From Hellea sp. (GTDB lineage Bacteria; Pseudomonadota; Alphaproteobacteria; Caulobacterales; Maricaulaceae), in NCBI GenBank assembly GCA_020630275.1, contig JAHDBU010000002.1:18708-60974 (forward strand): a stretch of 42,267 nucleotides of DNA, given 5' to 3'. The notes beneath the pieces are model-generated. The model searched no databases, was not told the DNA's origin, and saw nothing but the letters and a program-made list of their open reading frames with translations. Every line of letters begins with the position of its first letter. The stretch's first letter is position 1. This document shows, one piece after another, positions 1 through 42,267 of this stretch. The translations under genes and the position numbers were made by a program.

Positions 1-620
1 ACATGCTCTTCGGCAAAAGCCATCATTTCCCAGGTTAGAAAGTCCGGATCACTCATCAATTCCGATATATAAGTATCAGCACGCACGGAGCGCGGTAAAT
101 CATATGAGGTAAACCGCGTCGCCACCGGCATGTAAAAAGCATCGGCGATAGACCAATCATTAAACAGAAACGGGCCATCGTGGCGAGACAGGAGCTCACA
201 CCACATATCATCGATTTCTTGGGCTTCATCCAGACAATCCTGTGGCACAGGGAGTGATGTGCGTCGCCGCAAGTTCATGGGAGCTTCGCGGCGAATGGCC
301 TCGAAACCTGTATGCATTTTAAGGACGACCTCACGGGCCAACTCTTTTTGTATCGGATCCCTAGGCCATAGGTTAGGGACGGCTTTAGCTGCAAATTCGC
401 TGATGGCCAGACTGTCAGGTATTTTGTCTTCGCCAACCTGCAAAACGGGGACTGTGCCGGCATCGGATAATTGCAAAAGCTTATTTTTATAACCGGGAAT
501 ATCCAGATCAATCACTTCAACATTAAACGGTAGCTCCGCCTTGGTCAGTACCATCCAGGGCCGCAAAGACCAGCTGGAGTAATTGTAATTTCCGATATGG
601 AGGGTGAGCGGGGTATCCAT
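1..620 (-). CDS. Glutathione S-transferase family protein, C-terminus cut by window edge
   Basis: The frame opens with ATG at 620 and stays open to base 1, giving 206 codons; the end lies outside the window. Residues 1-80 look like the thioredoxin-fold GST domain: NYNYSSWSLRPW (11-22) supplies the serine-rich helix start that contacts the glutathione thiol, GTVPVL (55-60) holds the cis-proline, and DSLAI (69-73) matches the gamma-glutamyl binding turn. The remainder, with a DGPFLFNDWSIADAF segment, fits the helical C-terminal domain. Such enzymes conjugate glutathione to electrophiles or isomerise them in the cytoplasm; the substrate cannot be read from sequence. It lies 44 bases downstream of the metallo-hydrolase gene on the same strand, so the two may be co-transcribed. 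An AAAGGG stretch sits very close to the ATG. Family call is firm, subclass is not. Confidence 0.85.
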   Translation of the reverse strand, partial: MDTPLTLHIGNYNYSSWSLRPWMVLTKAELPFNVEVIDLDIPGYKNKLLQLSDAGTVPVLQVGEDKIPDSLAISEFAAKAVPNLWPRDPIQKELAREVVLKMHTGFEAIRREAPMNLRRRTSLPVPQDCLDEAQEIDDMWCELLSRHDGPFLFNDWSIADAFYMPVATRFTSYDLPRSVRADTYISELMSDPDFLTWEMMAFAEEH

Positions 621-664
621 GCCCTTTGATAACTCTATCGGGCATAGCTGTCATTATGTTTTGA

Positions 665-2179
665 TCATTTTATTAAATCTCGACAAATCTCACGACCCGT
701 AGGACACAAGCCGGGTATATGCTGCTCGGCCATACTCATTATATCCGACCACTTTTCAACTTTGCGGCCATGCGTGTTGATCAGATATTCAGGCTGAAGT
801 CCAAGCCTTTGCACTTCACTGATAAGAGTCATCATATTCGTCGATACCCAGGATGCTCGATCGGCAATTTGTGCCCCGTAGTGATCTTCATCAATGATAA
901 TTCTTTCGCTTTCCACGTAGGGAAGAAGATATTCGGGGGCATGACCGGTTGAAATCAAGTAGAGTTTGACCGGCCCAAAAGACTCAGTGTTTTCCGTTAA
1001 AAACAAGAATTCCTTTGCGCCCAATGGCCGATCTATAGCCTCCTCAAGATTACTGCGGGCCATTTCAGGGGCAATTATCTTCGCGCCTAGTTCCAAGGCT
1101 TGAGGTACACCTTCAAGATGGTCGGAATGGTGGTGTGTGGCGACAAGATACCTAAGTGGTTTTTTGATGTCCTGGCTCGTTTGAAATGCAGCAAATCGTT
1201 CGGAGATATTGCCGTAAGCTCCAATACCAATAATGTAATCGCCAGCATCAACAAAGGCTCCCCATCCGGCGCCCTGTCCCGCATAGTAAACCGGGCCCGA
1301 AATATGGTCGACTACCATTTCTTCAGACGTGTTTGTTTCAGGCTTGGGTTGGATCGCTCCGTTCACCTGCCAGATTGAATCTATCACGCCGCCAACATTC
1401 AATTTCACAGACTTGGCATACTCGATCAGTTTATCGTCAAAATAGAGCTCAAAATCATCAGCATAGGTAATCCCATCCGCAGATGTATGATTGCCAAAGA
1501 CGTAACTGATAACGGCATAGTCGGGGATAGGCCGCCGCATTTTAGAAATGTGTCCGCTTTCCGAATTGATCCAGACTTCTGGATCAACAGATGTTCCCGG
1601 CATGTCATACGTTACCAGGTCGTGTCGGACGCCACGAAACATCATCGAGCCTTTCATCTCTGCCGTTTCCCTATGCTTCATTAAGTCATAAGCAAGTAGA
1701 ACATCGAGTGTACGAATTTCCCCTCCGAAATGTTGATAGAGATCGGCCTCTTCATCGAGTTCCCAAGTCTTATTCAAAAAGTTGACCGTGTATTGCCCCT
1801 CATCAGTCGTGAAAATCCGTTCCGCATAGCTTCCGCCACCACCCCAGGCTTCTTCACTGCCCCAACCTTTTTTCAGGTCGAAATGGTATAATTTACGCAT
1901 GGGTTCTAAATCGGTGTAATCAGCATACTGCCCCTGCCCGAGCCAACCATAACGTAAATCGCTTTTTATCGTGAAAGTCTCCAACTCCGCAAAGGCCACT
2001 CCACCATAGCCATTGATGACCTTATCGACAATTGCCTGAGTTGGGTTGCTAGATATCGGAACAGGTTTTACGGGCTCATTTTGTTCTGATTCCGCAATTG
2101 AATTACCTGCATTTGGCGAGCAGCCTACCATAGCGGCGCTCAAGAAAATTACAGGTACAAGCCTCAAAATATTGATCAT
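665..2179 (-). CDS. Lipoprotein with C-terminal metallo-beta-lactamase-fold hydrolase domain
   Basis: A 504-residue protein. The start at 2179 is chosen because a strong GAGGGAGGA ribosome site (2182-2190) stands just before it; an upstream in-frame GTG at 2212 lies inside an operator-like palindrome and has no such site. The N-terminus is a hydrophobic signal ending in AAMVGC, an acceptable lipobox, so the mature protein is probably membrane-anchored in the periplasm. Residues about 30-300 are a beta-rich region without a recognised name. The metal site is HHHSDH (349-354), followed by a GHAPEYLL histidine, an acidic IIDEDHYG segment and NTHGRK, as expected for the MBL fold with two metal ions. 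The substrate is unknown. The gene appears to be controlled by the two palindromes upstream and may form an operon with the downstream GST. Confidence 0.8.
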   Translation of the reverse strand: MINILRLVPVIFLSAAMVGCSPNAGNSIAESEQNEPVKPVPISSNPTQAIVDKVINGYGGVAFAELETFTIKSDLRYGWLGQGQYADYTDLEPMRKLYHFDLKKGWGSEEAWGGGGSYAERIFTTDEGQYTVNFLNKTWELDEEADLYQHFGGEIRTLDVLLAYDLMKHRETAEMKGSMMFRGVRHDLVTYDMPGTSVDPEVWINSESGHISKMRRPIPDYAVISYVFGNHTSADGITYADDFELYFDDKLIEYAKSVKLNVGGVIDSIWQVNGAIQPKPETNTSEEMVVDHISGPVYYAGQGAGWGAFVDAGDYIIGIGAYGNISERFAAFQTSQDIKKPLRYLVATHHHSDHLEGVPQALELGAKIIAPEMARSNLEEAIDRPLGAKEFLFLTENTESFGPVKLYLISTGHAPEYLLPYVESERIIIDEDHYGAQIADRASWVSTNMMTLISEVQRLGLQPEYLINTHGRKVEKWSDIMSMAEQHIPGLCPTGREICRDLIK

Positions 2180-2181
2180 AT

Positions 2182-2206
2182 ATTCCTCCCTCTCGGCAAG
2201 ATTATA
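2182..2206 (-). promoter_or_regulatory. Promoter -10 box and ribosome site of the MBL lipoprotein gene
   Basis: On the minus strand a perfect TATAAT lies at 2206-2201 and GAGGGAGGA at 2190-2182, giving a leader of about 15 bases. No strong -35 is seen; TTTTAA-like bases lie 16-17 bases upstream of the -10, so activity may depend on or be limited by the factor binding the adjacent palindrome. Confidence 0.55.
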
Positions 2207-2221
2207 CGACACCTGTCGTAT
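2204..2221. promoter_or_regulatory. Operator-like perfect palindrome, site 1
   Basis: ATACGACA-CC-TGTCGTAT is a perfect inverted repeat with 8-base arms. It lies between the -35 and -10 positions of the MBL lipoprotein promoter and touches the -10 box, the classic place for a repressor. The size and symmetry resemble TetR-family operators; no regulator gene is in the window next to it. Confidence 0.6.
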
Positions 2222-2232
2222 TTAAAAGTTAC

Positions 2233-2254
2233 AATTACGACAGATGACGTAATT
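2233..2254. promoter_or_regulatory. Operator-like palindrome, site 2
   Basis: AATTACGACA-GA-TGACGTAATT has 10-base arms with one mismatch and repeats the core TACGACA-nn-TGnCGTA of site 1. The two centres are 31 bases apart, about three helical turns, so both sites face the same side of the DNA. It runs up to the last base of the prfC stop codon. Confidence 0.55.
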
Positions 2255-3852
2255 TAACTCCGTTCTTTGGCTTTCAAGAACGTCAGGTCCGGATTTTTCT
2301 CTTGCGCATAGCCCACATCCCAAGCGGACTTGGCTAGATAGACAGGATCGCCATCAATGTCCTCGGCCATTGTATTGCGGTTCTTGGCGGCGAAGTCTTC
2401 GATCTTGGCTTTGTCCTCAGCCTTGATCCAACGGGCAGTCTGATAGGGCGGCGCTTCGAAAATGACCTCAAGACCATATTCGGTTTTAATCCGCTCGGCC
2501 ATGACATCAATCTGCAGGGCGCCGACGGCACCGACAATAATATCGCTGCCCATTTGTGGCTTGAATAATTGGGTGACCCCTTCCTCCGCGAGGCTTTCCA
2601 AAGCTTTTCTCAGATGTTTAGCTTTGAGCGGATCTTTGGTTCGGGCTTTGCGCAGGATTTCCGGGGCGAAGTTTGGAATACCGGCAAACTTCACTTTGCC
2701 GCTTTCCGACAGGCTATCCCCCACCCTTAAAACGCCGTGATTAGGAATGCCGATCACATCACCTGCGAAAGCGTTATCCGCCAGTTCCCGGTCCTGAGCA
2801 AAGAACAGGATCGGATTGTGTACGGTCATGGTTTTACCCTCAAAGGTCTTGAGCTTCATGCCGCGTTTAAACTCACCTGAATTGAGACGTAAGAAAGCGA
2901 CCCGGTCCCGATGATTGAGATCCATATTGGCCTGAACTTTAAACACAAAACCCGCCACTTCTTTATCTGTTGGGCTAATCTCGATGTCCTTGCCAAATTT
3001 CTCGGCCTTTTCCACTTGGGGCCCCGGCGCGAAGTCTGACAGCGCATCAATGAGTTCCCGCACGCCAAAACGGCGAAGCGCTGATCCGAAGTAAACGGGC
3101 GTCATATGACCCTCCCGAAAGCTCTGAACATTGAAATCACCATATTCTTTGGCGAGCATAGCTTCTTCGCGAAACTCTTCGAGCAGGTCATCATCATTGA
3201 AATGGGCGCCAATGGAATTACCATCCATGCCGATCCGCTCAGCGCCCTTGGACGCATCGCCACCTTCGTCCGGCCGAATATATTTCAAAAATTCATTCGT
3301 CCGCAAATCGGCGACACCCCGAAAGCGTCTTCCGCTCGCCGCTGGCCATTGCATAGGCCGCACATCTAGTGCGAGCTTGTCTTCGATTTCTGCCAATAGA
3401 TCAAAAGGCTCTTGGCCTTCGCGGTCGAGCTTGTTGACAAAAGTCACAATCGGGATGTCGCGAAGGCGACAAACCTCAAACAGTTTCAAAGTTTGAGGTT
3501 CAATACCTTTCGCCACGTCCAAAACCATTACGGCGCTATCGGCCGCCGTGAGCGTGCGGTACGTATCCTCGGAGAAATCTTCGTGGCCAGGCGTATCCAA
3601 CAAATTAAAAACAAGATCTTTATGCTCAAATGTCATCACAGACGAACTCACAGAGATGCCACGTTCCTGTTCAATCTTCATCCAGTCAGATTGCGTCCGT
3701 CTTGCCTGACCCCGTGCAGCGACCTGCCCCGCCAAGTGAATAGCGCCGGCGGAATAGAGCATATTTTCCGTCAGAGTCGTCTTACCCGCATCCGGGTGAG
3801 AAATAATGGCGAAGACGCGCCGACGTGTGGCCTCAGTGGCTGCTTTGGACAT
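2254..3852 (-). CDS. prfC: Peptide chain release factor 3
   Basis: A 532-residue translational GTPase of the usual RF3 length. RF3 uses GTP to remove RF1 or RF2 from the ribosome after peptide release. The G motifs are all present: P-loop SHPDAGKTT (18-26), the switch region with ERGISVSSS (63-71), DTPGHEDF (86 onward) and NKLD (140-143). The sequence around SDWMKIEQERGISV is typical of RF3 rather than EF-G, and the C-terminal part from about residue 390 fits the RF3 domain III. It follows DUF1491 on the same strand with a 58-base gap. Nothing unusual is seen. Confidence 0.96.
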   Translation of the reverse strand: MSKAATEATRRRVFAIISHPDAGKTTLTENMLYSAGAIHLAGQVAARGQARRTQSDWMKIEQERGISVSSSVMTFEHKDLVFNLLDTPGHEDFSEDTYRTLTAADSAVMVLDVAKGIEPQTLKLFEVCRLRDIPIVTFVNKLDREGQEPFDLLAEIEDKLALDVRPMQWPAASGRRFRGVADLRTNEFLKYIRPDEGGDASKGAERIGMDGNSIGAHFNDDDLLEEFREEAMLAKEYGDFNVQSFREGHMTPVYFGSALRRFGVRELIDALSDFAPGPQVEKAEKFGKDIEISPTDKEVAGFVFKVQANMDLNHRDRVAFLRLNSGEFKRGMKLKTFEGKTMTVHNPILFFAQDRELADNAFAGDVIGIPNHGVLRVGDSLSESGKVKFAGIPNFAPEILRKARTKDPLKAKHLRKALESLAEEGVTQLFKPQMGSDIIVGAVGALQIDVMAERIKTEYGLEVIFEAPPYQTARWIKAEDKAKIEDFAAKNRNTMAEDIDGDPVYLAKSAWDVGYAQEKNPDLTFLKAKERS

Positions 3853-3910
3853 GATTGGCTTTCAAAAACTTGCCGCTCACATAAGGCGGAATGGCAGGTG
3901 TCGCAAGGAC

Positions 3911-4240
3911 CTAATCTTCTACCCTCTCCGTCAGAAAATGACGTCCCTGCTTATCCTCTATCTCGATAACCCAAAGATCTGGATCTGAAACCATAGCTTT
4001 TCGGATATCTCCATCTAAATCGTCTTCACCTGCTGGGCCCTTGGGATGCCATATCCGGCTACCGTCCATATCCCGCATGGACCGATAAAGCACGGCTTTG
4101 CCGTCCAGAGTTCTGACCAAGATCAAAACCGCACCCGCATCCGGGTCGCCCCTATAAACGACAGACGCGAAAGCTCCGCCGGTTTCCGCACGGCGGATCA
4201 AAGCAGGTGCCCAAATCGAAGTTTTTAATGAACTAAACAA
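3911..4240 (-). CDS. DUF1491 family protein
   Basis: A small cytoplasmic protein of about 109 residues found mainly in alphaproteobacteria, function unknown. Recognised from LKTSIWAPALIRRAE near the start, YRGDPDAGAVLI in the middle, and DPDLWVIEIEDKQGRHFL at the end, the usual DUF1491 landmarks. The frame can be extended upstream to 4444, but family members begin just before the LKT-IW segment, so I prefer the TTG at 4240, with GAGAG nine bases before it. The longer version would run into the divergent BcsB-like gene and encodes sequence unlike the family. The start remains uncertain; the family call is good. Confidence 0.75.
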   Translation of the reverse strand: MFSSLKTSIWAPALIRRAETGGAFASVVYRGDPDAGAVLILVRTLDGKAVLYRSMRDMDGSRIWHPKGPAGEDDLDGDIRKAMVSDPDLWVIEIEDKQGRHFLTERVED

Positions 4241-4317
4241 GCGAGTAAGCTCTCTGGGTTTCGTGTGTGGAATGAATCCTGCAAACAGGGGCCGCAAATG
4301 GCATCCTACTTGCTTTT

Positions 4318-4332
4318 TTAACCCCATGTTAA
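4318..4332. promoter_or_regulatory. Possible CtrA-type box at the start of the BcsB-like gene
   Basis: TTAA-CCCCATG-TTAA has the TTAA-N7-TTAA spacing of the alphaproteobacterial cell-cycle regulator CtrA, but the base after the second TTAA is not the preferred C on either strand. It overlaps the preferred start codon of the BcsB-like gene, which is an odd place for an activator. Low confidence. Confidence 0.25.
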
Positions 4333-7016
4333 GCAAAAACGACACGCGGGCGTCCCAAAACGGGGACAATAGGGTTAACGAAAGCTCAATAGGAAAGCGC
4401 AACCTGGTCGTTGTCGTTGGTATTATCCTCTGGATGTTTTTCATTGCTCAATCCGCCATGGCCGCCAGTTTCTCTAACAGTTCAAAAAGCCGTAAAATCG
4501 AAACTTATAAAGTCCATCTTGACCAACTTTATGAACGCTATGAGCCGCGCCTCGATTGGCGAAATCCAGAATATGAATTTGCCTTTGAAACACCGACGAG
4601 TGATTGGATTGAAAAGCTAGACTTTTTTGTAAAAATCCATGCGGAAGGATACGTCAATCGTAACGCACCTATATTTATTCGTTTTAATGACGGCGAGCCG
4701 GTTCCAGTATATTCTCGCGGCAATAGTTTCGAGGCTATGATCAATTTAGATACGTCTAAGGTCAAAGCCCATCGCAACATGATTTCCATCGCTTTTAACA
4801 AAGCCAATGGCTGTATTGAAGAGGCCGATGGGGTCTTCTCTATTGATATGAGCGAAAGCTTTCTGGTTGTTCGGACTTCGTCCCCTTCCCGTCCCTATTT
4901 TTTGCGCGATGCCAAGCAGATATTAAAATCCCCCCTAACAACCCCTAAAACCGTCAGCATCAAAGCTTTTGGTCCTGACCGTCTGAAATATCAAGCGCTC
5001 GCCGCTCAAGGCGTCGCTTTAAATATGCCAATTTTACCGCGCTTCACCATCGATGGAACTGGCGATGCACAAGTATACATCGGTACACGGCGTGAAATTA
5101 AGTCAATCATCGCAGGATCGGAACTCGCCAAACGTGACGGGCCGGTTATTGGCGTCATCCGGAATTCTCCTCTGCGCCTGGTCATGACGGCAGACACCCA
5201 TAAAGAGCTTAATGAAATGGTGAAAGCTTTCGCCTCCAAAGAAATGCCGCCGGCCCGCCGGAATTATGCTTTCGCGGGCGAATACGCATGGCAGCAGGCG
5301 TTTACGGTATCCAATGCAGCAGTGCAGGGAAAGACGCCCATTTACGAGCTAGGAACGCTTCGCTTCGATAGAGGATGGGGAAACAGCGCGCAGTCCGTTA
5401 CGTTTGACGTAGACAATCCCCTGTCCGCGCAAGGCACAGCAAAACTACATTTCCAGAAATCTCCGAGTGTCAGCCCCAAATCCACCGTCAATGTTCAACT
5501 CAATGGTAAAAGTCTGGGGCAGGTCCAGTTGAATGCCAAACGAAGTGCGGCGCTATTTGATATTCCTGCGGGCGTTTTAGTCGGGACGGATAATGTTCTA
5601 ACCATCAATCCCGAGCTCACCCCCAAAGACAAAGCGGCAAATTGCGCGCAAAACAATATGGCATCTGATTTTTCTGTTGATGCAAAATCTTATCTCAAGA
5701 TCAAAACTACAAAAGGTGCCTATGCCGGCGATCTGACCCGATTGGCAGCGTCCGGTTATCCTTTTTCAGCGGGCGCCGGTGAAAAGACTGCTGTCATCTT
5801 CGCCACGTCCAAAAACTCCGATCAGGCTGCGGCGCTTCGGGCTTTTGCTAAACTGGGCAAGGCTTATGGCACGGGTTGGGTGAATGCGCAGTTTTATGAT
5901 TTGTCCAGCGCCCCACAGGATATGGACAAGAATGCTCTATTCATCGGTCCTCGTTCCGACTCACGGACGCCAAAAGGTCTGACCGCCGAAATTGGTGGTC
6001 GCGTCAACAACCCAAAGATCGTTCAAACTGCCGAGATAAAACATGCTCCGTCAATCTCATTGCTATCTATGCGCAGCTCGGTCAAAGGCGGCATAATGGC
6101 CATATATGAAGGCAAGCGACGCGGTCTGATGAATGGATTTTTGACGAGCTCACGCGGCCACGCTTTTCCGAGAGCCGTTGACCAAATTGTCCAACCGGAT
6201 CACTGGAACAAACTCCAAGGGAGTGTTGCCCGCTGGGACCGCAACCGTGTGGAAATGGCCAAAACTGCCTTCAAAACCGACATGGTCGCTAGAGGCGCAG
6301 AGCAAGACAAAGCTTCGCCACTTGTCGATCTCAGCGATGTTTCTATGCCGGATGTTTCATTGCCCAAAATAACCGTACCGGAAATAACGCTCCCTGATAT
6401 GACCCAGACTTTGGCACGGCTCCAGCGCGGAACAGACAAAGCCCGTGTCTATATGACCGATGGTTGGTCGAGTGTTAAAAATATGTCGGCCAACCTGTTT
6501 AGCGCTGATCCCAGACCGACAAAAGTCGAGACATCACCCATTTATGAGGCAGGCCTACCGGAACTCAAAAGCACACCGGCTCCCAGCCCGGTTGTGACAA
6601 GTCCTATTGTCAGAAAACCCCGCACTCCGCCGCAAAGACCTGTTATCGTCGCTACACCTGTGCAACCCATCGGGTCAGAACCGACAGAAATAATCCAATC
6701 GGTACGCGTGCCCAGCCAATATAAACCGGGGGCAACCCTCCGCGGGCTTTCTGAGAAGGACGCAGAGACCCCTAGTGTTGACAGGCGTACCCAATACCAA
6801 CCTATGCCTGAACGCAACAAGACCACGGCTCTTTCCAGCATTCAGACCCGTTTCAAGGCAGCCTCGTCGTGGATTGGGCAAAAACTGGATGCGCTGACTG
6901 GCAATAGCGGCAAGGTGAATGAAAACCGTCAGGCTAATCTGATCCTGTTTGCTTTTGCCGTCATTTTGCTGTTGCTTCTCTTGGCCCTTGCCAAACCGGA
7001 AAGCTATCGGGACTAG
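4326..7016 (+). CDS. BcsB-like periplasmic membrane-anchored protein (cellulose synthase regulatory-subunit family), orphan
   Basis: About 896 residues. An N-terminal hydrophobic stretch ending in AQSAMA is a probable signal peptide or anchor, and residues 870-890 (ILFAFAVILLLLLLALAK) form a C-terminal membrane helix with a short cytoplasmic tail. Between them lie alternating beta-rich and Rossmann-like segments as in BcsB, the periplasmic partner of cellulose synthase BcsA: RLDWRNPEYEFAF early, IGTRREI and IGVIRNSPLRLVMTA, then the carbohydrate-binding-like LGTLRFDRGWGNSAQSVTFD, and NVQLNGKSLGQVQL. A Pro/Thr-rich linker occupies about residues 660-850. No bcsA is present, so a partner must be elsewhere or the role differs. 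Starts at 4263 (GTG) and 4272 (ATG) are also open; none has a good ribosome site. The stop overlaps that of the convergent kinase gene in CTAG. Confidence 0.6.
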   Translation: MLSKNDTRASQNGDNRVNESSIGKRNLVVVVGIILWMFFIAQSAMAASFSNSSKSRKIETYKVHLDQLYERYEPRLDWRNPEYEFAFETPTSDWIEKLDFFVKIHAEGYVNRNAPIFIRFNDGEPVPVYSRGNSFEAMINLDTSKVKAHRNMISIAFNKANGCIEEADGVFSIDMSESFLVVRTSSPSRPYFLRDAKQILKSPLTTPKTVSIKAFGPDRLKYQALAAQGVALNMPILPRFTIDGTGDAQVYIGTRREIKSIIAGSELAKRDGPVIGVIRNSPLRLVMTADTHKELNEMVKAFASKEMPPARRNYAFAGEYAWQQAFTVSNAAVQGKTPIYELGTLRFDRGWGNSAQSVTFDVDNPLSAQGTAKLHFQKSPSVSPKSTVNVQLNGKSLGQVQLNAKRSAALFDIPAGVLVGTDNVLTINPELTPKDKAANCAQNNMASDFSVDAKSYLKIKTTKGAYAGDLTRLAASGYPFSAGAGEKTAVIFATSKNSDQAAALRAFAKLGKAYGTGWVNAQFYDLSSAPQDMDKNALFIGPRSDSRTPKGLTAEIGGRVNNPKIVQTAEIKHAPSISLLSMRSSVKGGIMAIYEGKRRGLMNGFLTSSRGHAFPRAVDQIVQPDHWNKLQGSVARWDRNRVEMAKTAFKTDMVARGAEQDKASPLVDLSDVSMPDVSLPKITVPEITLPDMTQTLARLQRGTDKARVYMTDGWSSVKNMSANLFSADPRPTKVETSPIYEAGLPELKSTPAPSPVVTSPIVRKPRTPPQRPVIVATPVQPIGSEPTEIIQSVRVPSQYKPGATLRGLSEKDAETPSVDRRTQYQPMPERNKTTALSSIQTRFKAASSWIGQKLDALTGNSGKVNENRQANLILFAFAVILLLLLLALAKPESYRD

Positions 7017-8611
7017 GATACGCGGCGACGCGGGATTAAAACCTCCGCTGTCGTCCCAATCCCCTTTTGACTAGAGAGCTCCAGACGCCCGTCATGTAGT
7101 TCTGCCAAAGACTTCACCAAAGATAAACCCAGGCCAGTTCCTCGTGTCTCCGAAGCGACACCGCTCTCGGATTGCACATAGGGCTTGCCCACATGTTCAA
7201 GCTCTTCGTCACTCATACCTGCCCCGTTATCGACGACACCAAGACGAAGATGATTGCCCTCAAAATCTCCCCGGATCAGAACGCGTCCACCTTTGGGGGT
7301 AAATTTGATGGCATTTGAAACCAGGTTTAGGATTATTTGGCGCAAAGCCTTACGGTCTGCGTCGACCAATAGCTCGCCCGATTTGTCGTGGACTTCCACA
7401 TCCATGCGAATTTCAGCGCTGTCGGCTGCTGGTCGTAACATCTTGGCAGAACTCCGGATAACGTCGGCAGCGTCGAAACTCTGATAGACCAGATCGTATT
7501 TTCCCGCCTCCACTTTGGAGAGATCGAGCACATCTCCGATCAGATCCAGCATATGCTGGCCGCTGTCATGGATCAGGTCTGCATATTCAGCATATTTGCT
7601 AGGGAGCGGACCAAATAGGCGCGAGCGCATCATGTCGGAAAAGCCAATAATGGCATTGAGCGGTGTCCGTAGCTCATGACTGACACCGGCAAAAAAGAGA
7701 GACCGGCTATCGGCGTCTCTCTGCGCTGCCGAATAAGCTTGATGTAAGGAATTGACCCGGTTTTCATGTTGCGTGCTATCATAAATATGAACGAGCACAT
7801 CTCCGCCCTTGAGCGGACCTGCCGTTATTTCCGCACTAATATAGTCCCCATTTTCCAACAAACGGAATTTACGAGAGACTTTGCGATTGGTCTCTCTGGC
7901 CTTATTGATGACAAACATGAACTCATCGCGTTTATCGGGATCAGCAAAGATATCTTTCGCCGATAGGCCCTTAGTTTCCTCGCCGAGTTTTAATTGAGCT
8001 GCAGCAACGTCTGTTATCATTTTCACACGATTATTTTTGCCAACACGCAATAGACCACCGGGGACGGCGTCAAGCACATCGCTGGATACAGAGGATGCGA
8101 CGGTTTGAGACCGCGAAGATGATACGGCATACAGCGCTCCGATTAACAAAGCGATGGTTGACGCAATACCGGTTTTGACGCCCCATTTGATCTGGTTGCC
8201 ATCGGTCAGGCTGATATCGCCGAACTCGCCTCTTTGGGCGAAGTAAAACAGTCCTGCAGCTGTTAGACCCGCCAGGATCATGGCCTCAACGACTTTTTCG
8301 CGCTCAAACAGGGCGGCCATGGCCGGGGCGCATAGGAATAAAAGCGCCATAGGAATAAAGCCAAAGACCAGACAGGCCACAACGGCCAAGGCGAGCCAGA
8401 GGAAAATAACAATGATTTGCGCCCACTCCCGCCGGATAACCGGAGATAAAATCAGGCTGGTCGCAGCCGGTATGGCTGCCAGCCCTGCCAGTGGCAAAAG
8501 ACTTGCAAGGTCATAGTTGCGCAGGGATGCGCCGACCAGAGCTGCCAGAAGACAGACCAACCAGAACAGGCTTGCGATCCAGATGCCATTTGTTTTGCGT
8601 TCTACGGCCAT
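7013..8611 (-). CDS. Membrane sensor histidine kinase, PleC/DivJ-like
   Basis: A 532-residue kinase. Residues 8-165 form about six membrane helices with little periplasmic sequence, then a PAS-like segment (about 185-290). The dimerisation/phosphoacceptor domain has SHELRTPLN with the phosphorylated His at 312 and continues FGPLPSKYAEYADLIHDSG and DVLDLSKVEAGKY, a signature common to the alphaproteobacterial PleC/DivJ/PdhS group. The ATPase domain shows the N box (NLVSNAIKFTP), G1 (DNGAGMS) and G2 (GTGLGLSLV). Such kinases phosphorylate or dephosphorylate the DivK/PleD response regulators during asymmetric division; that specific role is inferred. No response regulator is adjacent. The start at 8611 has AAAGGA upstream and a TATAAT at 8633-8628, leaving a very short leader. 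Confidence 0.88.
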   Translation of the reverse strand: MAVERKTNGIWIASLFWLVCLLAALVGASLRNYDLASLLPLAGLAAIPAATSLILSPVIRREWAQIIVIFLWLALAVVACLVFGFIPMALLFLCAPAMAALFEREKVVEAMILAGLTAAGLFYFAQRGEFGDISLTDGNQIKWGVKTGIASTIALLIGALYAVSSSRSQTVASSVSSDVLDAVPGGLLRVGKNNRVKMITDVAAAQLKLGEETKGLSAKDIFADPDKRDEFMFVINKARETNRKVSRKFRLLENGDYISAEITAGPLKGGDVLVHIYDSTQHENRVNSLHQAYSAAQRDADSRSLFFAGVSHELRTPLNAIIGFSDMMRSRLFGPLPSKYAEYADLIHDSGQHMLDLIGDVLDLSKVEAGKYDLVYQSFDAADVIRSSAKMLRPAADSAEIRMDVEVHDKSGELLVDADRKALRQIILNLVSNAIKFTPKGGRVLIRGDFEGNHLRLGVVDNGAGMSDEELEHVGKPYVQSESGVASETRGTGLGLSLVKSLAELHDGRLELSSQKGIGTTAEVLIPRRRVS

Positions 8612-8627
8612 AGCCGATGATCCTTTT

Positions 8628-8633
8628 ATTATA
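8628..8633 (-). promoter_or_regulatory. -10 box of the histidine kinase gene
   Basis: TATAAT on the minus strand, 17 bases upstream of the kinase ATG. No convincing -35 is seen at the normal distance. Confidence 0.4.
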
Positions 8634-8777
8634 CACAGACTCGCCGTTAGACTGCCCTGCTCTTAGCACAAAATGCCAGTGCTTTCCCGCATAAGGGGAA
8701 AATATTTACAGGTGCGGTAACAGACCTTGCGCTTGCAGCTGTCGCTCTCTATCTGAGAGACGCAAACAGGAACGATC

Positions 8778-9197
8778 ATGGATCTGCCACAAAACATACA
8801 AGCCCTCTTGGAGGATTTCGAATTTCTCACCGATTGGGAAGACCGTTACATGCATGTCATCGATATGGGCAAGCAGCTACCGGGCCTACCGGACGCGCTC
8901 AAAGTCGATGCCAATAAGGTCAAGGGCTGCGTCAGTCAGGTCTGGCTGATGACGGACTATGACCAAGCATCCAACCTCCTATCTTTTCAAGGCGATAGTG
9001 ACGCCCACATCGTCAAAGGCCTGGTCGCCATTGTGCTGGAAATTTATTCGGGCCGGACACCGGAGGAGATTTCGGCCCTCGACGCGGAACCGATTTTGGC
9101 TGGGTTGGGTTTGTCAGAACATCTCTCACCGCAGCGCTCTAATGGACTGCGCGCCATGGTCGGCCGGATTAAGGCTGAAGCGGAGATGCGGGTCTAA
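8778..9197 (+). CDS. sufE: Cysteine desulfuration protein SufE
   Basis: A 139-residue SufE. It takes persulfide sulfur from the cysteine desulfurase SufS and passes it to the SufBCD scaffold in iron-sulfur cluster assembly in the cytoplasm. The active cysteine is C51 in VKGCVSQVW, the same position as in the well-studied enterobacterial protein. The opening FEFLTDWEDRYMHVIDMGKQLP and the later GLSEHLSPQRSNGLRAM are typical. AGGAAC precedes the ATG. The gene stands alone; no other suf gene is in the window. Its last codons overlap the convergent PAS gene by four bases. Confidence 0.95.
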   Translation: MDLPQNIQALLEDFEFLTDWEDRYMHVIDMGKQLPGLPDALKVDANKVKGCVSQVWLMTDYDQASNLLSFQGDSDAHIVKGLVAIVLEIYSGRTPEEISALDAEPILAGLGLSEHLSPQRSNGLRAMVGRIKAEAEMRV

Positions 9198-9715
9198 GCC
9201 GTAATCCGCATGGGTTCGGCGTTTGTGTCTTTCCGCGCAGGAATGTCGGACATTTTCACCAGATGATCATAACCCAAGATCAGGTCTACATCGCGGCCAT
9301 TACGCGATAGGGGCAATCTTATCCAGAACTGCGCCAGATGAGAGCCAAGCGGCGTGCCGGTTTTGGTTACACCCGCGGTCGGACGTCGGTTCTCAGCGAC
9401 CTGGCCCAAGACACGATGCCAATAGGACTTTTGCTCGGGTAACATCGGAAGGTCGTGCACGAAGCGGCCCTGAATTTCTTCTTCATATAAATCCCAAAAT
9501 CCGGTCCCTGCCAGACGGCATTGAAACCGGTGACCGGTCGTATCTTTTTGGACATCAATCAGCGACACCATCGGTAGATAAGGCGTTATATCAGATGGAT
9601 TGATATCTTCGCGGGTCGGCAGCCGACCACCGTGGCATTTGGATCGCCAGTAATCGTAAAAATGCTGCTGCTCCGGCAGAATAATTTGATGTCTGAATGC
9701 GTTCCCTGTCAGCAT
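9194..9715 (-). CDS. PAS_5-type sensory domain protein
   Basis: A 173-residue soluble protein made of a single PAS-like fold of the PAS_5 family: DYWRSKCHGGRLPTREDINP near the start, YLPMVSLIDV, RFQCRLAGTGFWDLYEEEIQGR and a C-terminal RLPLSRNGRDVDLILGYD. Members are common in alphaproteobacteria and are thought to sense small molecules; no output domain is attached. The ATG at 9715 is preferred because AGGGGAG lies six bases upstream; an in-frame TTG at 9778 has none. A good CtrA-type box about 90-110 bases upstream suggests cell-cycle control. Confidence 0.75.
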   Translation of the reverse strand: MLTGNAFRHQIILPEQQHFYDYWRSKCHGGRLPTREDINPSDITPYLPMVSLIDVQKDTTGHRFQCRLAGTGFWDLYEEEIQGRFVHDLPMLPEQKSYWHRVLGQVAENRRPTAGVTKTGTPLGSHLAQFWIRLPLSRNGRDVDLILGYDHLVKMSDIPARKDTNAEPMRITA

Positions 9716-9803
9716 TCCAGGCTCCCCTTGTGATCCCTCTCGAAAGTGTGGATGGGATGATTTGAGCCGCCGCTTCAAGCGTTAAGAAAGGTTAAAGACA
9801 GAG

Positions 9804-9819
9804 TTAACAGCTTATTAAC
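9804..9819. promoter_or_regulatory. CtrA-type box upstream of the PAS_5 gene
   Basis: TTAA-CAGCTTA-TTAAC matches the CtrA consensus TTAA-N7-TTAAC exactly. A weaker TTAA-N6-TTAA pair lies beside it at 9782-9795. Both sit between the MucR stop (9854) and the PAS_5 start (9715). Confidence 0.6.
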
Positions 9820-9853
9820 CCTGTTTTTTGTCACGGAACCGATTCAATCGAGC

Positions 9854-10249
9854 TTAGCCCTTACCTAGACCAGATTTTTTGGCCAGCGATGAGCGTTTTC
9901 TGGCATAAGCCGGCGCTACCATGGGATAATCCGCAGGCAATCCCCAGCGGGCGCGGTAATCTTCCGGGCTCATATTATAGCGGGTGCGCAAATGGCGCTT
10001 CAGGGATTTATAGGGCTGACCATCCTCGAGTGAATAGATAAATTCGTCCGTGACTGAGTCTTCGACCGCAATGGCCGGGACTCGTTGCTCCAAGTCTCCA
10101 GCATCGGGGTTCGCTAAAGTTTGGACTGAACGGAAAACCGTATCCAGCAAGTCCGGGATCTCTTTAGCCGGGATTTCATTACGGCCCACATAGGCCGTCA
10201 CAATGTCCGCCGCGATATAAAGCATATCGGTGCGGTCGAGATCAGCCAT
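9854..10249 (-). CDS. MucR/Ros-family transcriptional regulator lacking most zinc ligands
   Basis: 131 residues. The region from VPAIAVEDSVTDEFI through LEDGQPYKSLKRHLRTRY and MSPEDYRARWGLPADYPMVAPAYA is the MucR/Ros DNA-binding domain; the N-terminal 60 residues fit the oligomerising part. In Ros the zinc is held by Cys-x2-Cys and two His. Here the first Cys is Ser, the second Asp (as in many MucR), the first His is kept and the second is Arg, so canonical zinc binding seems lost. Some rhizobial relatives fold without zinc. The ATG lies one base after the stop of the antiporter subunit with no ribosome site of its own, so it is probably translationally coupled to the operon and might regulate it. 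Confidence 0.85.
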   Translation of the reverse strand: MADLDRTDMLYIAADIVTAYVGRNEIPAKEIPDLLDTVFRSVQTLANPDAGDLEQRVPAIAVEDSVTDEFIYSLEDGQPYKSLKRHLRTRYNMSPEDYRARWGLPADYPMVAPAYARKRSSLAKKSGLGKG

Positions 10250-10250
10250 A

Positions 10251-12029
10251 TCAGGACAGATAAATCACAATGAACAAGAGCACCAGCATACCGCCGGTCA
10301 GGACAGCCGCAATGCCGCTGGGCGTGGATTCGCTAAACGTACCCGCCGGGCTGAACATCTGATAGAGGCGTCGTCCGGAGCGTTCGATAGCGTTCTTGCG
10401 AAGCACGCCAACATTGGCTGACAGACGAGCCCACATGGCATCAATCCATTTGGCGATACCTTTCCCAAAGCGGCGATAAGTCCAGTCAAAGTCCAGAATT
10501 TCCGCGCGGCGCTCATCCGGATACATGCCGTATTTCTTGAGCAGTGCGAAGGCCAGCATGGCAGCGAATAAAAGCTGCATCTGTGTGACGACGTGATTAC
10601 CAGTATAGGGCTCGTATGTGCTTTCAAACGGCAACAGGCTGTAGAGGAATTGATATCCACCCCAAGGGAAGGCGAAAAACACACAAAGCACAGAAGCTAG
10701 GCCCATAGCGACGAGCATATTCCATGGGGCTTCTTGTACCCGCTTGCCACTGTCGTGCGCGAAGAATGTGAAGAACGGTACTTTAATTCCGGAGTGTTCC
10801 ATCACACCGGCAGAGGCAAAGAGTAACATGGCGTAGACAACCCAAAGGGAGTAGCCTTCGGCATAAAGTGCTGTATCCAGTGCCGCGGTCAAAATCATGG
10901 ATTTGGTCACAAAGGCCGAGAGCAAAGGGAAGGCTGCAATAGAGCCCGCACCGATCAAACAGAATATAGTTGTGTAAGGCATGGATCGGAACAGGCCTCC
11001 CAATTCGCTGGCTTTGGCCGTACCGGTCCGCAGCATGACCGCGCCCATGGACATAAATAGCAAGCCCTTAAAGATCACATCTGCGGCCAAGTGAGCCGCG
11101 ACGCCGTTCATCGCAAGCTCACCAAACTTGCCAGACATATCGGCCAAGCCAATACCACAAACCATAAAGCCAAGCTGGTTGTTGAGGGAATAAGACAGGA
11201 CCCGGCGTAAATCGTTTTCGATCACCGCAAAGAAAACCGGGAAACAGGTCATCACCGCACCAATGTAAATCAGGATGTCTTCACCGGCATAACATCTCGC
11301 CAAAGCATAGAGCGCTAGCTTGGTCGTAAAGGCAGACAGAATAACCGTGCCTGTAATAGAGGCTTTCGGATAGGCGTCCTGAATCCAATTGTGCAGGAAT
11401 GGGAAGCCGCATTTAATGCCCATGGCCAAAAAGAGGAGTAATCCGCCGGGTTTATCCAGTCCGAGGAATCCATATTCACCCGGCTCTCCCATGGTAAAAT
11501 CCATACCATTGGAGCGGGCATAGATAATCGCGCCTGCCAGTAACAAGACACCTGATAAAACGTGTATGGCCAGATAGCGCACGCCGGCTGGGAATGAATT
11601 CTCACCACCCTTCCAGACCAGCATGACTGATGAAATCGCGGCCATTTCCCAGAATATAAACAATGTGAGAAAATCGCCGACAAAAACACCGGCGACCGCT
11701 GCGCCCATATAGATGAGCGCTGAACTGTCAGTAATCTTACATTTTTCATGCAGGCCATAAATGGCGTTGAGAACGCCCGCCAGACAGAACACATAGCCCC
11801 AGATCATGGAGAGCCTGTCGATACGGTTGACAATAAAGTCCTGCCCCCCAGCTTTCACGGTCGTATAAGCGGCGTCCGGGTCTTTAAATGCGGTATAAAT
11901 CAGGAAGGCGGCAGCAATAGGCGCGGCCCCCACCAGAAATTTGCGGATTTCCGAAACCGGAATAAAGGCGCACAAAAAACCGGCCAGAATAATGATAAAA
12001 CCCGGATTGGACGTCAGGAGATCAATCAT
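10251..12029 (-). CDS. NuoL/M/N-like proton-conducting antiporter subunit, third copy in Mrp-type operon
   Basis: 592 residues, about 14 membrane helices plus a soluble loop near residue 490. It belongs to the family shared by MrpA, MrpD and complex I NuoL/M/N. The ion-path residues are kept: Glu in IFWEMAAISSV, Lys in MGIKCGFPFLHNW and Lys in TKLALYAL. The ATG at 12029 has GGAGGT eight bases upstream and overlaps the end of the small His-rich gene by eight bases; an in-frame GTG at 12047 is less likely. Standard Mrp complexes have two such subunits (MrpA N-half and MrpD); this operon has three separate ones. The C-terminus extends beyond a standard MrpD, with an amphipathic stretch (KGIAKWIDAMWARL) and a final helix, reminiscent of the lateral arm of NuoL, by inference. 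Confidence 0.85.
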   Translation of the reverse strand: MIDLLTSNPGFIIILAGFLCAFIPVSEIRKFLVGAAPIAAAFLIYTAFKDPDAAYTTVKAGGQDFIVNRIDRLSMIWGYVFCLAGVLNAIYGLHEKCKITDSSALIYMGAAVAGVFVGDFLTLFIFWEMAAISSVMLVWKGGENSFPAGVRYLAIHVLSGVLLLAGAIIYARSNGMDFTMGEPGEYGFLGLDKPGGLLLFLAMGIKCGFPFLHNWIQDAYPKASITGTVILSAFTTKLALYALARCYAGEDILIYIGAVMTCFPVFFAVIENDLRRVLSYSLNNQLGFMVCGIGLADMSGKFGELAMNGVAAHLAADVIFKGLLFMSMGAVMLRTGTAKASELGGLFRSMPYTTIFCLIGAGSIAAFPLLSAFVTKSMILTAALDTALYAEGYSLWVVYAMLLFASAGVMEHSGIKVPFFTFFAHDSGKRVQEAPWNMLVAMGLASVLCVFFAFPWGGYQFLYSLLPFESTYEPYTGNHVVTQMQLLFAAMLAFALLKKYGMYPDERRAEILDFDWTYRRFGKGIAKWIDAMWARLSANVGVLRKNAIERSGRRLYQMFSPAGTFSESTPSGIAAVLTGGMLVLLFIVIYLS

Positions 12030-12372
12030 GATGATGCACCTCCACAACCGGCTCGATTATATTTTCCGGAACAGTCTCTTCGCCGTAATAATTTTCCTGA
12101 CGGGCCAGCATGGCAAAAAGCGGCTTGGCGGAAAAGACAACGAAGCTATAGGCCATAAAGCCAATCAAACCCCACGACCCGAAAAAGTCCCAGAGCGCTT
12201 TGTGCTTTTCTGGAAAGTCATAATAGAGACCCAGCGCCACCGTGACAGCCAGGCCAATGGCCGGTAGCCAGAAGAAACCTTTGACGACCTTTTCATCGGC
12301 CAGCCATAAAAAGCGGCGGGAAAGCGGATGAATATGATCATCATCATGCATATGTGTATGTTCCTCAGCCAT
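12022..12372 (-). CDS. Small His-rich two-helix membrane protein of the antiporter operon, function unknown
   Basis: 116 residues with no recognised family. The N-terminus is rich in His and Asp (EEHTHMHDDDHIH) and the protein ends in EVHHHD. Two membrane helices are visible (about residues 33-50 and 65-85). The ATG at 12372 overlaps the TAA of the preceding antiporter gene (TAATG), and its end overlaps the next gene, so it is embedded in the operon between two ion-conducting subunits and is likely a subunit or assembly factor. The His clusters suggest metal binding, which is inference. A longer frame to 12483 exists but would overlap deeply with the upstream gene. Confidence 0.75.
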   Translation of the reverse strand: MAEEHTHMHDDDHIHPLSRRFLWLADEKVVKGFFWLPAIGLAVTVALGLYYDFPEKHKALWDFFGSWGLIGFMAYSFVVFSAKPLFAMLARQENYYGEETVPENIIEPVVEVHHHD

Positions 12373-13856
12373 TAGTTCAGACCTCCCGGTAATACGGGAC
12401 GAATAAAGTCGACCATGTCTCCGGCAAAGAAGAAGAGAATGAAGGCGCCTGTCGCCGTCAGAACCGGCGGGATAATAACCCAAGGATGTTTCTTGCGTTC
12501 TTCGGCAATGTGAGCGTCGGCCTCAGGATTATCCGGTGGGCGCATAAAACCTCGGACTGCAATCGGTACGAGATAAATCACGTTCAGCACAGATGACACG
12601 ATCAACGCCCCCATCAGAATAGCCAACTCGCTCTCTAAGGCACCAACCATGAGATAAAATTTCGGCCATGAGCCGCCCATGGGCGGAACACCAATAATGG
12701 ACAAAGCACCGATGAGGAACGCGCCGAAGACCCAAGGCATGGTCCGTCCCAATCCATTAAAACTAGAAATATTGGTCCGGTGAGCGATAGTATAAATCGC
12801 CCCCGCACACATAAAGAGCGTGATCTTACCCCAGGCATGCATAATGATCTGTAAAGCGCCGCCGATAATGGCCATGCCGCTGGCTAGCATGGCGCCAAAT
12901 GTAATATAGGACAGCTGCGATACGGTAGAATAGGCTAGCCGGGCTTTGAGGTTATCTTGGCGCATAGCGATGACTGAGGCCAGCACTATTGAGATAGCCG
13001 CCACCCAGGCCAGGATTGTGCTCATAGATGAGCTTGCAGCGAGAGCCGGACCAAAGGTGTATGTTACCACTTTGAGGATGGAGAAAACGCCAGCTTTAAC
13101 AACTGCCACAGCATGTAGAAGTGCTGACACCGGCGTTGGCGCGACCATGGCATTAGGTAACCAGGGGTGAACCGGCATAAGCGCCGCTTTGCCGATACCA
13201 AAGGCAAACAGGAATAACAGGATCGAAATCGCCATCTTGTTGACATTGGAATCAAACACACCGCCGACCATGAAATCCGTCGTGCCGGCTATGGCCTGAA
13301 CCCCGATAACCGCCGGCAGTAACAACCCCAGAGAGGTGCCCATTAGGATCAAAGCGTATATCGTTCCGCCGCGCTTGGCCTTCTCATCACCTTTGTGAGT
13401 CACCAGTGGGAATGTCGAGAGCGTCAGGACCTCGTAAAACACGAACAGTGTAATTAGGTTGCCCGACGCCGCGATGCCCATAGCCCCGGCAATGGCGATG
13501 GCGACAAAGGCAAAGAACCGAGTCTGGTTTTTCTCTTTATTGCCGCGCATATAACCAATGGCGAACAGCGTATTGAGTATCCACAGCGAACTAGCGATGG
13601 CCGCAAATATGGCACCCAAAGGTTCGAGGACAAATTCAATATCAAATTCGCCGGCAAATTTTGCCAAAAGGAGACTAGGCCGTTCACCGGCGGCCACCAG
13701 GCGCACGAGGTAAATGACATTTGCCAACAACGCAAAGGCTGCGGTCAGGCTGATCGCCTCACGAATATTTTGATTGCGTCCTGTCAGGAAAATCAGCGCA
13801 GAGGCGATCATCGGAATAATCAAAAGGAGCGCGAGAGACATTTGCGGATCCATCAT
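12372..13856 (-). CDS. NuoL/M/N-like proton-conducting antiporter subunit, second copy in Mrp-type operon
   Basis: 494 residues with about 14 membrane helices. Conserved transport residues include Glu in FVFYEVLTLSTFPLV, Lys in FGIGKAALMPVHPWLPNAM, and His/Lys in LLHAVAVVKAG, all expected for proton-translocating members of the MrpD/NuoM family. It overlaps the preceding mrpD-like gene by four bases (ATGA). ATG codons at 13856 and 13853 are adjacent; either may be used. It is closer to NuoM/MrpD-type proteins from the VHPWLPNAM signature. It lies in a chain of overlapping genes and must be expressed with the rest of the complex. Confidence 0.88.
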   Translation of the reverse strand: MMDPQMSLALLLIIPMIASALIFLTGRNQNIREAISLTAAFALLANVIYLVRLVAAGERPSLLLAKFAGEFDIEFVLEPLGAIFAAIASSLWILNTLFAIGYMRGNKEKNQTRFFAFVAIAIAGAMGIAASGNLITLFVFYEVLTLSTFPLVTHKGDEKAKRGGTIYALILMGTSLGLLLPAVIGVQAIAGTTDFMVGGVFDSNVNKMAISILLFLFAFGIGKAALMPVHPWLPNAMVAPTPVSALLHAVAVVKAGVFSILKVVTYTFGPALAASSSMSTILAWVAAISIVLASVIAMRQDNLKARLAYSTVSQLSYITFGAMLASGMAIIGGALQIIMHAWGKITLFMCAGAIYTIAHRTNISSFNGLGRTMPWVFGAFLIGALSIIGVPPMGGSWPKFYLMVGALESELAILMGALIVSSVLNVIYLVPIAVRGFMRPPDNPEADAHIAEERKKHPWVIIPPVLTATGAFILFFFAGDMVDFIRPVLPGGLN

Positions 13857-15385
13857 GGCCGGTCTCCCTGTAGAAGGACGTCACTGGCGTTTTGCCCCAG
13901 CTGAACCACAAAATCTGAATAATAAATACCGATCCCGATGGAGAGTAGTGCCAGAAACCACATGGGTATGAGTATAATCAGCGGCGCTTCATTGCGCTCA
14001 ACCACCTCGCCGTCAATTTCCGGCGGTGACTGGAAATAGGCGGCCAACAAGAGACGGCCAATATAAAAAATCGCGAGGATAGAGCTGACCATAATCACCA
14101 CGACGGCCCATTCCCATCCCCGATCCAGTGCGGCTCGGGCCAGTTGTAGTTTGGAGATAAATCCAGCTGTGAGGGGCACACCGATCAATGACAACCCCCC
14201 CAGTGTAAAGGCTCCCATAGTCCAGGGCATCATCTTGCCAAGGCCCGCAAAATCTTCGGTTCGGGTAATACCGTAGCGATACCAGAACGCGCCGAGGGCA
14301 AAGAACAAAGCGCCTTTGATAACGGCGTGATTTAAAACATGGACATAACTCGCCGTAAGACCCATCGCGGTGAGCATACCAACGCCGAGCAACATATAGC
14401 CCACTTGGGCAATCGATGAATATGCCAGCGTCCGTCGCGCATCGGTCTGGAAGATGGCGGAAAGCGATCCCAGCAACATGGCCGCACAACCAAGGCCCGT
14501 AATAATGAAAGTCAGCACCGTGAAGACATAGTCAAAACTGACATCAAAGACAGTGAAGGTGAATCTCAACATCAGATACAGAGCGGCTTTGGTGGCGGTT
14601 GATGCCAGAAAGACTGTGACCATTGTCGGCGCATGAGCATAAGCCCCCGGCAGCCAAAGATGTAAGGGGAACATGGCTAGCTTTAGCCCTAAGCCGACAG
14701 TGATGAACCCAAAAGCGACCATGGAAACCCGACTTCCACCATCAAGGTTGCGTAAAATACCCCCAATATCAGCCATATTCAGCGTGCCAGTCTCCATGTA
14801 AAGGAAGCCAAGCCCAATAACAAAGAAGGTCGCTCCGATAGAACCTAGAATGAGGTAGTTATAGGATGCCGCCAGCGCCCGTCGGTCCCGGCTCGCGCCC
14901 ATAGCGACAAGCACATAGGTCGAAATGGACGAGACCTCTAGGAAAACAAAAACGTTAAACGCGTCGCCAGTTACGACCATCCCCAAAAGCCCAGCCATGC
15001 CCAGCATGAACGCGGCGTAAAATGGTGCACGCTTTTTGGGTTCGACCTCGGCCACGACGCTCTTCAGGCCATAAAGCGTGGTCAGTAACGCCATCGAACA
15101 AATGAGGAAAATGATCGGGGCATTTAACCCGTCAATGACATAGGCAATACCATGCGGCGGGTCCCATCCACCCATTTTATAGAGTTGCGTCTCACCGCCA
15201 AAAATGACCAAGAGAATAGCAAAAGCTGTAACGGTGCTAAATACCGTCACAAAAAGTGTCACGAACCAAGCGAGCCTTTCACTGGGCAGGATAGCTGTAA
15301 TCGCGCCCAGCAGTAATGGCATAATGACCAGTACGGCAGCACCATGGGTAATCAACCACTCGGGCATAAAAGACAGAAAATCCAT
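13853..15385 (-). CDS. mrpD: Cation:proton antiporter subunit D
   Basis: 510 residues, about 14 membrane helices. Its position directly after mrpC matches mrpD in Mrp operons. The transport residues are Glu in FVFLEVSSIST, Lys in GLGLKLAMFPLHLWLPGAY and Lys in TATKAALYLML. MrpD is one of the two proton/cation channels of the Mrp complex in the inner membrane. It overlaps mrpC by one base (TGATG) and the next gene by four. Of the three NuoL/M/N-like proteins here, this one is the best match to standard MrpD by context. Confidence 0.88.
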   Translation of the reverse strand: MDFLSFMPEWLITHGAAVLVIMPLLLGAITAILPSERLAWFVTLFVTVFSTVTAFAILLVIFGGETQLYKMGGWDPPHGIAYVIDGLNAPIIFLICSMALLTTLYGLKSVVAEVEPKKRAPFYAAFMLGMAGLLGMVVTGDAFNVFVFLEVSSISTYVLVAMGASRDRRALAASYNYLILGSIGATFFVIGLGFLYMETGTLNMADIGGILRNLDGGSRVSMVAFGFITVGLGLKLAMFPLHLWLPGAYAHAPTMVTVFLASTATKAALYLMLRFTFTVFDVSFDYVFTVLTFIITGLGCAAMLLGSLSAIFQTDARRTLAYSSIAQVGYMLLGVGMLTAMGLTASYVHVLNHAVIKGALFFALGAFWYRYGITRTEDFAGLGKMMPWTMGAFTLGGLSLIGVPLTAGFISKLQLARAALDRGWEWAVVVIMVSSILAIFYIGRLLLAAYFQSPPEIDGEVVERNEAPLIILIPMWFLALLSIGIGIYYSDFVVQLGQNASDVLLQGDRP

Positions 15386-15870
15386 CAGTCAGCCGTCCCT
15401 TCCAGATTATAACGGTGATCCAGATCCGCGATCACGTCTTCTTCAATAGAGCCGTAAACCTCACGAATGCGCACAACGAGCGCCAAGCCGATGGCAAGAG
15501 TTGCCACGCCCACCACAATGGCCGTCAGAATTAAAACATGCGGCAGCGGGTTTGAGTATAGAACTTCTGCACTGTGCTGCGCGCCGCCAACTTTGGCTTC
15601 ACCACCCGCTAGCAGATTTGTGGCCACCTCAGCATGGTGATCTTTGCCGTCACCATGTCCGCCGCCATGGCCGTCATCCACAAGGATAGGCGGTTGACCA
15701 CCTGCGACCTTACCTATGGTGATGTAGAGCAAAAAGACAGAGGTCTGAAAAACGGATAGACCGACCAACTTCTTAATGAGATTTCTTGATGAGAAGACCA
15801 CATAAAGACCCGTCATCATCAAAATGATGACCACAGAATAGTGGTAGTTTTCAAATACGGCGGATATCAT
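15385..15870 (-). CDS. mrpC: Cation:proton antiporter subunit C with His/Gly-rich insertion
   Basis: 161 residues, NuoK-like, with three membrane helices (about 12-28, 32-52, 110-132). LMMTGLYVVFSSRNLIKKLVGL and the GQPPI motif are typical of MrpC/MnhC. Standard members are near 110-125 residues; the excess here is an insertion at about 62-105 containing DGHGGGHGDGKDHH, rich in His, Gly and Asp, before the last helix. That loop is expected outside the membrane and could bind metal or a partner, by inference. The gene directly follows mrpB with no gap. Confidence 0.9.
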   Translation of the reverse strand: MISAVFENYHYSVVIILMMTGLYVVFSSRNLIKKLVGLSVFQTSVFLLYITIGKVAGGQPPILVDDGHGGGHGDGKDHHAEVATNLLAGGEAKVGGAQHSAEVLYSNPLPHVLILTAIVVGVATLAIGLALVVRIREVYGSIEEDVIADLDHRYNLEGTAD

Positions 15871-16311
15871 CTACCAATCCTCTTCCGAAAGATCGGGCTG
15901 TCGAGAACCGAACGCATAAAAAATAGCCAGCATCACGCTCGCCACAGCTAATAAAACGCCGAGCTCCACAGCAATAATGCCGTAGTGCTGACCCTTGGCA
16001 GGGTAGCCATCTATAAGGACACTATAATTTAGAAATTCGCCCCCGAGCATCCATGTTACTACGCCGGTGCCTCCATAGAGCAAAACCCCCAAAGACATAC
16101 CGATACGTACCCAAGACGGAGGAATGGCCTCTTTCGCAGCCTCAAGCCCAAAAATTAAAGCATAAAGAATGACCGAGGCCGCCAAAATCACACCGGCCTG
16201 AAACCCTCCGCCGGGGCCAAAATCACCGTGGAATTGGACATAAAAGGCAAATAAGGCGATCAATGGAATAAGAAACTTGGCAATTATCCGAAGAATGACA
16301 TGAGGGGTCAT
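15871..16311 (-). CDS. mrpB: Cation:proton antiporter subunit B
   Basis: 146 residues with four membrane helices. The MrpB/MnhB landmark is HGDFGPGGGFQAGVI near residues 28-42. MrpB is a small structural subunit of the Mrp antiporter that completes the MrpA-like part of the cation path. The start overlaps the previous gene by four bases (ATGA), and it abuts mrpC. Confidence 0.92.
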   Translation of the reverse strand: MTPHVILRIIAKFLIPLIALFAFYVQFHGDFGPGGGFQAGVILAASVILYALIFGLEAAKEAIPPSWVRIGMSLGVLLYGGTGVVTWMLGGEFLNYSVLIDGYPAKGQHYGIIAVELGVLLAVASVMLAIFYAFGSRQPDLSEEDW

Positions 16312-17018
16312 GAGCTCCCTCCTTTTTTCTTTTTCGCGGCGGGTTTTTTGGCCCGAGTTGTCATTATTGTTGCAGCCGGTGCGGACATCGGTTGCGGCGC
16401 ATCGGCAGGCAATGGCCGCTTACGGGCAGCCGGAGCAGCCTGTTTGGAAACACGAACACCGTTTGGTTTGGCGCGCCACCGTCCAGCGTTTCCGTTGAGC
16501 CCCAACAGTAAAAGCACACCCAAACCGGCGGCAAAAACAACAACAGCTTCACCAAAGGTATCATAGCCTCGATAGCTGGCCAAAACGGCGGTCACCACGT
16601 TCGGGATGTGGATTTCTTCCGCAGTTCTATCAAGATAATCATGTCCAACGTAGGAGTTTGCAGGTGAATGTGCGTCGCCATAGGCGGGCATATCACCAAC
16701 AGCATAAAACATGGCAAGGCCAGCAAAAACCACGATAAGCAAAGGACCAATCTGTCGACCTAATGGGACAGGCCGCGACTCGCGGTCCGCTAACAGCATA
16801 GCCGCCAGCATCAGAACCGTTGAAACGCCCGCACCAACGGCCGCTTCAGTAAAAGCAACGTCAACTGCATCCAACGAAACGAACCAAGCGGCGGAAACCA
16901 AACTGTAAACGCCCTGCAACATGACGATGGCAAACAGTGAGCGCAGCCGGACGATCGCAAAGGCCACAACCACCAGCATGGCCATGAAGCCGATATCAAG
17001 AAGAATAGTGGAGGCCAT
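16308..17018 (-). CDS. MbhD/MbhE-like (MrpA C-terminal, DUF4040) subunit with basic tail
   Basis: 236 residues. Residues 5-90 match the MbhD/DUF4040 unit (LQGVYSLVSAAWFVSLDAVDVAFTEAAVG), which is the region C-terminal to the NuoL-like part of MrpA; residues 90-175 match the following MbhE-like unit (YRGYDTFGEAVVVFAAGLGVLLLL). Together they provide six or so membrane helices and form the presumed sodium path in Mrp and Mbh complexes. The NuoL-like half of MrpA is not attached, so MrpA is split in this operon. The last 55 residues are Ala/Lys/Pro-rich and end in AAKKKKGGSS, an unusual cytoplasmic basic tail that may be an added linker. Confidence 0.82.
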   Translation of the reverse strand: MASTILLDIGFMAMLVVVAFAIVRLRSLFAIVMLQGVYSLVSAAWFVSLDAVDVAFTEAAVGAGVSTVLMLAAMLLADRESRPVPLGRQIGPLLIVVFAGLAMFYAVGDMPAYGDAHSPANSYVGHDYLDRTAEEIHIPNVVTAVLASYRGYDTFGEAVVVFAAGLGVLLLLGLNGNAGRWRAKPNGVRVSKQAAPAARKRPLPADAPQPMSAPAATIMTTRAKKPAAKKKKGGSS

Positions 17019-17476
17019 TAGTGATGATCCTCACTGCTATGATCGTCAGCATGATGATCGTCTTGTTTTGTGTAATCTCCGCTAATCTCTGCGGCGGTTG
17101 GAATTTTATACTTACCAAGAAGCGGCTTGAGACCAGCCTGATAGGCCGCATTGGCCACCGCATGGGTCGCTGTCGGACTCGTTAATAGAAGGAAGATAGA
17201 AACAAATAGGAATTTTAGGCTTAGCTGAGTAAAGCCCTCTTGAATAATCAGTCCCAATAAAATTAACTCGGCCCCCAAAGTGTCTGTCATACCGGCCGCG
17301 TGAAGGCGCGTAAAAAAGTCCGGCAGGCGCAAAACGCCCAGAGTCCCACCCAGCACGAAAAACAGACCAATCACCATACTGGCGACCGCAAGTCCATTCC
17401 GAAGGAGGGGTAAGATTTCCGGCACATAATTAGCCGCTTGAACTGTCTCCGCAGCGAGGATCAACATGTACGTCAT
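17018..17476 (-). CDS. mrpG: Cation:proton antiporter subunit G with His/Asp-rich C-terminus
   Basis: 152 residues, three membrane helices. GTLGVLRLPDFFTRLHAAGMTDTLG (24 or so residues near 45-70) is the MrpG/MnhG signature. Unlike standard MrpG the protein ends in a tail rich in Asp and His (DDHHADDHSSEDHH). The ATG at 17476 overlaps the mrpF stop by four bases; an ATG at 17467 is also possible. The stop overlaps the next start by one base. Confidence 0.9.
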   Translation of the reverse strand: MTYMLILAAETVQAANYVPEILPLLRNGLAVASMVIGLFFVLGGTLGVLRLPDFFTRLHAAGMTDTLGAELILLGLIIQEGFTQLSLKFLFVSIFLLLTSPTATHAVANAAYQAGLKPLLGKYKIPTAAEISGDYTKQDDHHADDHSSEDHH

Positions 17477-17796
17477 TCCGCGGCTCCGTCTCTATCGGTG
17501 ATATGAGACTCCAGCAAAGATACATCCAGGGCTCGGTAGCGGAAGAATTTTAGAACCGCTATAGTCGCAATAAAATTCATCAGCGCATATAACAGAGCAA
17601 TATCTACCCCATCAGGACGATCAATCACCAAACAGAACACACACAGGAACAAGACCGTTTTGGTCCCAAATGAATTCACCGCCAATAAGCGGTCATAAAG
17701 AGTCGGTCCAAGCAAAAGCCGTCCCAGCATCATTGCCATGCTAATTAGCAAGAACAGAGCAACCCCAAGGTTTGCGTAGCTCATGAAGTATTCCAT
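17473..17796 (-). CDS. mrpF: Cation:proton antiporter subunit F
   Basis: 107 residues with three membrane helices. LLLGPTLYDRLLAVNSFGTKTV is the usual MrpF/MnhF pattern. It is a small membrane subunit that packs beside MrpE and MrpG. The ATG overlaps the TGA of mrpE. Confidence 0.92.
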   Translation of the reverse strand: MEYFMSYANLGVALFLLISMAMMLGRLLLGPTLYDRLLAVNSFGTKTVLFLCVFCLVIDRPDGVDIALLYALMNFIATIAVLKFFRYRALDVSLLESHITDRDGAAE

Positions 17797-18302
17797 CAGC
17801 TTCCGTCCTCCAATGGTCTTTCGCGGGTTTCACCGACCGCCCATGCTGCTCGCTCGGCCATAGCCTTAAAATCCTCCGGGTCACTCATTTCCGTCAACAA
17901 GGCATGGACTAGAATTTCGTTCTCTTCCATTTCCACAGTTACAGTGCCGGGCGTTAGTGTGATCGAATTGCCAAACATGGTTTTTCCGATTTCCGTCCGC
18001 GGCGAAGACGGAATTCTCACCATAGTCGGCGAGACCTCCATGTCTGGGCTAAGAACGGCTTTGACGACTTGCACATTGGCTTTGACAATTTCTTTGCCCA
18101 ACCAAAATAGATACACAATGGTTGGCAAAGTGAACAAGTATGGGACCGTTTCCTCGTCCAGAATTTTCATGCGGGCACACAGGGCAACCACCAAAAGAAC
18201 GGATATGACACCAAATGCCACGATAAGTGGAATCGTGTAAAAGGAGAGGGCAAACCAATAAATGGCTAATACAACTGCCAGCACCAGGCCGTAGCGCAAC
18301 AT
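17796..18302 (-). CDS. mrpE: Cation:proton antiporter subunit E, first gene of the operon
   Basis: 168 residues. Two or three N-terminal membrane helices are followed by LGKEIVKANVQVVKAVLSP and SITLTPGTVTVEMEENEILVHAL, the standard MrpE/MnhE signature, on the cytoplasmic side. The ATG at 18302 is preferred because GGAGGG lies just upstream; an in-frame GTG at 18359 falls inside an inverted repeat and lacks a ribosome site. It is the first of eleven genes running to 9854 in which every junction overlaps or is separated by at most one base. Confidence 0.92.
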   Translation of the reverse strand: MLRYGLVLAVVLAIYWFALSFYTIPLIVAFGVISVLLVVALCARMKILDEETVPYLFTLPTIVYLFWLGKEIVKANVQVVKAVLSPDMEVSPTMVRIPSSPRTEIGKTMFGNSITLTPGTVTVEMEENEILVHALLTEMSDPEDFKAMAERAAWAVGETRERPLEDGS

Positions 18303-18338
18303 TTTCCCTCCATTCCCTCTCAGGATATTGTTTATTGC

Positions 18339-18357
18339 GCGCAGGTTTACCTTGCGC
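18339..18357. promoter_or_regulatory. Inverted repeat upstream of the antiporter operon
   Basis: GCGCAGGTTTACCTTGCGC is an inverted repeat with one unpaired base; its core AGGTTTACCT is a perfect palindrome. It lies 37-55 bases before the mrpE start, in the 126-base gap after DUF2336. It could be an operator or a leader hairpin. I see no strong promoter boxes around it. Confidence 0.35.
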
Positions 18358-18428
18358 ACCCCGTCAGGCCAAGCCTAATCGGCTTAAAACTGGGGAAAAA
18401 TCGTCACATTCGGTCGTTTTCGAAGGCG

Positions 18429-19667
18429 TTAATTTACGCGAGGCTCGGGTTTGTAGCCAAAGACCAATGCAGCCGTAATCGCTGCGGCTCCATAGTCTTC
18501 TTCACGGGGAATCACACCGTCTTTAATATGGCGGAGTACATCTTCGTTCAACGACGAGGTAAGCGACCAATTCCAATAGCGCAAAACGGTCTGAGCTTTG
18601 TCCGTTGAAATTTCGTCATATGTGGAAATCGCCCGGGCTAGATCGGGAGCTATTTTGCCATTTTCGTCCTCAAGCGGTCGTTTTAAGGCTTTCCAAATTT
18701 TATATAAATAGTCTCGCTTAAGACCCGGCGCCTTACATAATATTGCAATGGCTTCGCCCGAATGATCCGTCAATATTTGAGCCCCAGTCGCCGGCTTAAT
18801 ACCAGCCATGTATGAAATTTCCTGCGTGATTTCTCGAGTCAACCCACTGGTCTCCGCGGCCTCCAAGGCAGCTTCTAAACCTTCGAAATGACTGCGATCC
18901 ATGGCCGCGCGATTTCGTTGCCTGCGTTCGATAAATTGCAGGGCCTTTCTGACGGCCGGATCAGACCACCCATTGGCAGCCGCTTTTGGGTAGAGATCGG
19001 CACAGCTATCTTGTAAAACTGAACGGGCAATTGAAAACCGCTTCAATATTTTTCGACGCATTTCTGGCTCGGCCCACCAGAACATGGTCAGTCCATGCGA
19101 CGGACGCAATTCATCACGCGTGATCAATAATTCAACATAGCGGTGATGATTTCGGCTCATACGCAAAATTCGTTGTAAAGCTGTTTCCGAGAAGTTAGCC
19201 CCTTTGTTTTGCAAAACTTTCTCGACCACGTCCTCCTCTAGAAACTCGACTAGAACATCTACAACTGCATCAGAGATTTTCCTGCGATGCGCCATAACTA
19301 GGCGGTGCTCCTTGGAGACTTTTCGACCGATTTGGATCAAATCTGAGTCAGTGAGACTTTTACTTTTTTCCAAAATGTGTCGGGCGACCGGCAACTCATC
19401 TTTTGCGAGGATAACAAGAATAGTCCGCGGTGCTTCGTTCAACATGACAATACGTTTAGCGGCACTTTCACGGAGCTCGACATCGGCCTCGCGCAATAGC
19501 TCAACCAACACGTCTCCCGCCATGTGGCGTTCTTGGGGTGCAAGCTGGCTTTCTGGAATACAAATAACATCGGCCAGTCTTTTAGCGAGCTGACGCCGGA
19601 TATCTTCCGCCTCCAATGGCTTGGCAGCAGTGGTTTCCGTCAATTCGAGAGCAGGTTGTGGCTGCAT
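18429..19667 (-). CDS. DUF2336 family protein
   Basis: 412 residues, soluble and helical. It fits the DUF2336 family of alphaproteobacteria, HEAT-like helical repeat proteins of unknown function: AGDVLVELLREADVELRESAAKRI, LAKDELPVARHILEKS, DAVVDVLVEFLEEDVVEKVLQNKGANFSETAL and LLITRDELRPSHGLTMFWWAEPEMRRKIL are characteristic. No signal peptide or membrane helix is seen. ATG at 19667 is preferred over an in-frame TTG at 19685. It precedes mrpE on the same strand by 126 bases without a visible terminator, so read-through into the antiporter operon is possible. Confidence 0.8.
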   Translation of the reverse strand: MQPQPALELTETTAAKPLEAEDIRRQLAKRLADVICIPESQLAPQERHMAGDVLVELLREADVELRESAAKRIVMLNEAPRTILVILAKDELPVARHILEKSKSLTDSDLIQIGRKVSKEHRLVMAHRRKISDAVVDVLVEFLEEDVVEKVLQNKGANFSETALQRILRMSRNHHRYVELLITRDELRPSHGLTMFWWAEPEMRRKILKRFSIARSVLQDSCADLYPKAAANGWSDPAVRKALQFIERRQRNRAAMDRSHFEGLEAALEAAETSGLTREITQEISYMAGIKPATGAQILTDHSGEAIAILCKAPGLKRDYLYKIWKALKRPLEDENGKIAPDLARAISTYDEISTDKAQTVLRYWNWSLTSSLNEDVLRHIKDGVIPREEDYGAAAITAALVFGYKPEPRVN

Positions 19668-19790
19668 TTTGTTATCTCTTTGCAAAGTTCCTGTTAAGAT
19701 AGTCAGACTTCGTTAACTAAGGGTGACCAAATTCGTCCCTTGAAATGGTAGGAACGTTTATCCGTTTTCACACCTGCGTTAGGAATATTT

Positions 19791-21893
19791 ATGCCTTTTA
19801 GTCTCTCATCAACACCGCCCTCCCCCACAAAAAAGCCCCATACAATCGAACAACTCGGCCGCAACCGAACCGATAATTATGCCTGGATGAAAGATGACAA
19901 CTGGCAGGCCGTTATGCGCGATACGTCTTTGTTGGATTCAGAAATCCGGACCTATCTCGAGGCCGAAAATGCCTATACCGAAACGGTATTGAAACCATTG
20001 GACGATCTAAAAACTCAAATATTCGAGGAGATGAAAGGCCGATTAAAAGCGGATGACGCGGACGTGCCGGCCCCCGATGGCAACTATGCTTATTATCATC
20101 GATACCGTGAAGGCGACCAACATGGGATTTATGCACGCCGACCCATTGCGGATGGCGATATCGATAAGGGGGGCAAAGAAGAAATCCTGCTTGATGCGGA
20201 TGCATTGGCCAAGGAAAATCATGGCTTCTTCGATCTTGGTAGCGTCGTCCACAGCCGGGATCACAAACGTTTGGCCTATGCCCTCGATAATAAGGGCTCA
20301 GAAAATTACGAGATTTTCCTTTGTGATCTGGCCAGTGGCAAAGTGGAGAGCTCAGGCATAGAAACCAGTACAGGGGGCGTTGTTTGGGCTGCCGACAATG
20401 CCACACTATTCTGGACCGAACGAGATGAAAACCAGAGACCTTATGCGGTGTTCCGACAAAATATTGACGGGTCTGATGATAAAACCCTGGTTTACCAGGA
20501 AAGCGATCCGGGATTTTTTGTCTCGGTCTCAGAGACCGATGCCCGCGCCTTTATCGAAATCAGCGCTCATAATCATACAACTACTGAAATCTGGTTGGTT
20601 CCCGCTGACAAGCCTGAAGGCGAACCCAAGTGTTTTTCAGAGCGGCAGAGCGGACGGGAATACAGCCTGCATGAGCAGGGCGGAAATTTCTATATTTTGA
20701 CCAATACGAATGGGGCTGTGGACTTCCAAATCATGCAGACACCTATGGATAATCCCGGCAAATGGGAGCCCTTTATCGCCCATAAACCCGGGTCTCTCAT
20801 CCTGGGCATGGAAGCCTATGAGAACCATTTGGTTTATCTCGTGCGAGAAAACGCACTGCCCCGCATTGTTATAATTGACATGAAAACGGGGGATGCCCAC
20901 GATATCGCTTTTGATGAAGAAGCCTACGGACTCGGGCTAAAAGGCGATCAGCCCTATGAAAGCCGGTGGATGCGGTTTGTATACTCCTCTCCGACCACAC
21001 CAGCACAAACCTTTGACTATGATATGGACAGCCGGGAGCGCAAACTCCGCAAAACACAAGAAATCCCCAGCGGGCATAATCCGAGTGATTATAAAACCGA
21101 ACGACTCCACATCAAAGCCCGCGATGGTGAAACTGTACCCGTTACGTTGGTTTACAAATCCGACTTAGATTTGACCCAAAAACCGCCTTGCCTACTCTAT
21201 GGTTATGGCTCTTACGGGATCACCATTGCGGCCGGTTTCCGAACCCACATTTTACCATTGGTCGACCGGGGTTTTGTCTACGCCATTGCCCATATTCGCG
21301 GTGGAATGGCCAAGGGATATCAATGGTATCTTGACGGCAAGCTGGAGAAAAAAACCAATACCTTCAACGATTTTGTCGATGTTGGGCGCGGCCTTTGTGA
21401 AAAAGGGTATACAAAGCGCGGGCATCTCTATGCTCATGGTGGATCAGCGGGAGGCCTTTTGGTCGGTGCAGCGCTCAATCAGGATACTGGGCTATGGGGC
21501 GGCGTTATTGCAGCCGTTCCTTTTGTGGATGTGCTCAACACCATGAGTGACGATTCGTTGCCCCTCACCCCGCCGGAATGGCCAGAATGGGGAAATCCTC
21601 TAACTGACGAGGCCGCCTATGACCGGATCAAAGCCTATTCGCCCTATGACAATATTTCGGACGCGGATTATCCGCCGCTCTTTATTTCTGGAGGGCTGAC
21701 AGATCCGCGCGTTACCTATTGGGAGCCGGCAAAATGGGCGGCACGTCTAAGAGATCATCAGACAGGCAACGCCCCGATCCTGCTCAAAATCAATATGGAG
21801 GCTGGACATCAAGGCGAAACAGGCCGTTATGACAGCCTAAAGGAAGCCGCGCTTGAATATGCTTTTGCTGTTGCAGCAGCGGGGTTAGATTAA
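19791..21893 (+). CDS. ptrB: Oligopeptidase B (S9A prolyl-oligopeptidase family)
   Basis: 700 residues, matching the usual length. An N-terminal seven-bladed propeller (about 70-420) covers a C-terminal alpha/beta-hydrolase domain. The catalytic serine lies in HGGSAGGLL (about residue 548), the aspartate in GGLTDPRVTYWEPAKW (about 639) and the histidine in AGHQGETGRYD (about 672). HIRGGMAKGYQWYLDGKLEKKTNTFNDF is typical of this group. It cleaves short peptides after basic residues in the cytoplasm. AGGA lies eight bases before the ATG. Its stop overlaps the convergent TPR gene. No signal peptide. Confidence 0.94.
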   Translation: MPFSLSSTPPSPTKKPHTIEQLGRNRTDNYAWMKDDNWQAVMRDTSLLDSEIRTYLEAENAYTETVLKPLDDLKTQIFEEMKGRLKADDADVPAPDGNYAYYHRYREGDQHGIYARRPIADGDIDKGGKEEILLDADALAKENHGFFDLGSVVHSRDHKRLAYALDNKGSENYEIFLCDLASGKVESSGIETSTGGVVWAADNATLFWTERDENQRPYAVFRQNIDGSDDKTLVYQESDPGFFVSVSETDARAFIEISAHNHTTTEIWLVPADKPEGEPKCFSERQSGREYSLHEQGGNFYILTNTNGAVDFQIMQTPMDNPGKWEPFIAHKPGSLILGMEAYENHLVYLVRENALPRIVIIDMKTGDAHDIAFDEEAYGLGLKGDQPYESRWMRFVYSSPTTPAQTFDYDMDSRERKLRKTQEIPSGHNPSDYKTERLHIKARDGETVPVTLVYKSDLDLTQKPPCLLYGYGSYGITIAAGFRTHILPLVDRGFVYAIAHIRGGMAKGYQWYLDGKLEKKTNTFNDFVDVGRGLCEKGYTKRGHLYAHGGSAGGLLVGAALNQDTGLWGGVIAAVPFVDVLNTMSDDSLPLTPPEWPEWGNPLTDEAAYDRIKAYSPYDNISDADYPPLFISGGLTDPRVTYWEPAKWAARLRDHQTGNAPILLKINMEAGHQGETGRYDSLKEAALEYAFAVAAAGLD

Positions 21894-22807
21894 GGCGTGA
21901 TACCGGCCTGGCGTTTAAGTTGGGTCAACTTGCTCTGATTGCCTTCGTTGCGGTCCAATCGGCCATTATTCATTTCCGTTTCCAGAATACGAGCTGCAAT
22001 ATCAAAGCGCTTATAAAATTCATGATATTGAACAAGTTTGGATAAATCTTCTTTTGAGTTCAGTAACCGCAGATCATAAAGCTTGGCATAAACCTGATAG
22101 GCTTCGAAGGTTTTATCTTGGGATGCCAGCGCACTGATTTGCAGGTCCCAGAGCTTGCGTTCCTGAGGCCATTGGGCCGTCATGGCCTGTAATATACCGA
22201 GCTGTTTATCCGGCTTGCCCAAGGTATGATAAAGATAATTCATCAAATCATAATGCTTGCGCGCCTTGGGGCTCTTTGCTGCGAACCAGCGCTCTGCCCA
22301 AGGCAAGGCCCTGTCATATTTTTCCGCCTGCACCAAGGCCTGTACCAAGGTCTCAAGATATTTGACATCCTGTCGGCCCGTTTTACGCAGCCAGTTCTCC
22401 ATCCGGCTCGCACCTGTTTCATATTGTTTAGTACGGATATAGAGCTGGGCAATCGTTAGTTCGGCATTAGTAGCGTCTGTCGGTGAAAGACCCCCTGCAG
22501 ATACTGCGTTTTCAAAATGCCGAATAGCATTTTTATAGTCCTTATCCTGATAGGTTACCTGGCCCAGCATTTGTTCGACCGTCGAAATTTCATAAGGCGA
22601 AAGACTTTTTATCTTGCGGACATCTTTGAGGCGTTTTTCCGCCTTGGAATATTTGCCATCGGCAATATAGCCCATGGCTTTTTCCATGGATTTTTTCGTC
22701 TCGACAGAGAATGTCCTAGCTTGATCTTGGGCTTGGCTGGATTGGGCTATCGCCACAGTCGCAACCCCCAATGTTAAAGCCAGAAGGACAGAACGAATAA
22801 TGCGCAT
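21890..22807 (-). CDS. Secreted TPR protein, short paralogue of the TonB-associated TPR proteins
   Basis: 305 residues with a signal peptide ending in SSQAQD, so periplasmic. TPR-type helical repeats follow (AMGYIADGKYSKAEKRLKDV, YKNAIRHFENAVSAGG, RALPWAERWFAAKSPKARKHYDLMNYLYH). It shares the order and many motifs of the 490- and 493-residue TPR proteins at 24409 and 26247, including ERKLWDLQISALASQ and ILETEMNNGR, but stops where those continue into a Cys-containing C-terminal third. Likely a partner of the TonB at 23008, which lies just upstream on the same strand. It has no cysteine-rich part. Confidence 0.75.
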   Translation of the reverse strand: MRIIRSVLLALTLGVATVAIAQSSQAQDQARTFSVETKKSMEKAMGYIADGKYSKAEKRLKDVRKIKSLSPYEISTVEQMLGQVTYQDKDYKNAIRHFENAVSAGGLSPTDATNAELTIAQLYIRTKQYETGASRMENWLRKTGRQDVKYLETLVQALVQAEKYDRALPWAERWFAAKSPKARKHYDLMNYLYHTLGKPDKQLGILQAMTAQWPQERKLWDLQISALASQDKTFEAYQVYAKLYDLRLLNSKEDLSKLVQYHEFYKRFDIAARILETEMNNGRLDRNEGNQSKLTQLKRQAGITP

Positions 22808-22917
22808 GAAAATCCCGAAAATGATTTGGTTGCACTCACGCCTCTAACAGCTTGACTGAAATCGGTCAAAGCCCCGCACTGTAATTTGTCTGAAATGTAA
22901 TCCACACATAAACAGAT

Positions 22918-22942
22918 CTGCCCGGACGGGAGATCCGGGCAG
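22918..22942 (-). terminator. Strong hairpin between TonB and TPR genes
   Basis: CTGCCCGGA and TCCGGGCAG form a perfect 9-base stem with a 7-base loop, 66 bases after the TonB stop. There is no clear T-run behind it on the minus strand, so it may be a partial terminator or an mRNA 3'-end stabiliser. Confidence 0.45.
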
Positions 22943-22946
22943 TGAG

Positions 22947-22965
22947 GGAGGTTAGACCTCCTTTT
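22947..22965 (+). terminator. Small hairpin followed by TTTT
   Basis: GGAGGT-TAG-ACCTCC followed by TTTT reads as a terminator only on the plus strand, where no gene is transcribed toward it. On the minus strand it is a hairpin carrying an AGGAGGT sequence. Purpose unclear. Confidence 0.25.
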
Positions 22966-23007
22966 CGCGAGCTTCAGGCTTTCGCCGGAAATAGAGAGCT
23001 CAGGGGA

Positions 23008-23649
23008 TTAGCTTTCCGGCAGGATACGACCGCGCTCGTCTTTGACTTGATAGGTTATCTTGGTTTCGACCCCGATCATATCAACCGGGATGCCGTCCTT
23101 GATTTTCGCCAGATATTTGAATTTGCGCGTGGCATCGATCGCATTCTTTTCAAACATTTTGTGACTGCAATGATAAGCGACGACATTGAAGGGCTTGCCA
23201 CGCGTATCCACATTAAAACGCATCCGGCAATGACCTGAAAGACCCGCTTCCAATGCACGGTTGGGAACTTTCGCCACCACGCGTTGGATTGGCTGTGCCT
23301 GCTTATCAACTGTCATTGTGTCGGCCGGCTTAATATCGATCTCCGGCCGTTCAAATTTGACCTTTTTGACCTGACTAGAGTCAATGGGTTGCTCTTTTGG
23401 TATATTAACCTTGTCCGTTTCGATGGCGGTAATACGCGGCGGAACATCGACCTGCTTATAGTCCTTTGGTTTGATAATCTTAAGAGGTGGCGGAAGCTCG
23501 GGCTGTTTGGTTTCGAGAAAGATCGCAATCGGTTCGTGTTCCTGCTCTGCTTCGAACTCGACATGAATAAGCTTGACCATAACCAAGCCCAAAGCCGTGA
23601 CCATAAAAACGGCCCCTATGGCCGGTCCGGTAATTCTGGATATCAACAT
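23008..23649 (-). CDS. tonB: Energy transducer TonB, satellite copy
   Basis: 213 residues. One N-terminal membrane helix (about 9-27), a Pro/Lys-containing periplasmic linker (QPELPPPLKIIKPKD) and a C-terminal TonB domain (about 125-213): SGHCRMRFNVDTRGKPFNVVAYHCSHKMFEK, ATRKFKYLAKIKDG, VETKITYQV. TonB carries energy from the inner-membrane ExbB-ExbD motor to outer-membrane receptors. The C-domain has two cysteines also present in the copy at 27768, suggesting a disulfide. No exbB/exbD is adjacent, so it must use the core set. The promoter region resembles that of the TPR gene at 25881. GGGAGGA stands six bases before the ATG. Confidence 0.88.
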   Translation of the reverse strand: MLISRITGPAIGAVFMVTALGLVMVKLIHVEFEAEQEHEPIAIFLETKQPELPPPLKIIKPKDYKQVDVPPRITAIETDKVNIPKEQPIDSSQVKKVKFERPEIDIKPADTMTVDKQAQPIQRVVAKVPNRALEAGLSGHCRMRFNVDTRGKPFNVVAYHCSHKMFEKNAIDATRKFKYLAKIKDGIPVDMIGVETKITYQVKDERGRILPES

Positions 23650-23654
23650 AACAT

Positions 23655-23707
23655 TCCTCCCTTAGTTAGAATAGTTATCTTATAACACAAATTGGATTAT
23701 AATGCAA
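23655..23707 (-). promoter_or_regulatory. Promoter of satellite tonB with palindrome over the -10
   Basis: -35 TTGCAT at 23707-23702, a 17-base spacer, -10 TATAAG at 23684-23679, ribosome site GGGAGGA at 23661-23655. The palindrome GTTAT-nnn-ATAAC (23674-23686) covers the -10. The same arrangement is found before the TPR gene at 25881. Confidence 0.6.
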
Positions 23708-23718
23708 TAGTATAACAT

Positions 23719-23747
23719 AAAAAAGAAAAAGCCCCCTGAAAGGAGGC
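23719..23747 (-). terminator. Rho-independent terminator of the DoxX gene
   Basis: On the minus strand GCCTCCT-TTC-AGGGGGC (23747-23731, one mismatched pair) is followed by TTTTTCTTTTTT. It lies 26 bases after the DoxX stop and just upstream of the satellite tonB promoter. Confidence 0.75.
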
Positions 23748-23773
23748 CTTGCTCTAGTATATTTGACAGTTCC

Positions 23774-24259
23774 TTAGACGATCGGTGGCCCAAATAATGC
23801 CTCTTTGATTTTGCCTAGACCAAACGCCAGTTCCTTACGGTTTAAGAAAAGAAGTGCAGCGCAGCTCAACCAGACTCCACAAGCCATAACAAACAGTAGT
23901 CCGCCATCATTATTCGGATCGATTCCCAATGGTGTCATCGTGTGGAAAAAGATGGCTCCCGTCATGATACATAGTCCCAGCAAAGCACCAAAAGCCTGAA
24001 GCCGACGGAAACGGGGCAATATACCCAAAAGCAACATGACAGAGGCGATAAACTCTGCGCCACCAATCACATATTGGGAAAACAGCCCTGATTGTGCAAA
24101 CAAGCCCTCGGCCCCAAAGCTGGCAGCCCAAGCATCGAGCTTCCCAAAAATAGTTTGGGTATTTGGATGATTGGTGAACTTGAACCGCAGACTATCCAGA
24201 AAAATTATACTACAATAAATAGCCAGGACAGCTGGCAAAAAACGCACAAATTTATTCAT
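23774..24259 (-). CDS. DoxX-like four-helix membrane protein
   Basis: 161 residues with four membrane helices. The pattern of a first helix with FLDSLRFKFTNHPNTQTIFGKLDAW, then YVIGGAEFIASVMLLLGILPRFRRLQAFGALLGLCIMTGAIFFH, fits the DoxX/DoxD-like inner-membrane family, whose roles range from redox stress to solvent exposure. The exact function is unknown. It stands alone between a promoter/operator region (24264-24319) and its own terminator (23719-23747), inside the block of TonB-related genes. Confidence 0.75.
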   Translation of the reverse strand: MNKFVRFLPAVLAIYCSIIFLDSLRFKFTNHPNTQTIFGKLDAWAASFGAEGLFAQSGLFSQYVIGGAEFIASVMLLLGILPRFRRLQAFGALLGLCIMTGAIFFHTMTPLGIDPNNDGGLLFVMACGVWLSCAALLFLNRKELAFGLGKIKEALFGPPIV

Positions 24260-24263
24260 AAAT

Positions 24264-24293
24264 ATGGCCCCTTAAAAATCTCGTTGGGGCCAT
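24264..24293. promoter_or_regulatory. Dyad over the transcription start of the DoxX gene
   Basis: ATGGCCCC and GGGGCCAT form perfect 8-base arms 14 bases apart, ending four bases from the DoxX start codon. One arm touches the -10 box; the other overlaps the AAGGGG ribosome site. Because transcription should start within the loop, it is more likely a DNA operator than an RNA hairpin. Confidence 0.45.
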
Positions 24294-24319
24294 TCTAATC
24301 TATCGGTCTGTTATTACAA
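24292..24319 (-). promoter_or_regulatory. Promoter of the DoxX gene
   Basis: -35 TTGTAA at 24319-24314, 16-base spacer, -10 TAGAAT at 24297-24292 on the minus strand. Confidence 0.5.
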
Positions 24320-24408
24320 TCCGGTTTCCATAGGTCATCCCCAGGCATTGCCCGATGCCAGCCGTAGCACTGTAATCTGAGCCGATGTCATTGGGCTTTA
24401 CGATGCGG

Positions 24409-25881
24409 CTAGAGCCCATGCCGGAAAGTCCTGTCATATTCGTCTTTGTAGACCAGGCAGTATTGGTCTTTGGGGGCTAGATAGAACTCGCCTCTAATGA
24501 CCATCATTTTGTAAGCGCTTTCAATTTTAATAAAACAGAGATCTCGACGGATTTTCTCGCTTTCGGCACAATAGTTATCGAAAGACTCGTTTTCGGCCAC
24601 GACGAATTCCGTCCACTTCCGGGCAGCGCCAGCGTTCTTCGCTGTTACTGGAACTTTCTTGAAATAGGACAGGGCTTTCGCGTTAAGTGCAATTTTTCGG
24701 CTATTCTCACGGTCTTTGACGACAGCCCCTTCACATTCTGGGCGATGCTCCAGTTGACCTCGCTCATACCAGCAATTCCCAACAAACATCCAGGATTTGC
24801 CCCGGTCATAGCCCAGACCCATGGCTCGGGAAAATGCGGTTTCGGCCTCTTCGCATTGGCCCTCATTATAGAGCGCTTCGCCGTATTGTGCCCAAGTTTT
24901 GCCCTGCCCGGTCATTTCCGCAGCCTTTTTTAGAATCGGAATAGCGCGTTCGTATTCGCGAGCCTGGCGAAACAGTTCAGACAAACGTATCAGGTTTTTT
25001 CCGTCCGTTTTTACCCGCCCGACGTTCATCTCCCGTTCGAGTATCAAGCCAGCCTGATAAGGCATGTCGTAATATTGGTAATATTCGACAATCTTTTTGA
25101 TCTCAGGCTCAGTCTCTATATGACCAGCCAAGTAAAGCAGCTTTTTGACTTCAAATGCTTCATCGTCCCGCCCACTTTGGGCCAGAAGCGACACCCAACT
25201 ATTCCAGAGGGTTCGGTCGTCTGGCCAACGGGCGATCATCTCTTTGATGAGGTCCGCCTGGGCGCCATCACGATTTGTATGATGATAGAGGAAGTTCAAC
25301 AGATCGTAGTGCTTACGCTCTTTGGGTTGCGCCGCAGCGAACCAGTCCTCTGCGCACTCAAGCGCCGCCTGATAGTTTTCGGCCTTGATATATGCCTGAT
25401 AAATGGTCAGGGCGTGTTCACCACATGGATCAGAAGGTGTGCCGACAACGGATTGCAAAAGGCGCACGCCGTCAACATATTGCCCGGATCCAATCAACAA
25501 TAGCGCTTTGTGCTTTGTGAATTCGCGGGACTCATCTTCGTTTAAACCGCCGGCCTGGATCGCCAAGTCAAAACTAGAAATCGCCGCCGGAAGATCATCA
25601 AGCTCATACTGGAGCTGCGCCATCATGCCGTGAATGCTCGAACGTTCATAAGCGCTAAGATCAGTGAGGGTCACGGCCTCGCCGAGCTTGTTAAGAGCCG
25701 CCGAAAAATTCTGCGATTTGATCAGATCTTGTGCATCAACCACTTTTTGACCAGCCGCTGTACCGAATTGACGGTTAGCATCCGACTGCGCCTGAACCGG
25801 TGTCGAAAATATAAAGGCGGCAAAGACCGAACCTAAACATGCTTTTTGAAAGGTGTTCTTACACCGCTGCAGAAACAACAT
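24409..25881 (-). CDS. Secreted TPR protein with Cys-containing C-terminal region (satellite copy)
   Basis: 490 residues, signal peptide ending near STPVQAQ. TPR repeats fill most of it: DLIKSQNFSAALNKLGEAV, LPAAISSFDLAIQAGGL, AALECAEDWFAAAQPKERKHYDLLNFLYHH, RQAREYERAIPILKKAAEM. The C-terminal third holds six cysteines in the same places as in the paralogue at 26247 (GQCEEAE, GNCWYE, PEC, NYC, DLCFIKIE, QYC). Two more cysteines (SDPC, LEC) are unique to this copy and may pair. It is likely a periplasmic partner of TonB, as TPR genes commonly close TonB/ExbB/ExbD operons. It has its own promoter, related to that of the satellite tonB. AGGGAGGAG precedes the ATG. Confidence 0.8.
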   Translation of the reverse strand: MLFLQRCKNTFQKACLGSVFAAFIFSTPVQAQSDANRQFGTAAGQKVVDAQDLIKSQNFSAALNKLGEAVTLTDLSAYERSSIHGMMAQLQYELDDLPAAISSFDLAIQAGGLNEDESREFTKHKALLLIGSGQYVDGVRLLQSVVGTPSDPCGEHALTIYQAYIKAENYQAALECAEDWFAAAQPKERKHYDLLNFLYHHTNRDGAQADLIKEMIARWPDDRTLWNSWVSLLAQSGRDDEAFEVKKLLYLAGHIETEPEIKKIVEYYQYYDMPYQAGLILEREMNVGRVKTDGKNLIRLSELFRQAREYERAIPILKKAAEMTGQGKTWAQYGEALYNEGQCEEAETAFSRAMGLGYDRGKSWMFVGNCWYERGQLEHRPECEGAVVKDRENSRKIALNAKALSYFKKVPVTAKNAGAARKWTEFVVAENESFDNYCAESEKIRRDLCFIKIESAYKMMVIRGEFYLAPKDQYCLVYKDEYDRTFRHGL

Positions 25882-25882
25882 T

Positions 25883-25937
25883 ATCTCCTCCCTAATGATT
25901 ATAGTTATTCTATAACATAATAATATCTATAATGCAA
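25883..25937 (-). promoter_or_regulatory. Promoter of the satellite TPR gene with palindrome over the -10
   Basis: -35 TTGCAT at 25937-25932, 17-base spacer, -10 TATAGA at 25914-25909. The palindrome GTTAT-nnn-ATAAC (25904-25916) covers the -10 and an AGGGAGGAG ribosome site follows. The layout matches the satellite tonB promoter almost base for base in spacing. Confidence 0.6.
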
Positions 25938-26079
25938 TAACATTACATTATGGAAAGATTGAGCTGAGATCACTCTAGGGCAAAACGTTTATAGACAATC
26001 AATCTCTGCGCTTAATCCACTCTGAAACGGCACACGGTGTACCCTGTCAAAAATCTTGAAATTCGAGTGTGTCCCGCTT

Positions 26080-26094
26080 GTTCCACGGTGGAAC
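26080..26094. promoter_or_regulatory. Perfect 15-base palindrome
   Basis: GTTCCAC-G-GTGGAAC. A related but imperfect palindrome, GGCACACGGTGTACC, lies 51 bases upstream at 26030-26044. They share the centre CACGGTG. They lie about 165 and 115 bases upstream of the satellite TPR promoter; function unknown. Confidence 0.35.
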
Positions 26095-26198
26095 TTTGGG
26101 CCGTACGACTTCAAAAACAGAGCAAGGTCTTGCTTCAAACAACACCCAATGACCTAAACGCAATCAAAGACTCGACAAAATAAGGCGTTGTTAAACCA

Positions 26199-26225
26199 TA
26201 AAAAAAACCCCGCTCAAGGCGGGGT
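26199..26225 (-). terminator. Rho-independent terminator of the core TonB operon
   Basis: On the minus strand ACCCCGC-CTTGA-GCGGGGT followed by TTTTTTT, starting 22 bases after the TPR stop. A textbook terminator. Confidence 0.92.
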
Positions 26226-26246
26226 CCTTTAGAGTTCTTTCACAAA

Positions 26247-27728
26247 CTATTGTTTCGTCGTCCGATACTCGGCGTCATATTCCGCCTTGAACTTGGTGCA
26301 GTGCTTATCCTCATCCTTTAGGAAGAAGCCACCCTTAATAATCTCAAGCTTATAAGCATTCTCGATTTTGATCATGCACAAGTCTTTCGCCAGCTTAGCC
26401 CGCTCTTCGCAGCGTGTCTCGAAGGACTTGTTTTCAGTGGTCACAAAGTCAATCCACTTCTGGGCAGAACGGTAATCACGAGCTGTCGCCGGTACCTTTC
26501 GGAAAGCTGCCAAGGCCTGTTCATTGAACTTGACCTTGTTTGTCGCCATGCGTTGCTCAGGTGTTGTATTGACACAGGATGGACGCTCTTCTTTTTGTCC
26601 CTGCTCATAACGGCAGTTGGCGATCAACATCCATGACTTGCCCCGATCATAGCCCATATCCATGGCACGTTTGAGATTTGACTCAGCCTCTTCGCAGCGG
26701 CCTTGGTTATACAGCGCCTCGCCATACTGCGCCCAAGATTTGGAACGGCCTGAGGCTTCGGCAGCCCGCTTAAGGATCGGTAGCGCGCGCTCATATTCTC
26801 GCGCCTGACGGAAGAGTTCTGACAAACGCACCAAGTTCTTGGCGTCGGCCTGCACTCGACCAGCGTTCATTTCCTTTTCGAGGATTTGAGCGGCCTGAAA
26901 CGGCATCTCGTAATACTGATAATATTCAATGACTTTTTTGATGTCGCTTTCGCTGGTCATAGCACCGGCCAGATACAGCATTTTGTTCACTTCGAAGGCG
27001 TCCTGTTCCCGACCACCCATGGAGAGTAGCGAGATCCAGCTATCCCAAAGGGATTTGTCTTCGGGCCAGCGACCGATCATCTCTTTGATGATGTCTGCCT
27101 GGCGACCTTGCATGCCCAAGTCGTTGTAGAGGAAGTTCAGCAAGTCAAAATGCTTACGCTCTTTCGGACTTGCATTCCGGAACCACTTCTCGGCCCAGGG
27201 CAGAGCCTGTCGGTATTGCTCGGCTTGGACCCAGGCTTGCATAATGTACTGAACATATTTCGGGTCTTCCCGACCCTGACGGCGCACCCACGCTTCGAGA
27301 CGCTGAGCACCTTCGACATATTGACCATTGGCAATCAACAGCTGAGCGATATTATTCTCGTAGGAGTCGACCTCATTCGGCAGCAACCCACCCGCATTAA
27401 CGGCGTTCTGGTAGTTTGAAAGAGCGGACCCCAGATCATCTACTTCATAATAATATGCACCCATCATGGAATAAATGGTTGAGCGCTCATAAGCATTCAG
27501 TTCTGGTAGTGAAATGGCCTCATTCAGTTTAGAAATCGCCGCACTATACTGTTGAGACTGCGCCATGGTTTGCGCATCGTTCACGATCTGACCCGCGGCT
27601 GAACCAAACTGGCGACCCTCAGCCTGTGCTTCTGCAACAGGGGTAAACGTCGTCGTGACCGCCAATGATGTTGTCAACGCTAACGCAGCTGCTGCCGTAA
27701 ATTTAACCAGTGTGTTTTTCAGTTTCAT
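26247..27728 (-). CDS. Secreted TPR protein, last gene of the core TonB operon
   Basis: 493 residues, signal peptide ending near PVAEAQ. It is built from TPR-like repeats (MAQSQQYSAAISKLNEAI, LGSALSNYQNAVNAGGL, RQALPWAEKWFRNASPKERKHFDLLNFLYND, RQAREYERALPILKRAAEA). The C-terminal third has six cysteines (GRCEEAE, ANCRYE, PSC, TRC, DLCMIKIE, KHC), matching the paralogue at 24409, plausible for periplasmic disulfides. In other bacteria a TPR gene follows exbB2-exbD2-tonB2; its role is thought to be in organising the TonB complex or its receptor partner. It lies 39 bases after tonB and before a strong terminator. Confidence 0.85.
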   Translation of the reverse strand: MKLKNTLVKFTAAAALALTTSLAVTTTFTPVAEAQAEGRQFGSAAGQIVNDAQTMAQSQQYSAAISKLNEAISLPELNAYERSTIYSMMGAYYYEVDDLGSALSNYQNAVNAGGLLPNEVDSYENNIAQLLIANGQYVEGAQRLEAWVRRQGREDPKYVQYIMQAWVQAEQYRQALPWAEKWFRNASPKERKHFDLLNFLYNDLGMQGRQADIIKEMIGRWPEDKSLWDSWISLLSMGGREQDAFEVNKMLYLAGAMTSESDIKKVIEYYQYYEMPFQAAQILEKEMNAGRVQADAKNLVRLSELFRQAREYERALPILKRAAEASGRSKSWAQYGEALYNQGRCEEAESNLKRAMDMGYDRGKSWMLIANCRYEQGQKEERPSCVNTTPEQRMATNKVKFNEQALAAFRKVPATARDYRSAQKWIDFVTTENKSFETRCEERAKLAKDLCMIKIENAYKLEIIKGGFFLKDEDKHCTKFKAEYDAEYRTTKQ

Positions 27729-27760
27729 CTTCCGAAATCTCCTAGAAATCAGGTGGAGGG

Positions 27761-27779
27761 CTGCCGGTTATTCCGGCAG
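27761..27779 (-). promoter_or_regulatory. Intercistronic RNA hairpin with the tonB stop codon in its loop
   Basis: On the minus strand CTGCCGG-AATAA-CCGGCAG is a perfect 7-base stem; the TAA in the loop is the stop codon of tonB (27770-27768). No T-run follows, so it should not terminate; it may stabilise or process the mRNA, or slow the ribosome at the stop. Confidence 0.55.
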
Positions 27780-28409
27780 AATGTTTCCGCGCTCGTCGGA
27801 TACACGATAGGTAATTTTGGTTTCAACACCGCGCATCTCAACCGCGTTCCCGTCGACAATTTTTGGACGGTATTTGAATTTGGACGTCGCGCGGATTGAT
27901 TCCCGCTCGAACATACTGTGCGAACAGAAATAGGCCTTAATGTTAAAAGGTACACCGCTCGTGTTCACATCGAACCGCATTTTGCAGTGGCCAGATTTAC
28001 CATCACGCAGGGCGCGATCCGGAACCTTGCCTGGCATACGGACGAGAGGCTGTGCATCACGATCACTAACCTGGATCTTGAAATCTTTCCGGTCCAGCTT
28101 TGGCTTTTCGAATTCTGGAACAGCACCCGTTACCGTCGCAATCGCTTCCGCAGGACGGCTGGCTTCTTCAACTTCAATACGCGGAGCCGGCGGCGGGGTT
28201 TCAACGTCCCGGCTACGGGTTGCTCGCTGAACAGTCCGGCGGCGTTCAACAATCTCTTCCGCTTGCGGATTGATCTCAAAATCAAGAGCCTCGAGCTTTT
28301 CCTTGGCTTCGAACTCGTCACTGATCAGGAATATCATGAACAGGAACAAACCGACCGTGATCAAAAACGCTAACGGTGTTGCGATAATGAATCTAATGAG
28401 AGATTTCAT
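27768..28409 (-). CDS. tonB: Energy transducer TonB, core copy
   Basis: 213 residues. A membrane helix at about 8-29, a linker with TPPPAPRIEVEE, and a C-terminal TonB domain (SGHCKMRFDVNTSGVPFNIKAYFCSHSMFER, ATSKFKYRPKIVDG, VETKITYRV). The two C-domain cysteines match those in the satellite copy at 23008; both proteins are 213 residues long and align throughout, so they are clear paralogues. It lies 15 bases after the second exbD. The linker is Arg-rich (ERRRTVQRATRSR) and lacks the long Glu-Pro/Lys-Pro repeats of enteric TonB. Confidence 0.92.
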   Translation of the reverse strand: MKSLIRFIIATPLAFLITVGLFLFMIFLISDEFEAKEKLEALDFEINPQAEEIVERRRTVQRATRSRDVETPPPAPRIEVEEASRPAEAIATVTGAVPEFEKPKLDRKDFKIQVSDRDAQPLVRMPGKVPDRALRDGKSGHCKMRFDVNTSGVPFNIKAYFCSHSMFERESIRATSKFKYRPKIVDGNAVEMRGVETKITYRVSDERGNILPE

Positions 28410-28424
28410 AATTCATACCTTCCT

Positions 28425-28823
28425 TTATTTGGTCGATACGCGGGTCTGGATTTCCAGATCCTGTACCATATCCTGAATATCCCAAATGACACCGGATGAA
28501 GCCTCGCGATCGCCAATGATAATCGCTGTCGCTTCTGGAGTTTCATCCTTCATGGACTGGAGAATTGGACGAATCTCATTCACCTCATAAGGCTGATCGG
28601 CAATCCATATCTCGTCTATCTCGTTGACAGCAATGAGAATTGTCGGATTCCACTCTTTGTCTTCATCGGCAAATGGCTTAGTCGGCTCGATACCGGCTGG
28701 TTTGACGAATACGGTCGTAACGATGAAGAAAATCAGCAGAATAAATACGACGTCCAGCATAGGAGTCATGTTCAATTCGGTATCTTCTTCCTGTACATCG
28801 ATTCTTGATCGTCTTCTTGACAT
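28425..28823 (-). CDS. exbD: ExbD-type biopolymer transport protein, second copy
   Basis: 132 residues. One membrane helix with NMTPMLDVVFILLIFFIVTT, including the conserved Asp that carries protons in ExbD/TolR/MotB relatives, then a periplasmic domain (PTILIAVNEIDEIWIADQPYEV). ExbD works with ExbB to turn proton flow into motion of TonB. It lacks the cysteines of the neighbouring ExbD. The 39-base gap to the preceding exbD is AT-rich. Confidence 0.93.
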   Translation of the reverse strand: MSRRRSRIDVQEEDTELNMTPMLDVVFILLIFFIVTTVFVKPAGIEPTKPFADEDKEWNPTILIAVNEIDEIWIADQPYEVNEIRPILQSMKDETPEATAIIIGDREASSGVIWDIQDMVQDLEIQTRVSTK

Positions 28824-28862
28824 GTCGTTACCTTATTACATTATTGGATTAAAGTCAATGTT

Positions 28863-29276
28863 CTAGCTGCTTTTACCAACGACCTCGAACTTGGTTTTGA
28901 GGTTTCGCTTGGTAAATTTGTCCTTCAACATGACTTGAACATAGTGATCAGCTGCGTAATGAACACGGATCAACACAGTCGCACCAGGCTTATTGGCCAG
29001 ATGACCTTCGACCGCGATATCGACTTCTGTACACTCCCTTGGGAAGCCTTCAACAGAACATAAACTTTGCTCGTCGACATAAACCGGGATGACCGGTTTT
29101 GGTTCACCTGAGCTTTGTCCGCCGCCATCCGCGGGACGGGTAAAGTCAAGGCCTGTTTCGTTCAAGAATGTCGCTGTCACGATGAAGAAGATCAGCATGA
29201 TGAAGACGATGTCCAGCATTGGTGTCATATCGACGCCGCTATCATCATCTCCCAGTTTTCTACGGGCTTTACGCAT
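28863..29276 (-). CDS. exbD: ExbD-type biopolymer transport protein, first copy, with periplasmic Cys pair
   Basis: 137 residues. The membrane helix contains DMTPMLDIVFIMLIFFIVTA with the proton-carrying Asp. The periplasmic domain has two cysteines ten residues apart (LCSVEGFPREC), absent from the second copy, suggesting a disulfide. Starts directly after the exbB stop with no gap. Two different ExbD proteins in one operon suggest a mixed ExbD dimer or two alternative motors; this is inference. Confidence 0.93.
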   Translation of the reverse strand: MRKARRKLGDDDSGVDMTPMLDIVFIMLIFFIVTATFLNETGLDFTRPADGGGQSSGEPKPVIPVYVDEQSLCSVEGFPRECTEVDIAVEGHLANKPGATVLIRVHYAADHYVQVMLKDKFTKRNLKTKFEVVGKSS

Positions 29277-29807
29277 CTAGAGTCTCCCTAAATCGTCGGA
29301 GAATTTCGCTGTCTCGCGACGGGCACGACGCTCAAAATAGGTCGGGAAGAACATCCCGGAAAGAGCGATGGTCATACCGGCCATGGTTGGAATGGTTGCC
29401 TTGAAGATACCGCCAGCCATATCGCGAGCATTGGATGAGCCAGACAAGGCCATCTTATCGAACACTTCGATCATCCCTGTCACCGTTCCAAGCAGACCCA
29501 GAAGCGGCGCCAGAGCGACCATGGTTTTGATAATATCAACATTTTGCGATGTATTGGCTTTGACCTCTGAGATCAGCTCGTCCTTGATCGCCAAGGCTCT
29601 CCAGGATGTTTTGTCTTCACGAGCACCCCATTCACTTTTCAGGCGGCGCAGCATGGATCTATGCCCGACCTGATAATAAGCGACGCGTTCGAAAATAAAG
29701 GCCCAGAGGAAAAACGCCAGGATCATAATAGCGAGTAGAACTGGTCCCCCGCTATTGAGAAACTGCTGAAGACTAGCCAGCGCGTTTACCGGATTGAGAA
29801 GTTCCAT
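29277..29807 (-). CDS. exbB: ExbB-type proton channel protein (MotA/TolQ/ExbB family)
   Basis: 176 residues with three membrane helices. GSGGPVLLAIMILAFFLWAFIFER-type first helix, then [24 protein letters not shown] and GGIFKATIPTMAGMTIALSGMFF, the standard ExbB/TolQ core. It forms the pentameric channel around ExbD in the inner membrane. GGGAGG stands seven bases upstream of the ATG. A perfect hairpin separates it from the longer ExbB-like gene. Confidence 0.93.
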   Translation of the reverse strand: MELLNPVNALASLQQFLNSGGPVLLAIMILAFFLWAFIFERVAYYQVGHRSMLRRLKSEWGAREDKTSWRALAIKDELISEVKANTSQNVDIIKTMVALAPLLGLLGTVTGMIEVFDKMALSGSSNARDMAGGIFKATIPTMAGMTIALSGMFFPTYFERRARRETAKFSDDLGRL

Positions 29808-29825
29808 TGGTTTCCTCCCAGTGGA

Positions 29826-29844
29826 GCGGCGCCTTAGGCGCCGC
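29826..29844 (-). promoter_or_regulatory. Intercistronic RNA hairpin with a stop codon in its loop
   Basis: On the minus strand GCGGCGCC-TAA-GGCGCCGC is a perfect 8-base stem whose three-base loop is exactly the stop codon of the TtpC-like gene (29836-29834). The ribosome site of exbB (GGGAGG) follows after a few bases. No T-run, so not a terminator. Confidence 0.6.
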
Positions 29845-31219
29845 GGTTCTCAACGTGGCGAGCCACGATACCGGCCGACTGCTCTTCCAGTGTGGATTGA
29901 ACTCCACGGGCCAGAGACGAACAGAAGCTGTGCAGGATCAGGAGCGGAATCGCCGCAATCAGACCCAACATTGTCGTAACAAGCGCTTCCGAAATACCGC
30001 CAGCCATTGTCTGGGCGTTACCTGTACCGAAGATTGTCATAGCCTGGAAGGTCTTGATCATACCTGTAACAGTACCGAGAAGACCCATCAGAGGCGCGAT
30101 ACCAGCACCGAGCTTTAAGAGGCTCAGTCCAAACTCGAGCTTAGGTGTCTCTTTCAGGATAGCTTCGTCAATCGCGAGCTCAACAGCATCGCCACCACGG
30201 TCTTTTACGCCCTCATAGGCAGACATGACGCGACCTAGCGGATTTTTACCTGGCTGAGACTTACGCTTCTGGCCGCGGACAGCAGCAGAAATCGCCATCA
30301 AGCGCAGGATATTAAGAATACCGAAAATCGCACCAACAGCTAACAGGCCGAGGATCAGCTTACCAATCCAGCCACCCTGATTGATCCGCTCCATTGTTGT
30401 CGGATAACGATCAAAGGTCTTGACCAAAGAGCCCCGAGTCGGATCGATTGGCGCGTAAACAACGTCGCCAGCACTCGCGGATCCGACACGCCCAGCAGCC
30501 GCATTCGGCTCACCGCCACGTTGACGCTTTGGCATAGAAAGTGGCAACTGACCACGAGAGGCCGCAGAAGAGGTGTAGCTCAAAAACTCGCCGCCTGATT
30601 TTGTAAAGACTGCGAACGGGCCGACCCGAGTGACATCTACGGGCTCACCACTATTGTGGTTAGCAACCTGAGCCTGGAAGGTTTTGACCTCACGCTGGGC
30701 GCGGATCTCGTCCAACATGGTTGTGTACATCAGGTTCAACTGCTCAGTTGTCGGCAACGCTTTTGACTCAGCAATTTTTTCCAGCTCGGCTGTCCGGCCT
30801 GGCATCTCGGCTGACACCATGGAGTTATCCAGTGTTGCACGAAATTCACCAGCTTTTGTGCGAGACAGACCAAAAACTTCACTAAATTCACCGGTTGCGG
30901 CATCACGCTCGGCTGTCAAATTGGCGATCAGGCCGTCATTCCGGCTGAACTGGCCGCGAATTTGCGCTTCGCGAGCCTCTAGCTGGCGCAGCTCTGAGCG
31001 CGCCTCAGACAGAAGTCCGGCACGGCTGTCACGTTCAGCACGGAATTTTGCTTCTCTTTGGCGATTTTCCTGCAAAACCTTTGCGGAGTCCGAACGGATT
31101 TGACGCAGAACGTCTGAAACGGACTGGGCTTCGGCAGAAGCAGGTACCGTTGCGATAAATGCAGACGCGGCAATCAGCGCGACCATACATGATTTTAACA
31201 TTTTCATTGGATTTCTCAT
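29834..31219 (-). CDS. Long ExbB-family protein with coiled-coil N-terminus (TtpC-like)
   Basis: 461 residues. A signal peptide ending in SAEAQ, a charged coiled coil (about 30-110, [18 protein letters not shown]), a linker domain, then the MotA/TolQ/ExbB region: a first helix ([20 protein letters not shown]), [23 protein letters not shown] and [26 protein letters not shown]. This layout is that of TtpC, an added component of the Vibrio TonB2 system. The precise symbol is withheld because homology beyond architecture cannot be tested here. It directly precedes exbB and follows DUF3450. ATG at 31219; a GGGGG stretch lies ten bases upstream. Confidence 0.87.
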
Positions 31220-31240
31220 TTTAACAATACCCCCAAATTC

Positions 31241-32002
31241 CTATTGCGCCAGCTTTACTGGAATGCTGACCATGCCCTGAGTGGCTTCACCCTTGGCCAT
31301 CCGAATGGCTTGACGCATTTGAAGCGCAAGACCGGAGTCGACAGACTCCCAACTCTTGGAACCCAGGTCATAAAACTTTATTTCGTCTTCTTCTTTCGTC
31401 ATATAAACAAATGACACACGCCCAAATCGAAGATAATCAACTGTGCGCTGAGCATCATCAGGGTGCGGGCCTTCATAAGAATTAACGCCCTGCCCGTAAG
31501 TCACCTCGTTCTGGTAAGCTGTCAGAATTTGACGATATTGCTCAACAGGTGCGATCGCTGGATCAGAAAGATTCTCCATTACACGGTGAACATCTGCCAG
31601 GCGGCGCTCAACGTTGAACGGATAATCTTTACGAATTTCCTCTTCCAAGGCGACGGCCATCCGAATCATCATAGGCACAAGATCCTGCTTGGTCTGCTCG
31701 ACTGTCGACAACTGCTCTCGTAAAGAGGCAATCTCGTCCGTTTGAGACTCCAAATAAAGCTCTTGGCGTTTCACGAAAATATCTAGACTGTCCTTTCGCT
31801 GCAACAGAGCAGAGTATTCACGCTGCATATCCCCGGCTTCATCATCCAATTTTTCAACCGTCTGCTGAGACGCAGCACTTGATTGAGTTGACTGCCGTGC
31901 TTCTCGAAGCGCTTCATCCAGCTGAGCTGATGCTGAAGACGCAAAAGCAACCGTGGCAACCCCCGCCAACAAAATGCATTTTGCTGTTTTTAAGTTCGAC
32001 AT
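31241..32002 (-). CDS. DUF3450 periplasmic protein, copy next to the TtpC-like gene
   Basis: 253 residues, signal peptide ending in SSASAQ. A long coiled coil (about 30-110) is followed by the DUF3450 core: MMIRMAVALEEEIRKDYPFNVERRLADV, YQNEVTYGQGVNSY, YLRFGRVSFVYMT and LRQAIRMAKGEA-like ending. DUF3450 genes start TonB2-type operons with TtpC in several proteobacteria; function unknown, likely periplasmic partner. The ATG at 32002 is chosen for GGAAGGAA upstream and because the signal peptide begins there; the frame opens further to 32134. Confidence 0.85.
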   Translation of the reverse strand: MSNLKTAKCILLAGVATVAFASSASAQLDEALREARQSTQSSAASQQTVEKLDDEAGDMQREYSALLQRKDSLDIFVKRQELYLESQTDEIASLREQLSTVEQTKQDLVPMMIRMAVALEEEIRKDYPFNVERRLADVHRVMENLSDPAIAPVEQYRQILTAYQNEVTYGQGVNSYEGPHPDDAQRTVDYLRFGRVSFVYMTKEEDEIKFYDLGSKSWESVDSGLALQMRQAIRMAKGEATQGMVSIPVKLAQ

Positions 32003-32052
32003 GGTTTCCTTCCAACTTAGTTTCATTTGTTTACCCACTAAGTGAGCTGTTC

Positions 32053-32093
32053 GTATGGGCGGCATAAAACACGCCATTTTTTGCAACCCATAC
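32053..32093 (-). promoter_or_regulatory. Long stem-loop between the two DUF3450 genes
   Basis: GTATGGG (32053-32059) pairs with CCCATAC (32087-32093); inside, GCA and AAAA pair with TTTT and TGC across two small mismatches, leaving a 7-base loop. About 14 base pairs in all. No T-run follows on the minus strand. Probably an mRNA processing or stability element in the 115-base gap. Confidence 0.5.
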
Positions 32094-32117
32094 GGCTTGC
32101 AAAATTCTTCAAATTCA

Positions 32118-33029
32118 TCATTCAGCGACAACAACCGGGATCTTCATAACGTCCACGGCAGCCTCACCTTTTGCCATTTTCACAGCGCGAAAGAGAGCAA
32201 TTTGATCAGCCCCTTCGACCGGAATCCACCCCTCTTGCGGATCAGACTCACCCGCTGCAATGGCATCCCGCTTGCCTTTTACATCAAATTGCAAAACCTC
32301 GCCGCCATCGACATCCGCATAAATCAACGCTAAGCGACCGACACGTAAGTAATTCCCATCGAAAAGCTTACGCTCCTCATCGAATTGCTTGACCATCGCC
32401 TTCATATCAGCAGCATCGCGCTCGTTGAACGCATCCAGCTCACCAAACTCTTTACCCGTCTTATCCCGGATTTTTTCCCTCATATCGGAAGTCACATTAC
32501 AGCCTTCATTTAAAAGACTTTCCTGACAAGCTGATAACCGCCAACCGGCACGCGCTTCGAGAGGATGGTTACCTGGATATTGCTCAACCGTCATTCCATA
32601 ATTGACCTCTGCTTCGTACATTCCGATGGCACGACGCAACATGGAAGCAGGTGTAGAACTACCGTCTTTGAGCTGGTCCTGCAATTTCACCAGGCGCTCA
32701 TTACGTTCAGCAGCATTGAACGGCGGGTCTATACTATACTCTGCAGCATAAGAGTCCACCATGCGCTTCACGAGATCTGGGACAGCCCCCTTGATACCAG
32801 GAACCGCCTCAATCTCGGCTCTAAGCGAAGCTATTTTAGCTTCTTGGGTTTGAACTTCCAACTCAAGTTTCTTCACCTTGACAGTCAGCGCATGGCGCTT
32901 GTCAAGCAATTGAGCGTAATTCGCAACAGCGTCATCTTGCGCTTGCGCAACACCCCCAATTATCACGGATATAGCCGACCCTATGATCAGCCTTTGAACA
33001 TGGCGATTTGCGGTGGGAAAGTATACCAC
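32118..33029 (-). CDS. DUF3450 periplasmic protein with Cys-containing insertion, first gene of the core TonB operon
   Basis: 303 residues. Signal peptide ending in GVAQAQ, a coiled coil (about 35-80, KVKKLELEVQTQEAKIASLRAE), then DUF3450-type blocks: LVKRMVDSYAAEYSIDPPFNAAERNERLVKL, YEAEVNYGMTVEQYPG, YLRVGRLALIYADVDGGEVLQFD and FRAVKMAKGEAA. Compared with the copy at 31241, it has an extra segment of roughly 60 residues with two cysteines (SACQESLLNEGC) between the second and third blocks. GTG at 33029 is supported by AGGAGG six bases upstream. Confidence 0.82.
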   Translation of the reverse strand: MVYFPTANRHVQRLIIGSAISVIIGGVAQAQDDAVANYAQLLDKRHALTVKVKKLELEVQTQEAKIASLRAEIEAVPGIKGAVPDLVKRMVDSYAAEYSIDPPFNAAERNERLVKLQDQLKDGSSTPASMLRRAIGMYEAEVNYGMTVEQYPGNHPLEARAGWRLSACQESLLNEGCNVTSDMREKIRDKTGKEFGELDAFNERDAADMKAMVKQFDEERKLFDGNYLRVGRLALIYADVDGGEVLQFDVKGKRDAIAAGESDPQEGWIPVEGADQIALFRAVKMAKGEAAVDVMKIPVVVAE

Positions 33030-33210
33030 TCACGTCCTCCTAAATTATTGCATGCGCCATGGAGCGCAAGCAGACTTGTTCTCATTTTTGAAAATCCCTA
33101 CACGGTAAAGAAAACTTAATCAATCGTTAGGTTGTTACAAAAACAGTTTTTTTTGTGAAAAATACAAAAGATTTCACATACTGATAATAGATAGTTTTCT
33201 GAGAGAGAAA

Positions 33211-33284
33211 TGGCTGGGGTACCTGGATTCGAACCAGGGATGGCGATACCAAAAACCGCTGCCTTACCGCTTGGCCATACCCCA
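33211..33284 (-). tRNA. tRNA-Gln, anticodon TTG
   Basis: 74 bases including an encoded CCA end. Acceptor TGGGGTA pairs with TACCCCA, the D arm has GGCCAAGCGGTAAGGC, the anticodon stem GCGGT/ATCGC (one G-T) closes the loop TTTTGGT with anticodon TTG, and the T arm CTGG-TTCGAAT-CCAG is intact. The sequence is typical of bacterial tRNA-Gln. No split or insertion. Confidence 0.97.
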
Positions 33285-33314
33285 GCATTTCTTGCTGCTT
33301 TCGCAGCGTCGCGC

Positions 33315-33343
33315 CTTCTATTAGGCTTTTCGACAAATTGCAA
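33315..33343 (-). promoter_or_regulatory. Likely promoter of tRNA-Gln
   Basis: -35 TTGCAA at 33343-33338, 17-base spacer, -10 TAGAAG at 33320-33315 on the minus strand, about 30 bases before the mature tRNA end. Confidence 0.45.
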
Positions 33344-33494
33344 TAAGAAAGGCGCGTTTTTATACGGTTAAAAATCGAACTAAAAAAACAGTCTTTTTGG
33401 GTTCTCCAAAGTCCTGTTATCGATAAACGAGAAATCCCTTTAAATCTTAACGCAAACAGGTGTATGAGATTAGGGAATAATTTTAGAGGCTTTC

Positions 33495-35252
33495 ATGCGA
33501 CAATTCTTTTTGACCGTGCTGGGGACCATTGTCGGGATCCTGATTTTCTTTTTTCTCTGCTTTATGCTCCTGAGTTTCTCAGTTGCTGCTGGGGCATCCA
33601 AAGACAAGGATGTTGATCGCTCAGTCCTTTCTCTAGACCTAAGGGGCGCTATCCGAGATCATTCTGCGGGCGAGTCTGTTTTTGGGAACACCCCCGTCTC
33701 GGTTGTGGATATCGTGACCGCTTTAAATGCGGCCAAAGACGATGAAGAAATAAAGGGCTTGTTTATAAGGGCCAATGGATTTGGCATGTCGCCCGCCAGC
33801 GCCGAAGAGATAAGGCTGGCGATCAAGGATTTCCAATCTGGTGGAAAGTTTGTCATTGCCCATGCTCAGGGATTTGAAGGAACGTCCTTCACGGCCTATC
33901 ACGCAGTGTCCGCCGCTGACGAAATTTGGCTACAAGACACGACACCTTTTGCGGTAGCTGGCATTCGGTCTGAAACGCCGTTCTACGGGGGAATCGCTGA
34001 GAAATACGACGCCAAGGTCGACATGGTCCAGTTCCATGAATATAAGAATGCGGCCAATGTCTACAAGGAAAAGGGCTTTACCGAAGCTCATAAGGAAGCG
34101 ACCACAGGGTTATTGACTTCACTCTTTAATACGGCCGTTAGTCAGATTGCCGAGGATCGCGGGATTTCTGATGAAAAAGTTCGCGCCCTGTTTGCGGCAG
34201 CCCCACATAGTGCCGAAAGTGCCAAAGAGGCTGGCTTGATTGACAAACTTGGACACCTGATTGACGCAAAGGAATATGCCAAGGAAAAAGCGGGCGATAA
34301 GGACGCTAAATTTCAGCCACTAACCAGCTACGCAGATAGTGTCAGAGGGACCGGACCTGTGATCGCACTCATCGGTGGCCAGGGTCCTGTTGTTATGGGG
34401 GCCTCTAATAACGGCTCTTCACCATTTGCCACAGAACTCACCATGGGTGGAGATACAGTATCAAATGCCTTTGAGGCCGCCGTAAAGGACAAACGTGTCA
34501 AAGCTATCGTCTTCCGCGTGAGCACACCTGGTGGATCGGCAACTGCCTCCGACCAAATTCATAATGCAACATTGCGGGCAAAGGAGGCCGGCAAACCGGT
34601 TATTGTCAGCATGGGCCAATATGCAGCATCTGGCGGATATTATGTGTCTACCCATGCCGATAAAATCGTCGCCATGCCCTCCACGATAACCGGATCCATT
34701 GGCGTCCTTGGCGGAAAAATTGCGCTTCGCGACACCTATTCGAAAATCGGGCTGAATTATGAAGCGGTTGATATCGGCGGCGAATATGTTGGTGTTTACT
34801 CCACAGATGAGCCTTTCACCCAAGCCCAAAAGGCAGCCTATACCGAACAGATGGGTGATATTTACGATGACTTCACCGGTAAGGTAGCAGAAGGGCGGGG
34901 CATAAATATCGAAACCGTTAGAGAAATCGCAAAAGGCCGGGTCTGGACGGGAGAACAAGCGAAATCACGGGGGCTCGTTGATGAGCTTGGGGGCTTAATG
35001 ACGGCAATTGAGCTGGCGAAAGACTCTATCGAACTGGAAGCGGGCGACAAAGTTCGGCTCAAACAATATCCACGGCCCAAATCAGCCCAAGAGCAACTCA
35101 TGGATATGCTAGGAGGTTCGGTTCAATCGCAACAGGACCTTGCCAAGCTTAGCGCTCTTTTAGATTCACCCGAAATGAAAGCCCTGATCGAAGCTCGACA
35201 GGGATTAAGCCAAGAGCAAAAACTCAAGGCTATTCTGCCGAAGATAGATTAG
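33495..35252 (+). CDS. sppA: Signal peptide peptidase SppA, 67K type
   Basis: 585 residues, with one N-terminal membrane helix (about 5-32) and two tandem S49 domains. The catalytic lysine is K184 in HEYKNAANVY and the nucleophile is S379 in QYAASGGYYV, the arrangement of the long two-domain SppA in which each domain gives one residue. The enzyme sits in the inner membrane facing the periplasm and degrades signal peptides after export. AGAGG precedes the ATG. The TPR/oxygenase gene begins four bases after the stop. Confidence 0.95.
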   Translation: MRQFFLTVLGTIVGILIFFFLCFMLLSFSVAAGASKDKDVDRSVLSLDLRGAIRDHSAGESVFGNTPVSVVDIVTALNAAKDDEEIKGLFIRANGFGMSPASAEEIRLAIKDFQSGGKFVIAHAQGFEGTSFTAYHAVSAADEIWLQDTTPFAVAGIRSETPFYGGIAEKYDAKVDMVQFHEYKNAANVYKEKGFTEAHKEATTGLLTSLFNTAVSQIAEDRGISDEKVRALFAAAPHSAESAKEAGLIDKLGHLIDAKEYAKEKAGDKDAKFQPLTSYADSVRGTGPVIALIGGQGPVVMGASNNGSSPFATELTMGGDTVSNAFEAAVKDKRVKAIVFRVSTPGGSATASDQIHNATLRAKEAGKPVIVSMGQYAASGGYYVSTHADKIVAMPSTITGSIGVLGGKIALRDTYSKIGLNYEAVDIGGEYVGVYSTDEPFTQAQKAAYTEQMGDIYDDFTGKVAEGRGINIETVREIAKGRVWTGEQAKSRGLVDELGGLMTAIELAKDSIELEAGDKVRLKQYPRPKSAQEQLMDMLGGSVQSQQDLAKLSALLDSPEMKALIEARQGLSQEQKLKAILPKID

Positions 35253-35256
35253 GCCT

Positions 35257-36942
35257 ATGACGCCATTTCAATCAGCGTTTTTTTATTCGTATGAACTCTA
35301 TCAAAAAAAGGATTACGGGAAAGCGGAAGAAGCAATCAGGGAACTACTAAATAGCTACGCATCTAATAAAGACGTCTTAGCACTTGGTGCTATCACAGCT
35401 CGGAGAACTGGGAGTCCGATCGAAGGCCTTAAAAGGATTAGGAGCGCCCTGAAATATGATTCCAACAACCACGAATACTATAATTCCTACGGAAATTTAC
35501 TTTCGGATATTGGGGATTTCGTAAATGCGGAGCAGGCGTATACTAAAAGCATTCAGTTAAATCCAAGCTACGTACCAGCATTCGAAAACTTGGGCTTCAT
35601 GTATTCCAACTCAAACCACCCTGAAGCCGCCCTAAATGTTTTTGAAAAACTGACTGAGCACTTCCCTCAGAACTCAAATTACCATCTTGCGCTGGCTCAA
35701 TCCTACAAGGATTGTCTAAACTTTGCCGGGGCAAAGTCGGTATTGGAAACATTAAAAATGCAAGGTAATCAGAGCAATGCCCTAAAGATAATTGAGGCTC
35801 AATTATTTCAGATCGCCGGAGAACTAGACCACGCGATCAAACTAAACCTTGATTTACTTAGTGGCTCAAATCCTGATCCAATTGCCCTCGGAAACATTGC
35901 ACAAATTTATAAAACTGAGGGTAATGAGGATGCACTGAGAGAACTCCTGAATACATTGATGTCCAAGCCTGGATTGAAGCCCGACCTATTCTCCCGAGTT
36001 GTATTAACCGCACTGAATTTAGAAGAGTATGATCTTTGCCACAAATATTGTGACACATTTGAAAATCACTCAGATCAACTTGATTTAGTGAATAGCTTAC
36101 GGGCGCAAGTTTTTTTGCGTCAAGAAACCTTCTCCGAAGCGAAGACTTTAAGCCAAAAATACCTCAAGGGATTTCCCAGTGATATACAGAGTCTTGCGAC
36201 CTATGTCCGCGCGTGTATGGGGCTTGAACTTTTTGACGAAGCTAACAAGGCAACTTTGAGAGCCCGCGCATTGGCCCCACTAAATCAATTCTGGATTGCT
36301 ATGGAAGCCACCTTGATGCGAGCGAGAGGGGAGAACCATAGAGTCCTGTATAACTACGACAATTTCGTTCGTCCATATCAGGTCTACGATCCATCAACTT
36401 CTGAACTCCCTGCTCTGAGGAATTTTTTGGAGACGCATCACAAAAGCAAGTTGGAACCTATTGATCAGTCGCTTCGATCGGGCACACAGACAACCCAAGA
36501 TTTGCGATTCATTAAGGACCCAATCGTACAAAAATTCTGGGAAAAAATTGATCCATACATAACAAAGTTTTTGGAGACAATCGGCTCTAATCCAGACCAT
36601 CCATTCACATCACGGAATAAAAATGGGTATCGTTCATCCGGGGCTTGGTCTGTTAGGCTTAGAGGATCAGGCTACCATGTTAATCATGTCCATCCCATGG
36701 GGTGGATTAGTGGCGCGTTCTACCTTGAAGTTCCCAAAGATGTCGAAAGAAATGACAAAGCGGGTTGGTTGAAATTAGGCGAACCTTCATTTCAACAAGA
36801 CAAGTTTCAAGCCGAACATTTCGTTAAACCTCAACCAGGTAGAATGGTTTTGTTTCCTTCATATATGTGGCATGGAACGTTTCCAATCGAGGATGCAAGT
36901 CGACGTATGACTCTTTCATTTGACTTGGTTCCCACAAACTAA
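35257..36942 (+). CDS. TPR protein with C-terminal putative 2OG-Fe(II) oxygenase domain
   Basis: 561 residues, no signal peptide. Residues about 10-330 are TPR repeats (FVNAEQAYTKSIQLNPSYVPAFENLGFMY, HPEAALNVFEKLTEHFPQN). The C-terminal 110 residues match the double-stranded beta-helix of the 2OG-FeII_Oxy_5 group: GYHVNHVHPMGWISGAFYLEVP carries the first iron ligand(s), GRMVLFPSYMWHGTFPIE the distal His, and RRMTLSFD the Arg expected to hold 2-oxoglutarate. The substrate is unknown; TPR may present a protein. The gene is clearly AT-richer than sppA (about 38-40% GC in two lines counted against 57%), suggesting separate origin. It starts four bases after sppA and converges with the TonB-dependent receptor. 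Confidence 0.82.
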   Translation: MTPFQSAFFYSYELYQKKDYGKAEEAIRELLNSYASNKDVLALGAITARRTGSPIEGLKRIRSALKYDSNNHEYYNSYGNLLSDIGDFVNAEQAYTKSIQLNPSYVPAFENLGFMYSNSNHPEAALNVFEKLTEHFPQNSNYHLALAQSYKDCLNFAGAKSVLETLKMQGNQSNALKIIEAQLFQIAGELDHAIKLNLDLLSGSNPDPIALGNIAQIYKTEGNEDALRELLNTLMSKPGLKPDLFSRVVLTALNLEEYDLCHKYCDTFENHSDQLDLVNSLRAQVFLRQETFSEAKTLSQKYLKGFPSDIQSLATYVRACMGLELFDEANKATLRARALAPLNQFWIAMEATLMRARGENHRVLYNYDNFVRPYQVYDPSTSELPALRNFLETHHKSKLEPIDQSLRSGTQTTQDLRFIKDPIVQKFWEKIDPYITKFLETIGSNPDHPFTSRNKNGYRSSGAWSVRLRGSGYHVNHVHPMGWISGAFYLEVPKDVERNDKAGWLKLGEPSFQQDKFQAEHFVKPQPGRMVLFPSYMWHGTFPIEDASRRMTLSFDLVPTN

Positions 36943-36964
36943 AAAAGGCGGCCTGAGGCCGCCT
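36941..36964 (-). terminator. Rho-independent terminator of the TonB-dependent receptor gene
   Basis: On the minus strand AGGCGGCC-TCA-GGCCGCCT, a perfect 8-base stem, followed by TTTTTT. It lies 26 bases after the receptor stop and abuts the TAA of the convergent oxygenase gene; in the plus direction no T-run follows. Confidence 0.9.
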
Positions 36965-36990
36965 CAAAATTAGAAATCAAAAATACTTTT

Positions 36991-39900
36991 CTAGTACTTG
37001 ATGTTAGCACCAACGAAGAGGAAGCGACCACCCGCGTCATAGACACCAGCAACAGTATTCGCTTCGACGTTTACGCCACTTACACCAAAGGTAGTCACAA
37101 TCGGTGGATCATTGTCTAGCACGTTGTTGACACCCGCACGCAGCGTTATTTTCTCACTCAGATCATAGAAACCCGCAAGATCAATATAGCCCGTCGCATC
37201 AATCGAGTCATCAATCGAGGCTCCGCCATCCGCTTGTACCGAAGTCACCGCTCCGGTTCCACCAAGGACGTTATCAATTGTTCCAACTTGATCCAATCCG
37301 GAGAAATAGCGCCAAACTGCAGAAATCCGGGCATCCCAAGGTGTCTGCCAAGATGTTTGGAAATTATGACGATATTCATGATTTGGGCTACCACAACCAG
37401 CGGCAAAGAACCCTGTACAATCATATGTCGGCGTACCAGGGACATCTGTAGATTCCTGTGACAACATCAAAGTAGAGTTGTAGTTAAAACTAACGTCACC
37501 CCAATCACCAATATCCGTCTTATACATTGCTTGGAAATCGATACCACTTGTAGCAAAGCCGGCAACGTTCTGAGAAGTTGTCGTAATAAAAGCTTGCTCA
37601 CGAGGGAAGAAAGTCAAGGACCCATCAGGTCCACGCTGGATCAAATCACAGAATGCAGCATCACCTGTAGCCAGGCAATTATTAAGAGTATTTGAAGCAG
37701 GTATCGTTGAAATCGCATCATCAAGCGTGATATCGAAATAATCAACAGAAAGCGTCAAACCACTTGCCCAACTTGGTTGATAAATTGCACCTAAAGTGAA
37801 TGTGTCTGAAATTTCAGGCGTTAGATCCGGGTTACCACCCGTAAGCGTGTTTAGCTGACCGGAGTCCGCTGGAACCAAGCCGTACAAACTGGTTGGCAGT
37901 CCTGTATTTGCACACTGAGCTGCAGTCGGCCCGTCATTTGCGCCTGGATTAGTCCCCGAACACGGATCAGACAAAGAGGCCAAACCTGAATTTTGCGGGT
38001 TAAATAATTCTAACACATTGGGCGCTCGAATTGCTCGCTGATATTGTCCTCGGATCCGTAGATCAGAGATTGGATCAACTGTGAGACCAATCGCATAGGT
38101 ATTTACGCCAAAGTTACCACCTTTCCGGTTAAGAAGCACGTCTTCCGAGGAATAATCAGAGTGTCGGAACGCTCCATTTAAACTTGCGCCAAAACCAGAT
38201 TCAGACGCTGTAGCCAATGGAAGGATTGCCTCCGCAAAAACCTCGTACAACTCGGTCTTGCCATTCGCTGGAGTTGTTGCGCCACCGGAACCGACAAGGC
38301 CGCCAGAAGACGCAATACCGTCAGCTTGCTGGAAAAGTGTGTCTTGGCGATATTCAAATCCGACAAGAGCATTCATCCCTTCGTCTGCCCAAGGTGTTTT
38401 GAAACCGACTTCGGTTCCCACTGTGCCACCAAACACAGCTTGGGTAGACTTACCTGTAGTCAAGGTGGGAGTATCCACATAGGCTGGCAATAGAGGCGAA
38501 GAGGGTACGTTAAGATCATAAGCTGACGTGAAAGGTACGCAGCTAGGATCTGTTCCATTAACCGCAACCCGGCAGGCTGGCAATCCAGTAGCAGGGTCAG
38601 TTACGATATCAAGTGCATTGGACAAGTTCGTAAATGTCACCTGGTTAAATTGTACCCGCGACAGGCCTGTTTCGGAATACTGTCCAAATACATCGTAATT
38701 TAATCCAGAAATGTCTCCCCTGAATCCACCGAGCACACGGAAGTTCGTTCGAGACCGATCGTCCGTTCTAGGCCCGCCTTCAACAAAACGACGTCGGATA
38801 TTAGCTTGAGCATATCCGTCTCCATCCACATCGCGTGGGAAAGGACCGTTTATATCACCATTACCGCAAATCAACGCACGAGCTTCGTCTGTTAAGACCG
38901 GGTTATCACAATTCACTCGGTTAATCGAAGAACCAAAAGCCGCCGAAGGCGCGATAATCTGAGGCGAGCTAGATGACGTGAATCCAAAGTCCATATACGC
39001 TTGAACATCTTCGTTGACGTCATAGTAACCAGTGAAACCTGCATTAAACCGTTCGACTTCTCGCCGAATGGGATTAAACGGATTGAAGTTAAATGCGTTC
39101 GTAAAACCACTGTTAAGTGACGCATCCGGCTGAAGAGAAAACACACCAGATGTCAACGGATTTCCGTCATCGTCAAGACCGATGAAGTTGCCATTAATGT
39201 CCACAATCGGAACGCCAACACCTGTTGCGTCATTTTGGTTGCTTACGACAAACGTCGTCGGAAATGGTCCTTGGTTTGACCCCAAACAAATGAGCTCTGA
39301 GTCTCCGATCGGGAATGTCGCACATTGCGAGAAGTCACGATTTCCCTGTTGTATCCCATCGTTTTTAGCGTAGTTGAAATATCCAGTGACATTTCCTCTG
39401 CCGTCGCCCAAGCCAGTTCCAACCAAAGCTGCAGCTTGGAACGTGTCGTTGTCTGTGACGCTTCCCGTTACAGGTTCGATTCCAGCGTTTTGAAGATTTT
39501 CACGCCAAAACTCACTATTGTTGTTTGACTGGTTAAACCCATATTGCAAATCAACCTCGACGCCCTCAAAGTCTTTCCGCGTAATGAAGTTAGCAACACC
39601 AGCAATCGCATCTGAACCGTAAACCGCAGATGCACCGCCCGTCACGATTTCAACTCTCTCTACAAGCTGAGGAGCAATCAGGTTCAAGTCGGCTGCGAAA
39701 CCACCGAGAGGTCCACCTGGAGGCAGTCGCTTCCCATCAACAAGAACCAAAGTTCGCACAGATCCTAGCCCACGCAGGTTAAGTGTTGATGTACCTGTCG
39801 CTCCGTTTGCAAAAGCTGTTGTTTGTGCTGCGTATGCAGATGGTAATGTATTGACCAAATCAATTGTATCGACCGTGCCACGTACGTCAAACAACTCCTC

Positions 39901-40083
39901 GTCCACGGTAACAACCGGGCTGGACGAAACAACGTTTGCAGACTGAACAATCCGCGAACCGGTTACAACGATCTCATCGTCTTCCTCAGCTTCCTGAGCA
40001 AAGGAAGAGCCTGAAACGCCCATAGACACTGCGGCGACAAGCATGGTCGAGCGCAGTAAATACTTCTTAATGTGTGAATTCAC
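36991..40083 (-). CDS. TonB-dependent outer-membrane receptor
   Basis: 1030 residues. Signal peptide ending in SSFAQE, TonB box DEIVVTGSRI (about 36-45), plug domain with TSTLNLRGLGSVRTLVLVDGKRLP and VERVEIVTGGASAVYGSDAIAGVANFITRK, then a 22-strand-type barrel ending in the aromatic FLFVGANIKY. The sequence is of the large Caulobacter/sphingomonad-type receptors often used for complex carbohydrates or peptides; there is no signal-transduction N-domain. Substrate unknown. GTG at 40083 is supported by AAGGGG eight bases upstream. Energy would come from the TonB/ExbBD genes at 21890-33029. Confidence 0.95.
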   Translation of the reverse strand: MNSHIKKYLLRSTMLVAAVSMGVSGSSFAQEAEEDDEIVVTGSRIVQSANVVSSSPVVTVDEELFDVRGTVDTIDLVNTLPSAYAAQTTAFANGATGTSTLNLRGLGSVRTLVLVDGKRLPPGGPLGGFAADLNLIAPQLVERVEIVTGGASAVYGSDAIAGVANFITRKDFEGVEVDLQYGFNQSNNNSEFWRENLQNAGIEPVTGSVTDNDTFQAAALVGTGLGDGRGNVTGYFNYAKNDGIQQGNRDFSQCATFPIGDSELICLGSNQGPFPTTFVVSNQNDATGVGVPIVDINGNFIGLDDDGNPLTSGVFSLQPDASLNSGFTNAFNFNPFNPIRREVERFNAGFTGYYDVNEDVQAYMDFGFTSSSSPQIIAPSAAFGSSINRVNCDNPVLTDEARALICGNGDINGPFPRDVDGDGYAQANIRRRFVEGGPRTDDRSRTNFRVLGGFRGDISGLNYDVFGQYSETGLSRVQFNQVTFTNLSNALDIVTDPATGLPACRVAVNGTDPSCVPFTSAYDLNVPSSPLLPAYVDTPTLTTGKSTQAVFGGTVGTEVGFKTPWADEGMNALVGFEYRQDTLFQQADGIASSGGLVGSGGATTPANGKTELYEVFAEAILPLATASESGFGASLNGAFRHSDYSSEDVLLNRKGGNFGVNTYAIGLTVDPISDLRIRGQYQRAIRAPNVLELFNPQNSGLASLSDPCSGTNPGANDGPTAAQCANTGLPTSLYGLVPADSGQLNTLTGGNPDLTPEISDTFTLGAIYQPSWASGLTLSVDYFDITLDDAISTIPASNTLNNCLATGDAAFCDLIQRGPDGSLTFFPREQAFITTTSQNVAGFATSGIDFQAMYKTDIGDWGDVSFNYNSTLMLSQESTDVPGTPTYDCTGFFAAGCGSPNHEYRHNFQTSWQTPWDARISAVWRYFSGLDQVGTIDNVLGGTGAVTSVQADGGASIDDSIDATGYIDLAGFYDLSEKITLRAGVNNVLDNDPPIVTTFGVSGVNVEANTVAGVYDAGGRFLFVGANIKY

Positions 40084-40107
40084 AGTGAAAACCCCTTAAT
40101 GGTTATT

Positions 40108-40124
40108 CAGACTCTTTGAGTCTG
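40108..40124 (-). promoter_or_regulatory. Perfect hairpin in the leader of the TonB-dependent receptor gene
   Basis: CAGACTC-TTT-GAGTCTG, 7-base arms, 25 bases upstream of the GTG. It may be a leader hairpin or an operator. No clear -10/-35 pair was identified upstream. Confidence 0.4.
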
Positions 40125-40358
40125 GGTTTGGTTTTTATCCAGTCTACAGTTTTTTACCTGCAAACAGGGCAAAGCTCGATCAATAAGACCGAATCCCAAC
40201 CTTGTATGACTATTTTTTCACAAAGCTCAAGTGTCGCCGAGGAAAAGACATACTCTTTATCTCAATTTTTTCTGGACCGTTGCATTTTTGCAACCTTGCT
40301 TACTGAGACACTTCGCATTAGCTTTTTAAGTTATTTAATCAACAAATAAGGTCCTCTT

Positions 40359-40913
40359 ATGCGTCGTTTGTTAGCATTCATTGGAATAGCTTCCATCTTA
40401 TGTTTTTTCCCCACCGGTGTTTGTGCGCAGGATATCTCCAATCCGGGCATCAAGAATAATTTGAGGAATTGCTACAGAATCCAGAACGATAAAGACCGAT
40501 TGGCATGCTTTGACTCCCTAGCAAACACTATAGAAGTCGAGCGAAATGAAAACAAAAGACCCTCGATAGAAATTCCGAAAACGGAACGAGAGCAGATTCC
40601 TGCCCGCTTAGCGCTCAATGAAAAAACCAGGAAAGACGAACGCACAAACACTAAAGAGAATTCTGACACTAAAGAGAATGGTGAAAAATCAACGACCGTA
40701 ACCTCCAAATTGGAGAAAGCGAGACAACTCCGTGACCGAAGATACAGGTTCTATTTAGCAAACGGACAGGTTTGGGAACAAAAGGACAGCTCTCGGATTT
40801 ACATCCCTAAAAAGGGGCCAATTACGGTCACAATAAAAAAAGGGTCCTTTGGAAGCTACATTTTGAAAGTTAATAGTAAAAAGCGAGCAGTCAGAGTAAA
40901 AAGAATTAAGTAA
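40359..40913 (+). CDS. Secreted small basic protein with RLACFD-type motif, function unknown
   Basis: 184 residues. Signal peptide ending in GVCAQD. The mature N-terminus has NCYRIQNDKDRLACFDSL, the two-cysteine motif seen in many periplasmic proteins near type VI or other accessory genes, then a highly charged low-complexity linker (about 75-120, many Lys/Glu/Thr). The C-terminal 60 residues (RYRFYLANGQVWEQKDSSRIYIPKKGPITVTIKKG) form a small beta-rich, strongly basic unit. Known alphaproteobacterial proteins share this two-part layout but have no assigned role. AAGG precedes the ATG. It stands alone. Confidence 0.7.
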   Translation: MRRLLAFIGIASILCFFPTGVCAQDISNPGIKNNLRNCYRIQNDKDRLACFDSLANTIEVERNENKRPSIEIPKTEREQIPARLALNEKTRKDERTNTKENSDTKENGEKSTTVTSKLEKARQLRDRRYRFYLANGQVWEQKDSSRIYIPKKGPITVTIKKGSFGSYILKVNSKKRAVRVKRIK

Positions 40914-40927
40914 TTCCCTCAATGCAC

Positions 40928-40963
40928 TCCGCGGGCGCTTGCAATGATTAAAATATCCGCGGA
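40928..40963. promoter_or_regulatory. Repeated TCCGCGG element upstream of the MBL/GFA pair
   Basis: TCCGCGG at 40928-40934 and TCCGCGGA at 40956-40963, 28 bases apart; each contains CCGCGG. The second lies just before a TATAAA-like -10 (about 40970). Possible operator pair. Confidence 0.25.
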
Positions 40964-41007
40964 ATACTGTATAAATAATTGTAAAAATACCGTCCCGAGA
41001 CTAGGCA

Positions 41008-41916
41008 ATGTTCATGGGAATACCTTTTGTCAAAAATTTTGATTTTGAATATGGGCGCTGCGACTCTCTCAGCCCGTTGATTGACCGAGTCGTCGCCGAT
41101 AATCCGGGCCCGTTTACTTATACCGGCACGGGCGTATACATAGTTGGGGACAAAAATGTTGCCGTCATCGACCCAGGCCCTGCGACACCGAAACATCAGC
41201 AAGCCCTTAAGGAAGCCCTGGAGGGCCGCCGCGTTACCCATGTCCTGGTGACACATCATCATATTGATCATTCCCCAATGGCCGCGCCCTTAGCCAAGGA
41301 ACATGGCTGTCAGGTTTATGGTTATGGCTTGCAGGCCCGGCCGCCAGAGGGCGGGGAAGTCCGCTTAGAGGCCGGCGACGATTTGGGCTTTAAACCTGAC
41401 GTAGAAATTTGCAACGGCTTGAAAATCAACGGTGACGGCTGGACCATCGAGGCTATTCATACACCCGGACACACCTCCAATCATATGTGTTATGCATTGC
41501 ATGAAGAAAACGTGCTGTTTTCCGGTGATCATATTATGGGCTGGTCAACCAGTGTCGTCAGCCCGCCAGACGGACATATGGGCGATTATCTGGCCAGCCT
41601 GGACACAATCCTTTCGCGTCAGTTTAATCGCATCATCCCGACGCACGGACCGGTTATCGAAGAACCCCAGGCTTTTGTTCAGGCCTATATTGATCATCGC
41701 TTGGAACGGGAGCGTCAGATTTGTGAGGCCTTGGAGAGCGGGCTAACCCTGATTTCTGATATTGTCGCCAAGCTTTATGTGGACGTGGACAAGCGCCTCC
41801 ACCCGGCGGCGGCGCATAGTGTTCTTGCTCATATCATTCGTTTGCGTGAAATTGGCAAAATCGAAGGCGACGGCCCTGACGGTCTCAAAACACCTTACCG
41901 ACTGACGGCCGCTTAA
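41008..41916 (+). CDS. MBL-fold metallo-hydrolase (LACTB2-like, with winged-helix tail)
   Basis: 302 residues, no signal peptide. The metal motif HHHIDH (83-88) follows VTHVLVT; then HTPGHTSNHM near 150, SGDHIMGW near 172 and PTHGPVIEEP near 212 complete the site. The last 70 residues (HRLERERQICEALESG, SDIVAKLYVD, AAHSVLAHIIRLREIGKIE) form the small winged-helix domain typical of LACTB2-like hydrolases, some of which act as endoribonucleases; others hydrolyse thioesters. The GFA-family gene overlaps its stop by one base. The start could be ATG at 41008 or 41014. Confidence 0.88.
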   Translation: MFMGIPFVKNFDFEYGRCDSLSPLIDRVVADNPGPFTYTGTGVYIVGDKNVAVIDPGPATPKHQQALKEALEGRRVTHVLVTHHHIDHSPMAAPLAKEHGCQVYGYGLQARPPEGGEVRLEAGDDLGFKPDVEICNGLKINGDGWTIEAIHTPGHTSNHMCYALHEENVLFSGDHIMGWSTSVVSPPDGHMGDYLASLDTILSRQFNRIIPTHGPVIEEPQAFVQAYIDHRLERERQICEALESGLTLISDIVAKLYVDVDKRLHPAAAHSVLAHIIRLREIGKIEGDGPDGLKTPYRLTAA

Positions 41917-42267
41917 TGCCCGATCACAAAGCGACATGTCACTGCGGCAAAGTCCAGATATTCTTTGAGGCCCCGCGAGAGGTTCCTGTCACACTTTGTA
42001 ATTGCTCCATTTGTGCACGATCAGGATATCAGCACGTTTTCGTGCCACAGGAAAAGACCACAATTTTGGGCGACTCCAATTTGAGGACCTATACGTTTGG
42101 AAGTCGAGCCGCGAAGCACTTCTTTTGCCAAACCTGTGGTGTGAAGGCGTTCTATATCCCCAAGTCCCATCCCGAGAGCTATTCCGTCAATTTACGCTGC
42201 GTTGTCGGCAATACATTGAGCGCCTCGGAAACTATCGAGTTTGACGGTCAGAATTGGGAAAAGAATA
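41916..42267 (+). CDS. GFA/CENP-V-family zinc protein, C-terminus cut by window edge
   Basis: Starts with ATG at 41916, overlapping the TAA of the MBL gene by one base, and stays open to the last base: 117 codons. The zinc-binding cysteines of the glutathione-dependent formaldehyde-activating (GFA) family are present: CHC (8, 10), CNCSIC (28, 30, 33) and CQTC (71, 74). FGS before the last pair and the NLRCV segment are typical. Family members react with or bind glutathione adducts; actual activity of most is unproven. It is likely co-translated with the MBL hydrolase. Confidence 0.88.
   Translation, partial: MPDHKATCHCGKVQIFFEAPREVPVTLCNCSICARSGYQHVFVPQEKTTILGDSNLRTYTFGSRAAKHFFCQTCGVKAFYIPKSHPESYSVNLRCVVGNTLSASETIEFDGQNWEKN

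Follow-up and report, generated by a model that had tools for sequence, protein, structure and literature searches.

A TtpC-type Ton operon of Hellea sp. with tandem ExbD and DUF3450 genes and a possible mixed ExbD axle

The DNA of Hellea sp. analysed here (42,267 nucleotides, the whole of which is referred to as the window) carries an operon of the six-gene Vibrio TonB2 type (ttpB-ttpC-exbB-exbD-tonB-ttpD) plus two tandem duplications. On balance, we lean towards reading its product as a general TtpC-type Ton motor, in which a heterodimer of ExbD1 and ExbD2 would serve as the axle of one ring and the DUF3450, TtpC and TPR proteins as accessories. Such duplicated and diverged ExbDs would be a simple and testable variation on the way nutrient uptake is driven through the outer membrane.

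Gene content and relation to Vibrio TonB2

All eight open reading frames were confirmed on the minus strand, from 33029 to 26247, in the order DUF3450-A, DUF3450-B, TtpC, ExbB, ExbD1, ExbD2, TonB and TPR, with Pfam matches to DUF3450 (two), MotA_ExbB (two), ExbD (two), TonB_C and TPR (Table 1). A sequence-only reading of this DNA had proposed one minus-strand operon with this gene order and an energising function of the TonB2/TtpC type, and both proposals agree with the content, order and domains found. The strong terminator-like hairpin after the TPR stop codon makes the eight-gene limit reasonable, and in almost every complete locus sampled the operon ends with the TPR (TtpD-like) gene; a promoter scan of the locus gave matches near chance level. 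DUF3450-A has a GTG start with AGGAGG upstream. The DUF3450-B frame is open to 32134 (TTG), and the ATG at 32002 is the more likely start since it gives the length usual among relatives (253 aa). TonB has an N-terminal TM segment, adjoined by a stretch of alternating hydrophobic and polar residues with a Pro at its end, and a Cys pair in its C-terminal domain according to the conservation analysis.

Table 1 Features of the Ton locus (window positions; all operon genes lie on the minus strand)
Feature	Position	Strand	Evidence or remark
DUF3450-A, extra TtpB-like protein, 303 aa	32118..33029	-	Pfam PF11932, 4e-29
DUF3450-B, TtpB orthologue, 253 aa	31241..32002	-	Pfam 9e-58
TtpC, 461 aa	29834..31219	-	Pfam 2e-28 (MotA_ExbB)
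ExbB, short form, 176 aa	29277..29807	-	Pfam 1e-23
ExbD1, 137 aa	28863..29276	-	Pfam 3e-16
ExbD2, 132 aa	28425..28823	-	Pfam 5e-19
TonB, 213 aa	27768..28409	-	Pfam TonB_C 2e-10
TPR protein, TtpD equivalent, 493 aa	26247..27728	-	Pfam TPR families
Terminator-like hairpin, 12 pairs, T tail	26202..26230	-	just 3' of TPR stop codon
TPR paralogue of TtpD-like gene, next transcription unit	24409..25881	-	phmmer, HMM, Pfam
DoxX-like gene	23774-24259	same as operon	
Second TonB, 213 aa	23008..23649	-	Pfam TonB_C 6e-10
Third TPR protein, 305 aa, downstream cassette	21890..22807	-	Pfam, HMM

The TonB2 system of Vibrio vulnificus is encoded by ttpB2-ttpC2-exbB2-exbD2-tonB2-ttpD2, all six proteins are needed in Vibrio for TonB2-dependent siderophore uptake, and TtpB, TtpC and TtpD are known contributors to TonB2 function (PMC6957404). 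The Hellea operon is alike in content and order apart from copy number, TtpB corresponding to a DUF3450 protein, TtpC to the long ExbB and TtpD to the TPR protein; where Vibrio has one ttpB and one exbD, Hellea has two of each, and in this it departs from the canonical six-gene form. Its TtpC-type features are a TtpB gene directly before TtpC, a long TtpC with a periplasmic N-terminal domain, the pore Thr of ExbB, the TM Asp of ExbD, the C-terminal domain of TonB, a closing TPR gene and the clade to which the ExbDs belong. Teredinibacter turnerae carries the TonB2-system genes too (PMC10734418), and the ttp accessory proteins, which have been regarded as peculiar to vibrios and certain marine bacteria, are here seen to belong to the Ton motor in one marine group of alphaproteobacteria as well. 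A further difference from Vibrio TonB2 is a separate downstream TonB-TPR cassette, which is common in the DUF3450-A clade according to cassette counts over loci. The neighbouring TPR paralogue, the second TonB and the third TPR protein had been overlooked in the sequence-only reading.

Distribution and descent of the duplicated genes

The identical eight genes, in identical order, are complete in 40 loci, and in 35 named-contig loci with the extra DUF3450, which overlap in part with the genomes of the 40, the order agrees as far as the contigs extend; a recurrence of this extent is not due to chance. DUF3450-B (TtpB) is present in all TtpC-type loci sampled. The neighbourhood search for paired ExbDs in alphaproteobacteria that had been suggested from the sequence found ExbD1 and ExbD2 adjacent in 75/75 complete loci of the paired type. 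The supposed norm of one ExbD holds for the gammaproteobacterial loci, where one ExbD accompanies ExbB and TtpC, but not for the alphaproteobacterial families sampled, in whose TtpC-type operons two ExbDs are the rule. Likewise, of the doubling that had been called unusual, the second DUF3450 is indeed peculiar to one clade, while doubled ExbDs have already been reported in Xanthomonas, Flavobacterium and Sphingobium (PMC3551730, PMC8599685). No description of the eight-gene order, or of an ExbD heterodimer in Ton systems, was found in the open-access literature. The searches made found the second DUF3450 only in the Hellea-Litorimonas-Robiginitomaculum clade; the ExbD pair is more widely distributed.

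The two DUF3450 proteins have diverged, as had been noticed earlier, and DUF3450-A forms a separate, well supported clade with specific residues common to the window and its relatives. An import of DUF3450-A from outside was rejected, because DUF3450-A and the DUF3450-B of its own clade are sister groups (96 and 100 SH-aLRT). The DUF3450 gene was duplicated after the ExbD pair had arisen. DUF3450-A consists of a signal peptide, a 68-residue helix, an alpha/beta C-terminal lobe and a Cys-pair insert, and the helix in its AF2 model (mean pLDDT 84) upholds, for this protein, the suggestion of coiled-coil periplasmic parts. Foldseek gave no fold relative of DUF3450-A with E<=0.001, VIA-align gave long-helix look-alikes only (best Z 8.5 at rmsd 11.7) and no known relative, and comparison with PDB sequences gave only coiled-coil chance matches. 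TtpC itself has a DUF3450-related domain, its periplasmic N-terminal domain, which aligns with DUF3450-B (230 columns, 97.5%, E 6e-12) and is fused to a MotA/TolQ/ExbB domain.

The two ExbDs of the window are a clearly different, diverged pair (40/130 aligned residues identical), as had been claimed, with near-identical TM cores. The TM Asp, which is Asp22 in the ExbD1 of the window, is kept in 79/79 ExbD1 and 81/81 ExbD2 sequences. A tree was built with classic-type alphaproteobacterial pairs and without the named Xanthomonas and Sphingobium sequences. In it, the TtpC-type ExbD clade (41 rows, including the window's ExbDs) and the clade of the classic-type alphaproteobacterial pairs sampled are separate, each with 100/100 support. 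Tree and alignment present ExbD1 as a derived, fast-evolving paralogue with an acidic juxtamembrane segment, in a clade of its own spanning several alphaproteobacterial families, and ExbD2 as the slower paralogue, nearest to the gammaproteobacterial TonB2-type ExbD. Derivation of the pair from a Xanthomonas/Sphingobium-like operon was rejected because the tree sets the classic-type alphaproteobacterial pairs apart. On this phylogeny, the pair has one origin, within the alphaproteobacterial ttp operon, and is independent of the classic tonB-exbB-exbD-exbD pairs.

A candidate heterodimeric axle and its alternatives

Beside the dimer-forming segment the two ExbDs have diverged in a complementary manner. 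At Asp+17/+18, single ExbDs have Lys-Glu; in the DUF3450-A clade, ExbD1 has Asp-Glu (36/43) and ExbD2 has Lys-Thr or Lys-Pro (40/42). Single ExbDs and the majority of ExbD1s have a hydrophobic residue in the middle of the swapped strand (E. coli Val47), where 39/81 ExbD2s have Pro, among them that of the window, which combines this Pro with the basic juxtamembrane Lys. Of the two window ExbDs only ExbD1 contains cysteines (C73 and C82), which confirms the earlier observation of a Cys pair in one copy, and the pair is found in 43/43 loci with DUF3450-A and 0/36 without. Cys pair and charge split are both confined to the DUF3450-A clade and arose mostly on one branch, so that their coincidence is statistically weak; this branch is that of the second DUF3450, and on it the swapped-strand residues of the two ExbDs were split as well. 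A disulfide from DUF3450-A to ExbD1 was rejected: the DUF3450-A Cys motif is absent in 13 of the 43 readable DUF3450-A loci, all of which keep the ExbD1 pair, and a disulfide internal to ExbD1 is likelier. The AF2 model of the ExbD1 periplasmic domain matches the ExbD structures 8pek/8p9r.

The conserved pairing, the Asp in both copies and the complementary divergence at the dimer-forming segment argue for a mixed motor, with an ExbD1-ExbD2 heterodimer as its probable axle. The proton gradient would, through this motor, drive the ~15 TonB-dependent outer-membrane receptors. The pentameric channel would be made of ExbB, perhaps joined by the ExbB domain of TtpC. Within one ring, ExbD1 and ExbD2 would most likely pair 1:1 as a heterodimeric axle in which either subunit has a proton-carrying Asp of its own, and one TonB peptide would be gripped between two unequal ExbD periplasmic domains. 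Ion-driven rotary motors of the 5:2 type have five ExbB-type and two ExbD-type subunits; the TM Asp and the pore Thr residues are conserved here. Together with the TPR protein, the three related periplasmic domains (those of DUF3450-A and DUF3450-B and the N-terminal one of TtpC), of long-helix form at least in DUF3450-A, could form a collar or bridge that surrounds the motor as an accessory structure. In E. coli, one TonB peptide is clasped unequally by two ExbDs (PMC10771500, PMC10907165), and whether the copies play equal roles in gripping it is hard to test in homodimers; with the two ExbD positions as separate genes, each Asp, swapped strand and TonB-binding face can be mutated alone. Rather more tentatively, the asymmetry may be built in, with an obligate ExbD1:ExbD2 pair, an ExbD1 strand that is competent, an ExbD2 strand broken by Pro, and TonB clasped one way. 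Independent tandem ExbD duplications recur in operons with one ExbB-type gene only; nine of these pairs include a member that has lost the Asp, which makes best sense if it is partnered with the other ExbD. Were the asymmetric axle true, these duplications, Asp-less members included, would mean that 5:2 motors have repeatedly evolved such axles.

Two dedicated rings, one of ExbB and one of the TtpC ExbB domain, each with its own ExbD homodimer and working in series or on the two TonBs, seem unlikely. ExbB and TtpC do both keep the pore Thr (equivalents of Thr148 and Thr181, 98/98 each) yet differ at the position of E. coli Glu176, which is Lys/Arg in ExbB and often Glu in alphaproteobacterial TtpC, and many loci have a second TonB further downstream. 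However, gammaproteobacterial loci with the same two proteins have a single ExbD, and ExbDs are doubled beside a single ExbB-type gene as well, so doubling needs no second ring. Two ExbB-domain proteins and two TonBs nevertheless leave room for two motors, which counts against a single mixed one. We give a similarly low chance to alternative homodimers, interchangeable as regulators or specific to substrates, in the same type of ExbB ring; the strict adjacency of ExbD1 and ExbD2 speaks against them, as does the swapped-strand Pro of the clade's ExbD2, which should weaken an ExbD2 homodimer, although five family genomes have extra stand-alone ExbD1-like genes. In Xanthomonas, exbD1 is needed for iron uptake, for which exbD2 is dispensable, and exbD2 for pectate-lyase induction (PMC3551730); that paralogous ExbDs can work separately there counts against a mixed axle and fits alternative homodimers. 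Redundant dosage copies are very improbable, as nothing beyond the duplication itself favours them and they sit poorly with the long separate conservation of ExbD1 as a clade across several alphaproteobacterial families and of DUF3450-A as one well supported clade with its specific residues.

Genome context and other motors

Three ExbD-family genes were found in the assembly, the operon pair and one TolR. MotA/ExbB genes number four: besides TtpC and ExbB there are TolQ and a gene on a different contig, assigned to MotA by elimination. The operon ExbDs are the only non-Tol ExbD genes found and the operon the only Ton motor found, which could change as the genome is 77% complete; 15 Plug matches give the number of receptors. 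Three or four ExbD-family genes are present in 25/27 mostly complete genomes of the order. A Tol-Pal (TolQR) identity of the operon was dismissed, as its ExbDs score 38 and 23 bits against the TolR equivalog (cut-off 127) and a separate TolQ/TolR-like pair, which groups with TolRs, is on contig C73.

Tandem ExbDs beside ExbB and TonB are shared with the tonB-exbB-exbD1-exbD2 operons of Xanthomonas campestris (PMC3551730) and Sphingobium SYK-6 (PMC8599685), the latter also with Asp in both ExbDs (PMC8599685). Unlike the Hellea operon, these lack TtpB, TtpC and TtpD; Hellea does not have tonB first and has ttp genes, and its ExbD pair is probably not orthologous to theirs, going by the separate clade of the classic-type alphaproteobacterial pairs. 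The AglR-AglQ-AglS gliding motor of Myxococcus xanthus, by its description, likewise combines a single protein of the ExbB/TolQ type with two distinct ones of the ExbD/TolR type (PMC3169522), but differs from the Hellea operon in driving gliding and in being without TonB, TtpB and TtpC.

Structure of the operon and its surroundings

The operon of the window is a variant of the TtpC-type Ton system; it is real and conserved, and the outline of the sequence-only reading is correct. The eight adjacent minus-strand genes were re-found with the gene list and coordinates of that reading, and their Pfam domains agree, in the order DUF3450 (DUF3450-A, the extra copy), DUF3450 (DUF3450-B, the TtpB orthologue), MotA_ExbB with a long N-terminal part (TtpC), MotA_ExbB (ExbB), ExbD (ExbD1), ExbD (ExbD2), TonB_C and TPR. 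None of the operon proteins matched an NCBIfam equivalog model at its cut-off. Downstream, 21890-25881 contains a TonB-TPR cassette, to which one more TPR paralogue and a gene of DoxX type are added; loci of the clade of the window frequently have copies of TonB and TPR behind the operon.

Features of the operon and its neighbourhood in the window (SOR, sequence-only reading)
Feature	Position	Strand	Remark
Eight-gene operon	33029-26247	minus	
DUF3450-A start		minus	GTG; AGGAGG upstream
DUF3450-B start	32002	minus	ATG; best choice
ExbB and TtpC	29277-31219	minus	
Hairpin with T tail	26230-26202	minus	after TPR gene
TPR paralogue	24409-25881	as operon	absent from SOR list
DoxX-like gene	23774-24259	as operon	absent from SOR list
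Second TonB	23008-23649	as operon	absent from SOR list
Third TPR	21890-22807	as operon	absent from SOR list
TonB-dependent receptor, 1030 aa	36991-40083	as operon	~4 kb upstream of operon; Plug and barrel domains

The 77%-complete assembly contains three ExbD-family genes (the ExbD1-ExbD2 pair and one TolR) and four MotA/ExbB-family genes, namely TolQ, ExbB, TtpC and a presumed MotA encoded on a different contig. Considering these numbers, the 15 matches to the Plug domain of TonB-dependent receptors (one of them in the window) and the three or four ExbD-family genes present in 25 out of 27 genomes of the order that are mostly complete, the operon most likely encodes the cell's general Ton motor, not a dedicated extra system.

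Distribution of the architectures

DUF3450 was found in all 99 sampled genomes of the window's family (98 exceed the curated cut-off); in wider samples, this cut-off was exceeded by 10 of 142 genomes from the class and 16 of 150 from the phylum. About 100 neighbourhoods were fetched and annotated using profiles made from the window genes, and show three main architectures. The six-gene type (DUF3450, TtpC, ExbB, ExbD, TonB, TPR; 15 loci, 12 outside the class) is the TonB2 operon of Vibrio, ttpB-ttpC-exbB-exbD-tonB-ttpD; V. vulnificus needs each of its six products to take up siderophores in a TonB2-dependent manner (PMC6957404). Paired ExbDs beside DUF3450 and TtpC were recovered in the other two. 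The seven-gene type, with two ExbDs, comprises 35 loci (ExbD order swapped in 2) from the window's family, two more families of the same order and several other alphaproteobacterial families. The 40 complete loci of the eight-gene type, with two ExbDs and two DUF3450s, all come from a single part of the family to which the window belongs.

DUF3450-A was also sought in 84,980 species genomes, by means of one degenerate motif that may miss distant relatives; the 35 loci returned have a gene order identical to that of the window up to the contig ends. The genomes are labelled Hellea, Litorimonas, Robiginitomaculum, or unnamed Caulobacterales, Hyphomonadaceae or Alphaproteobacteria; NCBI taxonomy places Hellea and Litorimonas in the Maricaulales, Robiginitomaculaceae. 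No description of the doubled DUF3450 or of the eight-gene order was found in the literature searched.

Descent of the duplicated proteins

For the phylogeny of ExbD, 58 ExbD/TolR proteins were placed in a careful tree and 135 rows in a quick one. In the careful tree, a 100/100 branch parts the TtpC-type ExbDs from E. coli ExbD, from the TolRs and from the ExbD pairs of classic alphaproteobacterial type (ExbB-ExbD-ExbD loci). The ExbD1 clade is nested within the TtpC-type ExbDs (SH-aLRT 98 in the 135-row tree, 97/76 in the 58-row tree), and ExbD2 is the slower-evolving copy, placed near the gammaproteobacterial single ExbD. ExbD doubling is known from other systems, but appears to have arisen separately there: the tandem pairs of loci L177 (99/96), L255 (98/96) and L271 (97/89) and of the classic clade have separate origins in the 58-row tree, which indicates that doubling evolved repeatedly. 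L177 belongs to a different class of the phylum; it is a ttp operon in which ExbD was independently duplicated in tandem. Five genomes of the window's family (L289-L293) have an extra ExbD1-like gene outside the operon, with no adjoining ExbB and no Cys pair, but with the Asp kept.

DUF3450-A forms a single clade (100), sister to the DUF3450-B proteins of the same loci (96), and arose by a younger tandem duplication. An alignment of 230 columns (97.5% probability, E 6e-12) relates the N-terminal domain of TtpC to DUF3450-B, and the operon therefore has three DUF3450-type periplasmic domains. The DUF3450-A model, of good confidence (pLDDT 84), combines a helix of 68 residues with a helical section and a small alpha/beta lobe; structure and sequence searches found no solved relative.

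Divergence of the two ExbDs and the proposed clasping of TonB

The transmembrane Asp is conserved in all ExbD1 (79/79) and ExbD2 (81/81) sequences, as are the two pore threonines in ExbB and TtpC (98/98 each). The ExbD1 periplasmic domain has the ExbD fold (best match 8pek), in a model with a pLDDT of only 74. Its Cys73/Cys82 pair is present in all 43 loci that have DUF3450-A and in none of the 36 that lack it, an association which is not independent evidence of contact because it represents one evolutionary step. A cross-link between ExbD1 and DUF3450-A is unlikely, since 13 DUF3450-A proteins lack a Cys motif of their own.

At positions Asp+17/+18, where single ExbDs carry Lys-Glu, the ExbD1s of the DUF3450-A clade mostly show Asp-Glu (36/43) and its ExbD2s Lys-Thr or Lys-Pro (40/42). 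Directly after this pair begins the segment of E. coli residues 44-49, the swapped strand joining the ExbD dimer (PMC10771500). The residue at the position of Val47, in the middle of this strand, is hydrophobic in single ExbDs and in most ExbD1s, and is Pro in 39 of 81 ExbD2s, including that of the window. At the dimer-forming segment, the two copies are now unequal.

A TonB peptide of E. coli is clasped by a pair of ExbD periplasmic domains (2:1 ratio; PMC10907165), one strand being parallel and the other antiparallel (PMC10771500). An unequal pair of ExbD1 and ExbD2 would set the orientation of this clasp. Such a fixed TonB orientation is the mechanism we prefer, because the pairing is conserved, both copies keep the Asp, their divergence at the dimer-forming segment is complementary, and ExbD doubling is seen repeatedly where there is only one ExbB-type gene. 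Alternative ExbD homodimers are a rival explanation, which Xanthomonas genetics allows (PMC3551730). The unequal pair finds support, by analogy, in nine classic-type loci (L256, L259, L261-L267), in which the upstream ExbD keeps the Asp and the downstream one has Asn instead (9/9), as a homodimer with Asn alone would lack the known route for carrying protons; these loci look like natural one-Asp Ton motors. A further rival has ExbB and TtpC forming separate rings. Where E. coli ExbB has Glu176, the short ExbB has Lys/Arg and alphaproteobacterial TtpC often Glu; such opposite charges could point to mixed ExbB-TtpC rings. Among the classic-type loci, the ExbD pair is followed by a TonB_C protein in L264 and by a weakly TonB-like one in L262.
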